From NCBI RefSeq assembly GCF_016887565.1, contig NZ_CP069396.1, positions 4,491,001 to 4,555,000 of the forward strand: a stretch of 64,000 bases of DNA, in the 5' to 3' direction. This document shows, piece by piece, positions 1-64,000 of the stretch. Numbering within the stretch: the first letter of the stretch is position 1; each line of letters starts with the position of its first letter. The notes under the pieces are model-generated. The model did no database searches. It saw nothing but the letters and a program-made list of their open reading frames with translations, and had not been told where the DNA came from. The translations under genes were made by a program, and so were the position numbers. The DNA is from Archangium violaceum (GTDB taxonomy: Bacteria; Myxococcota; Myxococcia; Myxococcales; Myxococcaceae).

Positions 1-203
1 CCATCCAGCGCTTCTGCCGGGAGGCGGCGCGCGCGTGCGGCCTCACCTTCGCCGGCATCGACATCAAGCACCAGGGGGACGACTGGGTGTTCCTGGAGCT
101 CAACAGCTCGCCCATCTACCTGGATGTCGAGCTGAAGCTGGGGCACCCCATCAGCCGCGCGATCGCCCGGTGCGTGGTGGAGGGGGCGAGGCCTCAGAAG
201 TAG
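1..203 (+). CDS. ATP-grasp enzyme, C-terminal end only
   Basis: Only the last 66 codons are in the window, reading from base 3 to a TAG at 201-203; the start lies upstream. The tail carries GIDIKHQGDDW followed by LELNSSP, which matches the end of the ATP-grasp fold (RimK/glutathione-synthetase-like ligases), where the Glu and Asn bind the Mg-ATP metal ions. These enzymes join a carboxylate to an amine or thiol through an acyl phosphate. The substrate cannot be told from this fragment. Its last ten bases overlap the 3' end of the convergent zinc-finger gene. Confidence 0.7.
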   Translation, partial: IQRFCREAARACGLTFAGIDIKHQGDDWVFLELNSSPIYLDVELKLGHPISRAIARCVVEGARPQK

Positions 204-841
204 AGGACGGGGACCTGGGGCTCGGGTGGCTCGTCCGGGACGCCCTCGCGCTTGCGCTGGCAGGCGGCGCAGCACTCCGCCCAGGGTACCAGTTGCAGGC
301 GCTCCAGCAGGATGGCGGTGCCGCAGTCCTCGCACTGTCCGTACGGCGTGGGTGTCATGGCCAGCTTCCTCAGCGCCCCCTGCACACGGGGGAGCAGCAC
401 GGGGTCCTTCTCCTCGCCCGACTCGGCCGCGTCGCGGAGCTGCTCCTGCTGCTCCTCGTCGAGCGACGTCCACACCCAATCGGGGGGCTTCTGGCCCGAC
501 AGCAGATAGTGGAGGACGTGGAGCTGGTGCTCGGCCTCGCGGCGCTGGGCCTCGCGGCGCATGTTCACGAGCGCCGGGTTCTCCATCAACTTCGCCAGCC
601 GCTTCTGGACCTCACCACGCAGTGTGGCGTCCCGGGTCAGGAGGTCGATGTAGGCCGAGGGGGTCAGGCCCTGGGGCTCGCAGATCTGCTGGAGCACGCG
701 CTCGAAGATCGGTTCGATACCGACGGTCGCGGCGGTGGGAATCCACCCGGTGGACGAGGCCAGCGCATCGAGCGTGGAGAGCACTGTCCGGTGGATGTCG
801 GGCCACGGAGGCGGGGGACCTTCTGGGGAACCGTTCGTCAT
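194..841 (-). CDS. DksA/TraR-type C4 zinc-finger protein
   Basis: A 215-residue protein with a helical, charged N-terminal two thirds and a C-terminal zinc finger: C170-x2-C173, then C191-x2-C194, with the family-typical ILLERL-x3-P segment between them. This spacing is that of the DksA/TraR finger, found in proteins that enter the RNA polymerase secondary channel. The N-terminal region is longer than in DksA and does not show an obvious acidic coiled-coil tip, so a role in transcription is inferred, not shown. Start chosen at the first ATG. It converges on the ATP-grasp gene with a ten-base overlap. Confidence 0.7.
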   Translation of the reverse strand: MTNGSPEGPPPPWPDIHRTVLSTLDALASSTGWIPTAATVGIEPIFERVLQQICEPQGLTPSAYIDLLTRDATLRGEVQKRLAKLMENPALVNMRREAQRREAEHQLHVLHYLLSGQKPPDWVWTSLDEEQQEQLRDAAESGEEKDPVLLPRVQGALRKLAMTPTPYGQCEDCGTAILLERLQLVPWAECCAACQRKREGVPDEPPEPQVPVLYF

Positions 842-887
842 GCCTGGAGGTATCTAATCACACGGAAACGGGGTGCACACGCTCCCA

Positions 888-1016
888 CTACGGTTGAGCG
901 GGCGAGGGGAGCGACTCCGGGTGCGGTGGGCCGCGGGCGGCGAACGTGGCGCAGCCGGAGGCCAGCAGGAGCAGGGGCACGAGCCCGGCCGCGAGCGGGG
1001 CGCGGGAAGAGGGCAT
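888..1016 (-). CDS. tiny putative lipoprotein (42 aa)
   Basis: A 42-codon reading frame: Met, Arg at position 5, a hydrophobic stretch (GLVPLLLLASGC) ending in a lipobox with Cys22, then about 20 Pro/Ser-rich residues. The signal is textbook for lipoprotein export, but the mature part would be only 21 residues and there is no strong ribosome-binding site. It lies between two divergent genes. It may be a real small lipoprotein, as is frequent in myxobacteria, or a chance frame. Function unknown. Confidence 0.45.
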   Translation of the reverse strand: MPSSRAPLAAGLVPLLLLASGCATFAARGPPHPESLPSPAQP

Positions 1017-1115
1017 GGCCGCCAACGTACCAAGCGGGGGGCGTGTCGCTTCGCTTGAATCCGAGGTGTGTCCCGGGCCAGATAACAGGGCTCGGTGCCC
1101 CAGGAGGCGATTGCG

Positions 1116-1751
1116 ATGTCCGGTGCTTCGCGGTGGTGGGACAGTGCCAGGGAGTGGGCGGGGAAGTTGCCCGTGGGTCTGGCCGGTGACGTGTCGGTGG
1201 ACGTGGCTCGCAAGCGGCTGCGCTTGTCCCACGCACGGGTGGAGGCCATCACCCGGCGGGTGCTGCGCGACGTGCGTCCGCTGACGCTGGGCGACTGGGC
1301 CCACCTGCCGAAGACCTATGACGTGCGGCTGGCGGTCTCCGGCTGGAAGCTGCGCGTGGAGGTGGCCCTGGAGCGGCTGGAGCTGGTGTCGGGCCGCTAC
1401 CACCTGACGCTCCTCACCCCGGGCCGGGTGGACCTGGAGGAGTCGAAGATGGCCTCGGCGCTGGTGCAGGGCGTGTTGCGCGTGGGCGGAGGCAAGGCCG
1501 CGCTGCGCACCGTGCTCGACCAGGTGATGCCCGAGGGGCTGAGCTGGGACGGACAGCGCTTCCGGGTGTCTGGGGCGCTGCCGAAGGAGGGCGCGGTGTC
1601 GGCGCGGCTCTTCGAGTCCTCCTCGCTCCTGATGAACGCCGAGCACGAGCCGGAAGGCGTGTGGCTGTCGGCCGAGGCCTGGCCCGGGCTGGTCGACCTG
1701 ATGCAGGCCGTGCTCAGCGTGGACCTCCCCCGCAAGCCGCCGGGAACCTGA
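1116..1751 (+). CDS. hypothetical protein (211 aa)
   Basis: Not recognised. The ATG at 1116 is preferred over the upstream GTG at 1095 because AGGAGG (1102-1107) sits eight bases before it. The product is soluble-looking, without signal peptide or membrane segment. A DVSVDVARKRLRLSH segment and a run of beta-strand-like stretches (YDVRLAVSGWKLRVEVALE, RYHLTLLTPG) suggest a beta-rich fold. It is followed by a 100-base gap before the antiporter genes. Confidence 0.65.
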   Translation: MSGASRWWDSAREWAGKLPVGLAGDVSVDVARKRLRLSHARVEAITRRVLRDVRPLTLGDWAHLPKTYDVRLAVSGWKLRVEVALERLELVSGRYHLTLLTPGRVDLEESKMASALVQGVLRVGGGKAALRTVLDQVMPEGLSWDGQRFRVSGALPKEGAVSARLFESSSLLMNAEHEPEGVWLSAEAWPGLVDLMQAVLSVDLPRKPPGT

Positions 1752-1853
1752 CTCTGAGAACCCGGTAATTCCAGGGTCCATGGCCCAGGAGGGGTGACAC
1801 GTCATCCCGGAAGATGGTAAGTGCGAACTTAACGCTTTGCGGGAGGTGACACC

Positions 1854-4016
1854 ATGCACGCCGTCGGACACAACCCCCTGACCCTACTGATCGTGCAATT
1901 CATCGTGATCATTGGGGTTTCCCGGCTGATCGGGCGGGGCGCGCGGTGGCTGGGGCAGCCGCTGGTCATCGCCGAGGTGCTCGCGGGCATCCTGCTGGGG
2001 CCCTCGCTGCTGGGGTGGGTGGCCCCCGGGGCCATGGAGTGGCTGTTCCCGGCCAGCAGCATGTCGGTGCTGAAGATGCTGAGCCAGGTGGGGCTCATCC
2101 TCTTCATGTTCCTCATCGGGCTGGAGCTGGACCCCAAGCTACTCAAGGGCCGGGGGCACGCCTCGGTGGTCATCAGCCACACGAGCATCCTGGTGCCCTT
2201 CGGGTTGGGCGCGGCGGCGGCGCTCTGGTTCTACCCGCGTCTGTCCGAGCCCTCGGTGCCCTTCTCCTCCTTCGTGCTCTTCATGGGCGTGGCGATGAGC
2301 ATCACCGCCTTCCCGGTGCTCGCGCGCATCCTCACCGAGCGGCGGCTGCTGACCTCCAAGGTGGGGGCCATGACCATCACCTGCGCGGCGGTGGACGACG
2401 TGACGGCGTGGTGCCTGCTGGCCTTCGTCGTCTCCATCGTGCGGGCCTCGGACCTGATGCACGCGGGGCTCACCACGCTCTTCGCGATGCTCTACATCGC
2501 CTTCATGCTGGGCGTGGTGCGGCCGTTCCTCTCGCGGCTGGGCGCGCGCGTGGCGAACAAGGAGGGCCTCAACCAGAACGGCGTCGCCCTGACGCTGATG
2601 ATGCTGCTGGCGTCCTCGTGGGCCACGGAGCTCATCGGCATCCACGCCCTCTTCGGCGCCTTCATGATGGGCGCGGTCATCCCCAAGGAGGGCGGGCTGG
2701 CGCAGGCGCTGGCCGAGAAGCTCGAGGACGTGGCGGTGGTGCTGCTGCTGCCCCTCTTCTTCGCCTTCAGCGGTCTGCGCACGGAGATCGGCCTGCTGTC
2801 CACCAGCGACCACTGGCTGATGTGCGGCTTCATCATCCTCCTGGCCTGCGTGGGCAAGTTCGGTGGCAGCGCGGTGGCCGCGCGGCTCACCGGCATGCGC
2901 TGGCGTGAGGCGGGGGCCATCGGCATCCTGATGAACACCCGCGGGTTGATGGAGCTCATCGTCCTCAACCTCGGCCTGGACCTGGGCGTCATCTCTCCCA
3001 CGCTCTTCACCATGATGGTGGTGATGGCGTTGGTGACGACGTTCATGACGACGCCGCTGCTGCGCATCATCTATCCCCCCGAGGAGATGGCTCGGGACCA
3101 GGTGTCGCTCACACCCGTGGCCCCGCTGGCGGAGGCGCCGCCCTTCACCGTGCTGATGTGCGTCTCCCACGAGCAGGCGGGAGCCGGCATGGTCACCCTG
3201 GGGCGTGCGCTCCTGGGTACGCCCTCGCCGTCCTCGCAGCTCTACGCCCTGCACCTCATCCGCCCCACCGAGCGCGCCTCGTTCCACCTGCGCCATGACC
3301 CGGAGAAGGCCAGCGGCAATACCCTGGCCCCGCTGCTGGGCCGCGCGAGCAGCCTGGGCCTGGAGGTGCGGCCGCTGTCGTTCGTGTCGGCCGAGCCCGG
3401 GCTGGACATCTGCCGCACGGCCGAGGCCAAGCAGGCCAGCCTCATCCTGCTGGGCTGGCACAAGCCGCTCTTCAGCCGCACGATGCTGGGCGGCACCGTG
3501 CACGAGGTGATGCAGGAGGCGGGCACGGACGTGGCGGTGCTGGTGGACCGGGGCCTGGAGAACGTGCGCCGGGTGCTGGTGCCTTTCATCGGCAGCTCGC
3601 ATGACCGGGCGGCCCTGGGGCTCGCCCGCCGGCTGCTGCAACACTCCGATGCCGAGGTCACGGTGCTGCACGTCACCCAGCCCGAGGGCCCGCGTGAGCA
3701 CTCGGGCGCTCGCCCCCTGGTCGAGGCGCTCTTCCCGGAGGGGTCCGGGCGGGTGCACTTCAAGGTGGTGGCGCACGACTCGCCCGAGGACGCGGCGCTG
3801 GAGGAGTGCCGGCGCGGGTATGACCTGGTGGTGGCGGGCGTGGGCGCGGAGTGGGGCCTGGAGGACCAGCTCTTCGGCTTGCGCGGTGAGCGGCTCCTCC
3901 GAGACGCTCCCACCTCGCTGCTCATCGTGCGACACTCGGCCTCCTCGCCCGCCGCGGAGGCCACCGCCGCGACGGAGGCGGTTCCCGCGCTGACCGCGGG
4001 CAACGCCGCCTCTTGA
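1854..4016 (+). CDS. CPA2-family cation:proton antiporter with C-terminal universal-stress domains
   Basis: A 720-residue fusion. Residues 1-400 form a membrane domain of about 12 helices of the monovalent cation:proton antiporter-2 family (Kef/NapA-like): an N-terminal VIAEVLAGILLGPSLLGW, and the ion-site pattern CAAVDDVTAW with two adjacent Asp. Residues 425-700 are cytoplasmic and look like two universal-stress-protein domains; the first contains ASLILLGWHK, the second a GVGAEWGLEDQLFG stretch like the nucleotide-binding loop. Likely exchanges Na+ or K+ for H+ in the inner membrane, with the stress domains as a nucleotide-sensing gate (inference). Start supported by GGGAGGTG. A close tandem paralogue follows 51 bases downstream. 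Confidence 0.9.
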   Translation: MHAVGHNPLTLLIVQFIVIIGVSRLIGRGARWLGQPLVIAEVLAGILLGPSLLGWVAPGAMEWLFPASSMSVLKMLSQVGLILFMFLIGLELDPKLLKGRGHASVVISHTSILVPFGLGAAAALWFYPRLSEPSVPFSSFVLFMGVAMSITAFPVLARILTERRLLTSKVGAMTITCAAVDDVTAWCLLAFVVSIVRASDLMHAGLTTLFAMLYIAFMLGVVRPFLSRLGARVANKEGLNQNGVALTLMMLLASSWATELIGIHALFGAFMMGAVIPKEGGLAQALAEKLEDVAVVLLLPLFFAFSGLRTEIGLLSTSDHWLMCGFIILLACVGKFGGSAVAARLTGMRWREAGAIGILMNTRGLMELIVLNLGLDLGVISPTLFTMMVVMALVTTFMTTPLLRIIYPPEEMARDQVSLTPVAPLAEAPPFTVLMCVSHEQAGAGMVTLGRALLGTPSPSSQLYALHLIRPTERASFHLRHDPEKASGNTLAPLLGRASSLGLEVRPLSFVSAEPGLDICRTAEAKQASLILLGWHKPLFSRTMLGGTVHEVMQEAGTDVAVLVDRGLENVRRVLVPFIGSSHDRAALGLARRLLQHSDAEVTVLHVTQPEGPREHSGARPLVEALFPEGSGRVHFKVVAHDSPEDAALEECRRGYDLVVAGVGAEWGLEDQLFGLRGERLLRDAPTSLLIVRHSASSPAAEATAATEAVPALTAGNAAS

Positions 4017-4067
4017 GGCCTCGGGGCGGGCGAGGCGTGAACCCGCTCGCTTCACGGAGGCAGACCG

Positions 4068-6209
4068 ATGGCCGATCTCGCGCACAACCCGCTCAGCCTG
4101 CTCCTCGTGCAGCTCGTGATCATCATCGGTCTGTCCCGGCTCATCGGGCGGGGAGCGCGGTGGCTGGGCCAGCCCCTCGTCATCGCCGAGGTGCTCGCGG
4201 GCATCCTGCTGGGCCCCTCGCTGCTGGGGTGGGTGGCCCCGGAGGTGATGGGCACGCTCTTTCCCGCGAGCAGCATGCCGGTGCTGAAGATGCTGAGCCA
4301 GGTGGGGCTCATCCTCTTCATGTTCCTCATCGGGCTGGAGTTGGAGCCGCGGGTGCTCCGGGGACAGGGCCGGACGTCGGTGCTCATCAGCCACACCAGC
4401 CTCCTGGTGCCCCTGCTGCTCGGGGCGCTGGTGGCGTGGTGGCTCTACCCGCGCCTGTCCGAGCCCTCGGTGCCGCTGCCCTTCTTCGTGCTCTTCGTGG
4501 GGTTGGCCCTGAGCATGACCGCCTTCGCGGTGCTGGCGCGAATCCTCTCGGAGCGCGGCCTGCTGCGCTCCAAGGTGGGACTGCTCGCCCTGACCTGCGC
4601 GGCGGTGGATGACGTGACGGCGTGGTGCCTGCTGGCCTTCCTCGTCTCCCTGGTGCGCGCCTCGGGGCTCGAGCAGGGGGTGTACACCACGCTCTTCGTG
4701 CTGCTCTACATCGGCTTCATGTTGGGAGTGCTGCGGCCCTTCCTTCATCGGCTGGGCGCGCGCGTGGCGAGCAGGGAGGGCCTCAACCAGAACGTGGTGG
4801 CCCTCATCGTGCTGCTGCTGCTGGCCTCCTCGTGGGTGACCGAACGCATTGGCATCCATACCCTCTTCGGCGCCTTCCTCTTCGGGGCCATCATCCCCAA
4901 GGAGGGTGGACTGGCCGAGGCGCTGGTGGAGCGGTTGGAGGACGTGGTGGGGGTGATGCTGCTGCCCGTCTTCTTCGTCTACAGCGGCCTGCGCACCCAC
5001 CTGGAGCTGTTGGGGAGTGGCTCGGACTGGGCCCTGTGCGGCCTCATCCTCCTGGTGGCCAGCGTGGGCAAGTTCGGCGGCAGCGCGGTGGCCGCGAGAC
5101 TCTCGGGCCTGCGCTGGCGCGAGGCGGGGGCCCTCGGCATCCTGATGAATGTGCGCGGGTTGATGGGGCTCATCGTCCTCAACCTCGGCCTGGACCTGGG
5201 GCTCATCTCTCCCAAGCTCTTCACCATGATGGTGGTGATGGCCCTGGTGACCGCCCTCATCGCCTCGCCGCTGCTGCGCTGGGTGTATCCGCCTGGGGAA
5301 CAGGTCCAGGACCGGGTGCCGCTCGCCCCCGTGAGTCCACCGGTGGTTCCCGCGCCCTTCACCGTGTTGATGTGCGTGGGGCAGGGGCAGGTGGGCAGGG
5401 GGATGGCGACCCTGGGGCACGCCCTCATCGGCTCCAGCGCCGAGCCCTCCCAGTTCTACGCCCTGCACCTCGTGGCCCCCAGCGACCACTCCTCCTTCCA
5501 TCCCCGGCGGGAAGAGGACACGTCAGGAGATGCCCTGGCCCCGTTGCTGGGCCGCGCGAGCAGCCTGGGCCTGGAGGTGCGGCCGCTGTCGTTCGTGTCG
5601 GCCGAGCCCGGGTTGGACATCTGCCGCACGGCCGAGGCCAAGCAGGCCAGCCTCATCTTGCTGGGCTGGCACGAGCCGCTCTTCAGCCGCGCGATGCTGG
5701 GCGGCACCGTGCACGAGGTGATGCGGGAGGCGGGCACGGACGTGGCGGTGCTGGTGGACCGGGGCCTGGAGGGCGTGCGCCGGGTGCTGGTGCCCTTCCT
5801 CGACGGCCCGCATGACCGGGCGGCGCTCGCCCTGGCGCGGCGCCTGCTGCGCTCCACGGACGCACAGGTGACGGTGCTGCACGTCACTCCTTCCGCGGGT
5901 GCGCGCGGGCCCACGGCGGCGCGGTCCCGGGTCGAGAAGCTCTTCCCGGGAGCGCCTGGGCGCGTGCACACCCGGGTGGTGGCGCACGGCTCGCCCGAGG
6001 ACGCGGCCCTGGAGGAAGCACGGCGTGGCTATGACCTCGTGGTGATGGGAGTCGGGGCCAGGCACCGCGAGCGCCTCATCCGCGAGGCTCCCACGTCACT
6101 GCTGGTGGTTCACCCCCATTCCCAGGCCAGCGCAGGTGAGGCCGCCGATGTCGCCGACAACGAACCCGATACGGCCCCGGCGCTCCCAGCCGATGGCCCC
6201 TTCCCTTGA
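4068..6209 (+). CDS. CPA2-family cation:proton antiporter with universal-stress domains, tandem paralogue
   Basis: A 713-residue paralogue of the preceding gene, with the same order: antiporter domain (residues 1-400, including CAAVDDVTAW) and two universal-stress domains. RBS CGGAGGC lies just before the ATG. The second stress domain lacks about 11 residues (the EWGLEDQLFGL segment) present in the first copy, which removes most of its nucleotide-loop spacing. A tract around 5536-5800 is almost identical to 3331-3595 while the DNA on both sides is clearly diverged. The two proteins may have different ion preference or affinity. Probably co-transcribed with the neighbours on both sides. Confidence 0.9.
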   Translation: MADLAHNPLSLLLVQLVIIIGLSRLIGRGARWLGQPLVIAEVLAGILLGPSLLGWVAPEVMGTLFPASSMPVLKMLSQVGLILFMFLIGLELEPRVLRGQGRTSVLISHTSLLVPLLLGALVAWWLYPRLSEPSVPLPFFVLFVGLALSMTAFAVLARILSERGLLRSKVGLLALTCAAVDDVTAWCLLAFLVSLVRASGLEQGVYTTLFVLLYIGFMLGVLRPFLHRLGARVASREGLNQNVVALIVLLLLASSWVTERIGIHTLFGAFLFGAIIPKEGGLAEALVERLEDVVGVMLLPVFFVYSGLRTHLELLGSGSDWALCGLILLVASVGKFGGSAVAARLSGLRWREAGALGILMNVRGLMGLIVLNLGLDLGLISPKLFTMMVVMALVTALIASPLLRWVYPPGEQVQDRVPLAPVSPPVVPAPFTVLMCVGQGQVGRGMATLGHALIGSSAEPSQFYALHLVAPSDHSSFHPRREEDTSGDALAPLLGRASSLGLEVRPLSFVSAEPGLDICRTAEAKQASLILLGWHEPLFSRAMLGGTVHEVMREAGTDVAVLVDRGLEGVRRVLVPFLDGPHDRAALALARRLLRSTDAQVTVLHVTPSAGARGPTAARSRVEKLFPGAPGRVHTRVVAHGSPEDAALEEARRGYDLVVMGVGARHRERLIREAPTSLLVVHPHSQASAGEAADVADNEPDTAPALPADGPFP

Positions 6210-6255
6210 ATCACTGTCACCCCCCCTTACGCATCGGAAACGAGACAACGACGTC

Positions 6256-7074
6256 ATGCACCTGGGAGCGACCATCCGACTGCTGCGCGTGGACGCGGGG
6301 CTGAGCCTGCGCGACCTCGCCCGTCGTATCGGCGTGTCCAGCGCCTACCTCAGCCGCGTGGAGAACGGGCTGGACGCGGCCCCCACGCCGGAGCGGCTCG
6401 CCGCCATTGCCCGCGAGCTGGGCGTGCCCCCCACGCTCCTCATGGACGTGGCGCACCGGGTGAGCCCCTTCGTGGCCCACTACCTGGAGCAGGTGCCCGG
6501 CGCGGGCATGCTCTTCCTGGAGATGGCGCGCCGGGGCCTCTCCGGCCCGCAGCTCGCCCGGGTCCGTGAGTTCCTCGACGCGGAGTTTCCCATGCGCGCC
6601 GCCGGGAGTGAGGCTCCGGTGCCGGCACTGGTGCCGCTGCTGGCGCCGGAGCGGATGGTGCTGCGCCTCACCTGCGCCGCACTCGAGGACGCGCTGGATG
6701 TGGCCGCGGGGCGGCTGGTGGGGTCCTGCCCCGGCATGAGTGCCCCCTGGCTGGTGGCGGAGCTGAAGCGGCGTGAGGCGGAGGCCTCCAGCATGGTGGG
6801 CAACGGCGTGGCGGTGCCGCACGCCATCGTCGAGCACGCCGCGCCGGTGGCCGCCGTGGTGACGTTGGCCAAGCCCCTCAAGGCCGAGACGCCGGATGGC
6901 CTGCCCCTGCGGCTGCTGGTGGTGCTCGTGGGAGGAGAGCGCGGACGTGCGCACCTGGTGCGGTTGGCACATGTGGCGCGGTTGGCCAGTCATGGTCTGG
7001 CCGAGCGGCTCGCCGATGAGGAGCAGCCCCAACAATTGCTTTCCCGGCTCACGGAGCTGGAAGCCCTGCGATGA
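6256..7074 (+). CDS. XRE-type HTH fused to a PTS EIIA (Ntr/fructose-type) domain
   Basis: A 272-residue fusion. Residues 4-65 are a Cro/CI helix-turn-helix (LSLRDLARRIGVSSAYLSRVE). Residues 125-272 look like a PtsN-type EIIA domain, with the phospho-acceptor motif GNGVAVPHA placing the active histidine at His189. EIIA(Ntr) proteins are phosphorylated by PTS proteins and in enterobacteria regulate K+ uptake through TrkA and KdpD. Here DNA binding and phospho-sensing are in one chain, directly downstream of two cation antiporters (46-base gap), so it may couple PTS state to expression of these transporters (inference). ATG 6256 is used because the HTH begins right there. Confidence 0.82.
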   Translation: MHLGATIRLLRVDAGLSLRDLARRIGVSSAYLSRVENGLDAAPTPERLAAIARELGVPPTLLMDVAHRVSPFVAHYLEQVPGAGMLFLEMARRGLSGPQLARVREFLDAEFPMRAAGSEAPVPALVPLLAPERMVLRLTCAALEDALDVAAGRLVGSCPGMSAPWLVAELKRREAEASSMVGNGVAVPHAIVEHAAPVAAVVTLAKPLKAETPDGLPLRLLVVLVGGERGRAHLVRLAHVARLASHGLAERLADEEQPQQLLSRLTELEALR

Positions 7075-7092
7075 GTGCGTGGAGGTGAGATC

Positions 7093-7266
7093 ATGATGAA
7101 GACAAGCCATGTGCTGGTGGGAACGCTCTCCTGGGTGCCGCCCCACGTGCTCGCATTGTCCGGAGTGCGCTGGCGGTTGCTCGCGCTCGGCGCCGGGGGA
7201 GGGCTGATGGTGGGCCTGACCGCGTTGGGACTCTGGCTCATCCGCCTCGCCCTCAAGACACGGTAG
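7093..7266 (+). CDS. small membrane protein (57 aa)
   Basis: A 57-codon frame starting ATGATG, preceded by GGAGGTG at 7081-7087, eighteen bases after the fusion regulator stops. It has two hydrophobic stretches, VLVGTLSWVPPHVLALSG and LALGAGGGLMVGLTALGLWL, and a basic end (KTR), fitting a small inner-membrane protein with one or two helices. Likely the last or next-to-last gene of the antiporter operon. Function unknown; a regulatory subunit of the antiporters is only a guess. Confidence 0.6.
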   Translation: MMKTSHVLVGTLSWVPPHVLALSGVRWRLLALGAGGGLMVGLTALGLWLIRLALKTR

Positions 7267-7312
7267 GACGCCATCCGTGATGGATTCGGCGGATTCGACA
7301 AGGACGAGTGCG

Positions 7313-7675
7313 ATGACAATGTTTCTTCGACGCTGGCCGTTGGCTTTCGTGGTGGTGACGGGTCTTCTCTCCGGGTGCGGCCTGCCGGAGGAGGAGGGGC
7401 TCACGGAGCCCGTGGGCTCCACGGAACTGGAGCTCACCAATACCTGTCAAAGCCTCTCCCAGCACTACGCGTTCAAGTGCGCCACGATCCCCGTGTACAG
7501 CTCGGCCACGAGCAGCACCGCGATCGACACCATCTACTGTGGCGGCGCCAACGTGAGCGTGCGCCTGTTGAAGGCGTGTCCCTCGAACGAGCGCTTCTAC
7601 GTGGAGTACTCCCGGTTGTCCGGCCCGTACGAGCCGGGCTGGGTCCACCGGAGCTTCATCGCGACCGTGAACTGA
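7313..7675 (+). CDS. small SH3-like lipoprotein candidate
   Basis: A 120-residue exported protein: signal peptide with lipobox LLSGC, then an acidic linker (PEEEGLTEP) and a compact domain of about 75 residues with three Cys. The domain has the pattern of a short beta barrel ending in EPGWVHRSFIATVN, which resembles the C-terminal strand of bacterial SH3 (SH3b) domains. ATG 7313 is chosen over the upstream ATG at 7277 because the signal peptide starts there and AAGGAC precedes it. Role unknown; possibly cell-wall or surface binding. Confidence 0.65.
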   Translation: MTMFLRRWPLAFVVVTGLLSGCGLPEEEGLTEPVGSTELELTNTCQSLSQHYAFKCATIPVYSSATSSTAIDTIYCGGANVSVRLLKACPSNERFYVEYSRLSGPYEPGWVHRSFIATVN

Positions 7676-7696
7676 GAGGCCGCGAGTGGCGGGCCT

Positions 7697-8836
7697 TCAA
7701 GGAAGCACGGCTTGCGTTGGTACCAGGCTATATGATGCCGAGCCATCGCCGAGCTGGCCTTGGGCGTTGTAGCCCCAACCCCAGACGGTGCCATCGTTGC
7801 GCAGGGCCAACGAGTGGGAATTGCCAGCGGTCAGAGCGGTGACGCTGGACAGGCCGGGCACCTGCACGGGGGTGAGGCGGGTGGTATTTGTTCCATCGCC
7901 GAGCTGGCCTTGGGAGTTGGAGCCCCAGGCCCAGACGGTGCCATCGTTGCGCAGCGCCAGCGAGTGGGCATTGCCAGCGGCCAGCGCGATGATGCCGGAC
8001 AGAGCGGAGACCTGCACGGGGGTGAGGCGGGCGGTGGTGGTCCCATCGCCGAGCTGGCCGGAGGAGTTGGCGCCCCAGGCCCAGACGGTGCCGTCGCTGC
8101 GCAGCGCCAGCGAGTGGGACTCGCCAGCGGCCAGGGCGGTGATGCTGGACAGGCCGGAGAGCTGAATGGGGGTGGGGCGGGCGGTGGTGGTCCCATCGCC
8201 GAGCTGGCCGGAGGCGTTGGAGCCCCAAGCCCAGACGGTGCCGTCGCTGCGCAGTGCCAGCGAGTGGGCATTGCCAGCGGCCAGGGCGGTGATGCTGGAC
8301 AGACCGGACACCTGCACGGGAGGGCGATCGGAGTTGTCGCCCCAGGCCCAGACGGTGCCATCGCCACGCAGCGCCAGCGAGTGTTTTTCACGGGCGGAAA
8401 CCGCCGGCGACGGGCAACGATTGGTGGAGAGGGTGAATTCCCTGGTGGTGGTGAGGCTTTTGCTGTTGGCGACAGTGACGGTGACGGTGATCACAGTTCC
8501 TGCTGGCGAGCAGGGTGGAGGGGTCCATGTGATCTCGCTGTTCGTGCCAGTGCTAGCAGGAGTCCCGAGGGTTCCGGCGCTGCACGTCCACACGAAATCG
8601 AGATGGGGTGTCTCCTCGTCCTGTGCCGTGACGCTGAACGTCACCGTTTCGTGGGCCAGCACGCTGGTGGCGGACTGAGCGCCTTGGATGATGATGGGCG
8701 CGGTTGTGTCACAGCGATCGGGGTTGCGCTGGCAGAATGCCTCCCCCTCCTGCTCGAAATCCGCGCAGCCCGCGAGCCCGATGAGCAGCACCATGGCCAG
8801 TAGGGCCTGGAGGCTCGAATTCTTCTGCGTCCTCAT
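7697..8836 (-). CDS. RCC1-repeat lipoprotein
   Basis: A 379-residue lipoprotein: signal peptide with lipobox LAGC, an Ig-like/PKD-like segment (residues about 45-140), then five RCC1-type repeats, each about 50 residues and built on HSLALR-DGTVWAWG and GQLGDGT. RCC1 repeats fold into a beta propeller; in bacteria they are usually surface or periplasmic binding modules. Start ATG at 8836 has GGGAGGTGG upstream and overlaps the TGA of the gene before it (TGATG), so the two are translationally coupled. Five repeats are fewer than the usual seven blades, so the propeller may be incomplete or closed by the Ig-like part. Confidence 0.85.
   Translation of the reverse strand: MRTQKNSSLQALLAMVLLIGLAGCADFEQEGEAFCQRNPDRCDTTAPIIIQGAQSATSVLAHETVTFSVTAQDEETPHLDFVWTCSAGTLGTPASTGTNSEITWTPPPCSPAGTVITVTVTVANSKSLTTTREFTLSTNRCPSPAVSAREKHSLALRGDGTVWAWGDNSDRPPVQVSGLSSITALAAGNAHSLALRSDGTVWAWGSNASGQLGDGTTTARPTPIQLSGLSSITALAAGESHSLALRSDGTVWAWGANSSGQLGDGTTTARLTPVQVSALSGIIALAAGNAHSLALRNDGTVWAWGSNSQGQLGDGTNTTRLTPVQVPGLSSVTALTAGNSHSLALRNDGTVWGWGYNAQGQLGDGSASYSLVPTQAVLP
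7740..8390 (-). repeat. tandem RCC1-encoding DNA repeats, about 150 bp period
   Basis: The coding DNA itself is a tandem array of about four to five units near 150 bp, for example the recurring CGCCAGCGAGTGGG and GCCCAGACGGTGCC words. Units differ by scattered substitutions and one shorter unit at the upstream end. Such an array can lose or gain blades by recombination. Confidence 0.8.
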
Positions 8837-9654
8837 CACGGCCACCTCCCATGAACGAAGGCGGAGGTCCCATCCGTGCTCACGCCGAGCGACACGGGCT
8901 GGTCCGGCGAACCCAGTACGTACATCCCCGCCGCGGTGACCAGACCCGCGGCGCCTGCACCCAGCAGGCTGATTCCCACCGTCTGCCACGTGTTCCCGCG
9001 AGAGACATTGCGCTGCACGTCTTCCCTCGTCGCGATCCGGGGATCGTTGGTGCGCAGCTGGTTCAACGTTCCGCGAGAGATGGCCCAGGAGATGCCACCT
9101 GCCACCAGGAGGGTCCCGCCCGCGACGGCTGGGATGAGCGACTTCCTTCGCAGCGCTCCGTGCGCAGACGCCTCGAGAGAGGCAGCGGAGGGCGGAGTCG
9201 CTGGTGGCTGGGTCACGACAGCCGTGGACGGGGATGCGGAGGGCTCCACCCTCAGACGAGCGAACTCGCGCTTCACCTGCTGCCGTACGGACTCGAAGCG
9301 CCTTTCGATCTTGGGCGCTACCTGCACGGGTAGCTTCGAGTCGGGTCGTAGCAGGAGTGCTGCCTTGAAGGCGGCGGTGCCTTGCTCCTCCCGACCCAAC
9401 TCGCACTGGAGTATTCCCTCGTAGAGGGAGCGGGTGACTTCTTCTTCCGTGCTGCGAGGTAGCTGTCGGGCGAGTTGTGTCTGCTCGAGAGCGCGCTCGT
9501 ATTCGAGGCTTTCGTACAGGCTATGGATCGAAATGAGGTAGGTTTTTACATCCTCGGTGTTCTCGGCTCGAGTGGCGCAAGGAATCACCAGGAGCAGACT
9601 CAAGGCCAGGGCTCTCTGATGGACAGAACTGTCGAGACGACGTGTCTGATTCAT
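8836..9654 (-). CDS. exported TPR-like protein with membrane anchor
   Basis: A 272-residue protein with an N-terminal signal (LALSLLLVIPCATRA), a helical region with TPR-like spacing (residues 25-110: ...YESLEYERALEQTQLARQL...), a Pro/Ser/Thr-rich linker and a hydrophobic hairpin (AVAGGTLLVAGGISWAIS and ISLLGAGAAGLVTAAGMYVLG). This plan recurs in myxobacterial genes of unknown function placed next to variable surface proteins. ATG 9654 is preferred because the signal peptide begins there. It is coupled to the RCC1-repeat lipoprotein by a one-base stop/start overlap, suggesting a shared surface role. Function unknown. Confidence 0.7.
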   Translation of the reverse strand: MNQTRRLDSSVHQRALALSLLLVIPCATRAENTEDVKTYLISIHSLYESLEYERALEQTQLARQLPRSTEEEVTRSLYEGILQCELGREEQGTAAFKAALLLRPDSKLPVQVAPKIERRFESVRQQVKREFARLRVEPSASPSTAVVTQPPATPPSAASLEASAHGALRRKSLIPAVAGGTLLVAGGISWAISRGTLNQLRTNDPRIATREDVQRNVSRGNTWQTVGISLLGAGAAGLVTAAGMYVLGSPDQPVSLGVSTDGTSAFVHGRWP

Positions 9655-9747
9655 AGCGCCCTGTGTCGATGAGAATCGAGAATCGCCCTCCAATGGGGAT
9701 GGTCCGTCGACCCCGGGGGAAAGTCCACCTCCACATGAAATGAATTC

Positions 9748-10821
9748 TCAGGCGGCCCGGCGCGCGGCGGTGGTGGGGCGGATGTCCCCGTGGTTCGGCG
9801 GGGGCAGGGTGATGGTGGGCGACAGGCCCGGTGCCACCAGCGCGCTCGTCAACAGGGACGAAGGGTGGAAGTTCACGAACGCCCCCTCCACTCGCGACGG
9901 GCCCGCGAAGAGTTTCTCCACGATCATCGACGAGTACTGCTCCAGCGAGCTCTCACGGGTGTTGCCATTGAGCACCACCTCCAGGCCCATCTGCTCGGCG
10001 TAGGCGCGCACTCCCGGAATCCTCGACTGCAGCGGCGTGTAGCTCTCCGAGGCCACGCCGTTCTCGCTCACCACGAACACTTCCTTGTCCGAGGCCACCG
10101 CGAGCGACATGTTCCCCATCGTGTGCCCCGGCGTCGACAGGATGGCCGCGCCCCTTCCCAGCCACACGTCCCCGTCCAGCAGCACCACCCGCTCCTCCGG
10201 CACTCCGTCCGTCCCGCCCGGCACGTACCAGACCTTCTCCAGCGGGTGCAGGTTCTTCACCGACTCCCACTCGGTCCGCTGCACCAGCAGCTTCGCCCTC
10301 GGGAAGTACGCCGGCTCTCCGTCCCCGCCCAGCCACCGCCGCACGTCCTGCACGTGCAGGTGGTCGAACGCGATGTAATCCACGTCCTTCGGATGCAGCC
10401 CCAGCGCCGCGAGGTGGCTCTGCACCGTGCCCAGCCGCCGTGTCATCACCTTGTCCGACAGGAAGTTGCCGTACTTCTCCCGCAGCGACGCGTAGAAGGG
10501 GGCCGCCTGCCCGCGCTCGTAGTCGCTCGGGTTGAAGAGCAGGGTGCGCGTCACTCCCTCCTCCTGGTACTGCACCACCTGCATCCGGTTCGTCATCATC
10601 ACGTAGGGCGCCGGTGACAGCGCCCCTCCGCTGAAGGCGAACAGCGACGGGTAGGGGAACGTGACGAGATCGCACGTGGCCACCGCCGCCACCGGGCCCG
10701 CGGCCGTGAACACATCGCGCGCCTCCTGCGCGGCTCGGCGGAGCTTCTGAAGCCGGATGCCGGACACCGGCTCGGCGCGGGCCTCGTTGAGGAAGGGCAG
10801 GGGACGGAAGGGGGAGGTCAT
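9748..10821 (-). CDS. metallo-beta-lactamase-fold hydrolase
   Basis: A 357-residue soluble protein with MBL-fold features: a metal-binding segment FDHLHVQD (a variant of HxHxDH) near residue 165, STPGHTMGN (third His ligand) near residue 245, and a later NGNTRES turn. The substrate is not evident; relatives include lactonases and glyoxalase-II-like hydrolases. Its ATG overlaps the TGA of the dehydrogenase gene (ATGA), so both are one transcript and perhaps act in the same catabolic step. The C-terminus ends in a PPPNHGD segment. Confidence 0.75.
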   Translation of the reverse strand: MTSPFRPLPFLNEARAEPVSGIRLQKLRRAAQEARDVFTAAGPVAAVATCDLVTFPYPSLFAFSGGALSPAPYVMMTNRMQVVQYQEEGVTRTLLFNPSDYERGQAAPFYASLREKYGNFLSDKVMTRRLGTVQSHLAALGLHPKDVDYIAFDHLHVQDVRRWLGGDGEPAYFPRAKLLVQRTEWESVKNLHPLEKVWYVPGGTDGVPEERVVLLDGDVWLGRGAAILSTPGHTMGNMSLAVASDKEVFVVSENGVASESYTPLQSRIPGVRAYAEQMGLEVVLNGNTRESSLEQYSSMIVEKLFAGPSRVEGAFVNFHPSSLLTSALVAPGLSPTITLPPPNHGDIRPTTAARRAA

Positions 10822-12059
10822 GGGTTCACCGTGAGGTCGAAGACGGTCTTCACCGACTGGTACTGGCCACGCGCCAGGTTGGCCTCGATGGCCTCCTGGT
10901 AACGCGCGAGCGGAAAGGTATGTGTCACGAGCACGCTCGGATCCGGGCCCTCCCGGCGGGCGAGCAGCTCCAGCACCAGGTCGAACGTGTGCTTGCGCTC
11001 GCCCCGGAAGCTCTCCGGGCCGTACACGTAGGAGCCGAGCAGCGTGAGCTCGTTGCGCCACACCGTCGTCCAGTCCACCCGCTCCAGGATGCCCGCCGCC
11101 CCCACCAGCACCACCTTCCCCAGCGAGCGCGTGTAGCGCAACGAGTCCTGCACCGAGGTCGCGCTGCCGATGCAGTCGAATGTCACCTCGTAGCCCCCCA
11201 TGAGCGCTGGCGGGCCGAGGATGGGGCGGTACACCTTCGCGCCCGTGCGCCTCGCCACCTCCTCGGCCTCGGCGGTGTCGTCCCGCATCACCCGGAAGGC
11301 CTCGTCCGCCCCGAGCTGCTTCGCCAGCCGCAGCTGGTACTCCTCGGCCGCCAGCAGCGTCACATGACAGCGCGAGCCCAGCGCGCGGATGGCCCAGAGG
11401 CACGCGAAGGCCACCGGCCCACCGCCGATCACCAGCACCCGATCCCCGTCCTTCAGCGGCACCTTCAGCACCGCGTGCAGGCTCACCGCGAGCGGCTCCA
11501 CCAGCACGCCGGCCGTGTCTCCCACCCCTTCCGGCAGCGGGTGGAGCTGCGAGGGGTGTGCCACCATCTCCGTCCCCATGCCCCCGGGCAGGTCCTTCTG
11601 GAAGCCGAGCAGATGCCCCGGTGCGAGGCAGCCCTCGGCGGTGTGCTCGCAGCCGTTCTCCTGGCCAGCCGCGCACGGCGCGCAGGGCGGCTGGATGCCC
11701 CGCAGGCGGCAGGGCAGCAGCGGATTCACCACCACCTTCTGTCCCACCTCCACGCCGCGCGCCTGGGGCCCCAGCTCCTTCACCTCGGCGAGCACCTCGT
11801 GGCCCAGCACCGCGGGAAAACTGTTGAAGGGCTCCATCTGGGGGCTCATCTTGAAGAAGATCGTCCCCATGTCCGAGCCGCACAGGCCCGCCAGCAGCGG
11901 GCGCAGCCGCACCCAGTCCGGTCCGGGCAGGGTGGGGGAGGCCAGCTCACGCAGGGAGAGACAGCTCCCACGCCCGTAGTGCAGCTTCGGGTACATTCCT
12001 CCAATCCCCTTGGCGAGGACGTACTTGGGGATGGAGAGTGCGAAGACGAGTCCCTTCAC
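10818..12059 (-). CDS. zinc-binding alcohol dehydrogenase (MDR family)
   Basis: A 413-residue medium-chain dehydrogenase. Catalytic zinc ligands are seen in GLCGSD and GHEVLAEVKELG; a Cys cluster (LLPCRLRGIQPPCAPC and ENGCEH) resembles the structural-zinc loop; the Rossmann motif is VLVIGGGPVAFA. Members oxidise alcohols or aldehydes with NAD(P). The substrate is unknown. A GTG start at 12059 with upstream AGGGAG is chosen because no ATG fits before the catalytic domain; the reading frame stays open upstream but without a homologous-looking segment. Coupled by ATGA to the MBL hydrolase. Confidence 0.78.
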   Translation of the reverse strand: MKGLVFALSIPKYVLAKGIGGMYPKLHYGRGSCLSLRELASPTLPGPDWVRLRPLLAGLCGSDMGTIFFKMSPQMEPFNSFPAVLGHEVLAEVKELGPQARGVEVGQKVVVNPLLPCRLRGIQPPCAPCAAGQENGCEHTAEGCLAPGHLLGFQKDLPGGMGTEMVAHPSQLHPLPEGVGDTAGVLVEPLAVSLHAVLKVPLKDGDRVLVIGGGPVAFACLWAIRALGSRCHVTLLAAEEYQLRLAKQLGADEAFRVMRDDTAEAEEVARRTGAKVYRPILGPPALMGGYEVTFDCIGSATSVQDSLRYTRSLGKVVLVGAAGILERVDWTTVWRNELTLLGSYVYGPESFRGERKHTFDLVLELLARREGPDPSVLVTHTFPLARYQEAIEANLARGQYQSVKTVFDLTVNP

Positions 12060-12174
12060 GGGGGGCAAGCTCCCTGGGCAGGCGGCCTGACGGCGGGGGA
12101 CGCGGAGTCTAGCTCGCGAGAGGACCCGCGACACAGGGTCCGTTCTGGTAGGGTGACGGCAGAGGGTTGACTGT

Positions 12175-13212
12175 ATGGCGAAGGCGAAGCGGAAGTCCGA
12201 CGACACACTCTCTGGAGAGGCGCTCAACGACGAGGTCCGCGTCGAGGCCTCGCTGCGTCCGCGCACCTTCGACGAGTACGTGGGGCAGAGCGCCGTCGTC
12301 GAGAAGCTCAAGGTGTACGTGCAGGCGGCCAAGAGTCGTGGCGAGTCGCTCGACCACTGTCTCTTCTCCGGCCCCCCGGGTCTGGGCAAGACGTCGCTGG
12401 CCTACCTCATGGCCACCGAGCTGGGCGTGGGCATCCACGTCACCAGCGGCCCCGCGATCGAGCGCAAGGGCGACCTGGCCGGCCTCCTCACCAACCTCAA
12501 CGAGCGCGACATCCTCTTCATCGACGAGGTCCACCGCCTCAACGTCGCCATCGAGGAGTACCTCTATCCGGCCATGGAGGACTTCCGGCTGGACATCACC
12601 ATCGACACCGGCCCCGCCGCCCGGGCGATGAAGATCGACCTGCCGCCCTTCACCCTCATCGGTGCCACCACCCGCACCGGCCTCCTCACCTCGCCGCTGC
12701 GCGACCGCTTCCAGATTCAAGAGCGGCTCGAGTACTACGAGCCCAAGCACCTGGAGATGATCCTCAACCGCTCGGCGCGCATCCTCGGCGTCAAGTTGGA
12801 TCGCGAGGGCGCGAAGGAGATCTCCACCCGCGCGCGCGGCACCCCGCGTATCGCCAACCGGCTGCTGCGCCGGCTGCGCGACTTCGCCGAGGTGGAGGGC
12901 GATGGCACCATCACCCAGGAGCTGGCCTCTCAGTCGCTCACCCGGCTCGGCGTGGACCCCTCCGGTCTGGACGCGATGGACCGTAAAATCCTGCTCACCA
13001 TCCTCGACAAGTTCGGCGGGGGCCCGGTGGGCGTGGAGACCATCGCCGCCAGCGTGGGCGAGCAGCGCGATACCATCGAGGACGTGTACGAGCCGTACCT
13101 CCTGCAGGAAGGCTTCCTCCAGCGCACGCCGCGGGGCCGAGTAGCCACGCACCACGCGTACGCCTATTTCAACAAGAAGGCGCCCACCACGGCGCAGGGG
13201 TCCCTCTGGTGA
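12175..13212 (+). CDS. ruvB: Holliday junction branch migration ATPase RuvB
   Basis: A 345-residue AAA+ protein, full family length. Walker A GPPGLGKT, Walker [11 protein letters not shown], sensor 1 GATTRTG and the arginine-finger region SPLRDRF are all present, followed by the winged-helix C-terminus ([13 protein letters not shown]). RuvB hexamers drive branch migration of Holliday junctions bound by RuvA. ruvA and ruvC are not adjacent here. The next gene overlaps it by four bases (GTGA). Confidence 0.97.
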
Positions 13213-14699
13213 GCACCACCGCGACCGCCGTCCAGCCGCCTCCCATGTCCCGCGTTCCCCGTGACTTCTACGCGGAGCTCGTCCGCACCTCCCAGGGCAA
13301 CCGCGCCGGCTACCTCGCCGATCGCGAGCGTTGGCTGCGCGAACTGCCCGTGGAGGCCCGCGAGGAGCTCCTCTTCGAGTTCGAGATGCTCCTGCGCGCC
13401 GTGGAGCGCTACGTCCACCTCCACGACAACGGCGTCATCGATCCCCAGGATCAGCCGCTCGTCACCCGCGACTTCCGCGAGGAGCTCAAGGACGTCCGCG
13501 CCACCCTCAGCCAGGCCATCCGCCTGGCGCGGCACCTGTTGGATCCCGACTCCACCCAGAAGCTCCAGTTCCGGCGCTACGTGGAGACGCAGCTGTCCGA
13601 CGACAAGACGCGCCGCTCGCGCATCGAGGGCGAGCTGGACCAGGAGACGCCCCAGGAGAGCCTCTTCGTCCTGCGTCAGTCCTTCGAGTCGCTGCGCAAC
13701 CTCATCGACCACCTGCTGCAACTGCCGGTGTGCGGGCTGAACCTCTTCAACGACGTGGGCAACCTCGTCCTGAGGGAGATCGTCCTCAACCGCTACTTCC
13801 GGCCCTTCCGCCTCAACGAGTTCCGTCTGGAGTACGACCGGCTGCGCTCGGTCCGCCTGCTGTCGCTGCTCGCCACGGTGCCGGCGGAGACGCGGCCCCT
13901 CTTCACCATCGCCTACCTGGGCCTGTTCCGCCTGCTGCACTACCTGGCCTACGTGAGCCAGGATGCCCAGGGCCCCATCCCCCGCCGCGTGCGCGTGGTG
14001 CTCTCCCTGGTGCGCAGCGAGGCGCTCAGTCTCGTGGGCTACCTGAAGAACGAGCTGGCCCCCAAGGCCGGCCCCAAGCCCCTCCAGGCCGCGTGCTTGC
14101 GCGTGGCGCGCGACATCGCCCGCGAGACCGAGCGCATCGCCCGCGACATCCTCGTGGAGCTGGACCGGGACCGCGCCGCCGCCGCCCGCGCCTCCTACGC
14201 ATTCACCCAGCTCTTCCAGGCCCAGGTGGTGGCCCTCACCGAGGCGCTCGCCCCTGGCTCCGCCCACGGCGAGGCCCCCTTCGAGCAGCTCGCCTCCCCC
14301 ATGGAGTCCGCCGAGCGGCTGCGCAAGGACCTCTGGGTCTTCTCCCAGCTGTGCCGCGCCGCCGAGGGCCACCTGCGCAACGACGACGTGGTCGCCGCCG
14401 AGGCCACCATCTCCAGCATCGTGGCCTTCCTCGGCTACTTCCAGGACGGCAGCTACCAGCTGCTGCGCTACGTGGACTACGAGGCCTTCGATCGCTTCAG
14501 CGCGCTCCTCACCGAGCTGCCCTGGCCCCCCGAGGGTCCCGCCATCCGCACCCGCCTCATCGAGGACCTGCGCGGCTTCTCCCTGGTGCTGGAGAACACC
14601 TTCGCGGCGGTGAGCCGGCGCGCCCAGCTGCGCGGCTTCACCTTCGACCGGGCCGAGGCCGAGCTGCTCCGGGACCGCTTCCTCGCCGCCACCCGGTGA
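13209..14699 (+). CDS. conserved hypothetical helical protein (496 aa)
   Basis: Not recognised. The start is a GTG overlapping the ruvB stop (GTGA), so translation is coupled to ruvB. The product is almost entirely alpha-helical and rich in Arg, Glu and Leu, without signal peptide or membrane segments and with no catalytic motif I can name. Coupling to ruvB hints at a link with DNA repair or simply shared expression. Soluble cytoplasmic protein. Confidence 0.75.
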
Positions 14700-15086
14700 C
14701 GTGGTTGTCGCATACCCGTCACTGTAAAGTTTCCACACGCCACGATTTCACCCGCCGAGCGTTTGATTCCGGGCATCCGCTTGCGCTATCTGGGGGCCGT
14801 CTTGACGCGTCATGACGGCTCTCGGCGTGTGGAAGTTCTGACACAATTGTCACGGTGACGGGGTAGGTGCACAGCGAGTCGAGGGGGGTGGGGGTGCCGG
14901 AGGTCTCGGTCTCTCCCGCGAGCGGATGGAAAAAGCCAGTGAATCCCACGATTTGGGAAGCCGGGGAGCCCGCGCGGGACTCCCTCCCGGAGGGGGGTTC
15001 AATGGCGTGTGGCTTGCATCGATACGCGGCGCGTCAGATGGGCAGTGAACAGTGAAGCACCCGCATCGAAGAGGCGACACCGAACC
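14700..15086. other. 387-bp non-coding region upstream of lpxC with several dyads
   Basis: No convincing gene. It holds: an 11-bp inverted repeat TTCCACACGCC (14731-14741) / GGCGTGTGGAA (14824-14834) with an 82-base spacer; two overlapping perfect palindromes TGACGCGTCA (14803-14812) and CGTCATGACG (14808-14817); TGACA-CAAT-TGTCA (14839-14852); and a sigma-54-like promoter at 15003-15018. This is dense for a leader and suggests regulated transcription of lpxC or a small RNA. Confidence 0.5.
15003..15018 (+). promoter_or_regulatory. candidate sigma-54 promoter of lpxC
   Basis: TGGCGTGTGGCTTGCA has GG and GC elements ten bases apart, as in the -24/-12 consensus TGGCACG-N4-TTGCW; two of the non-critical positions differ. 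It would start transcription near 15030, about 57 bases before the lpxC ATG. Chance matches at this level occur, so this is tentative. Confidence 0.35.
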
Positions 15087-16016
15087 ATGGCTTCCAACCC
15101 GTACAACCAGCGCACCCTGTCCCAGCCCGTCCATTGCCAGGGGGTGGGGCTTCACTCTGGCGCGCCGGTGAACCTCTCGTTGCTGCCCGCGCCGGTGAAC
15201 CACGGCATCATCTTCGTGCGCACGGACACGCCGCGCCCGGTCTCCATTCCCGCGCTGACGGAGTACGTGGTGGACACCTCCCTGGCCACCACGCTGGGCA
15301 GGGATGGGGTGAAGGTGAGCACGGTGGAGCACCTCATGGCGGCGCTGGCCGGCATGGGTCTGGACAACGTGCGCGTGGAGCTGGACGGCCCCGAGGTGCC
15401 CATCATGGATGGCAGCGCCGCGCCCTTCGCCTCCCTCATCGCCGAGGCCGGTGTGCGCGAGCAGGAGGAGCCCCGGCGCCTGCTGGTCATCAAGAAGCAG
15501 GTCTCCGTGGTGGACGGTGACAAGGAGGCCAGCCTGTCTCCCTGCAACCGCTTCCGCATCTCCTGCTCCATCGACTTCAAGCACCCGCTCATCACCGAGC
15601 AGACCTTCGACCTGGAGTTCTCCGACCGGTGCTTCGCCCGGGAGATCTCCCGCGCGCGCACCTTCGGCTTCCTCCGGGACGTGGAGATGCTCAAGAAGAT
15701 GGGCCTGGCGCGCGGCGGCTCGCTGGACAACGCCATCGTGGTGGACGAGTTCTCCATCCTCAACCCGGACGGCCTGCGCTTCCCCGACGAGTTCGTGCGC
15801 CACAAGATTCTCGACGCCATCGGGGACATCTCCCTGTTCGGCCGCCCGGTGGTCGGCCACCTCAAGGCCTTCAAGACGGGGCACGCGCTCAACCAGAAGC
15901 TGGTCAAGGCCGTCCTCGCCGACCCCAGCAGCTACGAGATCGTCCCGGCCCGCAAGCACCTGGAGTTGCCGGAGCTGCGCCTGCCGGAGCTCGGCCTCGA
16001 GCCGATGGTGGCCTGA
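15087..16016 (+). CDS. lpxC: UDP-3-O-acyl-N-acetylglucosamine deacetylase LpxC
   Basis: A 309-residue protein of normal family length. It carries the zinc-site motifs STVEHLMAAL and HKILDAIGD, the IMDGSAAPF turn, and the N-terminal QPVHCQGVGLHSG that begins this family. LpxC removes the acetyl group from UDP-3-O-acyl-GlcNAc, the committed step of lipid A synthesis, in the cytoplasm. ATG 15087 is chosen because the homologous part starts a few residues later. It stands apart from other lpx genes. Confidence 0.97.
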   Translation: MASNPYNQRTLSQPVHCQGVGLHSGAPVNLSLLPAPVNHGIIFVRTDTPRPVSIPALTEYVVDTSLATTLGRDGVKVSTVEHLMAALAGMGLDNVRVELDGPEVPIMDGSAAPFASLIAEAGVREQEEPRRLLVIKKQVSVVDGDKEASLSPCNRFRISCSIDFKHPLITEQTFDLEFSDRCFAREISRARTFGFLRDVEMLKKMGLARGGSLDNAIVVDEFSILNPDGLRFPDEFVRHKILDAIGDISLFGRPVVGHLKAFKTGHALNQKLVKAVLADPSSYEIVPARKHLELPELRLPELGLEPMVA

Positions 16017-16075
16017 GCGAAGTCCGAGAAATTTCTTTGCGGGTCCGGGGTTTTCTCGACTAAGGACCCCTATCC

Positions 16076-17155
16076 ATGCTCATGCGCTCTACTTCCACCA
16101 TTCTGGCCGCGCTGCTGGCGGCTTCTCTCTTCTCCGGCTGCAACAAGGAGAAGTCCCCGGCGACCGCCGCCACGGCGACCACCACCTCCGCGGAGCCCTC
16201 GGCCGACACCGTCGTGGCCACCTACGGTGACGGTCAGAAGGTCACCTTTGGCGAGCTCAACGAGCGCGTCAAGGAGCCGCTGGCCAACCTGGAGAAGCAG
16301 AAGTACCAGCTGCGCAAGCAGGGCCTCGAGGGCTTCGTGGTGGAGAAGCTCGTGGCGGCCGAGGCCAAGAAGCGTGGCGTGAGCGAAGAAGAGCTCATGA
16401 AGGCGGAGATCGACGGCAAGATCCCCCAGCCCCCCGAGGAGGAGATCAAGAAGCTGTACGACGAGGCCAAGGAGCGGCTGCCCCCGGGCACCACCTTCGA
16501 GCAGGTCAAGCCGCAGATCGTCGACTTCCTCAACGGCTCCAAGCGTCAGGAGCGCGCGCGTGCCTACTTCGAGGAGCTGAAGAAGGCCAACAACGTGCAG
16601 ATCACCCTGCCCGAGCCGCCGAAGCCGCCGGTCGAGCGCAAGGAAGTGGCCGCCACCGGTCCCGCGCGTGGCCCCGAGGGCGCGCCCATCACCATCGTGG
16701 AGTTCAGCGACTTCCAGTGCCCGTACTGCAGCCGCGCCATCAAGACGGTGGACGAGGTGCTCGCGGCGTACCCCAACCAGGTGCGGCTGGTGTTCCGCCA
16801 GTTCCCGCTGGACTTCCACAAGCAGGCGCCCAAGGCCGCGGAGGCCTCGCTGTGCGCCAATGACCAGGGCAAGTTCTGGGAGTACCACGACGTGCTCTTC
16901 GCCAATCAGCAGGCGCTCGAGGTGCCCCAGCTCAAGGAGCACGCCAAGAAGGTGGGCCTGGACTCCGCGAAGTTCGACAAGTGCCTGGACTCCGGCGAGA
17001 AGGCGTCGATCGTGACCGCCGACCTGGAGGCCGGCAAGAAGGTGGGCGTCAACGGCACCCCGGCCTTCTTCATCAACGGCGTCCTCCTCTCTGGCGCCCA
17101 GCCCATCGAGGAGTTCAAGAGCATCATCGACGCCGAGCTGAAGGCGAAGAAGTAG
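16076..17155 (+). CDS. DsbA-family thiol oxidoreductase lipoprotein with SurA-like N-terminal region
   Basis: A 359-residue lipoprotein: lipobox FSGC with Cys22, a Thr/Ala linker, a helical region (residues 50-175) resembling the N-terminal domain of SurA/PrsA-type chaperones, and a thioredoxin-fold DsbA-like domain (200-359) with the redox motif C215-P-Y-C218 and cis-Pro loop GVNGTPAFF. Likely acts in the periplasm or at a membrane face in disulfide formation or isomerisation of envelope proteins; the helical part may hold unfolded substrates. AAGGA precedes the ATG. The next gene begins 12 bases downstream. Confidence 0.88.
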   Translation: MLMRSTSTILAALLAASLFSGCNKEKSPATAATATTTSAEPSADTVVATYGDGQKVTFGELNERVKEPLANLEKQKYQLRKQGLEGFVVEKLVAAEAKKRGVSEEELMKAEIDGKIPQPPEEEIKKLYDEAKERLPPGTTFEQVKPQIVDFLNGSKRQERARAYFEELKKANNVQITLPEPPKPPVERKEVAATGPARGPEGAPITIVEFSDFQCPYCSRAIKTVDEVLAAYPNQVRLVFRQFPLDFHKQAPKAAEASLCANDQGKFWEYHDVLFANQQALEVPQLKEHAKKVGLDSAKFDKCLDSGEKASIVTADLEAGKKVGVNGTPAFFINGVLLSGAQPIEEFKSIIDAELKAKK

Positions 17156-17167
17156 GAGCCTCCGCGC

Positions 17168-18430
17168 GTGGCGATACGCCCCAAGGCCACGCCTCGCCTG
17201 GGGCTGAGCGGTGAGCCGACGACGCTCGAGTTGGAGCGTCCGCTCGCCGCCAGCCTCTCCCCCGGCCGTCCCCTCGTGGCGCACTTCCATGCACCCGAGG
17301 GGATGGTGCTGTTGCGGGAGCCCACCGCCCTCACCGGCTTCTTCGCGGGCAGCCTGAGCTCGCTGGCCGTGGAGGAGGTGCTCGGCCACGTGCTGTCGGG
17401 CATCCGCAGCGGCCAGCTCATCCTCCAACACGGCCTGGTGCAGCGCACCGTCACCTTCCGCGACGGTCAGCCCATCTTCGCCGTCTCCAGCGTCCACCAT
17501 GAGCGGCTCGGCGCCGTGGTGGTGCAGCTGGGCCTCGTCACCCCCGAGCAGCTCCACCAGGCCCTGGGCAAGGTGACGCCCACCCTGCGCATCGGCGCGG
17601 TGCTCACCCGCGAGGGCTTCCTCTCCGAGGCCAACCTCTACAGCGCCATGACGTACCTGGTGCGCGAGGTGATGCTCAACCTCTTCGAGATGGCCGAGGG
17701 CAGCTTCCTCTTCCTCGAGGGGCGTCCGCCCGAGGGCGACTCGGTGAAGCTCCAGGAGCGCACCAAGGACCTCGTCCTCCAGGGGATGAAGCGCGGCGAG
17801 GTGGTGGCGCGGCTGCGCAAGCACTTCCCGGACGACATGCCCGTGTCGGCCGGACCCGAGGCTCCTCCCCCCGGAGAGGAGGCCCTCTTCGCCCGGGCCG
17901 CCACCGGCACCACGCTGGGCGCCCTGCGCTCGCTCTGGGAGGGCAGCCTCTTCTCCTTCCTCACCTGGGTGGAGGAGCGCTCGCGCGACGGTGCGCTCGT
18001 CCTCCAGCAGAAGCCCAACGCGCCGCTCATTCCCCGGCGGGCTTCCGGCACCTTCATGGCGGTGCCTCCTCCGCCCGTGGCGCCCCTCAGCCCCGAGGAG
18101 CGCTTCAACGTGCTGCTGGCGCAGATCCACACCGCCATCCGCCTCGCGGGCGCCAACCCGGATCTGCTGCGCGGCTTCCTCGAGTCGCCCACGCCCGGGT
18201 TGGAGACGGCCTACGAGGGCGTCCAGCTCGGCCCGGATGGCCGGGTGGACGTGGCGCGCCTGCGCCAGAACGTCTCCAGTGGCGACGAGGCACTGGCGCG
18301 CGCCATGACGCTCGAGGCGCTCGACGCCTTCGTCTCCTACGCGCTCTTCTCCGCGCGCAACGTGCTGCCGGGCGAGATGTCCGAGCGGCTCTACCGCAGC
18401 TACAGGGATCTCCAGGAGGGACTCTCTTGA
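17168..18430 (+). CDS. DUF4388 domain protein
   Basis: A 420-residue protein whose N-terminal part ([23 protein letters not shown]...[17 protein letters not shown]) matches DUF4388, a domain common in myxobacterial and cyanobacterial signalling proteins of the PatA type. The middle includes a second segment of similar plan ([19 protein letters not shown]). The C-terminal 120 residues are helical. GTG start with AGGAG upstream; it ends in TTGA, which is shared with the start of pyrF. Cytoplasmic, role unknown, probably signalling or motility-related. Confidence 0.75.
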
Positions 18431-19152
18431 CGGACGCCTCTCAGGCGCGGGCCCGGCTCGCGCTCGCCGCGGATCTCCCGCTGGACGACGGTCTGCGCCT
18501 CTACCAGCAGGTGGCTCCCCACGTGGCCTACGCGAAGGTGGGCCTCTCTCTCTTCGTCGAGCACGGCCCGGCCGCCGTGGCCGCCTTCCTGAAGCTGGGC
18601 GCCCGGGTGTTCCTCGACCTGAAGCTGCACGACATCCCCAACACCGTGGAGCTGGCGGCCGCGCGTGCCGGAGCGCTCGGCGCGTCCCTGCTCACCGTGC
18701 ACGCCGCTGGCGGCGAGGCCATGCTCAAGGCCGCCGTGAAGGGCGCGCGCGAGGGGGCCCGCTCCAAGGGCCACGAGGCTCCCCGGGTGCTCGCGGTGAC
18801 GGTGCTCACCTCCATGTCCGCCGAGGATGTGGGCTCGGTGGGGCTCTCCGGCGCTCCGGAGGAGGCGGCGCTGCGGCTGGCCCGGCTGGCCGTGCGCGCG
18901 GGGGTGGACGGGCTGGTGTGCTCGCCCCGCGAGGCCGAGGCCTTCCGCCGCGAGCTCGGCCCCGCTCCCTTCCTCTGCACTCCGGGCATCCGCCCCGCGG
19001 GCGCGGCGAAGGGGGACCAGAGCCGCGCCGAGACGCCGGCCTTCGCGGTGCGCGCGGGCGCGGATCTCCTCGTGGTGGGCCGCCCCATCCACACCGCGGC
19101 GGACCCTCTGTCCGCCGCGCGCCTGATCGCCGAGGAAGTTTCCGCCGCCTGA
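18427..19152 (+). CDS. pyrF: orotidine 5'-phosphate decarboxylase PyrF
   Basis: A 241-residue TIM-barrel enzyme with the signature [13 protein letters not shown], where Asp64, Lys66 and Asp69 form the catalytic charge network, and the C-terminal phosphate loop [13 protein letters not shown]. It converts OMP to UMP, the last step of pyrimidine synthesis. The TTG start overlaps the stop of the DUF4388 gene by four bases; an upstream start in another frame is not available. No other pyr gene is adjacent. Confidence 0.95.
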
Positions 19153-19254
19153 CACCGGAGCCGGTTCCCCGGCCAGGGCCCCTAGCCGCCCCTACACCCC
19201 GTCTCCAGCTTGTTTCCCCAAGGTTGGTTGAAGGTTGGTTGTCGGGGAGGCTAC

Positions 19255-19863
19255 ATGGGTGCAAGGCGGGTATGGGTTTGGGCGCTGGTCGTGGCGTGCA
19301 CGGCGTGCAGCGGCGCCAAACAGGCGGTGAGGGAGCCGTCCGATCCTGGGACGGGTGGGGCGGGCCCGGTGGCGAGCGAGGAGTCCATTGGCGCGGGTGA
19401 GTCCGGTTCGCGACGCTACGTGGACCAGGCCCTGGGCTTCGAGCTCACCCAGCCCGGGGATGACTGGACGTTGGATCAGACGGACGAGCAGACGCCCGAG
19501 GGGCTCGCCATTCCCGTCGTCCTCCGCCACCGCGCCAGCGGCGCGCAGATTGTCCTCCAGGTGGCTCCGGCGGTGGCCACGCCGGCCCAGTTCGCCGAGA
19601 AGCTGACGATGGGCCTGCGCAGCCAGCCCGGCTTCGTCACCTCGGATCCCGAGCCGATGCCCATGTCCGACAGCGCCGTGGGCTTCCACTTCGCCGTGGG
19701 CGACAACGTGCGGGGCCGGGTGGTGGTGCGGGATGGCAGCCCCGGCCACGTCTTCATGATGCTGGCCACCTGGCCGACGGTCGCGCCGGACGAGGTGCCC
19801 GCGGCGGTGAACGCCCTCTTCGAGAGCGTCCACCCGCTGCCCGTCATCCCCAATCAGACCTGA
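19255..19863 (+). CDS. lipoprotein of unknown function (202 aa)
   Basis: ATG 19255 has GGGGAGG directly upstream. The signal peptide (RRVWVWALVVACTAC) ends in a TAC lipobox with a following SGAKQ. The mature part, after a Gly/Glu linker, is a domain of about 140 residues (YVDQALGFELTQPGDDW...) that reads like the alpha/beta domain seen in PsbP-like or DUF1795-like proteins. Function unknown; anchored at the inner or outer membrane. Converges with the aminopeptidase gene, ten bases away. Confidence 0.75.
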   Translation: MGARRVWVWALVVACTACSGAKQAVREPSDPGTGGAGPVASEESIGAGESGSRRYVDQALGFELTQPGDDWTLDQTDEQTPEGLAIPVVLRHRASGAQIVLQVAPAVATPAQFAEKLTMGLRSQPGFVTSDPEPMPMSDSAVGFHFAVGDNVRGRVVVRDGSPGHVFMMLATWPTVAPDEVPAAVNALFESVHPLPVIPNQT

Positions 19864-19873
19864 GCGAGGGGCC

Positions 19874-21463
19874 TCAGCCCTTCGCCCGGCCGCCGCGCGA
19901 CGGCTTGGGAGCGGGAGCCTCCTCGGCGGCTCCACTGCTCTCGAGCTGGCTCGCGCGGCGCCGCACGTACTCCACCAACGTGCGCACGCCCACGCCCGTG
20001 CCGCCCTTGCCCAGGTAGCCCCGCTCCTTGGGGCTCACGGAAGGGCCGGCGATGTCCAGGTGCACCCAGGGCGTCTCGCCGACGAACTCCTTGAGGAAGA
20101 GGGCGGCGTTGATGGCTCCGCCCCAGCGCTCGCCGGAGTTCTTCATGTCGGCGATCTCCGAGCGCAGCGCGTCCTTCTGCAGCTCGGTGACGGGCAGGCG
20201 CCACATCTCCTCGCCCGCCGTGCGCGCCGACTCCAGCACGTCATTCACCGTCGCGTCGTGGTCACCGAAGGCGCCCACGATGTAGTTGCCCAGGGCGACG
20301 ACACACGCGCCGGTGAGGGTGGCCAGGTCGATGATGACCGCCGGCTTGTGCTCGTTGGCCCAGGTGATGACGTCACCGAGCACCAGGCGGCCCTCGGCGT
20401 CCGTGTTGGTGATCTCCACCGTCTTGCCCGAGCGCGACACGAGCACGTCGCTGGGCCGGTAGGAGGTGCCCGAGGGCATGTTCTCGCAGGCGCCGATGAA
20501 GGCGTGCACGGGGAAGGGCGGCTTGAGGGCGGCGATCACCTTCATGGCGCCGAGCACCGCGGCCGAGCCGGCCATGTCCGTCTTCATCTCCACCATGGAG
20601 TCGGTGGGCTTGAGCGACAGGCCGCCCGAGTCGAAGGTGATGGCCTTGCCCACCAGCGCCACCGGGGGCAGCTTCGCCTGCTTGGCGTTCTTCGGCGTGT
20701 ACTCCACGTGGATGAGCTTGGGCTCGTTCACGCTGCCCTGCGCCACCCCGAGGAACATCCCCATCTTCAGCCGCTCGATCTCCTTGCGGTTGCCCACCGT
20801 CACCTTGAGGCCGCCCGCGCGCCCCATCTCCTGGGCGGCCTGGGCGAGCCGCTCGGGGTTGACGACGTTGGGGGGCTCGTTGACCAGGTCGCGCGCCCAG
20901 TTGGTGGCCTCGGCCACGCGCTGCGCGAGCGCCACCGCCTGGTCGTGCTCCTTCGTCTTGTCCGCGCCGCCGGGGAGGGCCAGACGCACCGTGGTCAGCT
21001 TCGGCGCGTTCTTGTCCTCCTTGGCCGCCGAGGACTTGTAGCGCTCGAAGCGGTAGGCGCCCAGCTCCAGGCCCTCCACCGTGGCGCGCAGGGCGGAGAC
21101 GAGGTCGTCCACCGCGGGCACGGCGAACACGGCCGTGCGCACCTTGAGCCGCTGGGCCGTCTTCGCGGCGCGGCCGGCCGCCAGGCGCAGCACCTCGGGG
21201 GTGAACCGGGCGCGCGAGCCCAGGCCCAGCAGCAGGATGCGCTCGGCCTCGAGCTTGCCCAGCGTGTGCATCACGAAGGACTGATCGCTCTTGCCCTTGA
21301 AGCCCTCCTGGGTGGCGGCGGCGGCGAGCTTGCCGTCCAGCGGGGCGTCGGCACCCGCCAGCGACGCGGGCGGCTTGTCCCCGAGCTCTCCTTCGAAGAG
21401 GGGGATCACGAGCAGCTCACCGTTCGCGCGTGAGGCCTCGCCGGAGATGAAGCTGAAGTTCAT
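19874..21463 (-). CDS. pepA: leucyl aminopeptidase (M17)
   Basis: A 529-residue cytosol-aminopeptidase-family enzyme. The signature NTDAEGRLVLGD, the metal ligands in VGKAITFDSGGLSLKP and the DMAGSAAVLGA segment are all present. M17 enzymes use two metal ions to release N-terminal residues, particularly Leu, in the cytoplasm; PepA of E. coli also binds DNA. The C-terminus has a basic, Pro-rich tail of about 20 residues beyond the fold. Start at 21463, at the beginning of the family's N-terminal domain. Confidence 0.95.
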   Translation of the reverse strand: MNFSFISGEASRANGELLVIPLFEGELGDKPPASLAGADAPLDGKLAAAATQEGFKGKSDQSFVMHTLGKLEAERILLLGLGSRARFTPEVLRLAAGRAAKTAQRLKVRTAVFAVPAVDDLVSALRATVEGLELGAYRFERYKSSAAKEDKNAPKLTTVRLALPGGADKTKEHDQAVALAQRVAEATNWARDLVNEPPNVVNPERLAQAAQEMGRAGGLKVTVGNRKEIERLKMGMFLGVAQGSVNEPKLIHVEYTPKNAKQAKLPPVALVGKAITFDSGGLSLKPTDSMVEMKTDMAGSAAVLGAMKVIAALKPPFPVHAFIGACENMPSGTSYRPSDVLVSRSGKTVEITNTDAEGRLVLGDVITWANEHKPAVIIDLATLTGACVVALGNYIVGAFGDHDATVNDVLESARTAGEEMWRLPVTELQKDALRSEIADMKNSGERWGGAINAALFLKEFVGETPWVHLDIAGPSVSPKERGYLGKGGTGVGVRTLVEYVRRRASQLESSGAAEEAPAPKPSRGGRAKG

Positions 21464-21580
21464 GAGGGAAATGGGCTCCTGGAAAAGGGGTGGGCGACTG
21501 TAGCGCCACGAATGTTTCAGGCAAGAACGGTCCATCTCTCCGTCGTTGCAATGACACGCCGCGGTGGATACGTCGGGCAC

Positions 21581-22474
21581 ATGCCCTCGTTGCTGCTGCA
21601 TCTCACCGCCATCGAGCGACTGGCCGCCAATCCCGGAGAGCTGCCCGAGGATTTCGTGCGCGCGCTGTCCGAGGACCTGGCCTACGCGCGCTTCGGTGCC
21701 GCGCTGCCCGACCTGCCCCTGTGTGACGGGTTGCGAGGCGGGCTCAACGCGTGCTCCTCCGGGACGGACTGGCCCCACTTCGCGCGGCTGTACCATGATC
21801 GCGCGCCGGTGGGCATGGGCCTGAAGATGGCCGAGCTGGTGGCCGCCGGAGCCCTGGTGGGGACCGAGGCGGGGCTCGCGCTGCTGGCCGGCTACTTCAC
21901 CCACCTGTCCCTGGACAGGGTGCTCCATCCACATGTGGACACCCTGGTGGTGCGCCACCGGCGCATGGGGGAGCACGCCTTGGCCGCGCACCGGAAGATC
22001 GAGTGGACGCAGACGCTCTTCTACCTGCGCGAGCTGCACGGGGTGGACCTGGTGGGCAGCCAGCGCCTGCGCTCGAAGTTCGAGGTGACCAAGAGCGCCG
22101 GCTACCCGGTGAAGGGCATCGGCCGTGGCATCTACGAGTTGGTGCGGCTGGCCTCGCAGGAGACGCTGCAGCAGGCGCCCACCAAGCAACAGGTGGATGG
22201 GTGGGCGCGAGGGCTGTACATGGCGGGGTTGTACCTCTCCAGCCCGCTGGGACGGATGAGGGCGCTGCCCGCCTACTCGCAGCTGAGCTTCCAGGAGCTG
22301 TACCGCAACGACGCCTTCGACTTCGCCTCCGAGGTGGAGGTCGCGGTGGAGCAGTCCCGCGCGGTGTTGCGGCGTCTGCTGGCGTACATGGCGCGAGGCA
22401 TCTTCACGCCGCGTGCCCGTGCGCGTTTCCTCGAGGAGTTCCCCGAGGGCACCATCGGTGCGTGCGCGGCGTAA
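21581..22474 (+). CDS. zinc-dependent phospholipase C-like protein
   Basis: A 297-residue protein that opens with MPSLLLHLTAIERL, and has YFTHLSLDRVLHPHVD and RHRRMGEHALAAHRKIE; this set of His/Asp residues in a helical context fits the zinc-dependent phospholipase C / DUF6765-like family. No clear signal peptide. An ATG 30 bases upstream (21551) is possible, but GGTGGA before 21581 and the conserved-looking MPxLLLH start favour 21581. Real substrate not known. Confidence 0.65.
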   Translation: MPSLLLHLTAIERLAANPGELPEDFVRALSEDLAYARFGAALPDLPLCDGLRGGLNACSSGTDWPHFARLYHDRAPVGMGLKMAELVAAGALVGTEAGLALLAGYFTHLSLDRVLHPHVDTLVVRHRRMGEHALAAHRKIEWTQTLFYLRELHGVDLVGSQRLRSKFEVTKSAGYPVKGIGRGIYELVRLASQETLQQAPTKQQVDGWARGLYMAGLYLSSPLGRMRALPAYSQLSFQELYRNDAFDFASEVEVAVEQSRAVLRRLLAYMARGIFTPRARARFLEEFPEGTIGACAA

Positions 22475-22596
22475 GCACGCCTCCGCCCATTGGAAAGTTG
22501 AACGCGGAGAGAGGGGCGGCCGGCCAGTCGAGCCACGGAAGTCAAGGGGAATGCCGCTATCCGATCGCCAAGGCGACCCCTATCCTCTTCGTGGGT

Positions 22597-23373
22597 ATGA
22601 CGGTACTCCTTCTCATCTCCGCCGGTGTCCTCGCGGGTGCGACAGGTGCCCTCCTCGGGGTCGGCGGAGGTGTCATCCTCGTCCCCACACTGGTGCTGGG
22701 CTTCCACGTGCCGCTGGAGGAGGCCGTCCCCGCGAGTCTCATGTGCGTGGTGGCCAGCTCCTGCGGAGCGGCGGCCAGCTACGTGGAGCGTCGGCTGAGT
22801 GACATCCGCCTGGGGCTGACGCTGGAGCTGGCCACGGTGATGGGAGCCATCGCCGGAGGGCTGGTGGCGGGCCTGCTGGCCCCGGCGTGGGTGGCCCTGG
22901 TGTTCGGCCTCTTCACCCTCTACGTGTCGGCGCAGATGCTGCTGTCGCGCCCGCCGAGGGAGCAGTGCGTGGAGAACTACGTGCCCCACAACTACCCGCT
23001 GGGCATCTCCGGCTCCTTCGTGGCCGGGAGCCTGTCGGCGCTGTTGGGAGTGGGGGGCGGTCCGCTCAAGGTGCCCCTGATGAGTCAGGGGATGGGGGTA
23101 CCCTTCAAGGTGGCCAGTGCCACCAGCAACCTCATGATCGGCGTGACGGGGGCGGCGAGCGTGGCCGCCTACGCGTGGCGCGGGCACGTGAAGCTCGCGC
23201 TGGTGGCTCCGCTGGTGGTGGGAGTGCTGGCGGGCGCGTCGGTGGGCAGTCAGTTGATGCCTCGCGTGCCAACGGCGGTGCTGCGGCGGTTGTTCGCTCT
23301 GGTGCTGCTGCTGGTGGCGGCCCAGATGCTGTGGAAGGGGGGGGAGGGACTGTGGCCGAGTCTGCTGAGATGA
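22597..23373 (+). CDS. TauE/SafE-family permease
   Basis: A 258-residue integral membrane protein with about eight helices and the two family half-repeats marked by GALLGVGGGVILVP and SALLGVGGGPLKVP. This family exports sulfite, sulfoacetate or other small organic anions. The ATG at 22597 puts the first half-repeat near the N-terminus; the RBS is weak. Its stop overlaps the start of the following DUF1634 gene (ATGA), a pairing often found for this permease type. Confidence 0.9.
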   Translation: MTVLLLISAGVLAGATGALLGVGGGVILVPTLVLGFHVPLEEAVPASLMCVVASSCGAAASYVERRLSDIRLGLTLELATVMGAIAGGLVAGLLAPAWVALVFGLFTLYVSAQMLLSRPPREQCVENYVPHNYPLGISGSFVAGSLSALLGVGGGPLKVPLMSQGMGVPFKVASATSNLMIGVTGAASVAAYAWRGHVKLALVAPLVVGVLAGASVGSQLMPRVPTAVLRRLFALVLLLVAAQMLWKGGEGLWPSLLR

Positions 23374-23855
23374 CGAGTGCGGCGGCTCCCGCCGTGGTGA
23401 CGGTGGGGGCTGCTCCCGTGGAACTGACGAACGAGCTCCGGGTGGAGATGAGGGGAGCGCCTCCCGCCGGACTGATGGATGCGGCACCCGCACCCCAGCA
23501 AGCGCGCTCCGGTGCACCCGTGGCCCCGGTGGTGGACGACACCCCCGCGCACGTGAAGCGCGCGGAGGCGGGGGAGCGGTGGATTTCCCGGCTCCTGCGC
23601 ACGGGCGCGATGTGCAGCGGAGGGCTCTTCCTCGGCTCACTGGTGCTGGAGGCCCTGCCCGAGTCCGAGTCCGTGCACGTGGCCATCGACGTGTTGCGCA
23701 AGGGAGCGGCCTCGGCGCTGCTGGTGACTCCGGTGGTGCGGCTGGTGGTGGCCGGCACCACCCTGGGAATCCGCGGCGAGTGGCGGTACGCCGTCTACGC
23801 GGCCGGAGTGCTGGGATTGCTCGCGCTGGCGGTGGGCGCGGGACTCCACGCCTGA
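23370..23855 (+). CDS. DUF1634 membrane protein
   Basis: A 161-residue protein: a Pro/Ala-rich N-terminal 70 residues, then three hydrophobic segments (AMCSGGLFLGSLVLEAL, ASALLVTPVVRLVVAGTTLG, YAVYAAGVLGLLALAVGAGL). The RLLRTGAMCSGGLF... part fits DUF1634. Translationally coupled to the TauE/SafE permease and probably its partner subunit. The N-terminal extension is longer than usual and likely cytoplasmic and disordered. Confidence 0.75.
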   Translation: MTSAAAPAVVTVGAAPVELTNELRVEMRGAPPAGLMDAAPAPQQARSGAPVAPVVDDTPAHVKRAEAGERWISRLLRTGAMCSGGLFLGSLVLEALPESESVHVAIDVLRKGAASALLVTPVVRLVVAGTTLGIRGEWRYAVYAAGVLGLLALAVGAGLHA

Positions 23856-23872
23856 TGACTCTCGGCTGCGAG

Positions 23873-24679
23873 TCATTGCATTCCGAGTTCGTGCTCCCAG
23901 TCATGTAACAGCCCGAGCAGATCCGCCGTGCGTGCGGCGGATACCCGCTCGAAAGCCTGGGGTGAGAGGGATGCGAGGCGCTCCCGCTGGAAGGCGGGGT
24001 CGGCCAGAACCTGCCGGTGCTTCAAGCCGCGTTCAGAGGAGAGCGCCCTCGGCATCTGCCGGAGGATTGTCTCGATGCTGTCCTCCCGGGTTGCGTTCGC
24101 CATGCGTTCCACCGCCAGCTCCAGGCGCGCGCGCACCGAGGCTTCTTCGCCCACCGGGTACCATGCATCCATGGCCCAGTTGCAGGATGCGACCATCAGT
24201 TCATCCAGGGTGTGTGCGGTTCCCGGATTCATGAAGAGGTAGCGCGCCGTCTGGAGTGGCTCCCAGAAGCGCAGCACCGCGCGCAGGCGCGAGGCGGCGC
24301 GCTCGGCGCTCACCGGGCCCATCTGCGTGAGAGCGAAGAACAGCGCGCCCCAGGCCGTGCCGCGGAAGAACTCCTCGTAGGCATCCCTCACGGTGAGGGA
24401 GTTCTGATCCTCCAGGGCCTCCCACAAAGCCTCCATGACGTTGGACACCATGTAGAGCCGCCAGGCCGGGCGCTCGTGCTGGAAGTCGGCCACCCCGAGC
24501 GTCAACACCACCTCCCCGGGAGACACCTCCTGCATTTCTCGAGGCATGGGGAAGGTGCCGTTCTTCCGGTACTGCTCACCGCACCCCTGTCCCTCCTTGC
24601 GTGTCTTCCGCTGAACCGAGGAATAGGTTCCATGCAGGAAGGACGGCAGTTGCAGCGAAGCGGACTGTCCAGGCTCCAT
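23873..24679 (-). CDS. hypothetical protein; candidate immunity partner of the upstream lipoprotein
   Basis: A 268-residue soluble, mostly helical protein with no signal peptide and no motif I recognise. TAGGAC lies seven bases before the ATG at 24679. It begins 25 bases after the stop of the putative nuclease lipoprotein and is probably co-transcribed with it. In Myxococcus xanthus, SitA lipoprotein toxins are each followed by a cytoplasmic SitI immunity gene; position and solubility fit that plan, but nothing in the sequence proves it. Confidence 0.6.
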   Translation of the reverse strand: MEPGQSASLQLPSFLHGTYSSVQRKTRKEGQGCGEQYRKNGTFPMPREMQEVSPGEVVLTLGVADFQHERPAWRLYMVSNVMEALWEALEDQNSLTVRDAYEEFFRGTAWGALFFALTQMGPVSAERAASRLRAVLRFWEPLQTARYLFMNPGTAHTLDELMVASCNWAMDAWYPVGEEASVRARLELAVERMANATREDSIETILRQMPRALSSERGLKHRQVLADPAFQRERLASLSPQAFERVSAARTADLLGLLHDWEHELGMQ

Positions 24680-24704
24680 GGGTGCGTCCTAACAAACCGG
24701 CTCC

Positions 24705-25742
24705 TCATTGAGGAAGAGACATGCCCGCTGCGGGCATTCGTGCCGGAGGAGCGGTGGGTGGGGGCCGGGCTGGAAACGGAATGACCTGCCCACCTCCCTG
24801 GGAGGGAGGCTGCCGGGCTTTCGTACCCGAGCCCATCCGGCCCAGGATCGCACCCGAAAAGACACCCGTCGCGAGCTCGCCGACGACATCAATGACAATG
24901 CCTACGGCCCCGCTGAAGGTGGCGAGTTTCTCACGTCGGTTGACCATCCCTTCCACGGCCAGCCCCACCCACCCGCCGTACTGCCGCATCTCCTGCTCGG
25001 TGAGATCCACCCACTGCGCGGCCTCGTACGCCGCTGCCTCGGAGTCGAAGCGCTGCTGGCTACGCGTCCATCGGTACTGGACCACTCCTGGCTCGGGGGT
25101 TTCCCACTTCAGGCGCCAGATGTATTTCCCCTGTGCGAAGCGGATCAGGATCTCTCCATGAAACTCCGTGCCGCCCTTGAAGGGTCTGCCGACCAGGAGG
25201 GCCCGGTTCAGCGCGGCCAGATACTTCCTCGCCTCCTCACGGCCTTCCAGGAGCCCTCGTTCATTCCAAGGTTTGATCTCGAAGAGGCTCCGGCTGGAAA
25301 CATCCGTGATGTCCGGGCATAGCTTGCGCTCGTCCGGACGGAGGATGGACGCGTCCCCAAGGCCCTTTTCCGAGAGGATGGTCCGGAGTGTTTCGGTGTT
25401 GTAGTAGGCTTCGCGATCCGGGTGATTCACCTTGTACATGTAGGCAATCAGCCGGTGCGCCGCATTGCCGAGGAAGAGCTCCCAAGGCATTCGCGAGTCA
25501 GGCTTCCGACCCGGGACGTTGCACCCCTGGACCATCGGGCCGGTGGGCTCCCCACTCACTGCCGGGCCGTCACCCATGGCCAGCAGGAGTCGCGGCGACG
25601 GAGTGGGAACGAGGGGGGCTCTGAACCTTGACGCCTCTTGGCGCCAATCAGGGAGCACTCGACCGCTGGATGCCGTGGTGCAGCCGGCGAGCGCCGACAC
25701 GAGTACAAGGACCACCCCACACCGCGTGGCCAGGGCCAGCAA
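24705..25742 (-). CDS. lipoprotein with PD-(D/E)xK-like nuclease motif
   Basis: A 345-residue lipoprotein. A TTG start at 25742 with GGGGATGG upstream gives a signal peptide ending in lipobox LAGC (Cys21); no in-frame ATG precedes it. Residues 88-190 look like a restriction-endonuclease fold: GNAAHRLIAYMY, then CPDITD with Asp144, then FEIKPWNERG with Glu155-x-Lys157, followed by EARKYLAALNRAL. That is the D...ExK arrangement. A hydrophobic segment (FSGAVGIVIDVVGELATGVFSGAIL) and a Pro-rich tail follow. A nuclease in a lipoprotein makes sense mainly as a contact-delivered toxin (inference, compare SitA). It could instead be a non-catalytic lipoprotein. Confidence 0.65.
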   Translation of the reverse strand: MLALATRCGVVLVLVSALAGCTTASSGRVLPDWRQEASRFRAPLVPTPSPRLLLAMGDGPAVSGEPTGPMVQGCNVPGRKPDSRMPWELFLGNAAHRLIAYMYKVNHPDREAYYNTETLRTILSEKGLGDASILRPDERKLCPDITDVSSRSLFEIKPWNERGLLEGREEARKYLAALNRALLVGRPFKGGTEFHGEILIRFAQGKYIWRLKWETPEPGVVQYRWTRSQQRFDSEAAAYEAAQWVDLTEQEMRQYGGWVGLAVEGMVNRREKLATFSGAVGIVIDVVGELATGVFSGAILGRMGSGTKARQPPSQGGGQVIPFPARPPPTAPPARMPAAGMSLPQ

Positions 25743-25771
25743 TGGATGGCCATCCCCAGCCCGCGGCCTTC

Positions 25772-26641
25772 TCACACCCCGCGCGCGTCGAAGTGGGCCA
25801 GGACCTTCCGGGCCTTGGCCACATCCTCCTGGCGGCCCTGCTCCTCGAAGAGGGGAATCACCGCCTCGAGCTCGGCGCGCGCCAGCTTCCACTCCTGCCC
25901 GAAGGTGTACGCGATGCTCAGGTCCCACCGGGCTCGCGCCTCGTACACGTGGTCGTGCAGCTCCGTGTAGAGATCCACCGCCGACTGCAGCAGCGGACGC
26001 GCCGAGTTGTGGTTGCCCAACAAACCCTCGGCCTCGCCCAGCAGCAGCCTGCACAGCGCCAGCGGCTCCGGATCTCCCTCCTTCTCCAGCAGCGGCATGG
26101 CCTCGGCGAAACGCTTGCGCGCCGCCTCGTACTCGCCCGCCTCCATGCGGATGTCGCCGATGTCCATCAGCAACTGGGCGATGCGCGGCCCGTTCTTCGC
26201 CTGCCGGTACAGGAGCAGCGCCTCCTGATACTTCTCCTCGGCGCCCCTCGCCTGACCCAGCGAGCGCAGCGACTCGCCGATGGCCGCCCGGCCCAGCGCC
26301 TCGTTCTCCTGATCCTTCAGCTCGTTGAACAGGAGCGTCGCCTTGGCGATGTGCTCGATGGCGCCCCGGTGGTCCTCGAAGTGGGCGCGCGATACCCCGA
26401 GCCCGAAGAGCACCTGCGCCTGCCCGTGCTTGTCTCCCGCCGTCTGGAAGAAGCCCAGCGCTTCCTCGTAGTGACGGCGGCTCTCGGCGTGGTCCTCGAG
26501 CATTCCGTGCAACTCGGCCAGGTGCACCAGCCCCCGGCCGATCTCCGCCGGTTCTCCGGTGATGCGCGTCTGGGCGAGCGCGTTGCGCTGGTTCTGTATG
26601 GCTTCGAGGATGTGGGCGCGTTCGGTATCGGTCAGGCTCAT
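25772..26641 (-). CDS. TPR-repeat protein (289 aa)
   Basis: A soluble protein made of about six tetratricopeptide-like repeats from residue 30 to 270 (for example HYEEALGFFQTAGDKHGQAQVLFGLG and KYQEALLLYRQAKNGPRIAQLLMDIG), the 40-residue spacing of the longer TPR subtype. No signal peptide or other domain. Such proteins act as protein-protein scaffolds. It follows the ScfR-type regulator by 27 bases on the same strand and is likely co-transcribed. Confidence 0.85.
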   Translation of the reverse strand: MSLTDTERAHILEAIQNQRNALAQTRITGEPAEIGRGLVHLAELHGMLEDHAESRRHYEEALGFFQTAGDKHGQAQVLFGLGVSRAHFEDHRGAIEHIAKATLLFNELKDQENEALGRAAIGESLRSLGQARGAEEKYQEALLLYRQAKNGPRIAQLLMDIGDIRMEAGEYEAARKRFAEAMPLLEKEGDPEPLALCRLLLGEAEGLLGNHNSARPLLQSAVDLYTELHDHVYEARARWDLSIAYTFGQEWKLARAELEAVIPLFEEQGRQEDVAKARKVLAHFDARGV

Positions 26642-26668
26642 GATGAAGAAGGCTCGGTGCTCCTCGGC

Positions 26669-28273
26669 CTAGTTGTTGCGGCGACGCGACGGCTTGTCCA
26701 GTGATTCCACACGTGGTGGCTCACGCTGGGACTCGCGGTGCTCGCCGTTGCCGTTGCGGCTCTCGCCGTTGCGGTGCTCGCCCCGGCCGGCCTCGTGCAC
26801 GAGGAGGGGAGAGAAGAAGCAGTCCTTCTTGGTGTACTCGTCGAAGGAGAAGGCGAAGCGGTAGCTGGCCGCCGCGCGCTGGTTGCAGTCGGTGCGCTCG
26901 CAGAAGCGGCAGGAGATGCCGCTGGGCACCGCGTCCTTGCGCAGGTCCGTGGTGGGCAGGCCATAAGCCAGGTACTTGGCGTTCTCCGCGTGCGTGCCCA
27001 GGCCGATGGAGTACGCCGTGCCACGCACGATGGATCCCTCGATGGGCTGCAGCTGCACCTTCGCGAAGCAGAAGTACGAGGTGCCGTCCGGCATCATCGA
27101 GTACTGCCGGGTGATCTGCGACGGGTTGAGGAAGGCCAGGTGCACGGCCCACTTGCCGCACGAGCCGCCGCCCGTGGCGAACTTGATGCCGGTGCCGCTG
27201 TAGCGCTTGGAGATGTTGCCGGCGATGTCCGAGCGCAGGAAGTGGAAGGGCAGGCCCTTGCGCTTGGGATCCGACAGGTTGCACAGCCGGTGGGCCACCG
27301 TCTCGTACGTGGTGCCGAAGAGGTTGGAGAGCAGCTCCACGTCGTAGCGCGTGCGCTCCACCTCCTTGAAGAAGTCCCCGTACGGCAGCATCAGCGCGCC
27401 GGCGAAGTAGTTGGCCAGGTTCACCTTGATGAGCCGCTGCGTCTCCGCGTGCCGCGTGCGCACCGCGCCGACGATCCGCTCCACCAGCTTCTCCCGGTCC
27501 AGCACCATCAGTCCGATGGACGCGGCGAGCTGGAACTTGAGCGGCTGCTCGGTGAGGTCCGGCGAGAGGATGAGCTCCTGGCTCTCCGGATCGAACCGGC
27601 GCACCACCGAGGAGCCACTGGCCGCGGCCTCGAAGCGCACCCGGTAACCGAAGCGCTCCTCCAGCAGTGGCACCAGCTGCGCGCTGGTCAGCAGGCGTCC
27701 CAGCTTGAAGTCGCGCCGCAGCGCCTCGGCCTGCTCCTCCAGCTCGGGGAAGTAGTTGTGGTGCGTCTGGAGGAAGTCACTCACCTCGTCGAAGGGCGAG
27801 TAGTCGAAGCGCAGGCCCGGCCCCGCCGAGCTGCCCGGCGCCGATTGCGTGCGCGCCCGCTCCTCCGCGTTGAGCTGCGCCAGCACGTTCTCCAGCTGCG
27901 TGCGCGTGTTCTTGTAGAGGTTGAAGAGCGCCGCCACCGTGCCCGCCAGCTTCGGCTCCGCCGACAGGCTCTGCAGCGACTCGGGATCGATGTCGAGGCT
28001 CTTGAGCAGCGGCTCGTCCAGCAGCTTCGCCAGGGCCTCGTCCACCCGGCCCTCGCCGAGCGTGGACATGAACTGCTCGGGGTCCTGGTCGAAGTAGCGC
28101 AGCGCCTTCCACAGCAGAGGGAAGGGCATGACGCGTTTGCCCTTCTCGATGAGGTTCAGATAGGCCGGGGAGACCCCCAGGTCCTTGGCCGCGTCCGTCT
28201 GCTTGATGTTCCGCGCCAGCCTCAGGCTGCGCAGCTTCAAACCCACGTTCGCGTTGAGTGCATTCTCGTTCAT
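26669..28273 (-). CDS. XRE-family ScfR/RamB-type short-chain fatty acyl regulator
   Basis: A 534-residue regulator. Residues 8-65 are an XRE HTH (IKQTDAAKDLGVSPAYLNLIEKGKR). Residues 160-300 resemble the IrrE/ImmA-like domain, ending in NYFAGALMLPY, but without a HEXXH protease motif. The C-terminal domain ends in CRFCERTDCNQRAA, the Cys cluster typical of the ScfR/RamB/MldR group that controls acetate, propionate and glyoxylate metabolism. A basic, Asn/Arg/Glu-rich tail of about 50 residues is extra. Expected to bind DNA and sense acyl-CoA or a related ligand. Its own promoter lies in the 370-base gap shared with the divergent protease gene. Confidence 0.85.
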   Translation of the reverse strand: MNENALNANVGLKLRSLRLARNIKQTDAAKDLGVSPAYLNLIEKGKRVMPFPLLWKALRYFDQDPEQFMSTLGEGRVDEALAKLLDEPLLKSLDIDPESLQSLSAEPKLAGTVAALFNLYKNTRTQLENVLAQLNAEERARTQSAPGSSAGPGLRFDYSPFDEVSDFLQTHHNYFPELEEQAEALRRDFKLGRLLTSAQLVPLLEERFGYRVRFEAAASGSSVVRRFDPESQELILSPDLTEQPLKFQLAASIGLMVLDREKLVERIVGAVRTRHAETQRLIKVNLANYFAGALMLPYGDFFKEVERTRYDVELLSNLFGTTYETVAHRLCNLSDPKRKGLPFHFLRSDIAGNISKRYSGTGIKFATGGGSCGKWAVHLAFLNPSQITRQYSMMPDGTSYFCFAKVQLQPIEGSIVRGTAYSIGLGTHAENAKYLAYGLPTTDLRKDAVPSGISCRFCERTDCNQRAAASYRFAFSFDEYTKKDCFFSPLLVHEAGRGEHRNGESRNGNGEHRESQREPPRVESLDKPSRRRNN

Positions 28274-28643
28274 CTCTGAGTGTCCCGGACAGGTCCCTCA
28301 CTCCAAGTACCCGTCACCTCCGACACGCCCACTGTGCGGAGCCTTTTACCGATTTGCAACGAGCGTTTTCGGGGAGAATGAGGCCTGTCCGTCAGGGAAC
28401 GGTGGACCCCCACCTTTCTCCTCCCGAGCCGTTCGTCGGAGTTCAACCAATTGGATTCATTGGTGTTTTTCGCCAGCCCGTCGACCCGTGGAGGCAGATC
28501 GTTCATGGGGCTGTCAAAGGTTTACCAACGAGGTGTAACAGCGCGGCGGTGGGATGGAGGCGCGGAGTGGAGCACGGCCCGGGGGCATGGGGGTTGATCG
28601 GGCGCTCGCCTGCGCGGAGGTGTTGGGCGAGGCTGCGAGGTCC
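28274..28643. other. divergent promoter region, 370 bp
   Basis: No gene is evident between the divergent regulator and protease genes. It should contain both promoters. A TTTGCAA word is at 28353-28359 and the palindrome CCAATTGG at 28447-28454, with a second ATTGG a few bases on. Confidence 0.45.
28352..28360 (-). promoter_or_regulatory. possible RamB/ScfR-type box (ATTTGCAAC)
   Basis: RamB of Corynebacterium binds sites with a TTTGCAAA core. ATTTGCAAC here, about 80 bases upstream of the ScfR-type gene, matches seven of the eight core bases and could be an autoregulatory site. Single short match only. Confidence 0.25.
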
Positions 28644-30101
28644 GTGCTTCCTTCTCGTCCCCTTCGTGGCTGGCCGAGCCATTCCCTCTCTCTGTGGGTG
28701 GTCCTCGGGTGGATGCTGTGTGGGTGCCACATGGGGGCGCTGCGTTCCCCAGCCGGGCCCGAGAGAGAGCCGGCGGCGCTGCGCTATCTCGTCACCTATG
28801 TCCGGGAGCCCGAGCGTGCGCTGGAGGTGGAGCTTCTCCGCCTGCGGGAGGAGGCCCCCCGGAAGTTCCTCTTCACCCTGCCCGGAGGCGTGTCCGAGGT
28901 GCGCGCCTTGGGGGAGGACGGCTCGGAGCGGGCGCTGCCGGTGTCCGAGGAGGGAGGGGTCCTCGCTCCGCCGGGCACGCTCCGCCTGCTCTACCGCTAT
29001 GAGCTGAGCGCGCACGGCCGCGACGGACATGCGTCCTTCTTCACCGGCCTGGGCGAGGGGGACGCGTGGCACGTCGCGGGCCGGGCCTGGCTGCTGCGCC
29101 CCCATGTGGTGACGCCGTCGCTGCGCGCGGAGCTCGTGGTCCAGGACACGGAGGCGCTGCTGCCCTGGGCTCCGGACGCGGATGGCATCTACCGGCTGAG
29201 GGGCGTGGACCTGGTGGACTCGGGCTTCCACGGCTTCGGTGGGAGGCGGTGCACCGTGCGCCCGCCGGGCGCGGTGCTGGAGGTGGCGGTGCTCGGCCGC
29301 ATGTCGCACGTGGAGGATGCGGCCCTGTGTGCGTGGGTGCGCCAGGCCGCCGAGGAGGTGATGACGGTGCGGCGCACCTTCCCGTACCCGCGCGTCACCG
29401 TGCGCATCGTCCCCGTGCCGCGGCGCGACAATCCCTCCCTCTTCGGCATGGTGCTGTGGAGCTCGCCCCCGAGCGTCTCCCTGCTCGTCGGCCAGGACGC
29501 GACGCCCGGATCCTTCACCCGCGACTGGGTGGCCGTGCACGAGCTCCTCCACCTGGCGCACCCCATCTTCCTTCCGCGCGTCAGCTGGCTGTCGGAGGGG
29601 CTGGCCACCTACCTCACGGAGGTGGCGCGCGCGCGCTCGGGCAGACAGACGCCCGAGCGTGCCTGGGAGGAAATCCTGGACGGCTTCGCACGGGGGCGCC
29701 GCGCCGTGGGCACCCGGACGATGCAGGACGTCATCGACCAGGGGGACTCCTATGTAGGCACCTACTGGACGGGGGCGCTCTTCGCCCTACACCTCGACGT
29801 GGAGCTGCGGCGCGTCACCGGCAACCGCCAGGGGCTCGAGGATGTCCTCGAGCGGCTCGCGCGCGCCGGTTCCACCGCGAGTCTGGATGACTTCGCCATG
29901 GCGGTGGATGCCTTGGCGGGCCGCCCACTCTTCCGCGCGTTGCTGTCACGCCATCTGTCCGCACCGTCTTTTTCTGAACAGGATGCTCTGTTACAAGCCC
30001 TGGGTGTGGAATCCGGACCGCTCGGCGTCCAGCTCGGCCCGGCGCGTGACAGCCAGGTGCGTGAGGCCCTGGTGGGCAAGCGCTCCGAGCCCGCCAGATA
30101 G
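28644..30101 (+). CDS. HEXXH metalloprotease lipoprotein (M1/M61-like)
   Basis: A 485-residue lipoprotein if started at GTG 28644, which gives a compact signal peptide ending LGWMLCGC; ATG codons at 28554 and 28587 would add an implausibly long cytoplasmic part. The catalytic motif is H299-E-L-L-H303 with a second Glu318 in SEGLATYLTE, the gluzincin arrangement. The N-terminal 230 residues are beta-rich as in the M61 glycyl-aminopeptidase family. It would cleave peptides at the cell envelope. No partner gene in the same direction until the RiPP operon, 143 bases downstream. Confidence 0.75.
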   Translation: MLPSRPLRGWPSHSLSLWVVLGWMLCGCHMGALRSPAGPEREPAALRYLVTYVREPERALEVELLRLREEAPRKFLFTLPGGVSEVRALGEDGSERALPVSEEGGVLAPPGTLRLLYRYELSAHGRDGHASFFTGLGEGDAWHVAGRAWLLRPHVVTPSLRAELVVQDTEALLPWAPDADGIYRLRGVDLVDSGFHGFGGRRCTVRPPGAVLEVAVLGRMSHVEDAALCAWVRQAAEEVMTVRRTFPYPRVTVRIVPVPRRDNPSLFGMVLWSSPPSVSLLVGQDATPGSFTRDWVAVHELLHLAHPIFLPRVSWLSEGLATYLTEVARARSGRQTPERAWEEILDGFARGRRAVGTRTMQDVIDQGDSYVGTYWTGALFALHLDVELRRVTGNRQGLEDVLERLARAGSTASLDDFAMAVDALAGRPLFRALLSRHLSAPSFSEQDALLQALGVESGPLGVQLGPARDSQVREALVGKRSEPAR

Positions 30102-30244
30102 CCGATGCGCCCGGAGAAAAGGAGCCTGTAACCCGACGAGACCGGACCGCGTATGTCAGACCGCGCACGCACTCTCCCGGGTGATTGGACTCCCCACCAC
30201 GTGCAGTCCCCATCTCCCACCCAGGAAGTTCGAAAGGAAGTTCC

Positions 30245-30490
30245 ATGAACGTCAAGGCCATGGCCGCCATCGTCGGTACGCTCTCCCTCGGTACGCTCGC
30301 CACCGGCTGTGCGACCGCGAAGCCCATGAAGTCCTCCGTCTCCTCGGAGAGGGGCAGCGAGTACGCCTGCAAGGTCGACGTCTCGGCCGCCCGGCAGGTT
30401 GACGACACCGCCAGCACCGCCACCGCCGAGAAGGCCAGCGAGCACTCGTGTGGTAACGCCAGCTGTGGCGGCGCCACCAAGCCCCAGTAG
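30245..30490 (+). CDS. lipoprotein-type Cys-rich RiPP precursor for the MNIO system
   Basis: An 81-residue peptide with a basic start, hydrophobic core and lipobox LATGC (Cys22), then a Ser/Ala/Thr-rich region with only three further Cys: Cys42 (SEYACKVD), Cys69 and Cys74 (HSCGNASCGG). AAGGAAG precedes ATG 30245. It sits directly ahead of the DUF692 and DUF2063 genes, the place of BufA/HvfA precursors, whose Cys residues are modified by the MNIO enzyme to give copper- or other metal-binding peptides. The CGxxxCGG pattern resembles the ExxCG motifs of HvfA-type precursors. A lipid-anchored precursor would be unusual. Alternative: an unmodified small lipoprotein. Confidence 0.75.
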   Translation: MNVKAMAAIVGTLSLGTLATGCATAKPMKSSVSSERGSEYACKVDVSAARQVDDTASTATAEKASEHSCGNASCGGATKPQ

Positions 30491-30499
30491 TCATCGCGC

Positions 30500-30525
30500 C
30501 TCCCGAGACTCTCGGGGGTTGTCTT
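30500..30525 (+). terminator. attenuator-like hairpin after the precursor gene
   Basis: CTCCCGAG-ACT-CTCGGGGG (30500-30518) can form an eight-pair stem with a three-base loop (one G-T pair) and is followed by TTGTCTT. Placed between precursor and enzyme genes, it may end most transcripts so that precursor is made in excess. Confidence 0.5.
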
Positions 30526-30583
30526 CCGGGCGGCAGGGGGTCTCCTCTCGCCGCCCGCGTCTTTTTCAAGGGGAGTCATCGAC

Positions 30584-31432
30584 GTGCCAGCGAGCTATGC
30601 GCGCAGACATGGATTGAAGCCGCTCGGGGCGGGCATCGGACTGCGGCGCGAGTTCTACGCGCGCCTCCCGGAGACCTCTCGCGCGCTGGACTGGGTGGAG
30701 ATCATCCCCGAGAACTTCCTCACGCTCGGAGGCCGTCCCCAGCGCGCGCTGGACGCGTGCGTGGAGCGCTGGCCGACGCTGCCGCACGGCGTGGCGCTGA
30801 ACATCGGCGGGCCCGAGCCGCTGGACGGGGACTACCTCACGGGGCTGAAGGCGTTGGTGGAGCGGGTGGACGCGCCCTTCTTCTCGGACCACCTCTGCTA
30901 CACGCGGCTGGGTGGGGCGTACCTGTATGACCTGCTCCCGCTGCCCTTCTCGGAGGAGGCGGTGGAGCACGTGGTGCCGCGGGTGCGCGAGGTGAAGGAG
31001 CGGGTGGGCCGGCCCTTCCTACTGGAGAACCCGAGCTACTACGCGCGCATGCCGGGGGGCACGCTGGACGAGGCGGCCTTCCTGCGGCACGTGGCCGAGG
31101 AGGCGGACTGCGGCCTGCTGCTGGACGTGAACAACGTCTACGTGAACGCGCAGAACCACGGGTATGACCCGAGGGCCTTCGTGGACGCGCTGCCGCTGGA
31201 GCGGGTGGTGCAGATCCACCTGGCGGGGCACGAGCGGCTGCCGGACGTCATCATCGACACGCACGGGGCGGCCGTCTGCGACGACGTGTGGACGCTGTAC
31301 CGCTACGTGCTGGAGCGCACGGGGCCGGTGTCGACGCTGATCGAATGGGATCAGGACATTCCCTCGCTGGACGCGGTGCTGGACGAGGCGGACCGGGCGC
31401 GCGCGGTGCTGGCGCGGGTGGAGGGGCGATGA
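30584..31432 (+). CDS. bufB: MNIO / DUF692 multinuclear iron oxidase
   Basis: A 282-residue TIM-barrel protein of the DUF692 (MNIO) family, full length. Expected iron ligands and active-site residues are visible: E39/E43 (VEIIPENF), H103 (SDHLCY), E148 (LLENPSYY), D181/N183/N184 (LLDVNNVYVNA), H212/H216 (IHLAGH), H227 (IDTHG), E254 (IEWDQD). MNIOs use two or three iron ions and O2 to modify Cys in peptide substrates, giving oxazolone/thioamide or thiooxazole groups. GTG start with AAGGGGAG upstream. Its stop overlaps the start of the DUF2063 partner (ATGA). The symbol follows the bufferin nomenclature and denotes family, not proven function. Confidence 0.92.
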   Translation: MPASYARRHGLKPLGAGIGLRREFYARLPETSRALDWVEIIPENFLTLGGRPQRALDACVERWPTLPHGVALNIGGPEPLDGDYLTGLKALVERVDAPFFSDHLCYTRLGGAYLYDLLPLPFSEEAVEHVVPRVREVKERVGRPFLLENPSYYARMPGGTLDEAAFLRHVAEEADCGLLLDVNNVYVNAQNHGYDPRAFVDALPLERVVQIHLAGHERLPDVIIDTHGAAVCDDVWTLYRYVLERTGPVSTLIEWDQDIPSLDAVLDEADRARAVLARVEGR

Positions 31433-32145
31433 AACCCGGGCTGCGTGGCTTCTTCGATTCGATGGCGGAGTACTTCGCGAACCCGGGCCCCGAGGGGGTG
31501 GAGCGGCTGTACGGGGCGCACCCGGGCTGGGACGCGCCGCGCTCGCGGGTGGAGCTCTACGGTCGCCTGGTGCGCCACCACGTGGGGGCCACGCTGGAGA
31601 AGCTCTACCCGCTGACGCGCGTGGGCGTGGGCGAGGAGCGGTGGGAGGCGCTGGTGCGGGCGTACGAGGCGAGCCGGCCCCCGCGCCCCTTCGAGATGAA
31701 CCGGATGGGCGAGGGCTTCCCGGGCTTCCTCGCGGACGAGGTGGAGCGGCGCGGGTTGCCGACCTTCCTGCCCGCGCTGGCGCGCTTCGAGTGGACGGAC
31801 TTCGCGGTGTACGCGTCGCTGGAGCCGGTGCCGGAGAAGGTGGAGCGGCTGACGGTGAACCCGACGCTGGTGGTGCTGGAGCACCCCTTCCAGCTCTGCG
31901 CCTACGTGCGCGCCCGGGGCCAGGGACAGCCGGAGCCGGGGCAGGAGATGGCGCTGCTGTGGCGGCACCCGGAGCGGCTGGTGACGATGTTCGTGGCCGC
32001 CAGTGACCGCTCGCTGCTCACGGTGAAGATGGCGCTGGAGGGGCTCACGCCGTCCCGGGTGGCCGAGGCGACGGGCGTGGCCGAGGCCGACATCCAGGCC
32101 GCCGTGGACGAGAGCGTGGCGGACGGCCTCGTCCTGTCTCCCTGA
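31429..32145 (+). CDS. bufC: DUF2063 RiPP partner protein (BufC/HvfC-like)
   Basis: A 238-residue protein with the DUF2063 N-terminal domain (LRGFFDSMAEYFANP...LYGRLVRHHVGATLEKLYPLT) and a C-terminal winged-helix-like part (LTPSRVAEATGVAEADIQAAVDESVADGLV). Such partners bind the precursor leader and present it to the MNIO. Translationally coupled to the DUF692 gene by ATGA. No DoxX-type membrane gene (BufD/HvfD) follows; a strong terminator comes directly after the stop. Cytoplasmic. Confidence 0.88.
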   Translation: MKPGLRGFFDSMAEYFANPGPEGVERLYGAHPGWDAPRSRVELYGRLVRHHVGATLEKLYPLTRVGVGEERWEALVRAYEASRPPRPFEMNRMGEGFPGFLADEVERRGLPTFLPALARFEWTDFAVYASLEPVPEKVERLTVNPTLVVLEHPFQLCAYVRARGQGQPEPGQEMALLWRHPERLVTMFVAASDRSLLTVKMALEGLTPSRVAEATGVAEADIQAAVDESVADGLVLSP

Positions 32146-32152
32146 GCGAAGA

Positions 32153-32181
32153 GGCGGCTCCGGTGTTTCCCCGGAGCCGCC
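32153..32181. terminator. bidirectional terminator hairpin
   Basis: GGCGGCTCCGG (32153-32163), loop TGTTTCC, CCGGAGCCGCC (32171-32181): a perfect 11-pair stem in the 48-base gap between the convergent RiPP operon and the propeller lipoprotein gene. There is no strong T-run on either side. Confidence 0.65.
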
Positions 32182-32193
32182 GGACCACTCGAG

Positions 32194-34545
32194 CTACTGG
32201 ATGGGCACCTTGCACACGGTGCCGTTGGCCGAGCTGGTGCACCGCAGGCCGTCGCAGCACGCGGAGTTGGCACCGCACGGCTGACCGATGCCGGAGCACG
32301 GCGGACGGCAGGTGCAGTTGTCACCCGTGCACTCGGCGCCGGCGTCGTCCAGGCAGCGCATGCCATCGCAGCAGGGCGCCACCTGCGAGCACTTCTCGAA
32401 GGCCGTTCCGCACAGGGCCGGGGGCGCCTTGCACACGCAGCCGCCGCTCACGTCACACGGCACGGGCGGATCCTTGGTGGGGTTGACGCAGTTCAGGCCG
32501 TTGCAGCACGAGCCCGCTCCGGTGCAGTTCTCGCCCACCGTGGAGCACCCGTTGACCACGAAGTACTCGGCCCACTGGGCGATGTGGTTGGAGGTGTTGA
32601 GCGTCTGGAAGGGCAGGGCGAAGGCCGCGTAGGACGGATCCTCCCCCTTCTCCAGCTTGCCCCCCTCCACCGCCGCCATCCACAGCAGCGTGCCGCTGTC
32701 GGGGTACTCGTCGCCACCCTTGGGCGGCTGGCGCAGGCCGTACATGCGGCTGGAGGAGAACGTCGTCCACATCAGCTGGCTGCTCTCGCTCGCGCTGCCC
32801 CGCGTCACGAAGGGGCTCCACTTCGGGTAGCTGTTGGTGAGGTTCGTGTTGCCCTTGTCCATGGGGCCCGGCGCGTTGATGCGCGCGAGCTCCACGGGCG
32901 TCGCGTTGGCCTGCAGCTTCGCCGCCCACATCTTCGCGGACGGATCCGTGTCCGCGTTGCAGTACTTCTCCTTCTCGGTGTTGGCGGTGGGGCAGGTGGA
33001 CTCGTTGTAGACGAGGAAGGAGTTGTTGGGCGCGATGGCCGGGTAGTAGCGGTTCTTCCCGCTCACCGCGGGCACGATGGTGAAGGGCGCGCTCCAGGCG
33101 CCGCCCGTCTGCTGCGTCACCGCCTTGATGGCGCCCTTGCCCATGCGCTGGTTCGTCTCGCGGATGCCCACGGCCGTGTAGGCGATCGTCTTTCCATCCG
33201 CGCTCCAGTCGGGGTGGTTGGCGGGATTGGCCTGGGTGCCGGTGTTGGCGATGACGCCGGTGCGCTTGCCCGTGGTGCCGTCGAAGAGGAGCAGGTTGTG
33301 GTTGTTGGAGCCGCTGTCGGTGTAGACGCCGACGAACTTGCTGCCGTCCGGGTTCCACGACTCGAAGATGCTCTTGTCGTCGGTGCTGGTCGACACGATG
33401 TTCGTCTTGCTGGCGGGCGTGAAGTTGGACAGGTCCACCAGGGCCAGGCGGCCATCGTTCTGTCCCTGGACCTCGGCCACCACCTTCTTGCCGTTGCGGC
33501 TCAGCGCGTGGCAGCCCACGCAGGAGATGCCGGAGTCGTTGATGTTGTTCTTGGTCAACACCTCGGAGGCTTTCTTGCTGTTGGGGTCGGCGAAGTCATA
33601 ACGCATGACGCCGGGGGTGCTGCCCGTGGTGGTCCAGTAGTAGAGCGCGCCCTTGAGCTCGGCGCGGGAGAACTGGATGGTGATGGGATCGGACACGCCC
33701 ACCGTGCCTCCCGTGTCACCCGTGGCGCGCAGGATGACGCGCACGGGCTGGCCACCGCGGTTGCTCTCCGCGAGGAACTTCCACACCTGCTCCGAGGGCG
33801 TGTAGATGCAGCCGCGGGAGACTCCCGTGGGCAGGGTGAAGTTGTCCGGCAGGTAGCAGCGCAGGTAGACGCGCACGTCGGTGACGGTGTTGCTGAAGGC
33901 CAGCTCGAAGAGGGTGTTGCTGGTGGGGCCGGGCAGGAAGTGGATCTCCAACTGCCCCAGGTTCGGCGGCACCATGACGCCGCTGTTGGGGTAGACGAGC
34001 GTCGGCTTGCGCGTGGCTTCCACCTGGCCGTCGAACCGCGACTCCGGCTGCGAGGGCAGGGTGGAGGAGCCGGGCGCGCTGTCCGGCAGCTTCTGCGCCA
34101 TCTTCACGGTGATCTGCGTGGAGACGGACGTGGTGCCGATCTGCGCGCGCACGTAGCTGGTGCCGCCCACCGTGGCGCTCGACTTGAAGGTGGAGCCGCT
34201 GAACGAGCCCAGCTGCGTGTTGTCGATGAAGAAGCTGGCCTGGCCCGTCACGTCCTCGGTGTGCTTGTCGGTGTAGGTGCCGGTGACGGTGTAGCTCTGG
34301 GTGACGCCCGTGGTGCCCGTGACGGAGAGGGTCGCGTTGGCGGGGGAGATCGTGATCGACTTCAGGGTGACCTCGCCCCCGCCCCCGTCGGGATCGCCGC
34401 CGTCGTCGTTACCCGTCGAGTCCCCGCCGTCCCGCCCGCCATCCGCCGTTGGATTGCCGTTGCCGTTTCCTCCAGGAGTGGGGGTACAGCCAGACAGCGC
34501 CAGCGCTGTCATCAAGATGCCGAGTAGCCAGTTGTTCTTCCTCAT
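32194..34545 (-). CDS. beta-propeller lipoprotein with CxxCH haem motif and Cys-knot tail
   Basis: A 783-residue lipoprotein: lipobox LSGC (Cys20), a Gly/Asp-rich linker, a Big2-like Ig domain (residues 60-148), then a TolB/WD40-like propeller (180-665) with repeats such as SIFESWNPDGSKFVGVY and HPDWSADGKTIAY. C342-V-G-C-H346 is a c-type haem attachment motif, followed by ALSRNGKKVVAE. The last 117 residues hold three small Cys modules, each with CC(N/D)G-(L/M)-x-C, like animal dickkopf/knottin domains. Expected on the cell surface or in the periplasm; electron-transfer role is inference. ATG 34545 is chosen since the signal peptide starts there. A shorter paralogue without the tail lies at 50349-52259. 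Confidence 0.8.
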   Translation of the reverse strand: MRKNNWLLGILMTALALSGCTPTPGGNGNGNPTADGGRDGGDSTGNDDGGDPDGGGGEVTLKSITISPANATLSVTGTTGVTQSYTVTGTYTDKHTEDVTGQASFFIDNTQLGSFSGSTFKSSATVGGTSYVRAQIGTTSVSTQITVKMAQKLPDSAPGSSTLPSQPESRFDGQVEATRKPTLVYPNSGVMVPPNLGQLEIHFLPGPTSNTLFELAFSNTVTDVRVYLRCYLPDNFTLPTGVSRGCIYTPSEQVWKFLAESNRGGQPVRVILRATGDTGGTVGVSDPITIQFSRAELKGALYYWTTTGSTPGVMRYDFADPNSKKASEVLTKNNINDSGISCVGCHALSRNGKKVVAEVQGQNDGRLALVDLSNFTPASKTNIVSTSTDDKSIFESWNPDGSKFVGVYTDSGSNNHNLLLFDGTTGKRTGVIANTGTQANPANHPDWSADGKTIAYTAVGIRETNQRMGKGAIKAVTQQTGGAWSAPFTIVPAVSGKNRYYPAIAPNNSFLVYNESTCPTANTEKEKYCNADTDPSAKMWAAKLQANATPVELARINAPGPMDKGNTNLTNSYPKWSPFVTRGSASESSQLMWTTFSSSRMYGLRQPPKGGDEYPDSGTLLWMAAVEGGKLEKGEDPSYAAFALPFQTLNTSNHIAQWAEYFVVNGCSTVGENCTGAGSCCNGLNCVNPTKDPPVPCDVSGGCVCKAPPALCGTAFEKCSQVAPCCDGMRCLDDAGAECTGDNCTCRPPCSGIGQPCGANSACCDGLRCTSSANGTVCKVPIQ

Positions 34546-34699
34546 GGCTGCCCAGGGTAGCGCTAATCCTGGCGCCCCGCTCGTGGTTCTGGACAGTCCT
34601 CCCCGGCGCATTCACTCGCATCGCAAGCTTGAAACCTCGCGACAATACAAGTGTATGTGTGTTGCGAATTTCCCAGATTCTCAAAACACGCCGTGAATC

Positions 34700-35779
34700 C
34701 TAACGTCGTGGACGGCAGACGGCGCCCACGGCCGTCTCGGTGCAGGCGAAGCCCTCGGGACACTCGGTGTCCGAGGTGCAGCGGAAGGTGCAGGACTCCT
34801 CGACACACAGCCCCTGGACGATGCCGCGGGCCCTGCAGCGCTCGTCTCCGTCGCAGGAGGCGCCCACCTGCCGGTACGCGAAGCAGCTCGCGAGCTGGGC
34901 CTGTTGGGGCAGGCACCACGTACCCTGGCAGGTGAAGCCCTGCGGGCATTCCGTCTTGCCGTCACATCGCGCCACGCAGGCCATGAGGCCCCTGGGGAGA
35001 GTCTCGCAGCGCACGCTGGACATGCACTGCCAGTCCCCATTGCAGGCGGCGCACAGGACGCCGGGCCCCTCGCAGCGCTCGCTCCGGCAGGAGAAGCCCG
35101 GAGTGCACTGGTCATCCGCGGTGCACTCCACGCACCGCCCATCCGAGGCACAGTGGGTGCCGCGCTCGCAGCCGGTGACGGTGCAACCCTGTTTGATGAG
35201 GTCATCGTCCGGTTCGGAGAGCTGGACCTTCAGCTCCTTCTGCTCGCTCTCCTTCACGCAGGCGTTCGTCTTCTTCACCGGGTAGCCGGGGACGGAGACC
35301 TCGAGGTCGTAGCAGCCATCCGGAAGGGGACCCAGGCGCAGGCAGCCGTCCTCGTCGAGCCGCAGGCCCTGGAAGGGCATGCCCATCACGGAGACCTGTC
35401 CGTCGCTCACGCGCTGGTGCGAGGGCGCCTTCACCCGCAGCGCCAGGAAGCCGGCCTCGCGCGGCACCACTTCTTCCAGGTGCGCCGAGCCGCCCCCGGG
35501 CACCTGCACCGGCAGGCGCACCGCCTTGTCCGCCGAGGCCAGGATGAAGAGCTCCACCGGACCCGCGGGCACGTTCTTCAACACGAAGCTCCCGTCCTCG
35601 GCCACGGTGCCGCGCAGCGCCGGGTCGCCCACCAGCGACACCAGGGCCACCGACGGGTCCGCCTCCGTGAGACGGCCCCGCACGGTGCCCGTCCGGAAGG
35701 GAGTGTTGTCGAATCCCCCGCACGCGCCTACCGCGACGGCGAGGGTCATCATCACGCTGTAGTAGACGGTCTGGCGCAT
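34700..35779 (-). CDS. Cys-rich lipoprotein with carboxypeptidase-regulatory-like domain
   Basis: A 359-residue exported protein; the signal (MTLAVAVGACGG) has a lipobox-like VGAC. Residues 30-185 contain two beta-sandwich segments of the PEGA/CarboxypepD_reg type (GTVAEDGSFVLKNVPAGPVELFI; DEDGCLRLGPLPDGCYDLEVS). Residues 190-359 hold about 22 Cys in short modules (CERGTHCASDGRCVECTADDQC), resembling EGF-like or stigma-repeat-type regions of myxobacterial surface proteins. Start at 35779 overlaps the caspase gene stop (TGATG), so the two are made together; it could be a substrate or surface partner of the caspase. Confidence 0.72.
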   Translation of the reverse strand: MRQTVYYSVMMTLAVAVGACGGFDNTPFRTGTVRGRLTEADPSVALVSLVGDPALRGTVAEDGSFVLKNVPAGPVELFILASADKAVRLPVQVPGGGSAHLEEVVPREAGFLALRVKAPSHQRVSDGQVSVMGMPFQGLRLDEDGCLRLGPLPDGCYDLEVSVPGYPVKKTNACVKESEQKELKVQLSEPDDDLIKQGCTVTGCERGTHCASDGRCVECTADDQCTPGFSCRSERCEGPGVLCAACNGDWQCMSSVRCETLPRGLMACVARCDGKTECPQGFTCQGTWCLPQQAQLASCFAYRQVGASCDGDERCRARGIVQGLCVEESCTFRCTSDTECPEGFACTETAVGAVCRPRR

Positions 35780-37428
35780 CAGAAGCGGTACCCCACGCCG
35801 GCCCATCCACCGGAGAATCCCACGGCCTGCCCCTGCCCATCCACCACCACGTACGTCAGCATCAGCTGCGTCTGCGCGGCCAGCTCCAGCCGGTCGTTCA
35901 GACGCCACACCACGCCACCCACCACGCCCGGGCTGAAGGTGAAGTACTGCTGAGCCCCGGTGAAGGCCTCTGTCTGAAAGGACCGCTGGAGCAGCAGAGC
36001 GGCCACACGCGGCCCCGCGTAGAGCGACAGCCGCTCCCACCGCCACGTGTAGGGCACCGCGGCCCCCAGCGACAGCGAGGTGTAGGTGAAGGGCACGGAG
36101 CCGCCGGGCACCAGGTTGAGGCTGCGCCGGCCCCGGCTGCCACTCACGTCGAAGACGAGGCTGAGGTCCGGCAGCGGCCGCTCCTCCAACCGCAGCACCA
36201 CCGCCAGCTCCGGCGCGGCCGGCAGCAGTTCGTCGCGGCTGCGCGCGTCCACGAAGGAGAACATGCCGCCCATCACCGACAGAGAGCGGCGCGGGAAGGC
36301 CTGGGACAGCAGCCGCTCCAGCGGCAGGCGCTCGCCCGCGGTGATGTCCACCACCTCGCGGATGAGGACGTTGTCCCCCTTGGTGAGCTCCACGGTGCGG
36401 CGGCCGGGCGTCACGGCGGCGCCTCCGGGCAGCTCCGTGCGCGTCTCGCCATCCACCTTCAGCGTGAAGCCATCCAGCCGGGGGTTGTACGAGAAGAGCT
36501 CCGGACGGCCCATCCGGTCGATCCGCCCGGAGAGCACCACCGGATCCGCGCCCACCTCGAGGATCTCCGCCGAGGGCCGCTGCCGCCCCTCGGTGAAGGC
36601 ATAGGTGTGGCGGCGCGCGTAGTCGTGGGCCTCGGTGGCGGTGACGGCGCCGTCGACGTTGCGGTCCGCGGCCCCGTTCAACCCGTTGATGAGGAAGTGG
36701 GTGTAGATGTCGTTGCGCAGCCCCTCGTCCTCGCGGGCCGTCTCGCCCCAGTCGCAGGCGGCGAAGACCATGGAGGCACGGCTCGACTCCTCGATGGGGC
36801 GCGCGTAGAAGCCGGACTTGATGCCCGCCAGCTCGGCCTCCAGCTCGCGGGGCAGCAGCGACTTGCCGCTGCCGCTGTGACACGTGGCCAGCACCATCAG
36901 CCGGCGGCGCGAGGGCAGCTGGTCGAACTCGGACTTGAGCGCGTCCATGGACAGCGCCGTCTGCGGAATGTCCCGGAAGGCGGCGTCCGTGGTGACCAGG
37001 TAGCGCTTGAGCTCGCCCTTGCCGTCGCGGGCCAGCGTGCCGTGCGCCGAGAAGTACACCACCACCACGTCATCCGGCCGGGTGGCCTCCTGCCGCAGCT
37101 GGCGCAGCGCGGCGAGGATGGAGGCGCGGGTCGTCTCCTCGGGCCGGGAGAGGACGCGCACCCGGTCGAAGTGGCCGCGTCCGGGATCCCTCAGCGCCGC
37201 GGCCAGATCCTCCGCGTCCTTGGAGGAGTAGCGCAGGTTGCGCCACTGGCTGTCCTGGAACTGCGACACGCCCACCAGCAGCGCCAGGCGCCGGGGGGCG
37301 TAGGCGTCGGAGAGCGCTGTCTCGTCCACCTTCACGGACACGAGCCCGCCCTTGCCGCCCTTCTCGAGCGAGCCCGGGCTCGCGCAAGCCGCGAGTACCG
37401 CCAGGAGCGTGAAGAGGATGCGTCTCAC
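35779..37428 (-). CDS. caspase-family (C14) cysteine protease lipoprotein
   Basis: A 549-residue protein with lipobox LAAC (Cys15). Residues 45-290 are a caspase/metacaspase-like p20 domain: RLALLVGVSQF, catalytic His129 in YFSAHG and Cys183 in LATCHSG. An EF-hand-like loop (DRNVDGAVTATE) follows. Residues 320-380 are PEGA-like, and the last 170 residues are alternating beta strands ending in Phe (WAGVGYRF), as in outer-membrane barrels. Bacterial orthocaspases usually cleave after Arg or Lys. The enzyme would be placed at the outer membrane. It follows the anti-sigma gene with a four-base overlap and is co-transcribed with the sigma factor. Confidence 0.87.
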   Translation of the reverse strand: MRRILFTLLAVLAACASPGSLEKGGKGGLVSVKVDETALSDAYAPRRLALLVGVSQFQDSQWRNLRYSSKDAEDLAAALRDPGRGHFDRVRVLSRPEETTRASILAALRQLRQEATRPDDVVVVYFSAHGTLARDGKGELKRYLVTTDAAFRDIPQTALSMDALKSEFDQLPSRRRLMVLATCHSGSGKSLLPRELEAELAGIKSGFYARPIEESSRASMVFAACDWGETAREDEGLRNDIYTHFLINGLNGAADRNVDGAVTATEAHDYARRHTYAFTEGRQRPSAEILEVGADPVVLSGRIDRMGRPELFSYNPRLDGFTLKVDGETRTELPGGAAVTPGRRTVELTKGDNVLIREVVDITAGERLPLERLLSQAFPRRSLSVMGGMFSFVDARSRDELLPAAPELAVVLRLEERPLPDLSLVFDVSGSRGRRSLNLVPGGSVPFTYTSLSLGAAVPYTWRWERLSLYAGPRVAALLLQRSFQTEAFTGAQQYFTFSPGVVGGVVWRLNDRLELAAQTQLMLTYVVVDGQGQAVGFSGGWAGVGYRF

Positions 37429-38231
37429 CGTGGGACGGGATTGTGCCCTTTATCCGGGTGGACGAGGAGGTCGAACCTGTTGACGGCCAATGCCGAGAGC
37501 TCCTCCATGTCGCCACGGGTGAGTGCCTCGCGCACCTCGTCGGGAGGGAGCGCCTGTCCGGAGGGGAAGCCCACCAGCCACACGGTGAGAGGGCCGGATT
37601 CGCCCTCGAGGCTGAGGCCCACGAGGCCCTGGGGGCCTTCCAGTTCATGCGTGCCAGCCTGGAGCGGGAACTGGCCGAGCAGCTCGGGCTCCATGCCGTC
37701 GCGCCGCTGGAAGAGGAGGGCCTCACCGGCCTCGGTGGAGTGGTAGCGCAGCACCAGCACCTCGTTGTCCGAGGCGGCGGCGCCTGGATCCATCCGGCGC
37801 AGGTTTCCGGACGGCTCGCGGGCCACCACGGACATCTCCAGGGCCAGACGGCCCACGCCCTTCAGCCCGTCCCAGCTCGCCGTCTCCTGCCCATGGGGCA
37901 CCTGGACGCGGGTGAGGACGACGAGCCCCGCGAGGCCCGCGGCGAGCGCCACGCCCACGGCCACCTTGCGCCAGACGGGGGAGGGGCCTCGCAGACCCCG
38001 GCGGATACGGGCGTATCCCACCTCGTCGAGCGGGGGCTCTTCCGGCTGGCCGGGCGCCAGGTGGAGCAGCAGGGCATCCACCTGCCCATCGAGCAGTCCG
38101 GGTCCCGGCGTCTTCGCCAGGAACTCCATGCACTGCTCGCACGGGTGCGTCAGGTGCTCGCGGAAGTACGCCACCGACTCCGGCTCACCGGCCGTCAGGG
38201 TACGCAGGGCTTCGGCATCCAGGTGTCTCAT
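37425..38231 (-). CDS. putative anti-sigma factor, membrane-bound
   Basis: A 268-residue protein directly after the ECF sigma gene (five-base gap). The N-terminal part has a zinc-anti-sigma-like cluster (H26, H29, C31, C34 in EHLTHPCEQCMEFL), a single transmembrane helix (VGVALAAGLAGLVVLT, near residue 95) and a periplasmic beta-rich domain of about 160 residues. The cluster is not the exact HxxxCxxC spacing. Expected to hold the sigma factor inactive until an envelope signal arrives. Its end overlaps the caspase start by four bases. Confidence 0.72.
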   Translation of the reverse strand: MRHLDAEALRTLTAGEPESVAYFREHLTHPCEQCMEFLAKTPGPGLLDGQVDALLLHLAPGQPEEPPLDEVGYARIRRGLRGPSPVWRKVAVGVALAAGLAGLVVLTRVQVPHGQETASWDGLKGVGRLALEMSVVAREPSGNLRRMDPGAAASDNEVLVLRYHSTEAGEALLFQRRDGMEPELLGQFPLQAGTHELEGPQGLVGLSLEGESGPLTVWLVGFPSGQALPPDEVREALTRGDMEELSALAVNRFDLLVHPDKGHNPVPR

Positions 38232-38236
38232 CCCAC

Positions 38237-38821
38237 TTACTCCCACCGTCCAGCGAGCACGCGCCGGAGCAGCTCCTGCTTGATCCGGGCGCGGAAGCGC
38301 TCCAGGCGCATCGTCACGGCACTCTTTCCTACGCCAAGCTTCTCGGCGATCTCCCGGGCGGACAGCTGGCCGTCCACATAGAAGAGGTACACCGTCTTCT
38401 TCTCCTCGCCCTCGGGCAGCTCGTCGATGAGCTGGCGGACCACGGCCATGTCGCGCTCGAGCTGGAGGGCCTCGGGGACGAGGGCGACCGTCTCCGGCTG
38501 GGGGTCGGGGTTCTCCTCGCCGAGCCGGCGCGTCTGGCCCTTGCGCTCGAGCCGGGTCCGGGCCCGGTTGCGGGCGATGGACAGGAGCCAGGCCTCGAAG
38601 GCGGCCGGCTCCTTGAGCCGGGGGAGCGCCTTGAAGGCGCGCACGTAGGTTTCCTGGATCACGTCTTCCACCTCGTCCGGGTCCAGCGGGGCGAAGCTGG
38701 AGGTCAAACGTGCCACCAGGGGGCGGGTCCGCCGGTACAGCTCGCTGAAGGCAGGCGTCTCCCCCCGTGCCGCCCGCACCACCCACTCCCTCAACTCCCT
38801 CGGGGAACTCACCTGACTCAT
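38237..38821 (-). CDS. ECF-type RNA polymerase sigma factor
   Basis: A 194-residue sigma-70-family protein with region 2 ([17 protein letters not shown]...[16 protein letters not shown]) and region 4 ([32 protein letters not shown]). ATG 38821 has GGAGGG a few bases upstream. It heads the operon sigma, anti-sigma, caspase, Cys-rich lipoprotein. ECF factors usually autoactivate their own promoter; this one lies in the gap toward the divergent serC gene. Confidence 0.92.
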
Positions 38822-38946
38822 GGACCCTCCGGGCGCCGGAGCGGCCACACGCCCAGGGGTGGACGGATAGCGCGCTTCTCGCTTCCCCTCGGGGGGGCGT
38901 TGGGCAGAATGGCCGCGCGGTTGTTCACTTTCGTGAGGACACAGCC

Positions 38947-40035
38947 ATGCGCGTCATCAACTTCAACCCCGGCCCCGCTGGACTGCCCCTGCCCGCCCTG
39001 GAGCGGGCGCGGGACGAGCTGATCGATTTCCAGGGCTCCGGCATGTCCATCATGGAGCACAGCCACCGGGGCAAGGAGTACGAGGCGGTCCACACGGAGA
39101 CCATCTCCCTGCTCACCGAGCTGCTGGGCATCCCGGACACCCACCAGGTGCTGTTCCTCACGGGAGGGGCCGCGCAGCAGTTCGCGCAGGTTCCGATGAA
39201 CTTCCTGCCTCCGGGGGCCAGCGCGGACTACCTGATCACGGGGGGGTGGAGCGAGAAGGCCTATGAGGAGGCGAAGCTGGTGGGGCAGGCGCGCATCGCC
39301 GCCACCACGGTGTTGCCGGACAAGCGCTACGTGCGGGTGCCTCGGCCGGACGAGGTGAAGGTGGACCCGAAGGCCGCCTACGTGCACATGACGAGCAACA
39401 ACACCCTCTACGGCACGCAGTGGCACACGTGGCCCGAGGTGGGGGACGTGCCGTTGGTGGCGGACATGAGCTCGGACTTCATGTGGAAGCCGACGGACGT
39501 GAGCCGCTTCGCGTTCATCTACGCGGGGGCGCAGAAGAACCTGGGCCCCTCGGGCGTCCTCATCGCGGTGGCCCGCAAGGACTTCATCGCCCGGGGACGC
39601 AAGGACATCCCGAAGATCTTCCGCTACTCGACGCACGCGGAAAACAACTCGCTCTACAACACGCCGCCGACCTTGGCCATCTACCTGTGCCGCAACGTGC
39701 TGGCGTGGGCGAAGCAGGTGGGAGGCCTGGCGCAGCTGGAGAAGTGGAACCGGGAGAAGGGCGAGCTGCTCTACGGGGCGTTGGACAAGCACGCGGGGTT
39801 CTACCAGGCGCCGGTGGAGAGGGAGTCGCGCTCGTTCATGAACGTGGTGTTCAAGCTGCCCTCGGAGGCGCTGGACGACAAGTTCGTGGCGGAGGCGAAG
39901 AAGGCGGGGATGGTGGGGCTCAAGGGACACCGGCTCACGGGAGGCATCCGCGTGTCCACGTACAACGCGGTGTCGGTGGACAACGTGAAGACGCTGGTCT
40001 CGTTCATGGAGGAGTTCATCCGCAAGAACGGGTAG
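38947..40035 (+). CDS. serC: phosphoserine aminotransferase SerC
   Basis: A 362-residue class V aminotransferase of full length, starting [13 protein letters not shown]. The PLP lysine is Lys197 in [12 protein letters not shown]; the substrate-binding HSHRGKEY and GIRVSTYN segments are present. It makes phosphoserine from 3-phosphohydroxypyruvate and glutamate (serine pathway) and may also serve pyridoxine synthesis. ATG 38947 is the first in-frame ATG before the homologous start. Divergent from the ECF sigma gene; followed by an exported chalcone-isomerase-like gene after 30 bases. Confidence 0.96.
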
Positions 40036-40065
40036 CGTGGCGGCCTCTACCTAGCAGGAGGGGTC

Positions 40066-40629
40066 ATGAAGAAGAACGCCACGCTGTTCGCCGTCGTGAT
40101 GGCCGTAGTGCTCGCGCTGCCCGCCGCCGCCAAGGAGGTGGCGGGCGTGCAGTTCCCCGACACGGTGTCGGCCGAGGGGAAGGAGCTGAAGCTCAACGGG
40201 GTGGGCCTGCGCAAGAAGATGGTGTTCAAGGTCTACGCGGTGGGCCTGTACGCGGAGAAGACGTCGCAGAACGCGCAGGAGGTGATCGGGTCGGACCAGG
40301 TGAAGCGGGTGCGCATGGCGATGCTGCGGGACCTGGACAAGAAGACGATCACGGACGCGATCGTGGATGGCTTCAAGAAGAACGCGAAGGACAAGCTTCC
40401 GGCGCTGCAGCAGAGGCTGGACACCTTCGCGGCGGCGATTCCGGATCTGAAGAAGGGTGACGAGCTGGTGCTGACGTACGCGCCGGGCAAGGGAACGACC
40501 ATCGAGAGCAAGGCGGGACAGAAGATCTCGGTGGAGGGGAAGGACTTCGCGGACGCGCTCTTCTCGGTGTGGCTGGGGCAGAGTCCGGTGGACGAGAGCC
40601 TGAAGGACGGGATGTTGGGCAAGGAGTAG
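40066..40629 (+). CDS. exported chalcone-isomerase-like protein
   Basis: A 187-residue protein with a cleavable signal peptide (LFAVVMAVVLALPAAA) and a chalcone-isomerase-like fold (VAGVQFPDTV, KLNGVGLRKKMVFKVYAVGLYAEK, and a C-terminal FADALFSVWLGQSPVDESLKDGML). Bacterial members do not make flavonoids and their ligand is unknown; fatty-acid binding has been proposed for relatives. AGGAGGGG precedes the ATG. A periplasmic location is likely. Confidence 0.85.
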   Translation: MKKNATLFAVVMAVVLALPAAAKEVAGVQFPDTVSAEGKELKLNGVGLRKKMVFKVYAVGLYAEKTSQNAQEVIGSDQVKRVRMAMLRDLDKKTITDAIVDGFKKNAKDKLPALQQRLDTFAAAIPDLKKGDELVLTYAPGKGTTIESKAGQKISVEGKDFADALFSVWLGQSPVDESLKDGMLGKE

Positions 40630-40660
40630 GAATCAGTCCCCCGGGTTGCCCGCTCCGACT

Positions 40661-40690
40661 CCCTCTGGGAGAGGGCCGGGGTGAGGGTCT
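40661..40690 (+). repeat. CCCTC...GAGGG intergenic hairpin element
   Basis: CCCTCTGGGAGAGGG forms a five-pair stem and is followed by CCGGGGTGAGGGT. It stands 31 bases after the chalcone-isomerase-like gene and could act as its terminator. Related hairpins are at 50280-50319 and 58684-58714. Confidence 0.4.
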
Positions 40691-40842
40691 TCCCGAGTGA
40701 CGCTCCGAGCGACCGTGTCGCACCGTGTCACCCACTGTCGAGTAGAGGGTGAACGAGCCGAGGCGCTCATCCAGGGGTTGCAGGGAGCGGGGCGCCGAGT
40801 AGGGTGCGGCCCCCTCTTCCACTCGACATGGAGAAATACTGG

Positions 40843-42936
40843 ATGAGAAAGGCATTGCTAGCCGCCTGCTGTCTCCTCGCGTCTGCCTGCAAGACGGCGG
40901 AGCCCGCGCCCCAGCCGCCGCAGCCGACGCCGGAGCAGCCGGCGCCAGCGCCGGAGGCGAAGCCGTTGCCGCCGGGGCTCGACGGAGCGGCGATCAACGA
41001 CAAGGCGGATCCGTGCGAGGACTTCTACGAGTACGCGTGCGGCAACTGGGTGAAGACCGCGGAGATTCCGGCGGATCGCCCGCGCTGGTCGAGGGGCTTC
41101 GACACGATCGCCGCGCGCAACGAGGATCTGCTCCGGGACATCCTGGAGGCGGCGGCGAAGGGGAAGGCGCCGGAGGGGACGCCCCATGCGCGGAAGCTGG
41201 GTGACTTCTATGGCGCGTGCATGGACGAGGCGCAGCTCGAGGCGTCGCTGCCGGGGCTGAAGGCGCAGCTGACGAAGCTGACGGCGGTGAAGAACGCGAA
41301 GGAGCTGGCGCAGGTGGTGGGGACGCTGCACGCGCAGAGCGTGTTCCCGCTCTTCCGCTTCGGCTCCAACACGGACCTGAAGGACGCCACGCAGGTCATC
41401 GGCGAGGTGGACCAGGGAGGCCTGGGGCTGCCGGACCGTGACTACTACGTGAAGGACGACGAGAAGTCGAAGGCGCTGCGCGCGGCCTACGTCGAGCACA
41501 TGAAGAACATCTTCGTGCTGCTGGGCGAGACGCCGGAGCAGGCGGCGAAGAGCGCGGCGTCGGTGATGGAGACGGAGACGGCGCTGGCGAAGGGCTCGAT
41601 GACGCGGGTGGAGCGCAGGGAGCCGCAGAAGCTGTACCACCGGCTGGAGCGCAAGGGCCTGAAGCAGACGGCGCCCACCTTCGCGTGGGACGTGTACTTC
41701 ACGGCCGCGGGGGCCAAGGACGTGCAGCCGATCAACGTCAGCCACCCGCCGTTCTTCCAGGAGGTGGACCGGCTGGTGAAGACGCTGAAGCCAGAGGCGT
41801 GGAAGCCGTACCTGACCTGGCACTACGTGACGAGCGTCACCCCGGCGTTGCCCAAGAGCTTCCAGGAAGAGCGCTTCCGCTTCACGGCGCAGAACCTGAC
41901 GGGTGCCAAGGAGGACACGCCGCGCTGGAAGAAGTGCGTGCGCTTCACCAACGGTGCGCTGGGCGAGGCGCTGGCGGTGCCTTTCATCACGCAGACGTTC
42001 GGTGAGGACGGCAAGAAGACGACGCAGCAGATGGTGGAGGAGATCGAGAAGGCCTTCGAGCGCAACCTGGACACGCTGGCGTGGATGGACGCGGCCACGC
42101 GCGAGCAGGCGCTGGTGAAGGTGCGGAAGATCGTCAACAAGATTGGCTACCCGGACAAGGGGCGCAACTACGACGACGTGAAGGTGGAGCGGGGCTCGTT
42201 CCTGGGCTCGCTGCTGAACGCGTCGGCGTTCGAGCAGGCGCGGCAGCTGGCGAAGATTGGCAAGCCGGTGGACAAGACCGAGTGGCTCATGTCGGCGCCG
42301 ACGGTGAACGCCTACTACAACCCGCCCTTCAACGAGATCGTCTTCCCGGCGGGCATCCTCCAGCCTCCGTTCTTCAACCGCGAGGCCTCGGCGGCGGTGA
42401 ACTTCGGCGCGATGGGCATGGTGGTGGGGCATGAGATCACCCACGGCTTCGACGACGAGGGCCGCCAGTACGACGCGCAGGGCAACCTGAGGGACTGGTG
42501 GACGCCGACCTCGGACAAGGCCTTCCGCGAGCGCGTGGCGTGCGTGAAGAACCAGTACGACGGCTACACGGCGGTGGATGACGTGAAGCTGAACGGGGCG
42601 CTGACGCTCGGCGAGAACGTGGCGGACCTGGGTGGCCTGAAGCTGGCGCACGCGGCCATGGAGGCGTGGCTGGCGAAGGATGCGGACGCGGCGAAGAAGG
42701 CGGACGGCTACCGCTACACGCCGAGCCAGCAGTTCTTCCTCGGCTACGCGCAGTCGTGGTGCTCGAAGTACCGCGAGGCCTTCGCCCGGCAGATGGCGGT
42801 GCTGGATCCGCACTCGCCGCCGTACTGGCGCGTGAACGGGCCGGTGGTGAACCTGCCGACGTTCCAGAAGGCCTTCCAGTGCAAGGAGGGCTCGAAGATG
42901 GTGAGCCCGGCCGCGCAGCGCTGCGAGGTCTGGTAG
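40843..42936 (+). CDS. M13-family metallopeptidase lipoprotein (PepO/neprilysin-like)
   Basis: A 697-residue zinc endopeptidase. ATG 40843 gives a lipoprotein signal with LLASAC (Cys16) and has GGAG nine bases upstream; earlier in-frame ATGs exist. After a Pro/Ala/Glu-rich linker come the M13 N-terminal domain (DPCEDFYEYACGNW) and catalytic domain, with H530-E-I-T-H534 and the third ligand Glu591 in ENVADLGGL. The C-terminus ends CEVW, as the family does. Degrades peptides of up to about 40 residues in the periplasm or at the surface. Confidence 0.94.
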   Translation: MRKALLAACCLLASACKTAEPAPQPPQPTPEQPAPAPEAKPLPPGLDGAAINDKADPCEDFYEYACGNWVKTAEIPADRPRWSRGFDTIAARNEDLLRDILEAAAKGKAPEGTPHARKLGDFYGACMDEAQLEASLPGLKAQLTKLTAVKNAKELAQVVGTLHAQSVFPLFRFGSNTDLKDATQVIGEVDQGGLGLPDRDYYVKDDEKSKALRAAYVEHMKNIFVLLGETPEQAAKSAASVMETETALAKGSMTRVERREPQKLYHRLERKGLKQTAPTFAWDVYFTAAGAKDVQPINVSHPPFFQEVDRLVKTLKPEAWKPYLTWHYVTSVTPALPKSFQEERFRFTAQNLTGAKEDTPRWKKCVRFTNGALGEALAVPFITQTFGEDGKKTTQQMVEEIEKAFERNLDTLAWMDAATREQALVKVRKIVNKIGYPDKGRNYDDVKVERGSFLGSLLNASAFEQARQLAKIGKPVDKTEWLMSAPTVNAYYNPPFNEIVFPAGILQPPFFNREASAAVNFGAMGMVVGHEITHGFDDEGRQYDAQGNLRDWWTPTSDKAFRERVACVKNQYDGYTAVDDVKLNGALTLGENVADLGGLKLAHAAMEAWLAKDADAAKKADGYRYTPSQQFFLGYAQSWCSKYREAFARQMAVLDPHSPPYWRVNGPVVNLPTFQKAFQCKEGSKMVSPAAQRCEVW

Positions 42937-42973
42937 CGCACCGTTGGACGTGAGGGCCCGGCAGCTCCTTGGC

Positions 42974-45900
42974 TCAGGGACGTCTGTCGCCAAAGAGCTG
43001 CCGGCTCGGACGGCGCTCCCACCGGGGAGTCACATCGCGTGACACCTCGCCCGGGTCGGGCAACTCCAGTACCTCGTGGTGCAGAGCGACGTCCTGGTCA
43101 GTCTTGCGCACCAGGAGGAGGGTGTAGGTCCCCGGCGGGATGAAGGGGAAGTGGAAGAGGCCCGGTTCGTCCGAGGACGAGGGCCAGTAGGCCGACACCA
43201 CCATCCGCTGCAAGGCTTCAGGTGAGTCCGGCGCCGGGACGCTTCCATCGACGAGGAGGAGACCGAAGGAGTAGGGCTTCATGTCGACCCCGAGCAGCCT
43301 CAGCCTCAGTGTGGTGCCGGCCCGGGCTTCCTCGAAATCGAGCGTCACCACGCCCTGGGTGGGAATCTCCACGCGTTGGGGATGGATCGTCCGCGCTCGG
43401 TCGATGTGCCTGCCGTTGAGCCGCACGATGTAGCTGCCCGCGGGCAGGCCACGGAATTCGTAGGCGCTTTCGGCGACGGGCTCGTGCTTCTCGAAGGACC
43501 CATCCAGCGAGCGGATGCCGATGCCGTACAAGCGCTTTTCCGCCAGGTTCACCCTTCCCCGGAGGATGGCTCCCTTGTCGAGCGACACCGTCACCTCCGT
43601 CCGCTGGGAATCGAGCGCCATCCGCTTCTGGATGTACGCCGGATGCACCACGGTGAGTGTGAGGGGGCGCTCCTCGACACCCGAGAGGGTGAAGGAGCCG
43701 TCGCCCTGGGTCCGCGCCGCGCCGTCCCCCTCGCGGAGGGAGCCGAGCTCCCGTGTGTCCACCGGAGTGTCGCTCACGCCCACCATCGCTCCGGAGACGG
43801 GGCCGCCGGTGGCCGCATCCACCACCTTGCCCCGGAGGGTGCGGCCGGTCTCGAGCACCACCTCGCCGAGCGTGGTGTCCTCTCCCTCCTTCACCTGGAG
43901 CTCGCGAGTGGTTCCCACGAGGCGCGGAGCGGTGAAGTCGAGCTTCGCCGTTCCGCTCTGGTCGATGGGCCAGGTGAAGATTCCCTGGGGGTGCGTCATC
44001 TGGACGCCATTGAGCTGGAAGCGCGTGACGGGCGTGCCGTCGGTGCGCACCACGCGTCCGCGGATGGTGCCTCGCTGTTGGAGGACGAGACGCAGGTTCG
44101 TGGCACCCGCCCGGACCTCGATACCGTCATTGCTGCTTCCGGTCTCCGAGCTCGTGCTCCCGCTCGCCTTCGCATCGAAGACATACCCATCCTTCACGGC
44201 GCTCACCTCGTAACGCCGGGTCTCGAGGTGTCGCAGCTGGAAGCGCCCGTCGGCCCCCGTGTAGGGGCCCTCCGCCCCGTTCGCGTAGTACGCCCTTTCC
44301 TCCTCCCCCGGCTCCATCAGTCGATAGGCTCGGATGCGGGCCTCGGGAACGGGTCTGCCCTCGCCATCGACGACGATGCCCGCCAGCGGTAGCCCCGCGG
44401 GGAGCTGGAGCCGCACCTGGAGCGATTGCGTTCCCACGAGCTCGACGGGCCGGGAGACCTTTCGCATTTCCGCGCTCGGTGTATCCCGGGCGGAGAGGAC
44501 GTACTTTCCGGGTAGCAACCCCTCGAGGGTGAAGTGTCCCTGCTCGTCCGTGGTGGTCTGCCTCTCCGGCCTCGAGCCGGCTTCTGGCTCGGGCGGCGCT
44601 ATCGAGACCGTCGCTCGTGAGACGGGCGCCCCTGTCTCATCCACCACCGCGCCCACCACCTCCGCGCCCGTGGACAGCACGACCTGGACTCCAGTCGATG
44701 GTGCCGACACGGGCCGCGTGATGGGCGTGAAGTCCCCATGATCGGCCTGGAGCTGGTAGTTGCCGGGCTTCGGTGCCGCGAGCGCGAACGTGCCATCCTT
44801 CTCGCTGGAGGACCGGACGACTTCCTCGTCGCCGAGGTCCTTCAGCAGGAGCGTCACGTTCTCGAGGGGCTCGCCACGGGGTCCCACCACCCGGCCCTCG
44901 ACCACGGCGGCTTCCTCGAGGACGAAGTCCTGGGAGGTGGGCCCCTCCACGTACTTCACCACGGGCGGCGGGTTCAGGTACCGCGGCGCTTCCACCCTGA
45001 AATGGTACTTCCCTGGCTCGATGGGGCCGAGCTCATAGGTGCCCTCCGAAGTCGTCCGGGTCTTCCTCCACGGGTGCCCGTATTCAGCGACGAGGGACTG
45101 CATCGAGATCCTGGCTCCGGAAATGGGCCGGCCGGATGTGTCTCGCACCGTCCCCATCACCCGAGCGCCCGCCCCGAGCTCCAGCACGAGCTCCGAGTCG
45201 TCCACGCCGGGTTGGAGCAACGCCTGCCCGGCCGCATCCAGTCCCGAGAAGGTGGCACCCACCTCATACCAACCCGGGCGCAGGCCCTCGAAGGAGAAGC
45301 GGCCCTGTTCGTTCGTGGGGGTGTCGAGCTTGCGGTGCTCGCCCTCGGCGCGCACCCGGGCGCCCGGCACGGGCTTGCCACCCCTCGTCACCTGGCCCGC
45401 GAGCCGCAGCGGCCGCAGGAGCGTCACGGGCTGCTCGCGCTCGGAGAGCTCGCGCACCATCGCGTGTTCGTGCAGGAAGCCTTCCTTGGCGAAGACGAGG
45501 TTGTACTCCCCCTCCGGCAGTGGCCCGAGGCGCCAGCGGCCCTCCGCGTCGGAGAGTGTGTCGAAGAAGCGGCTGTGCTCGACGAAGATCGCGGTGACGA
45601 GCGTCCCCGGGACGGGCCGGCCCTCCTCGTCGGTGAGGTGGCCCGAGAGCGTCATTCCCTGGCCGACCCGCAGCTCGACGTCCTCCGTGCCCGTCCCGAC
45701 GTCCTGCCGGAGCGCGGTGCCGAAGGGGCTCTCGGTCCAGAGGGCATAGCGGCCCGTCTCCAGTCCCTCGAGGGAGAAGTGGCCCCGCGCGTCCGAGGTG
45801 GTGCGTGCGAGGGGAGGCGCCTCTCCCCGCCGCACCGTCACCAGCTCCGCCTGTTGGGAGGCCGCCATGCCGCAGCCGCACTGGAGCAGCTTCTGCTCGC

Positions 45901-46228
45901 AGTGGTTGTCGCACTGGCAGGGCAGCTCGGAGAGCGCCTCGTCCGGGGTGGGGGAGGTGGCCACCACCACCGCGCCGGGGACGGGCTCGCCCTGGGGCCC
46001 CACCACGGTGCCACGGATGTGGAGGCTTCCGCGAGGGGCGGGGAGTGGCGCCTCGAGGAGCGCGTTCACCGGGCGCTGGTGTCGAGCGGTGTCCCGTGCT
46101 CCCTCGTGCCGCCCGGTCTCCTCCTCCGTCAGGTCGCTCGCGGGCCTGTCCGTCCACGTGCCGCTCGCGTACCCGAGCACGGCCGCCAGCACGGCCAGCG
46201 CGACACCGATTCCCAGCCACCGACGCAT
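42974..46228 (-). CDS. giant carboxypeptidase-regulatory-domain repeat protein
   Basis: A 1084-residue exported protein: N-terminal hydrophobic helix (LGIGVALAVLAAVLGYASG) then about ten tandem beta-sandwich domains of the CarboxypepD_reg type, marked by repeats such as G-x-V-x-D-x2-G-x-P-V-x2-A and GxFxLxGLxPGxYxL. Near residue 105 is a Cys cluster, CQCDNHCEQKLLQCGCG, that could bind metal or form disulfides. No enzyme domain. Likely a long surface or periplasmic stalk. ATG 46228 is favoured over the GTG nine bases earlier because GAGAGGGG is at a proper distance. Confidence 0.82.
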   Translation of the reverse strand: MRRWLGIGVALAVLAAVLGYASGTWTDRPASDLTEEETGRHEGARDTARHQRPVNALLEAPLPAPRGSLHIRGTVVGPQGEPVPGAVVVATSPTPDEALSELPCQCDNHCEQKLLQCGCGMAASQQAELVTVRRGEAPPLARTTSDARGHFSLEGLETGRYALWTESPFGTALRQDVGTGTEDVELRVGQGMTLSGHLTDEEGRPVPGTLVTAIFVEHSRFFDTLSDAEGRWRLGPLPEGEYNLVFAKEGFLHEHAMVRELSEREQPVTLLRPLRLAGQVTRGGKPVPGARVRAEGEHRKLDTPTNEQGRFSFEGLRPGWYEVGATFSGLDAAGQALLQPGVDDSELVLELGAGARVMGTVRDTSGRPISGARISMQSLVAEYGHPWRKTRTTSEGTYELGPIEPGKYHFRVEAPRYLNPPPVVKYVEGPTSQDFVLEEAAVVEGRVVGPRGEPLENVTLLLKDLGDEEVVRSSSEKDGTFALAAPKPGNYQLQADHGDFTPITRPVSAPSTGVQVVLSTGAEVVGAVVDETGAPVSRATVSIAPPEPEAGSRPERQTTTDEQGHFTLEGLLPGKYVLSARDTPSAEMRKVSRPVELVGTQSLQVRLQLPAGLPLAGIVVDGEGRPVPEARIRAYRLMEPGEEERAYYANGAEGPYTGADGRFQLRHLETRRYEVSAVKDGYVFDAKASGSTSSETGSSNDGIEVRAGATNLRLVLQQRGTIRGRVVRTDGTPVTRFQLNGVQMTHPQGIFTWPIDQSGTAKLDFTAPRLVGTTRELQVKEGEDTTLGEVVLETGRTLRGKVVDAATGGPVSGAMVGVSDTPVDTRELGSLREGDGAARTQGDGSFTLSGVEERPLTLTVVHPAYIQKRMALDSQRTEVTVSLDKGAILRGRVNLAEKRLYGIGIRSLDGSFEKHEPVAESAYEFRGLPAGSYIVRLNGRHIDRARTIHPQRVEIPTQGVVTLDFEEARAGTTLRLRLLGVDMKPYSFGLLLVDGSVPAPDSPEALQRMVVSAYWPSSSDEPGLFHFPFIPPGTYTLLLVRKTDQDVALHHEVLELPDPGEVSRDVTPRWERRPSRQLFGDRRP

Positions 46229-46330
46229 CTGCTCCACCCCCTCTCGGCTCGCGGAGCCGAGCGCGTGAGACGCCTCACCGGGAGCGTAGGACTGGCGGAG
46301 CCTTCCGCGTCAACCGGCCGTTCGCGGGAG

Positions 46331-47365
46331 TCAGAAGAAACTGAGCTGGGTGCCCGGCTTCATGGGGCGGCGGAAGGGGCTCTCCTTCTCCTCTTCCTCC
46401 ATGCTCCACGTGGTGTTCAGCCCCACTCGGCGCGCGGTGGTGTGGAAGAGCTTGTGGATGGTGTCCGCGTAGAGGCCCTCGCCGCGCATGCGGACGCGGA
46501 AGCGCGCATCATTGAGCTCGCCCCCGCGCGTCTCGCGGATGCGGTGCAGCACGCGTTCGGCTCGCAGCGGGAGCTTCTCGCGCAGGCGCTCCTCGAAGAC
46601 GGCCTGTACCGGGCCCGGCAGCCGCAGCAGCGTGTAGAAGGCCCGCGTGGCTCCGGCCTCGCGCGCCGCGGTGAGGACTCGCACCATGTCCTCGTCGTTC
46701 AGCCCGGGGATGACGGGCGCCACCGCCACTCCCACGGTGATGCCCGCCGCCGCCAGCCGCTCGACGGTCTGCAGGCGCCTTCGGGGCGTGGCCACGTACG
46801 GCTCCATGGCGCGGGCCACCTGCTCGTCGTGGAAGGGCAGGGTGATGTACACCGACAGCCGCGCCTCCTGCGCGAGCGTCGTCAGCACGTCCAGGTCCCT
46901 CTCGATGAGGGGGCCCTTGGTGATGATGCCCACCGGGTTGCGGTACTCGGCGCACACCTCCAGGCAGGCCCGCGTGAGACGCAGCGAGGCCTCGAGCGGC
47001 TGGTAGCAGTCCGTGACGCCGCTGAAGGCGACCGACTCGCCCTTCCAGCTCTTGCGCTCGAAGGCGGCGCGCAGCAGCTCCGCGGCCTTGGGCTTCACCA
47101 CCAGCTTCGTCTCGAAGTCCGTGCCGGCGCCGAAGCCGAGATACTCATGGTAGGGCCGCGCGTAGCAGTACGCGCACGCATGGAGGCAGCCCCGGTAGGG
47201 ATTGACGCTCCAGGTGAAGCCGACGTCCGGGCTGTCGTTGCGCCCCAGCACCTCGCGGCTGTGGTCCTCCAGCACTTCCAGCTTCGCGGGAGGAATCTCC
47301 TCCAGGTACTCCACCGCGGTGGTGTCCCAGGGGTTGGGCGGATTGGAGACGGGACGGGGTTTCAC
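46331..47365 (-). CDS. PA0069-type radical SAM protein
   Basis: A 344-residue radical SAM enzyme. The 4Fe-4S cluster motif is C60-x3-C64-x2-C67 (CLHACAYCY), preceded by NPYRG as in the spore-photoproduct-lyase-like/PA0069 group. SAM- and substrate-site stretches FSGVTDCYQP and YITLPF are present. The group's reaction is not established; DNA-repair-like chemistry has been proposed. The C-terminus (PMKPGTQLSFF) carries a QLSFF end that fits a beta-clamp-binding peptide pattern (QLxLF-like), which would agree with a DNA role (inference). Confidence 0.88.
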   Translation of the reverse strand: MKPRPVSNPPNPWDTTAVEYLEEIPPAKLEVLEDHSREVLGRNDSPDVGFTWSVNPYRGCLHACAYCYARPYHEYLGFGAGTDFETKLVVKPKAAELLRAAFERKSWKGESVAFSGVTDCYQPLEASLRLTRACLEVCAEYRNPVGIITKGPLIERDLDVLTTLAQEARLSVYITLPFHDEQVARAMEPYVATPRRRLQTVERLAAAGITVGVAVAPVIPGLNDEDMVRVLTAAREAGATRAFYTLLRLPGPVQAVFEERLREKLPLRAERVLHRIRETRGGELNDARFRVRMRGEGLYADTIHKLFHTTARRVGLNTTWSMEEEEKESPFRRPMKPGTQLSFF

Positions 47366-47500
47366 ACTCCCAGGGTGAAGCTGAAAGGACGTTCAGTCAA
47401 GGCTCCGTTGGCCGCCTGTCACCGGACCTGAACGGTCAGGAGGGCGAGCGGCCGAGCCCGCCTGCCTGCCTCGTCCTTCCGGGGTGCCTACCGTCGCCCC

Positions 47501-49225
47501 ATGCGCTCCTGGCTCGTCCTGCTGTGCGGCTTGCTTCTCGGGACTCCCGTGCTCGCGAAGGGCGGTGCGCCTCCGTCCTTCGAGTCCGCGGTCCACGCCC
47601 GGGCCGAGGAGGAGCCGAGGGCCATGTCCCAGGCCCTGCTGCGCTTCTACGAGACCCGGGGCTTCCAACCGGCGTGGTTTTCCTATGACGGCGCGGTGCG
47701 GCCGCAGGCGGGCCAGTTCCTCGCGGCGCTCCGCGAGGCGGAGTCGGAGGGCCTGTGGCCGGAGCGCTACCACCGCTCGGCGCTCGACGACGCCTTGCGA
47801 CGGCTGGCGCTCGAGGGTGAGCCGGAGGACTCGTGGATGGAAGTGGAGTTGCGGCTCACGTCGAGCTTCATCTCCTACGCCTCGCATCTCCTGTCCGGGC
47901 AGGTGTCCTCGCGGCGCGGCCCGTGGCGGACGAAGCCGCCGGGCGCGGTGGTGCTGGCGGCGGTGATGGAAGGAGCGCTCGCCAGTGGCGATCTGTGCGC
48001 GACGCTGCGGAGCTTCTCCCCGACGCACGAGGGCTTCGTGCGGCTTCGCGAGGCGCTCGCCCGCTACCGCGCCATCGCCGCCGCCGGAGGCTGGCCGCTG
48101 GTGCCGGAGGGCGGGCCGCTCGAGCCGGGGATGAAGGATCCGCGCGTGGCGGTGCTGCGCGAGCGGCTGCGTGTCACGGGAGATCTGCCGCCTGCTCCAG
48201 AGGAGCGGTTGCTCTACCCGGGGGCTCCGGGCGTGAGCTCCGTGGTGCTGGTGGGGGACCTCGTCCGCGCGGCGATGGAGGTGGCTCCGGAGTCCCCGCG
48301 GACGCCGGTACCGGAGGACCTCTACGACGCGAAGCTGGAGGAGGCGGTGAAGAGCTTCCAGCGCAGGCAGGGGCTGGAGGCGGACGGGAAGGTGGGCGGG
48401 GAGACGCTGAAGGCACTGCGGGTGCCGGTGGAGGAGCGCATCGCGCAGCTGCTGGTGAACCTGGAGCGCTGGCGCTGGGCACCGAGGGAGCTCGAGCCCC
48501 GGTACGTGATGGTGAACCTGCCGGCCTTCGAGCTGGAGGCGGTGGAGCGGGGGCACACGGTGCTGCGGATGCCGGTCATCATCGGAGAGCCGGACTGGAG
48601 CACGCCGCTCCTGGCGGACGAGGTGGAGTACCTGGTGCTCCACCCGGAGTGGAACGTGCCGGGGAAGATCACCCAGGAGGAGGTGCTGCCGAAGCTGCGG
48701 GAGGACGCGGGCGCGGCCGAGACGCTCGGGTTGACGGTGATCGACAAGGCCACGGGGCAGGCGGTGGACGCGAGGTCGGTGGACTGGAACGCCCTGGGGG
48801 AAGGCCCGTTGACCTACCGCTTCGCGCAGGCCCCCGGGGAGTCCAACCCGCTGGGCCAGGTGAAGTTCATCTTCCCCAACCCGTATTCCATCTACCTGCA
48901 CGACACGCCGAACCCGGCGCTCTTCACGAAAGCGAACCGGGCCTTCAGCCACGGCTGCGTCCGGGTGTCCGAGCCGGCGAAGCTCGCGGACTTCATGCTG
49001 CGGGGCCACGAGGGGTGGACGGAGGCGTCGCTGGCGGCGGAGATGGAGAAGGCCGGAGCGCCCCGGCGGGTGGAGCTGCCCGCGCCGGTGCCGGTGTACC
49101 TGCTCTACTGGACGGCCTTCGTGGACGCGGAGGGCCGGGTGGCGTTCCGGCGGGACATCTACGAGCGCGACCTGGAGGTGAGGCGGGCGCTGGCGATGAA
49201 TCCGGTGCCCACCACGCGCGGTTAG
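47501..49225 (+). CDS. L,D-transpeptidase (YkuD/YcbB type)
   Basis: A 574-residue exported enzyme: signal peptide (SWLVLLCGLLLGTPVLA), an N-terminal scaffold domain (residues 40-260), a peptidoglycan-binding domain (near 275-308, SFQRRQGLEADGKVGGETLKAL), and a YkuD catalytic domain with His484 and Cys486 in SHGCVRV. This order is that of YcbB/LdtD, which makes 3-3 crosslinks in peptidoglycan. Its last four bases overlap the convergent M15-type peptidase gene, another wall enzyme. Confidence 0.92.
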   Translation: MRSWLVLLCGLLLGTPVLAKGGAPPSFESAVHARAEEEPRAMSQALLRFYETRGFQPAWFSYDGAVRPQAGQFLAALREAESEGLWPERYHRSALDDALRRLALEGEPEDSWMEVELRLTSSFISYASHLLSGQVSSRRGPWRTKPPGAVVLAAVMEGALASGDLCATLRSFSPTHEGFVRLREALARYRAIAAAGGWPLVPEGGPLEPGMKDPRVAVLRERLRVTGDLPPAPEERLLYPGAPGVSSVVLVGDLVRAAMEVAPESPRTPVPEDLYDAKLEEAVKSFQRRQGLEADGKVGGETLKALRVPVEERIAQLLVNLERWRWAPRELEPRYVMVNLPAFELEAVERGHTVLRMPVIIGEPDWSTPLLADEVEYLVLHPEWNVPGKITQEEVLPKLREDAGAAETLGLTVIDKATGQAVDARSVDWNALGEGPLTYRFAQAPGESNPLGQVKFIFPNPYSIYLHDTPNPALFTKANRAFSHGCVRVSEPAKLADFMLRGHEGWTEASLAAEMEKAGAPRRVELPAPVPVYLLYWTAFVDAEGRVAFRRDIYERDLEVRRALAMNPVPTTRG

Positions 49226-50214
49226 CGCTTGCTCCAGCGGGCGGGGGTGCCGCGCACGTCGATGTGGACGAAGGGCCCGTGGACGCGGTTGGCGCGGTAG
49301 ACGCCGTAGCCGCCGATGAGCTCGGGCACGCGCTGCTCCACCTTGTCCACGGCGCGGGCGAGCACCTCGGCGTCCTTCACGTCGACGCGCCCGTTGCCAT
49401 CGAGGTCATCCATCTGCCCATCGCCGTCGTCATCGAGCCAGACGTCGGCCGCGTCGCCGTAGGTGTGGCGGCTGAACTTCGCGCGGCCTTTCTCCCCGGG
49501 CCCGTTGTACTGGGGCGTGCGGAAGCCGCTCATCACGTGGAGCCCCTTGGCCGGATGGCCCTGGGTGCGCAGCTCCTGGAGCACCAGCTCCAGCTTGTCC
49601 ACCAGCCGCAGGTCGAGCACGAGGTACTTGGGCCAGACGTGGGCCTGATCCTTGGTGAGGAAGTTCCTCAGACGGAAGTGCTCGGAGACGGCGAAGTCCT
49701 GGTTCTGGGGTGTCACCTCGATGAGGAGCTCCGGAGGCGCGTAGTTGCCGGTGCGTCCGGCGGTGCGGGCCGGCCAGCGGCCGATGTGGTAGCCGTTGAG
49801 GCGCGGAGAGGAGCCGTCGAAGTGGACGGGGGTGATGACGGCGTGCGAGCCGCCGAGCGTCCAGACACCCGGCTGACCCGGGGCCTTCAAGCCCTCGGGG
49901 GTGAGGGACGCGGGCGTCTGGGCTCCGGAGCCCACGGCGAGCCACCGCGCTTCCTTCAGGCTCTCGGGGACGGAGAGGTGCGGCTGGAGGGATTCACCCG
50001 GGGGCACGACGACGGCGCGCAGGGCTCCGCTGTGGCCACGGGAGAGCAGCTCCGCCTGGGGGGGAACCTGAGCGGGAGGCGCCATCGAGGCGCCCTGGAC
50101 CGCTGCGGGTTCCGGGTTGGACGCCATGGCGTACTGCGCCAGGAAGAGCAGGGTGGCGATGAGGATGAGGACGGCCGAACGGCCGAGGGGCAGACGAGTA
50201 CGGAAAGAATTCAC
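49222..50214 (-). CDS. M15/YcbK-type peptidase with Ca-binding insert
   Basis: A 330-residue exported protein from GTG 50214: signal-anchor (SAVLILIATLLFLAQYAMA), a linker, and a C-terminal domain of the YcbK/D-Ala-D-Ala carboxypeptidase group: MSGFRTPQYN, RHTYGDAADVW and the final GPFVHIDVRGTPARW provide His and Asp zinc ligands. Between them is an insert DDDGDGQMDDLDGNGRVDVKD, two EF-hand/dockerin-like calcium loops. It probably trims peptidoglycan peptides, possibly with calcium control. Start choice is weak, but no other start leaves a good signal. Overlaps the L,D-transpeptidase gene tail-to-tail. Confidence 0.78.
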   Translation of the reverse strand: MNSFRTRLPLGRSAVLILIATLLFLAQYAMASNPEPAAVQGASMAPPAQVPPQAELLSRGHSGALRAVVVPPGESLQPHLSVPESLKEARWLAVGSGAQTPASLTPEGLKAPGQPGVWTLGGSHAVITPVHFDGSSPRLNGYHIGRWPARTAGRTGNYAPPELLIEVTPQNQDFAVSEHFRLRNFLTKDQAHVWPKYLVLDLRLVDKLELVLQELRTQGHPAKGLHVMSGFRTPQYNGPGEKGRAKFSRHTYGDAADVWLDDDGDGQMDDLDGNGRVDVKDAEVLARAVDKVEQRVPELIGGYGVYRANRVHGPFVHIDVRGTPARWSKR

Positions 50215-50279
50215 GCGGACTCTGCACAGTTGGCCGCGAGGAAAAATTCCTCCCTCGGATGGGAGGCAGGGAAGACCCC

Positions 50280-50319
50280 GGCCAGCAACCCCTCCCCGAA
50301 GGGAGAGGGGCCACTGGCC
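50280..50319 (-). terminator. nested hairpin after the propeller lipoprotein gene
   Basis: GGCCAG...CTGGCC encloses CCCCTCCCC-GAA-GGGAGAGGGG (one mismatch), a long nested hairpin in the 134-base gap. It lies 30 bases past the stop of the minus-strand lipoprotein gene and may end its transcript. No T-run. Confidence 0.4.
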
Positions 50320-50348
50320 GTTTGTGAGCGCCCGGGGAGGCCACGGCC

Positions 50349-52259
50349 TCAGCGGATGACGGGGACGACCTCCGTGGTCCACTGGGCGATGTGGTTGGAC
50401 GTGGAGATGTCCTGGATGGGCAGCACGAGCGCGGGGTAGCTGGGATCCTGCCCGAGCGCGACCTTGTCCGGGTCGACGGCGGCGATCCACAGCAGGGTGC
50501 CGTTGGGGTTCTCATCGCCACCGGCGGGCGGGTTGCGCAGTCCGTACCTGCGGCTGGAGGAGAAGGTGAACCACTGCAGCTTGGAGCCCGGCTCGCGGGT
50601 GCGCTGGTAGCGGAAGGGGGCCCACTTGGGGAACGAGTTGGTGAGGTTCGTCCCGGAGTCGCGCTTGCCGGGGGCGTTGGCGTGGGTGAGCTCGATGGGG
50701 GTGGAGCCGGCCTCGGCCTTCACGGCGAACAGCCGGGCGGAGGGATCGCTGTCCGCGTTGCAGTCCCTCACGTAGGTGCCACTGGGGCAGGTGGACTCGT
50801 TGAAGAGCACGAACGTGTTGTCCGGAGAGACGGCCGGGTAGTAGCGGTTCCTGCCGTCCACGGCGGGCGCGAGCGTCACCGGGGCACTCCAGCCGCTGTC
50901 GGTGCGGTTGACCAGCTGGATGGCGCCCTTGCCGAAGCGCTGGTTGGTGCCCTTCACGCCCACGGTCACGAAGGCGATCTTCTGCCCGTCCATGGACCAG
51001 TCGGGGTGGTTGGCGGGGTTGGTGCTGGTTCCGGTGCCGTCGATGCGCTGCACCTTCTTGCCGGTGTTGCCGTTGAAGAGCATCAGGTTGAAGTCGGTGG
51101 CGCCCGAGTCCGCGTAGACGCCCACGTACTGCGAGCCATCGGGGTTCCAGGACTCGAAGATGCTCTTGTCGGGAGAGGCGCTGCCCTGGTCGAAGGGGAC
51201 GAGGAGCGACTTGGTGCCCACGTCCATCAGCACGAGGCGCCCGTCGTTCTGGCCGCTCGTCTCGGCGACGAGCTTCTTGCCGTCGCGCGACAGGGCGTGG
51301 CAGCCGAGGCACTTGCCGCCCGCGGCCTCCGGGCCGATGAACTTCTCGCCCGAGGTCCCCGAGGCGCTGGTGAAGTCGAAGCGCATGATCGCGGAGCCGT
51401 TGGAGGTGGTCCAGTAGTAGAGGCCGCCGGTGAGGTCGTCCTGCGAGAAGGACAGGGCGAGCGACGCGGCGGTGCCCACCTGGGAGCCCGAGTCGTCGGT
51501 GCCGCGCAGGGAGACGGTGACGGGCTCGCCACCGCGGTTGGTCTGGGAGAGCCACAGCCAGGTGGTGTCGTCCGGCCGGTAGACGCAGCCGCCGTTGAGG
51601 GGCTGGGCGCAGCGCAGGTGGACCTTGAGGTCGGTGAGGCTGTTCTGGAAGGCCAGCTCGAAGAGGGTGTTGGAGGTGCCGGGCAGGAAGTGGAGCTCCA
51701 CGCCGCGAATGTTGGGGGGCAGGAGCACGCCGTCATTGGGGTAGACGAGGTCGGGTTTGCGCGTGTCGCTGGCGGGGCCGGAGAAGAGGTCCGCCGCGTT
51801 GTCGGGCACGGAGGAGGAGGCCGGATCCTTCACGCTGCCGCGCAGCTTCACGGACACCTGCGTCGTGCCGCGCACGGTGCCCGCGATGGCCGAGACGGTC
51901 GTCACGCCACCCTGGTTCTTGTAGGTGGTGAAGGTGCTGCCCGAGAAGCCACCGATGAAGTTGTTGTCCACCGAGAAGCGGACGCGCGGGGTGATGTCGA
52001 GCGTCTTGCCGTCCTCGAAGGTGCCGATGGCGCGGTAGGTGGCGGTGGCGGACGTCTGTCCGGCCTCGATGAGCAGCAGCTGATCCGCGGGCTCGACGGT
52101 GATGGACGTCAGCCCGGGGATGGCCGCCTCGCCGGGGGTTCCACCATCGTTCGACGGGTCACCCGAACCATTGCCTCCGCCGCCACTGCATCCAGTGGAC
52201 GCCAGGAGGAGCATCGCGAGAGTCGTGGGGAGAAGAAGGGGAATGCGCATGCGGCGCAT
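50349..52259 (-). CDS. beta-propeller lipoprotein with CxxCH haem motif, paralogue without tail
   Basis: A 636-residue paralogue of the lipoprotein at 32194-34545: lipobox ASTGC (Cys24), Gly/Asp linker, Ig-like domain, then propeller repeats (SIFESWNPDGSQYVGVYADSG, HPDWSMDGQKIAFVTVG). C317-L-G-C-H321 is the c-type haem motif, in the same context (HALSRDGKKLVAE). It stops after ISTSNHIAQW, where the larger paralogue continues into its Cys-rich tail. Start could be this ATG or the one nine bases later. Probably a single-haem surface or periplasmic protein. Confidence 0.8.
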   Translation of the reverse strand: MRRMRIPLLLPTTLAMLLLASTGCSGGGGNGSGDPSNDGGTPGEAAIPGLTSITVEPADQLLLIEAGQTSATATYRAIGTFEDGKTLDITPRVRFSVDNNFIGGFSGSTFTTYKNQGGVTTVSAIAGTVRGTTQVSVKLRGSVKDPASSSVPDNAADLFSGPASDTRKPDLVYPNDGVLLPPNIRGVELHFLPGTSNTLFELAFQNSLTDLKVHLRCAQPLNGGCVYRPDDTTWLWLSQTNRGGEPVTVSLRGTDDSGSQVGTAASLALSFSQDDLTGGLYYWTTSNGSAIMRFDFTSASGTSGEKFIGPEAAGGKCLGCHALSRDGKKLVAETSGQNDGRLVLMDVGTKSLLVPFDQGSASPDKSIFESWNPDGSQYVGVYADSGATDFNLMLFNGNTGKKVQRIDGTGTSTNPANHPDWSMDGQKIAFVTVGVKGTNQRFGKGAIQLVNRTDSGWSAPVTLAPAVDGRNRYYPAVSPDNTFVLFNESTCPSGTYVRDCNADSDPSARLFAVKAEAGSTPIELTHANAPGKRDSGTNLTNSFPKWAPFRYQRTREPGSKLQWFTFSSSRRYGLRNPPAGGDENPNGTLLWIAAVDPDKVALGQDPSYPALVLPIQDISTSNHIAQWTTEVVPVIR

Positions 52260-52280
52260 TGTGGCCCAGAAAACAGCGAA

Positions 52281-52316
52281 GCCGGCAATTCCTCGGTGAA
52301 CCGAGGAACTGCCGGC
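52281..52316 (-). terminator. tRNA-Gly terminator
   Basis: GCCGGCAATTCCTCGG (52281-52296), loop TGAA, CCGAGGAACTGCCGGC (52301-52316): a 16-position stem with one mismatch. On the minus strand it is followed by TTCGCTGTTTTC. It lies seven bases past the 3' end of the tRNA. Confidence 0.75.
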
Positions 52317-52322
52317 CTGGTG

Positions 52323-52395
52323 AGCGGCGGACGGGATTCGAACCCGCGACCCCGAGCTTGGGAAGCTCGTGCTCTACCAACTGAGCTACCACCGC
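52323..52395 (-). tRNA. tRNA-Gly (anticodon CCC)
   Basis: A complete cloverleaf: acceptor GCGGTGG / CCGCCGC (one G-T pair), D arm GCTCAGTTGGTAGAGC, anticodon stem CGAGC / GCTCG with loop TTCCCAA (anticodon CCC, reads GGG), and T arm GCGGGTTCGAATCCCGT. CCA is not encoded; the next bases are CAC. Confidence 0.95.
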
Positions 52396-52458
52396 GTTGG
52401 AAGCAGGCCCAAAGTAGGGAGCCGGACGCGGCTTGTCAACGAGAAGAATCGAGGGTGG

Positions 52459-54432
52459 CTATTCGCCCTCCTCGACGGTGAGCTGGTAGGCATCCTGGAA
52501 GTTGGCCTCGCGGTTGCGGGCGTCGCGGACCTCCAGGAAGTAGACGCCGGGCTCGGCGCTGTAGCGGATGACCTCGGGCTGGTCGCCCTTGGCGCGGTCC
52601 GACGTCTGCACGAGCGACGGCTTGCCGTCCTCGCCCTGGCGGTACAGGTAGAGGCCCACGTCCACCTTGAGGATGCCCAGCAGGGTGGCCTTCAGCGCGG
52701 TGCGCACGGGCCGGTCCGACAGGTCCAGCCGGTAGTAGTCCACGTCCTTGAGCGGGTAGACGGTGCCGCGCACCGGCTTGCCCGGGGTGAGCTCCATGGC
52801 GCGCTCCGTCGCGTTGTTGGGCTCGCGCTCCTCGCTGCCGTTGTCGGGGACGGTGGTGATGCTCAGGCGGTAGGGCTGGTCCGCGTTCTCGTAGTCGCGC
52901 ACCCACTTGCCGTCCACCTTGCGCGCGGCGCCCTGCACCCGGAAGTAGCAGGTGCCGCCGCAGGCCACGTTGTTCAGGCGCTCGGGCTCCTTGATGGCGC
53001 CCTCGTTGACGCGCTGGACCACCGTCTCCTTCTGGCCCTCGCCCTCGGGGGCCTCCACCACGGACAGCTCCAGGTCCATGAGGTCCACCCCCGACAGCTC
53101 CACCTTGGCCAGCATCGGCTCGCTCGTCCTCAGGACGAAGTTGTCCACGTCCCCCTTGGGCGAGAGGAAGCCCTCCTTGTAGCCGGACATCGGCAGCGGG
53201 GTGGCCTTGTACAGCTCCTCGTTGGGCTCGAGCTCCGCGTTGGCTCCGGCCTCCTCCAGGGACACCTTCAACGTGTAGGCCTTCTCCGAGCTGAAGCCGC
53301 GCCTGGCGTCCTTGCCCGTCCCCGTCCAGCCACTCTTCACCACCACGTACACCACGCGATCGCTCGCCCGCACGCCCACGTTGCGCAGCGCGAAGCCCTC
53401 GCTCTCCTTGCCCTTGGTGGTGAACAGGGGCGCCTCCGCCGCCGAGAGCACCGACAGCTCCGTCCGCACGCCCTCGACGCCCGTGAGCTCGAGCCTCAGC
53501 GCCACCGCGGCGGGCTCCTCGGGCGGGGGAGCCGGCTGGCCCGGGACGGGCACGGGGACTTGAATCTGGGGGAAGCCCCCTGGCTGTGCCGGCGTGCCGG
53601 TGCCGCTCGGCGTGTCCTCACCCGTGGGGGTGGGGGCGTTCGCGGTCTCCCCGGCGCTGGGGGGAGCCTCCTCGGAGGAGCCGGGGGTCGGGAGCGGGGG
53701 ATTGGTCCCCTCGGGCGACTGTGCCTGCGCCTGGTCCGGGGTGGGCGGCGTGGCGCCGGGCGCGGCACCGGTGGCACCGCCCGCGTCCTCGGTGGGGGCC
53801 GGCGCTGGGGGAGTCCCTCCGAGGGGCTCGGGCAGCTCCAGGCGGTACCAGTCCTCGTCACCCGCGTGACCGATGAAGCCCGTCACCGCCAGATCCAGCT
53901 GCATCGGGGTGGCGTCCACGGCCCGGTCGTTGGGCTCGCGCTCCACGCCCTCCTCGGCGGGGTGGTAGCGGACGTCGAGCGTGTAGGCGCCGCCGGTGCC
54001 CTTGCGCGCCGAGGCCACGCGCACCCAGCGCTCGCGCTCGACGGAGAGGTTGGGGAAGCGCTCCGGCTTGTCGTTGCCCGCGCTGTTGATGCTGGCGCTG
54101 CGCACGCCGGGCGCGTCGTACACCTCCAGCACCACGTCGCCGCCGGGAATGCCGGAGACGGTGACGTCCGCCACGCTCGGGCCTCCGGGGGCGAGCCGGT
54201 ACCAGTCCTCGTCGGGCTTGGACGGATCCGCGCCCAGGCTGGCGCTCACCGTCGCGTCCCGGCCGAGGGTGAGGGCCTGGTCGGGCCGGTCATCCGGCTC
54301 CTTCTCGTCCAGCTGCTCCGGTCCGACGACCACCGGACCGGCGTCCGGCGCCTCGCTGTCCTTCTTCGAGCAGCCGCTCGGGCAGCCGATGAGCAGCAGG
54401 GCCCACGGCCACACCCACCCCAGACGTCGCAT
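52459..54432 (-). CDS. lipoprotein with repeated PPC-like domains
   Basis: A 657-residue lipoprotein: signal ending in an IGCPSGC double-Cys lipobox region, then four beta-rich segments each introduced by an E-P-N/D motif (EKEPDDRPDQA, EREPNDRAVDA, ELEPNEELYKA, EREPNNATERA) and containing D-x-D-(W/Y/F)-(Y/F)-x-L, the hallmark of bacterial pre-peptidase C-terminal (PPC) domains. A Pro/Thr/Gly-rich linker of about 110 residues splits segment two from three. A CGGTC loop lies in the third part. No protease domain is attached, so these act as binding or stalk modules. ATG 54432 has AGAGGG upstream and is preferred over the ATG at 54450. Confidence 0.78.
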   Translation of the reverse strand: MRRLGWVWPWALLLIGCPSGCSKKDSEAPDAGPVVVGPEQLDEKEPDDRPDQALTLGRDATVSASLGADPSKPDEDWYRLAPGGPSVADVTVSGIPGGDVVLEVYDAPGVRSASINSAGNDKPERFPNLSVERERWVRVASARKGTGGAYTLDVRYHPAEEGVEREPNDRAVDATPMQLDLAVTGFIGHAGDEDWYRLELPEPLGGTPPAPAPTEDAGGATGAAPGATPPTPDQAQAQSPEGTNPPLPTPGSSEEAPPSAGETANAPTPTGEDTPSGTGTPAQPGGFPQIQVPVPVPGQPAPPPEEPAAVALRLELTGVEGVRTELSVLSAAEAPLFTTKGKESEGFALRNVGVRASDRVVYVVVKSGWTGTGKDARRGFSSEKAYTLKVSLEEAGANAELEPNEELYKATPLPMSGYKEGFLSPKGDVDNFVLRTSEPMLAKVELSGVDLMDLELSVVEAPEGEGQKETVVQRVNEGAIKEPERLNNVACGGTCYFRVQGAARKVDGKWVRDYENADQPYRLSITTVPDNGSEEREPNNATERAMELTPGKPVRGTVYPLKDVDYYRLDLSDRPVRTALKATLLGILKVDVGLYLYRQGEDGKPSLVQTSDRAKGDQPEVIRYSAEPGVYFLEVRDARNREANFQDAYQLTVEEGE

Positions 54433-54616
54433 TCCGTTCCCTCTTGGCATTCGGGCGCCTACTCAATCCCCTGGCGCCCGGGTGTCAAGGTTCGCCAACA
54501 GACCCGCCGGCGGTTTCATCCCGGAAAAGGATGGGACCGTGGACGGAGCCGTGGCGTTCCTGGCCCGTGGGGTACGGGCCGGGAGGGGGAGGGAAGGGGA
54601 CACCCCCGGAGGGGCG

Positions 54617-55018
54617 TCAGACGGCGGCTGACTTCCTCTTGGCGCCGAAGTGGCGGAAGAAGTCGATGATCTCCTGCTCGGCCACCTTGGCATCGGTGGC
54701 GTCGGCGAACTCCGACTCGAGGAAGATGCCGCCACAGGACTCGCAGGTGTCGTAGTGCAGCGGGTGCTGTCTGTCCCCGCCGTCTACACGGACGAGGTCC
54801 ACCTGGCACTCGGGGCACTGACCCGTGAGAGCCTCGGCGTCGACCTTGCCGCCCTGGCTCTCGAGCCCGGGAAGATTGTTGTGGAGGAGGATCCGGTTGA
54901 GATCCGCGACGTCGATCCAAAGTCCGCCGCACTCTCCACACTTGCGCAGCGTCTCATGCTCCCCTTCGAGCTCGGCCATCTCGACGCTGCAACCGGGGCA
55001 ATTCATGGGGTGGGTCAT
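54617..55018 (-). CDS. double zf-TFIIB zinc-ribbon protein
   Basis: A 133-residue protein with two TFIIB-like zinc ribbons: CPGC-x17-CGECGGLWID and CPECQVDLVRV...CESCGGIFLES. This pattern, zf-TFIIB, occurs in small proteins of unknown role, often linked to nucleic acid or protein binding. ATG 55018 has AGGAGA just upstream; ATG 55006 is possible. The tail is basic (FGAKRKSAAV). Stands alone between the lipoprotein and murA. Confidence 0.82.
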   Translation of the reverse strand: MTHPMNCPGCSVEMAELEGEHETLRKCGECGGLWIDVADLNRILLHNNLPGLESQGGKVDAEALTGQCPECQVDLVRVDGGDRQHPLHYDTCESCGGIFLESEFADATDAKVAEQEIIDFFRHFGAKRKSAAV

Positions 55019-55177
55019 TCTCCTGTAGGGGGGAGTCGAGCTCCCGTGGGGGTTCGTCCGGGGACGGCTTGCTCCCCGGACGTTCAGAGAATGATAGGTC
55101 GCATGAATTTTAGGATGCAACCCGACTGCGCAGATGTGTTCACGCCAGCAACTCCGGCCACCCCCCGGGCCGGGGTC

Positions 55178-56443
55178 TCAGGCCTTCACACGGCGGATAT
55201 CGGCCCCCAGCTTGCGTAGCTTGTTCTCCAGGCGCTCGTACCCCCGGTCCAGGTGGTAGATGCGGGCGATCTCCGTCTTGCCCTCGGCGCGCAGGCCGGC
55301 CAGGACGAGGGAGGCGCTGGCGCGCAGGTCCGTGGCCATCACCGGCGCCCCGGACAGCTTCTTGACCCCCTTCACCACGGCCGTGTGGCCCTGGATGGTG
55401 ATGTCCGCCCCCATCCGGTGCAGCTCCGGCACGTGCATGAAGCGGTTCTCGAAGATGCTCTCGGAGATGACCGAGGTGCCGCTGGCCACCGTCATGAGTC
55501 CCATGAGCTGGGCCTGCATGTCGGTGGGGAAGCCGGGGTGCTCGGTCGTCTTCACGTCCACCGAAGTGACGACCTTGGGGGCCTTCACCCGCAGGCCGTG
55601 CTCCTCGGCGGTGATGGTGCAGCCCGTCTCGCGCAGCTTGAGGATGACGGACTCCAGGTGCTCGGGCACGGCGTGCTTGACGAGCACGTTACCGCCGGTG
55701 ATGGCCGCTGCCACCATCAGCGTACCCGCCTCGATGCGGTCCGGGAGGATGGCGTGGTCCACCGGCTTGAGCGAGTCCACCCCGTCGATGGTGATGACGG
55801 AGGTGCCCGCGCCCTCGATGCGGGCACCCATCTTGTTGAGCACCCGGGCGAGCTCCTCCACCTCGGGCTCGCGCGCGCAGTTCTCCAGCACGGTGCGGCC
55901 CTTGGCCAGCACGGCCGCCATCATCACGTTCTCCGTCCCCGTCACGGTGATGAGGTCGAAGTTGATGGTGGCGCCCTTGAGCTGCTTCGCCTTGGCCTCG
56001 ACGTAGCCCTCGGTGAGGGTGATTTCGGCGCCCAGGGCCTTGAGGCCCTTGAGGTGCTGGTCGATGGGGCGGGCCCCGATGGCGCAGCCGCCGGGCATGG
56101 ACACGCGGGCCCGGCCGAAGCGGGCCACCAGGGGGCCGAGCACCAGCACCGAGGCGCGCATCGTCTTGACCAGGTCGTAGGGGGCCTCGGGGGTGATGGG
56201 CCCCTCGACGGACACCTCGCACACGTCCTTCTTGCGGCCGGTGAGCCTCGCCGACTGGCAGCCCATGGTGTCGAGCACCTTGAGCATGGTGACGACGTCG
56301 GCCAGGTCCGGCACGTTGCGGTAGACGCTCTTGCCGTCGGCCAGCAGCGCCGAGGCGAGGATGGGGAGCGCCGCGTTCTTCGCTCCCGACACGTTCACCT
56401 CGCCCTGAAGCGGGTGGCCACCCTTCACGATGATCTTGTCCAT
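55178..56443 (-). CDS. murA: UDP-N-acetylglucosamine 1-carboxyvinyltransferase MurA
   Basis: A 421-residue enzyme of normal length. The PEP-adduct cysteine is Cys120 in [11 protein letters not shown], the fosfomycin target; SGAKNAALP and the end-motif [15 protein letters not shown] are present. It transfers enolpyruvate to UDP-GlcNAc, the first step of peptidoglycan synthesis, in the cytoplasm. It lies 21 bases downstream of prmC in the prfA-prmC-murA operon, an order also known in other bacteria. Confidence 0.97.
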
Positions 56444-56464
56444 CAGTTCCGTCTCTTCCCGTGG

Positions 56465-57327
56465 CTAGATGGCCACGGGCTGTGTCCCAAAAGCGAGGCG
56501 ATCCCGCCGCTCCAGGTCCTTCTCCACCCGCGCGTCGTCGTAACCCGCGGCTTGGAGGAGGGCCTTCACGGCGTCGCCCTGCGTCTCGCCAATCTCCATT
56601 GCAAGCAGCCCGCCAGGTTTGAGGACGCGGCGGGCGCCCTGGACGACCTTGCGGATGAGCACCAGCCCGTCCGGTCCGCCGTCCAGCGCCATGCGGGGCT
56701 CGCGGCGCACCTCGGGGGACAGGCCGGCGATCTCCCCGGTGGCGATGTAGGGGGGATTGGAGACCACCACATCGAAGCGGGCGTCCGGGGGCAGGGGAGC
56801 GTAGAGGTCGCCCTGTAGCACCGTCACCCGCTCCGCCACACCGAGCGCCTGGGCGTTCTCCCGGGCCAGCGTACAGGCGTCCGGGGACAGGTCCGTGGCC
56901 AGCACGGTGGCCTGTGGCCGCTCGGCCGCGAGGCTGATGGCGAGGCAGCCCGAGCCGGTGCACACATCCAGCGCGGTGCCGGGCGCGTCCTTGGGCAGCC
57001 GGTGCAGGGCGGCCTCCACGAGCAGCTCCGTCTCCGGCCGGGGGATGAGCACCCGCGGGTCCACCTTGAAGGGGCGGTTGTAGAACTCCCGCACGCCGGT
57101 GAGGTACTGGGTGGGCTCACCGGCCATGCGCCGCTCGATGAGGGCGCGGAAGGTGGTGAGCTCGGTCTTCTCCATCGGCCGGTCGAGGTCCACGTACAGG
57201 CGCACCCGGGTCGTCTTCAGCACGTGGGCGAGCAGCACCTCGGCGGTGAGCCGGGGGGCGTCCACGCCACGCTTCTCGAAGTGCTGGGTCGTCCAGGTGA
57301 GGACCTTGCGGATGGTCCAGGTATCGC

Positions 57328-57331
<4 letters not shown>
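56465..57331 (-). CDS. prmC: release factor glutamine methyltransferase PrmC
   Basis: A 288-residue SAM methyltransferase. The Gln-binding motif N192-P-P-Y195 (VVSNPPYIA) and the SAM loop [14 protein letters not shown] are clear; the N-terminal helical domain is typical. It methylates the GGQ glutamine of release factors RF1 and RF2. Its ATG overlaps the prfA stop (ATGA), so enzyme and substrate are co-translated. Confidence 0.96.
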
Positions 57332-58416
<1,085 letters not shown>

Positions 58417-58569
58417 CGGTCTGGGGTCGGGGTTGTGCCCCGTTGTCTGGCCCCTGGCAAGGCCGGACGGGGTCAAGAAATTCCGTGGACTTCCGGGCCG
58501 GGAGCGTGAAAAAAGGGCGGTTCGCTGCCGCCAGTGCGGCCCACTTCCGCTAATACGGAGTACCAGAAG

Positions 58570-58674
58570 ATGCCTGCCCAGAAGGGAAATCGCAGCAAGA
58601 AGAAGCTGTCCAACCGCGCTTCCTCCAAGAAGGCGGCCCTCAAGCGCCGCCGCGCCCGCGAGCGCCGCAAGTAG
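58570..58674 (+). CDS. tiny highly basic protein (34 aa)
   Basis: A 34-codon frame, too short for usual gene calling: [15 protein letters not shown] and then a run of Lys/Arg ending RRRARERRK. Eighteen of 34 residues are Lys or Arg. GGAG lies 11 bases upstream and a 14-pair hairpin comes just after the stop, so it looks like a real single-gene unit. The composition resembles small ribosome-associated proteins, but I cannot name a family. It is divergent from prfA, a translation gene. Confidence 0.65.
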
Positions 58675-58683
58675 TTCATGCCT

Positions 58684-58714
58684 GCCTCCTCCCCTGGAGA
58701 CCAGGGGAGGGGGC
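58684..58714 (+). terminator. hairpin terminator of the tiny basic gene
   Basis: CCTCCCCTGG-AGA-CCAGGGGAGG is a perfect ten-pair stem, extendable to 14 with two G-T-tolerant steps, starting ten bases past the stop. No clear T-run follows. Confidence 0.55.
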
Positions 58715-58831
58715 GAGCACCCCTTTCCCGCGCTGGATTAGCCCGGGGGTGGACCCGCCGAGCCCTCGGCGGGAGGGATCACTCTTCGTTGCGCCCCGAG
58801 AGAGGCGGCGCGTAGATTGCCCCGCGAATTC

Positions 58832-59647
58832 ATGGCCCGGGAAAACGACAACATCGTAGCTTCCGACGAGCACAACTCGCGCGGCATCGAACTGGCCGAT
58901 CGCGGCTGGCTCGACGAGGCGATCAAGGAGTTCAAGAAGGCGATCGACCTCGATCCGGACTCCGCCCACGCGCACGACAACCTCGCCACCGTCTACGCGG
59001 AGAAGAAGCTCTTCCGCGAGGCCCTGGGCGAGTACCTCACGGCGCTCAAGCTGGAGCCGGAGAGCCCCACGGCGCACTACAACCTCGCCTGCTTCCTCTC
59101 CACGCACGCGGGGGAGATGGCGGTGGCGGAGTACCGCGAGGCCATCGAGCTGGATCCCGAGTACCCGGACGCGCACCTCAACCTGGGCCTCACGTACGCG
59201 GACCAGGGCCGGATCGAGGACGCGATGCGCGAGCTGCAGACGGCCATCGAGCTGGATCCGCAGGATGCCTTCCCCCGGCACGAGCTCGCCGCGCTGCTGA
59301 TGGACGAGGGGGACTACCGCTCGGCCATCACCCAGCTGAAGGAAGTGGTGCGGCTGGACGCGGAGAACTTCGAGGCGCACCTGGACCTGGGCATCTGCTA
59401 CGCCCAGAAGGGCTTCTACGCGGAGGCCGAGCGCTCGTACGAGAAGGCCAAGGCGCTCAACGCCGAGGATCTGCTGCTCAACTACAACCTGGCCGCCCTG
59501 TACGCGCTCTGGGGCCGCCGGGCGGATGCGTTGGCATTCCTGCAGAAGGCGGTGACGGTGGATCGCCAGAAGGTGCAGGGGTGGCTGGCGACGGATACGA
59601 TGTTCGACTCGCTGAAGGGCGATCCGGAGTTCGACGCGCTCTTCTAG
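58832..59647 (+). CDS. TPR-repeat protein (271 aa)
   Basis: A soluble protein of about six to seven canonical 34-residue TPRs from residue 12 on (for example SRGIELADRGWLDEAIKEFKKAIDLDPDS and AHLNLGLTYADQGRIEDAMRELQTAIELDP). ATG 58832 is preferred over a TTG 15 bases upstream. No signal peptide. A cytoplasmic scaffold or co-chaperone is likely. The CNNM-type membrane gene follows after ten bases and is probably in the same operon. Confidence 0.85.
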   Translation: MARENDNIVASDEHNSRGIELADRGWLDEAIKEFKKAIDLDPDSAHAHDNLATVYAEKKLFREALGEYLTALKLEPESPTAHYNLACFLSTHAGEMAVAEYREAIELDPEYPDAHLNLGLTYADQGRIEDAMRELQTAIELDPQDAFPRHELAALLMDEGDYRSAITQLKEVVRLDAENFEAHLDLGICYAQKGFYAEAERSYEKAKALNAEDLLLNYNLAALYALWGRRADALAFLQKAVTVDRQKVQGWLATDTMFDSLKGDPEFDALF

Positions 59648-59657
59648 CGTCTGAACT

Positions 59658-61004
59658 ATGGAATGGATCTTCCTCGGACTGGCGCTCCTGTTGGTCATCG
59701 CGAACGGGTTCTTCGTGGCGACCGAGTTCGCCATCGTGAAGGTCCGTCATACCCGGCTGCAGGCCCTGGTGGACGAGGGCCGTCCGGGTGCCGGCGTGGC
59801 CCTGAAGATGGTGGACAAGCTGGACGCCTACCTGTCCGCCACGCAATTCGGAATCACCCTCGCGTCACTGGGCCTGGGCTGGCTGGGTGAGCCGGCGTTC
59901 GCGCACCTGCTGGAGCCGGTGCTGACGCGGGTGGTGCCTCCGGCGGCGGGCGAGGCGTTGGCGCACTCGCTGGCGGTGGCGATTGCCTTCGCCATCATCA
60001 CCTTCCTGCACATCGTGGTGGGGGAGCTGGCGCCCAAGAGCTTCGCCATCCAGCGCGCCGAGGACACGACGCTCGCGGTGGCGCTGCCGATGCGCGTCTT
60101 CTACTTCGTCTTCTACCCGGCCATCTGGCTGCTCAACGGCGTGGCGGGCTGGGTGCTGAAGGCCTTCGGGCTGGGCACCGCGCACGAGTCGCAGGATGCG
60201 CACAGCGAGGAGGAGCTGCGTGTCATCCTCCACAGCTCGGCGCAGGCGGGGGCCATCACCACGTCGCGCGCGGAGCTGCTGGAGCGCTCGCTGGAGATGG
60301 CGCAGAAGACGGCGCGCCAGGTGATGGTGCCGCGCAACCAGGTGAAGTTCCTCGACATGGAGGAGCCGCTGGACAAGTGCGTGGCGGACGCTCGAGCCGC
60401 GGGCCACACGTGGCTGCCGGTGTGCCGGGGGAACATGGACGCGGTGGAGGGGGTGGTCAACGTGAAGGACCTCTTCTTCCTGCTGTCCAGGGGCGAGCTG
60501 CGCAGCCTGTCGCAGGTGCAGCGGCCGGTGCTGTACGTGCCGGAGCACGTGACGCTGGAGCAGCTGCTCAACGAGTTCCGCCGGAGGCGCCGGCAGACGG
60601 CGCTGGTGGTGGACGAGCACGGCGGCACGTCGGGGCTGGTGACCATCGCGGACGTGGTGGCCGAGGTGGTGGGCGACGTGGCCGAGCTGGGGCGGCGCAT
60701 GGATGAGGTGCGCTCGCTGCCGGGCGGACGCTTCGAGCTGCCGGGCACGGCCCAGCTGGACGACCTGGAGGACCGCCTGGACGTCTCGTTCGAGGTCGAG
60801 GACGAGGTCGAGGTGACGACGATCGCCGGCTACCTCATGGCGAAGCTGGGGCGCATTCCGGAGAAGGGGGATGCGCTCAAGCTGGACATGTGGCGCATCC
60901 AGGTCGAAGAGGTGGAAGGGCCGCGCGTGGTGCGGGTGACGGTGGAGCCGCAGTCAGGCCCCAAGCCCCCCGTGACGACGGCCACGCCGGATGCCGCTTC
61001 CTGA
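59658..61004 (+). CDS. CNNM/CorC-type membrane protein with CBS domains
   Basis: A 448-residue protein of the hemolysin/CorC (YhdP/TlyC, CNNM) family: N-terminal DUF21 membrane domain with about four helices (FLGLALLLVIANGFFVATEFAIVKVR, ATQFGITLASLGLGWLGEP, HIVVGELAPKSFAIQ), two CBS domains (residues 210-330, VMVPRNQVKFLD...; TALVVDEHGGTSGLVTIADVVAE), and a C-terminal CorC_HlyC domain (370-435). The family is linked to Mg2+ or Co2+ efflux; the old name hemolysin is misleading. Adenine nucleotides probably bind the CBS pair. Confidence 0.92.
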   Translation: MEWIFLGLALLLVIANGFFVATEFAIVKVRHTRLQALVDEGRPGAGVALKMVDKLDAYLSATQFGITLASLGLGWLGEPAFAHLLEPVLTRVVPPAAGEALAHSLAVAIAFAIITFLHIVVGELAPKSFAIQRAEDTTLAVALPMRVFYFVFYPAIWLLNGVAGWVLKAFGLGTAHESQDAHSEEELRVILHSSAQAGAITTSRAELLERSLEMAQKTARQVMVPRNQVKFLDMEEPLDKCVADARAAGHTWLPVCRGNMDAVEGVVNVKDLFFLLSRGELRSLSQVQRPVLYVPEHVTLEQLLNEFRRRRRQTALVVDEHGGTSGLVTIADVVAEVVGDVAELGRRMDEVRSLPGGRFELPGTAQLDDLEDRLDVSFEVEDEVEVTTIAGYLMAKLGRIPEKGDALKLDMWRIQVEEVEGPRVVRVTVEPQSGPKPPVTTATPDAAS

Positions 61005-61005
61005 G

Positions 61006-61202
61006 TCAGACTTCCTCGTCTGGCAGGAGCGTGCGCAACAACTCATCGTCGGGACCGCGTGGTCGCCAACCGGGTGGTGGTGGCGTGGTGAGGCCGTGGG
61101 GCGCGCCTCCGCGAAGGCAGTGAGCGAATCATAACCACGCTCGCGGACCCGCTCATACAGGCGGACCCTCCAGTTGCCATCCCAGGACCGCCCGTCGCTC
61201 AT
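61006..61202 (-). pseudogene. decayed short gene with internal deletion
   Basis: An ATG at 61202 with GGAGAGGG upstream opens MSDGRSWDGNWRVRLYERV and goes on to about TAFAEARPTAS; from there the natural continuation switches frame, and a second stretch, TPPPPGWRPRGPDDELLRTL, ends in LPDEEV and a TGA at 61006-61008. Both pieces look like true coding sequence but are out of frame, with a junction near 61085. The intact gene was probably longer, with its middle lost. Family not identified. The ATG overlaps a TGA of an upstream remnant (ATGA). Confidence 0.5.
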
Positions 61203-61274
61203 CGCCCTCTCCAGGGAGTGAGGTTCATCGGGAGGTTGTAGTCCTCCATCGTCTCCGCGACGAGCCACGCACGT

Positions 61275-61486
61275 TTTGCCGCCGTGCCCTCCGGTGTTGC
61301 AGGGCGAACACCGCGCGCAGGAAGAGGGTGAGGACGTCCGATATGGGACATGAGTCGTGCGACCCGGGTACGACTGTCACCCCGTGGATTTCCTTGTAGA
61401 AGCCCAGACGCGCCATGCAGTGCTGGCGCTCAATGCTTCTTCCGGGAAGCACAACCAGGAGCACGTCATGGTTGCAATGAGGATGC
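61275..61486 (+). repeat. duplicated block, left part, copy 1
   Basis: Matches 62919-63130 over 212 bases at about 95 percent with no gap. In the other copy it is the leader and first codons of the OB-fold-like gene. Ends at GAGGATGC, where copy 1 loses the gene body. Confidence 0.85.
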
Positions 61487-61487
61487 A

Positions 61488-61659
61488 CGGAGGACATCCG
61501 CATCCTCCCTTCACGGTAAGGGAGTGGCTCAATCGAATCACGAGCGCTTTCATGGTTGCAGCGAGCGTGGCTCCGGGGGCTTCTGTCTGACAGGCATATA
61601 GCACTTACCGTCGAACTCGGCCGTGCTCCTGGGACAGGGGGCCTTGGCCTCGAGCAGTA
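61488..61659 (+). repeat. duplicated block, right part, copy 1
   Basis: Matches 63746-63917 over 172 bases at about 96 percent. It contains the last codons of the OB-fold-like gene (out of frame here) and, on the minus strand, the last 33 or so codons of the gene cut by the window end, including FDGKCYMPVRQKPPEP. Confidence 0.85.
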
Positions 61660-61708
61660 GCGGTAGCCGCCCGCCGTGCGCACCACCACCACAAAGGAGA
61701 AATCAATC

Positions 61709-62836
61709 ATGACGAAACTGACCCGGAAGTTTTCAAAGCTGTTCCTCGGCGCGACGATTCGAGTAGCGACGCTGGCGTTGTTTCTCGCGGTCTTCGGCGC
61801 GGCCACGGCCCACGCCCAAACTCAGGCTTACGTGACGAACGGTTATGACAACTCGGTCACGGTGATAGACACGAGCACCAACACCGTCACCGCCACCATC
61901 CCGGTCGGGTCAGGTCCGGCTGGAATCGCCGTCACGCCGAACGGGGCGCGTGCCTACGTGGCGAATTTCGGCGGCACCGATGTCTCTGTGATCGACACGG
62001 CGAGCAACACCGTCATCACCACCGTGCCGCTTGCGGCAACTCCATTAGGAGTCGCCGTCACGCCGAACGGGGCCTTCGCCTACGTGGCGGATGGTGATGT
62101 CTTTGGCGGCGAGGTCTCTGTGATCGATACGAGCACCAACACCGTCGTCGCCACCATCCCGGTCGGCGCCAATCCACGAGGAATCGCCATCACGCCGAAC
62201 GGGGCGCGTGCCTACGTGGTGAATGGTGTCGATAACACCGTCTCGGTGATCGACACGGCGACCGGCACGGTCATCGCCACCGTGCCAGTCGGAAACTCCC
62301 CGCAAGACGTCACCGTCTCGCCTGACGGGGCCTTCGCCTACGTGACGAATCCTTTTGACAACACGCTCTCGGTCATAGACACGGCGACCAACACGGTGAC
62401 CGCCACCCCTTCGGTCGGGAGTTTTCCCATCGACATAGACATCACGCCGAACGGCGCGTCCGGCTACGTGTCGATCGCGGGTAGCAACGCCGTCGCGGTG
62501 CTGGCGACCGCGAGCAACACCGTCGTCACCACCATCCCCGTCGGGTCAAACCCGTACGGAGTCGCCGTCACGCCGGACGGCGCCTCCGTCTACGTGGTGA
62601 ACAACAGCGACGCCACCGTCTCGGTCATCAGCACGGCCACGAATACGGTGACAGCCACCATCCCGACCGGGCTGGTCGGAAGCGGCCCGTTCTATATCGC
62701 CTTCGCGGTCAGGACGCAGGGGCCGACGGACGAAGACCAGTGCAAGAACGGCGGCTGGCAGACCTTCACCAACCCGAAGTTCAAGAATCAGGGGGAGTGC
62801 GTCTCCTTCGTCAACCACATGAAACACTCGCAATGA
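61709..62836 (+). CDS. exported YVTN-family beta-propeller protein
   Basis: A 375-residue protein: signal peptide ending AATAHAQ, then eight or so repeats of about 42 residues with the YVTN pattern (AYVTNGYDNSVTVIDTSTNTVTATIPVG, GIAVTPNGARAYVAN). These fold into a seven- or eight-bladed propeller, usually surface-exposed. The end, DQCKNGGWQTFTNPKFKNQGECV, is a separate short Cys motif found at the C-termini of unrelated exported proteins. GC and codon use are lower than in the neighbours, with many ACC/AAC/GTC but also A- and T-ending codons. AAAGGAGA precedes the ATG. It lies between the two copies of a duplication, so it may be imported. Confidence 0.87.
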   Translation: MTKLTRKFSKLFLGATIRVATLALFLAVFGAATAHAQTQAYVTNGYDNSVTVIDTSTNTVTATIPVGSGPAGIAVTPNGARAYVANFGGTDVSVIDTASNTVITTVPLAATPLGVAVTPNGAFAYVADGDVFGGEVSVIDTSTNTVVATIPVGANPRGIAITPNGARAYVVNGVDNTVSVIDTATGTVIATVPVGNSPQDVTVSPDGAFAYVTNPFDNTLSVIDTATNTVTATPSVGSFPIDIDITPNGASGYVSIAGSNAVAVLATASNTVVTTIPVGSNPYGVAVTPDGASVYVVNNSDATVSVISTATNTVTATIPTGLVGSGPFYIAFAVRTQGPTDEDQCKNGGWQTFTNPKFKNQGECVSFVNHMKHSQ

Positions 62837-62918
62837 ACCGTTGGCCGGGCCGCGCGCCAGTGAAGCCGCCAACAACGATCAGAGATGCTCCGAGGCCGGG
62901 CTTCGCCAGCCGGCTGGA

Positions 62919-63130
62919 TTTGCCGCCGTGCCCTCCGGTGTTGCAGGGCGAACACCGCGCGCGGGAAGAGGGTGAGGACGTCCGAGATGGGACATGCGCC
63001 GTGCGACCCGGGTACGACTGTCACCCCGTGGATTTCCTTGTAGAAGCACAGACGCGCCATGCAGTGCTGGCGCTCAATGCTTCCTCCGGGAAGCAGAACC
63101 AGGAGCACGTCATGGCCGCAATGAGGATGC
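62919..63130 (+). repeat. duplicated block, left part, copy 2
   Basis: Intact counterpart of 61275-61486, covering the leader, RBS (CAGGAG) and start of the OB-fold-like gene. Confidence 0.85.
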
Positions 63131-63777
63131 CGTGTAGGGTCGGACTGGCTGTGCTGCTCGCGGTGGTGGCCATTGCCGCTCCTGGCCCGGTCGTGGCGAT
63201 GCCCCCGGACGGCTCCATCGCCGCCGCTCGCCAACAGCCCCTGGGCACCACCGTGACGGTGGTAGGGGTGGCGACGTCATTCACGGGAGCCTTCTTTCCC
63301 AATGACAATGGCTTCGCCATCCAGGAGAAGAAGGTCGGCATCTACATCCTCGACTCGCTCGACGCGAACATCGCGGTCGGCCAGGTGGTCCGTGTGACGG
63401 GCACGTTGACCAACTCCTTCGGGCAGGTGCTCAGCGTGGCACCGACGTCCATCGAGGTGCTGGGGGAGGCGCACGAGCCCCGGCCCCGCCCCGTGAAGAC
63501 CGGCGACGTGAGCGAGGAGACCGAGGGCCGCCTCGTCCGCATCAGGGGGACCATCGTCAGCGACATCGAGGATGACCCTCCCTTCGGATACAAGTTCGCG
63601 GTGGATGACGGCACCGGTCCCACCTTCGTGTTCGTCAATGCCGGCACGGGCATCGACGTGAGCGAGCTCGAGCAGGGGCAGCGCGTCGTCATCCAGGGCT
63701 TCAGCGGAGAGTTCCTCGGCGAGTACGAAGTGGACCCCGTGTTCCCGGAGGACATCCGCATCCTCCCTTCACGGTAA
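63112..63777 (+). CDS. exported OB-fold-like protein (221 aa)
   Basis: ATG 63112 has CAGGAG upstream and opens a signal peptide (VGLAVLLAVVAIAAPGPVVA). The mature part contains two beta-barrel-like units: TVVGVATSFTGAFFPNDNGFAIQ...VRVTGTLTNSFG and LVRIRGTIVSDI...FAVDDGTGPTFVFVN...VVIQGFSGEF. This is the plan of exported OB-fold modules (YhcR/DUF5689-like) that accompany nucleases or adhesins. No catalytic residues noted. Its two ends, but not its middle, are repeated at 61275-61659. Next gene is convergent. Confidence 0.72.
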   Translation: MAAMRMPCRVGLAVLLAVVAIAAPGPVVAMPPDGSIAAARQQPLGTTVTVVGVATSFTGAFFPNDNGFAIQEKKVGIYILDSLDANIAVGQVVRVTGTLTNSFGQVLSVAPTSIEVLGEAHEPRPRPVKTGDVSEETEGRLVRIRGTIVSDIEDDPPFGYKFAVDDGTGPTFVFVNAGTGIDVSELEQGQRVVIQGFSGEFLGEYEVDPVFPEDIRILPSR

Positions 63778-63917
63778 GGGAGTGGCTCAATCGAATCACG
63801 AGCGCTTTCATGGTTGCAGCGAGCGCGGCTCCGGGGGCTTCTGTCTGACGGGCATGTAGCACTTGCCGTCGAACTCGGCCGTGCTCCTGGGACAGGGGGC
63901 CTTGGCCTCAAGCAGTA
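63746..63917 (+). repeat. duplicated block, right part, copy 2
   Basis: Intact counterpart of 61488-61659, spanning the 3' end of the OB-fold-like gene, the intergenic gap and the end of the convergent gene. Confidence 0.85.
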
Positions 63918-64000
63918 CCCAGCATCCTCCGTGGATCTCCACCTCCGTTCCCTTGAGGCAGGGCGGCTTTCGCTGTCCCTCGAAAGGGGCGCTCGGCATC
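63808..64000 (-). CDS. C-terminal fragment of a gene running off the window
   Basis: About 63 codons ending in a TGA at 63808-63810. The tail has GTEVEIHGGCWVLLEAKAPC, then AEFDGKCYMPVRQKPPEP: two short Cys-bracketed units. I recall similar endings on some myxobacterial serine/threonine protein kinases, but the kinase domain would lie outside the window, so this is a guess. The reading frame is open to the window edge. Confidence 0.5.
   Translation of the reverse strand, partial: MPSAPFEGQRKPPCLKGTEVEIHGGCWVLLEAKAPCPRSTAEFDGKCYMPVRQKPPEPRSLQP

Follow-up and report, generated by a model that had tools for sequence, protein, structure and literature searches.

The characterised systems that pair an MNIO enzyme (DUF692) with a type 1 partner protein (PME1) install 5-thiooxazoles and generally bind copper (PMC12668002). 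The motif EGKCG is common to oxazolin, fontiphorin and gonophorin, which are grouped as captophorins; its cysteines are converted to 5-thiooxazoles that bind copper (PMC12668002, PMC13097082). Whether EGKCG products are cut, and whether they act whole or as fragments, has been stated as an open question (PMC12668002). Lipid-anchored MNIO RiPPs have been demonstrated experimentally in NedA and DybA, and NedA from Neisseria dentiae was isolated in triacylated form, each EGKCG being 4 Da lighter (PMC12636315). Among Buf2 bufferins, about 16% are predicted to be lipoproteins (PMC12452194). Two further groups, the CxxxxC precursor family (PMC12452194) and a lipoprotein cluster X (PMC12636315), have also been described.

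The window analysed here, a 64,000-nucleotide stretch of the Archangium violaceum genome, contains an operon with the traits of captophorin-type MNIO-PME1 systems: an MNIO with an iron site, a DUF2063-RRE gene behind it and, directly upstream, a cysteine-containing precursor with a Sec signal. It probably makes a lipid-anchored captophorin-type (oxazolin- or bufferin-like) RiPP that would hold Cu(I) at the envelope. With oxazolin (HvfA/HvfBC, Haemophilus influenzae), fontiphorin, gonophorin and bulbicupramide it has in common the order precursor-MNIO-PME1, a Sec-type signal and a core of the EGxCG kind, divergent in the window and literally EGKCG in three orthologues. It differs from oxazolin and the other EGKCG captophorins in its type II signal, its few cysteines, the Ser or Gly in front of cysteine, the absence of DoxX in cis and a linked M61-like peptidase; its proteins also score under the cut-offs of the HvfA, HvfB and HvfC models for the oxazolin system. 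NedA-NedBC, in which lipidation and the loss of 4 Da per motif were established (PMC12636315), likewise combines a type II signal peptide with a core of EGKCG type, whereas the window operon belongs to another phylum, has a divergent core and includes an additional peptidase and hairpin. Bufferin 1 (DUF2282) relies on the same type of enzyme pair, and the window MNIO passes the BufB model, but the window precursor is without a DUF2282 match and its MNIO lies in a separate clade. If correct, this assignment extends captophorin-type systems through the Myxococcota, with a recognisable lipid-anchored branch. Since lipid-anchored MNIO RiPPs are already known elsewhere, it is this branch that is new here, the principle having been published.

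Gene content and conservation of the operon

The precursor gene (30245..30490, plus strand) is preceded by a ribosome-binding site, AAAGGAAG (30233..30240, plus strand), which the upstream alignment shows to be kept in relatives. Translation gives an 81-residue peptide with a lipobox, L-A-T-G-Cys22, and Cys42, Cys69 and Cys74 as its only other cysteines, exactly as the first-pass annotation had read it. The type II signal peptide region up to Cys22 (LATGC; 30245..30310, plus strand) is the best-kept stretch of 40 aligned distinct orthologues (M-N-x-K-x-x-A-A-x-V-G-T-L-S-L-x-x-L-A-T-G-C-A), as would be expected if it also served recognition; it presumably doubles as the recognition sequence, a dual role for which a case has been made in bufferin and oxazolin (PMC12452194, PMC13419390). 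The lipobox cysteine and the terminal cysteine pair are kept in 40/40 of these precursors, the lipobox count being partly circular as the search pattern demanded GC[AG]. The unbiased counts come from searches for upstream peptides made without a lipobox requirement, and here too a cysteine behind a hydrophobic segment was found clade-wide, which predicts lipidation.

In these searches a scan of species genomes yielded 80 MNIO loci, and small signal-bearing cysteine peptides were sought before each. The same peptide precedes every MNIO locus of the close clade (at least 76% identity to the window MNIO), which comprises Archangium, Hyalangium, Myxococcus, Corallococcus, Pyxidicoccus and Citreicoccus; homologous DUF692 loci devoid of the peptide, which the first-pass annotation had named as evidence against its reading, did not occur there. 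Precursor, MNIO and DUF2063 gene all recur across the Myxococcaceae, with the Myxococcus xanthus orthologue at locus L038. It is highly improbable that the small gene encodes an unrelated lipoprotein while the enzymes act on another substrate: the gene stands directly before the MNIO gene in all close relatives, cysteine motifs matching known cores are kept while the rest varies, and the sister species differ chiefly at third codon positions (8, 4 and 12 differences at positions one, two and three), against which can be set the weak family scores of the precursor and another precursor-like gene elsewhere in the genome. A plasmid search with the precursor returned no match, and neither did a search of PHROGs.

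The MNIO gene (30584..31432, plus strand) has a GTG start and encodes 282 residues, assigned to the bufferin/oxazolin maturase type by Pfam, NCBIfam BufB and the tree. The protein scores 347 bits against Pfam MbnB_TglH_ChrH (PF05114) and 320.8 bits against NCBIfam BufB, above the cut-off of 310, while its 295.6 bits against HvfB fall below the cut-off of 360. Its iron-site residues H103, E148, D181, N183/N184, H212, D225, H227 and E254 do not vary among nine diverse relatives, and its D-x-H pair aligns with that of 3bww, a Histophilus HvfB relative (PMC13419390). Methanobactin-type and ChrH-type assignments were rejected on scores far under cut-off. The DUF2063-RRE partner gene of PME type 1 (31429..32145, plus strand) overlaps the MNIO stop with its start (ATGA). 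Its product matches Pfam DUF2063 (PF09836) with 52 bits, scores under the NCBIfam HvfC cut-off, and is modelled by AlphaFold (pLDDT 88.5) as a helical DUF2063 domain and an RRE-type domain; the only significant PDB matches of the model are TglI and NgoC (3dee, E 2.9e-6), the partner protein in gonophorin maturation (PMC12668002). The domain matches and the clade-wide lipobox thus bear out the first-pass reading of a RiPP operon in which a DUF692 protein with the expected iron ligands and a coupled DUF2063 protein follow a lipoprotein-type precursor. The absence of a DoxX-type gene likewise stands, as none of the nine DoxX matches of the genome falls inside the window.

In the MNIO tree the Myxococcota form a clade apart from the DUF2282 clade. 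The lipobox loci make up one branch (94/96), with support of 100/97 when the lipobox-bearing L047 and L048 are included. Nine other loci of the same clade (L050-L052, L056, L133-L135, L137, L138) are of SPI type: their signal peptides are ordinary (MNKKLLGAVLGSFVIAAPAFAEDK, for example) and their cores are of the GGEKSCG type. The simplest reading of this distribution would be that lipid anchoring was gained on the Myxococcaceae stem. L048 is labelled Planctomycetota and L032 Comamonas; both are Myxococcaceae-like loci and probably come from mislabelled or contaminated assemblies. In Polyangiaceae/Myxococcales MAGs, lipoproteins with AGCPA repeats precede MNIO genes (L054 3324-3971, L055 3354-3986); the repeats are joined to a longer domain with a CxxCH haem motif, cytochrome P460-like by eye, and the L054 protein has no match in Pfam.

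Core motif, modification and copper

The core EHSCGNASCGG (30440..30472, plus strand) holds Cys69 and Cys74, and its CGxxxC pair is present in 40/40 precursors. Literal EGKCG occurs in 3/40 orthologues, which at the core position read EGKCGEGKCGEGKCG (L018, L027) or EGKCG (L028), and EGxCG in 23/40; judging from this alignment, the EHSCG/NASCG of the window is a divergent form of EGxCG. The first-pass annotation had set the core apart from that of DUF2282 bufferins, which holds; the core is not an unusual one, as orthologues have the EGKCG of oxazolin. A DUF2282 bufferin was rejected, with DUF2282 unmatched in the precursor and in the whole genome; against NCBIfam HvfA (NF050137/NF050188) the precursor reaches 14.3 bits, below the cut-off of 19.5, and the orthologues likewise remain below cut-off.

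With the CxxxxC family and cluster X the precursor has in common a signal peptide and a CxxxxC pair, which C69-GNAS-C74 fits literally, and motif and signal peptide are found together in 40/40 orthologues. Lactamase_B_2 is encoded in 54% of the CxxxxC clusters and nowhere near the window operon. The family is reported from the Pseudomonadati, the kingdom that includes the Myxococcota, so some of these precursors may already be counted there; by motif and description, the precursors aligned here may overlap the CxxxxC family.

The captophorin assignment is favoured by the MNIO tree, where the lipobox-type branch has the SPI-type GEKSCG loci as its neighbours and the DUF2282 clade stands apart. 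Against it stand the sub-threshold HvfA scores, the Ser in place of Lys before the core cysteine, and the presence of only two conserved core cysteines, few for a metal store. On the captophorin reading, the DUF2063-RRE partner would present the precursor to the MNIO in the cytoplasm, with the signal peptide serving as leader, and the MNIO would oxidise Cys69 and Cys74 with a loss of 4 Da each, probably to 5-thiooxazoles. Cys42 (codon 30368..30370, plus strand; context YACKV) may escape. The first-pass annotation had listed it with Cys69 and Cys74 among the positions to check for mass shifts. It is not a shared core residue: its column is Cys in 29/40 precursors, making it optional, and as FonBC leaves a cysteine before a charged residue unmodified, NACKG included (PMC12668002), Cys42, which precedes Lys, is by analogy across enzyme families a doubtful target. 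The modified peptide would then be exported by Sec, acylated on Cys22 and cut by signal peptidase II; with Ala at +2, the lipopeptide would probably be sorted to the outer membrane and hold Cu(I) at the envelope.

The difference between CGxxxC and EGKCG also leaves room for another cysteine modification by the MNIO, such as an oxazolone/thioamide or a chryseobasin-like crosslink of paired cysteines. Such chemistry would agree with an enzyme that passes the BufB and not the HvfB cut-off and branches in a separate clade, and ChrH-type enzymes do act on two-Cys motifs (PMC12636315). It is nevertheless unlikely, given that the enzyme resembles ChrH only weakly (38 bits, cut-off 600), that all characterised MNIO-PME1 pairs make 5-thiooxazole (PMC12668002) and that true EGKCG repeats occur in the orthologues.

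No copper gene or regulator lies within the operon, no usable report on the operon was found in published copper studies of M. xanthus, and doubt has been cast on copper protection by the related mmr cluster (PMC12538549). A less probable alternative is that the peptide is modified and lipidated for a purpose other than copper defence, be it another metal, redox stress, or shedding on outer-membrane vesicles in predation or development. This would fit the absence of a metal regulator and of DoxX near the operon, and the Microbulbifer EGKCG cluster, which is not copper-induced and gives little protection (PMC12538549). It would also fit the YceI-type lipid-binding gene that adjoins the precursor in some other Myxococcaceae: at 14 loci (L027, L028, L029, L033, L034, L037, L039-L042, L044-L046, L140), which include Corallococcus, Pyxidicoccus and some Myxococcus, a gene for a YceI-like periplasmic protein is inserted directly before the precursor gene and behind that of the peptidase, the gaps being small enough to allow a single operon. 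Against this alternative, copper binding or a link to copper stress is on record for most characterised relatives (PMC12668002, PMC12452194).

A linked M61-like peptidase

The locus had been taken for a compact set of three genes, a view that does not survive comparison across the Myxococcota. Upstream of the precursor lies a gene (28554..30101, plus strand) for a predicted exported M61-like gluzincin metallopeptidase (HELLH...E) with a lipobox-like LCGC. Alignment and an AlphaFold model (pLDDT 87.9) agree on a gluzincin fold with HExxH and a third Glu, residues that are kept in all homologues; the best PDB matches are M61 peptidases (aminopeptidases), while the Pfam M61 score of 14.6 bits is below the cut-off of 22. 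Among the 70 strong matches to the peptidase in 147 genomes from the class, 62 have an MNIO gene no more than 5 kb away on the same strand, the peptidase gene being upstream in 57 and downstream in five; most of the 57 are relatives that share synteny, and the weight of the linkage rests on the rearranged cases. At L050 the peptidase gene is divergent, and one of the eight unlinked matches (G054) appears to be split across contigs, with one piece beside an MNIO gene. No peptidase gene lies near the second-copy operons of Archangium (L043, L112) and of a related genus (L110), and the peptidase is thus not strictly required. A RamB-like regulator and a TPR gene further upstream were rejected as parts of the operon and are regarded as neighbours, being syntenic but missing in the outgroup.

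Peptidases of the family carry a cysteine right behind the hydrophobic segment (LCGC, LGAC, LSAC and similar), in contrast to the outgroup peptidases with a clear N-terminus. On this single phylogenetic contrast, the predicted anchoring of peptidase and precursor changes together. An exported peptidase in the same compartment would most simply trim or turn over the exported peptide. A more specific proposal, which we advance only tentatively, is that the peptidase is a dedicated captophorin partner that switched together with the precursor from soluble to lipid-anchored in the Myxococcaceae, and that it processes or releases the modified peptide. A linked peptidase of this sort is not reported in published systems of the kind, and no protease was seen near the mmr cluster (PMC12538549); were the proposal true, this system would be the first among the thiooxazole metallophores to have a protease of its own. 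The occurrence of a family-wide operon with a linked predicted peptidase in a tractable group (Myxococcus xanthus) makes the question of whole versus fragment testable, and the natural contrast between soluble and anchored forms aids in testing whether thiooxazole metallophores act whole or as fragments.

The intergenic hairpin and other genomic loci

Between the precursor and MNIO genes lies a terminator- or attenuator-like element (30526..30566, plus strand), a G+C hairpin with arms CGGGCGGC and GCCGCCCG followed by CGTCTTTTT, which includes TCTTTTT. Most relatives share this hairpin, usually with a T-rich tail, and shuffled controls fall far short. Across 20 sequences 95.8% of cells are paired, compared with 47-68% in slid controls, and three pairs have changed on both sides, a modest covariation signal as the outer stem hardly varies. 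The hairpin is missing from the second-copy operons, where the precursor abuts or nearly abuts the MNIO gene. Its plain reading would be a partial terminator yielding precursor excess, keeping precursor transcripts above those of the enzymes. A sigma-70 promoter scan, poorly suited to a G+C-rich myxobacterium, found none.

The genome holds a single DUF2063 gene, that at 31429-32145, and an orphan precursor of the same family 2.4 Mb from the operon (G000:C1:2082802-2083088; L104:4089-3802, minus strand). This 95-residue peptide has a lipobox and five further cysteines, no MNIO or DUF2063 gene lies nearby, and the sister species has it in the same position (L108). The MNIO and DUF2063 pair of the window may modify it in trans; bufferin families are known to include precursors that stand alone (PMC12452194). 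MNIO genes number three in the genome. The second (L002/L105, G000:C1:2493177) lies behind a gene whose product ends in GGGGGCGGCGGGGGGD in the manner of TIGR04222 proteins, and the third, MNIO-like gene (L003/L106, G000:C1:7524266) is very divergent, with an open frame of 550 residues. Two further genes of the window lie downstream of the operon on the minus strand: a caspase-domain (Peptidase_C14) protein is encoded at 35779-37428, at a similar distance from the operon in several relatives, and the gene at 32194-34611, which adjoins the operon in Archangium, specifies a large secreted protein that combines PD40-like repeats with Cys-rich, knottin-like repeats at its C-terminus.

Follow-up and report, generated by a model that had tools for sequence, protein, structure and literature searches.

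The operon described here, on a 64,000-nt stretch of Archangium violaceum DNA (the window), combines genes for an ECF sigma factor, an anti-sigma-like membrane protein, a caspase and a Cys-rich lipoprotein. We propose, at a probability of about 0.55, that the caspase would be the first protease of this sigma/anti-sigma switch, with a self-excised p20 fragment cutting the anti-sigma factor at K124 and freeing the sigma factor. Central to this reading, which derives from sequence comparison, is a Lys-Gly (or Lys-Ser/Ala) motif found at three places: caspase K26, the caspase linker residue K204 and anti-sigma K124. A role in proteolytic signalling is the likeliest interpretation of what an earlier note on this DNA had put forward as a possible stress- or contact-triggered proteolytic system. 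Control may run from the caspase to the anti-sigma factor, the enzyme being not merely expressed under the sigma factor.

The four-gene operon and its conservation

The four genes lie on the minus strand, running from 38821 to 34700 (Table 1). The description of them in the earlier note as overlapping or at most five bases apart is borne out by a 5-base gap between the sigma and anti-sigma genes, a 4-base overlap of the anti-sigma and caspase genes and a 1-base overlap of the caspase and lipoprotein genes. The same note had suggested looking for this gene order in other myxobacteria, and we found it, on one strand, in all 45 close-relative loci (L011-L055; sets of 15 and 30, the latter including the window itself, with some genomes possibly in both). 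Judged by sequence and gene order, the observation of a four-gene operon is confirmed, and its arrangement is conserved. The host genome is closed (13.2 Mb), and its nearest named relatives are Archangium (caspase identity 85-90%).

Table 1. Features of the operon, in window coordinates
Feature	Position	Strand	Basis
ECF sigma factor gene, 194 aa	38237..38821	-	Sigma70_r2 E 6e-15, r4_2 E 4e-6 (Pfam); TIGR02937
Anti-sigma-like membrane protein, 268 aa	37425..38231	-	Position, one helix, H26-x4-C31-x2-C34, periplasmic beta-rich domain
Anti-sigma predicted membrane helix, residues 89-107	37911..37967	-	Hydropathy maximum 2.07
Anti-sigma K124-G125, candidate caspase site just beyond the inner membrane	37857..37862	-	G122, K124 and G125 invariant, n = 16 orthologues
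Caspase (peptidase C14, orthocaspase), 549 aa, GTG start	35779..37428	-	PF00656 E 1.3e-15
Caspase K26-G27-G28, past lipidated Cys15, candidate self-cleavage site	37345..37353	-	Invariant in A1
Caspase domain, residues 46-286	36571..37293	-	Pfam boundaries
Catalytic His129 codon	37042..37044	-	215/215 aligned caspases
Catalytic Cys183 codon	36880..36882	-	215/215 aligned caspases
Linker Lys204 (Cys+21), candidate p20/p10 self-cleavage site	36817..36819	-	Invariant in A1
Predicted 8-stranded outer-membrane barrel, approximately residues 380-549, small beta domain ahead	35782..36291	-	AlphaFold2 model m968c49e962ea; Foldseek
Cys-rich lipoprotein, 359 aa	34700..35779	-	PF13620 34.9 bits vs cut-off 32.3; TIGR04201 below cut-off

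Caspase matches (E <= 1e-10) occurred in 121 of the 145 genomes of the order, and near-full-length relatives of at least 64% identity in 60 genomes, including its own. Among more distant relatives (48-58%), sigma factor and caspase were kept in nearly every locus retrieved; the anti-sigma factor and lipoprotein were often too diverged for a single-sequence search. Each of the ten caspase genes of the host genome has a same-strand sigma gene no more than about 2 kb away, upstream in nine cases and downstream in one. For 9/10 host caspases such a gene was found within 2.5 kb on the upstream side, compared with 0.5% of random sites. In 58 genomes of the phylum outside its own family, 25 of the 42 best-scoring caspase matches had a sigma gene upstream (23 newly retrieved loci plus L073 and L075). 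The other 17 include one locus with an anti-sigma gene (L185), one with a sigma/anti-sigma pair downstream (L167) and two that begin 600 bases or less from where the contig stops (L160, L184). These gene neighbourhoods support the view that caspase genes are bound to sigma/anti-sigma pairs, and many myxobacteria encode a caspase, predicted to sit in the outer membrane, beside a sigma factor and the membrane-bound protein that inhibits it. A plasmid search for a paralogous caspase returned four distant matches.

The sigma factor belongs to the ECF family, with PF04542 and PF08281 both above cut-off in a short protein. A candidate sigma promoter, made up of a GTGGCC block and a GGAA-like block upstream in 18 loci, was rejected: since the spacing between the blocks varies widely, we claim no promoter. 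The lipoprotein consists of carboxypeptidase-regulatory-like beta domains and a Cys-rich C-terminal half; its cysteines, put at some 22 in the earlier note, number 30. Assignment to a defence system was likewise discarded, as PADLOC returned a generic caspase match alone (E 5.6e-11) and the other three genes were without a match.

Predicted anatomy of the anti-sigma factor and the caspase

A profile search of the anti-sigma-like protein gave no Pfam match. Zinc-binding anti-sigma (ZAS) factors carry an H-x3-C-x2-C signature in their cytoplasmic part. Here, H26, C31 and C34 are invariant in 16 orthologues with the spacing H-x4-C-x2-C, and the corresponding proteins of paralogous modules show weak zf-HC2 and DUF4384 matches. 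We named the protein from its position, its single membrane helix, the H-x4-C-x2-C near its N-terminus and the related proteins of other modules. All five DUF4384 matches in the host genome fall inside sigma-caspase modules. A repeat of the DUF4384 search across the phylum, from which 20 places were retrieved by coordinates, yielded no new loci by itself.

The caspase scored 58.2 bits against PF00656 (cut-off 21.4) and has the His-Cys dyad of the C14/orthocaspase fold. Both catalytic residues named in the earlier note, His129 and Cys183, are where it placed them, and the dyad is intact in all 215 aligned caspases; the lipobox it had recognized is upheld by Cys15, which is invariant across 16 orthologues. 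It had also described an apparent C-terminal outer-membrane barrel, and structure prediction of the 250-residue C-terminus agreed, giving an eight-stranded barrel and no soluble fold. In the AlphaFold2 model (pLDDT 73.3) a small beta domain precedes eight long strands, and Foldseek returned 21 PDB matches at E <= 0.001, headed by OmpA, Ail, NspA, OmpX and OmpW. The best of these was OmpA (E 7.5e-7; TM (target) 0.67), and the eight strands and the C-terminal Phe predict a barrel of the OmpA/OmpX/OmpW type. The full-length model was poor (pLDDT 55.6) and was set aside; only the C-terminal model was used for the structure search, and the caspase domain is therefore assigned by sequence.

With a lipoprotein signal and a barrel, the caspase should face the periplasm. 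It is predicted to be a periplasmic enzyme held at the outer membrane by lipid and barrel, and to share this compartment with the C-terminal half of the anti-sigma factor. The Asp two residues before the catalytic Cys is replaced by Ala in the window's caspase class, and Asp71 is present. We take these two positions to belong to the S1 pocket. The replacement of the S1-pocket-like Asp makes the cleavage specificity of this class less certain.

Paired lysine motifs and the proposed switch

In each of the 46 window-class caspases, a Lys stands exactly at Cys+21, with S, A, G or T as the next residue. K-G lies at Cys+9, mostly as R-x-K-G, in a second class, and other caspases carry K-G at Cys+13, +8 or +7. 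The linker Lys was present in 73/74 sigma-linked caspases; among those with no sigma gene found upstream, 12/18 were without it. Linker Lys also accompanies a long C-terminal part, with medians of 250 and 271 residues in the two main classes (92 caspases) and usually F, W or L as the last residue; the 13 of these 92 caspases without it have a median C-terminal part of 29 residues. A second motif, KG within 30 residues ahead of the caspase domain, occurred in 46/46 window-class caspases (8.5 expected) and in 0/31 of the second class, which mostly lacks a lipobox. Such confinement to the lipoprotein class is as expected if the motif serves to sever the lipid anchor. The fragment between K26 and K204 was computed to comprise 178 residues (19.7 kDa) and contains both His129 and Cys183.

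Among 73 anti-sigma factors linked to a caspase, 71 have KG after the membrane helix, as do 41 of 43 non-redundant ones (<45% identity), compared with 8.5 expected by shuffling. In the host genome, 40 loci with a sigma gene but no caspase were retrieved, of which 18 yielded a following membrane ORF; none of these ORFs, some of which are perhaps not anti-sigma factors, had KG.

Our largest count covered 163 distinct sigma-adjacent membrane proteins, 145 of them with a caspase in the module. Sigma matches below 40 bits, caspases below 90 bits, ORFs outside 150-420 aa, weak helices and identical sequences were excluded, and five caspases with K-G at Cys+7 were counted as Lys-type. The caspase linker had Lys in 143/145 modules, and the paired anti-sigma factor had KG in 142 of these 143 and KA in the remaining one. 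In the two modules with a linker Arg, neither anti-sigma factor had KG: in L299 caspase and anti-sigma factor are both RG, and in L179 an anti-sigma Met faces a caspase Arg, an inexact match. Some loci were scored imperfectly: L296 was recorded as KG owing to a KG further along (its motif position reads QG), L237 and L251 were scored caspase-free from short loci although wider stretches (L267, L270) show a caspase upstream, and the caspase of L073, also scored caspase-free, lies just past the distance limit used. L155 and its relative L290 contain sigma and caspase fragments only, and a divergent caspase lies about 2.4 kb away in L135/L263. Covariation of P3 between caspase linker and anti-sigma factor was examined and set aside as evidence: the overall signal (p 0.0076) vanishes when the window's class is taken by itself (p 0.85), and the other class shows it only weakly (p 0.11).

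Operons are often maintained just for co-expression, and an ordinary sigma/anti-sigma pair could be joined to a protease gene by co-regulation alone, with no direct molecular link. This would leave the matched Lys motifs across the phylum unexplained, and we consider it quite improbable. The same motifs, together with the predicted periplasmic exposure of both partners, would also agree with KG as a docking site at which the anti-sigma factor binds and restrains the caspase as a pseudo-substrate and so controls the protease. K124-G125 lies, in 16 orthologues, within a linker variable in length and sequence; this flexible juxtamembrane placement fits cutting better than tight inhibition. We give the docking account little likelihood, although none of the observations sets it sharply apart from cleavage.

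An alternative that we regard as unlikely, though by no means negligible, makes the caspase an effector: the sigma factor would induce an envelope caspase for the breakdown of targets in the outer membrane or outside the cell (of prey, of neighbours, or of the own cell in developmental lysis), and the anti-sigma KG would be structural. Such a role fits the operon order, which sets the caspase downstream of the sigma factor, and a link to developmental cell death in M. xanthus suggested in excerpts of a 2012 survey (PMC3501461). Caspase-free anti-sigma factors, which we grouped into four lineages by sequence likeness of the region, without a tree, bear on it in both directions. Two lineages retain KG, as an effector would allow (L246/L268, L247/L269 and L283; L286, where L176, a Lys-type caspase and an orphan, lies some 13 kb off on the same contig). 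The other two have lost the Lys (L144/L264, L258/L271, L273 and L274; L259/L272 with RG and L296 with QG), which speaks against it. Further points against an effector are the persistence of KG within so variable a linker, its Arg-type form or loss where the caspase linker is Arg-type, and the ten modules, each with its own sigma pair, which resemble ten signalling channels more than one effector.

For cleavage of the anti-sigma factor, the caspase-free lineages thus provide backing only in part, and the two that keep KG count against it, as do the mismatch in L179, the linker Lys of L071 and L176, for which no sigma gene was found nearby, the P3 residue that fails to covary in the window's class, the Ala at the S1-pocket-like position and the poor full-length model. 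A further point against it is that a protease held at the outer membrane would have to come free before it could reach the inner-membrane site. The main confounder is the shared ancestry of all modules, which can explain joint conservation without any cleavage. Ancestry as the sole cause is made less likely by the RG/RG module, by the two caspase-free lineages that have lost the Lys and by an N-terminal site confined to the lipoprotein class.

If cleavage does occur, the operon would form a self-contained envelope-to-transcription switch. An outer-membrane or envelope cue would trigger self-cleavage of the caspase zymogen. A cut after K26 would free the caspase from its lipid and a cut after K204 from the p10/barrel part, and the released p20, with both catalytic residues, would cut the anti-sigma factor after K124, some 16 residues outside the inner membrane. 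In terms of regulated intramembrane proteolysis this would be the site-1 cut, after which housekeeping proteases would break down what is left of the anti-sigma factor, and the freed ECF sigma factor would drive transcription of further genes as well as of its own operon. In the least supported step, the lipoprotein probably serves at the outer membrane as a sensing or activating partner. More tentatively, at slightly worse than even odds, the scheme extends to a family of receptor-linked signalling caspases, in which a cue sensed by the barrel would be followed by self-excision of the caged p20 at two Lys sites, each p20 cutting one anti-sigma factor at a matching Lys-Gly and so switching on its own sigma factor; around ten insulated channels of this kind may operate in one myxobacterial genome. 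As single residues are named (K26, K204 and K124), the prediction is directly testable.

Comparison with known systems

The earlier note knew of no described arrangement in which a caspase is under direct control of an envelope-sensing sigma factor and placed in the outer membrane. Sigma-caspase operons have been in print since 2012, and the linkage itself is consequently not new: excerpts of the survey by Asplund-Samuelsson et al. (PMC3501461) place four of five M. xanthus metacaspases in operons with sigma-70 factors and list the arrangement in Anaeromyxobacter, Haliangium, Sorangium, Ralstonia and Fibrobacter. The window operon, too, joins a caspase-domain gene to a sigma factor in a myxobacterium. 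The excerpted account includes no anti-sigma factor, outer-membrane barrel, lipoprotein partner or substrate, and limits mechanism to a possible role in cell death. What appears to be new here is the predicted anatomy and the shared Lys motif. Our search of the open-access literature (subscription papers were outside its scope, and the barrel was not queried by name) found no caspase acting on an anti-sigma factor and no caspase with an outer-membrane barrel.

According to excerpts of a further source (PMC5756287), those non-metazoan C14 enzymes that had been characterised up to 2017 favour Arg/Lys in the P1 position, and MaOC1 of Microcystis, the one orthocaspase then characterised, requires self-processing of its p20 for activity. 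MaOC1 resembles the window caspase in its His-Cys p20, and its self-processing and Arg/Lys P1 match the predicted scheme; it differs in being without an additional C-terminal domain, and no secretion signal or linked sigma factor is described in those excerpts. ECF54 sigma factors, with CHAT, subtilase and carboxypeptidase neighbours, likewise place a caspase-superfamily protease beside an ECF sigma factor, and proteolytic control has been proposed in the consulted portion (PMC8999054). In the EACC1/EACC2 conflict systems, as excerpted, many EACC2 loci have an ECF sigma factor near a caspase, and self-proteolysis was proposed (PMC8195603). Assignment of the window caspase to the EACC1-associated type (NF047832) was rejected, with 99.3 bits against a curated cut-off of 140.

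For bacterial caspase homologues, the consulted parts of the literature mostly suggest cell death and name few substrates. If correct, the proposed switch would show what sigma-linked caspases throughout the phylum cut, where they cut it and in which pathway, and would add a new type of first protease to sigma-factor signalling. The closest functional counterparts are ECF systems controlled by regulated intramembrane proteolysis, such as RseA/DegS/RseP of E. coli and MucA/AlgW of P. aeruginosa. Like these, the window operon encodes an anti-sigma factor with one membrane helix, and a first cut in the periplasm, here proposed, would be followed by release of the sigma factor. Their site-1 protease is a trypsin-like PDZ enzyme, whereas the candidate here is a caspase-fold cysteine protease encoded in the same operon and equipped with its own predicted barrel.

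Rearranged and possibly split modules

A rearranged type of module, with the order caspase, sigma factor, anti-sigma factor, occurs at four loci (L082, L267, L270 and L285), where Lys-Gly (KG) motifs are retained in the caspase and the anti-sigma factor alike. One contig of genome G168 carries two further loci about 13 kb apart: L176, an orphan caspase with the Lys in its p20/p10 linker, and L286, an orphan sigma/anti-sigma pair with the KG motif. Together they may represent a single module that has been split.

Flanks of the sigma–caspase operon

A class-V aminotransferase gene is divergent from the sigma operon (window positions 38822-38947). Comparison of 18 upstream regions revealed a conserved GTGGCC block ahead of the sigma gene, and the start of the aminotransferase gene was visible in most of them. 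A lipoprotein downstream of the caspase may be a recurrent, variable partner, because lipoprotein-like genes of seemingly unrelated sequence also follow four other caspase modules of the same genome (L083, L085, L086 and L089).

Other genes in the window

The plus-strand operon in the table likely directs RiPP biosynthesis; it encodes an MbnB/TglH/ChrH-type enzyme (PF05114 match, E 7e-104) and a DUF2063 partner. The 1087-aa protein shares its repeat domain type with the sigma operon's lipoprotein.

Additional features and their window coordinates
Feature	Position	Strand	Content
Likely RiPP operon	30185-32145	+	Small peptide ORF, PF05114 enzyme, DUF2063 partner
Small secreted peptide, Cys-containing	30185-30490 (ORF)	+	Part of likely RiPP operon
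1087-aa protein	42974-46237	-	Many carboxypeptidase-regulatory-like repeats
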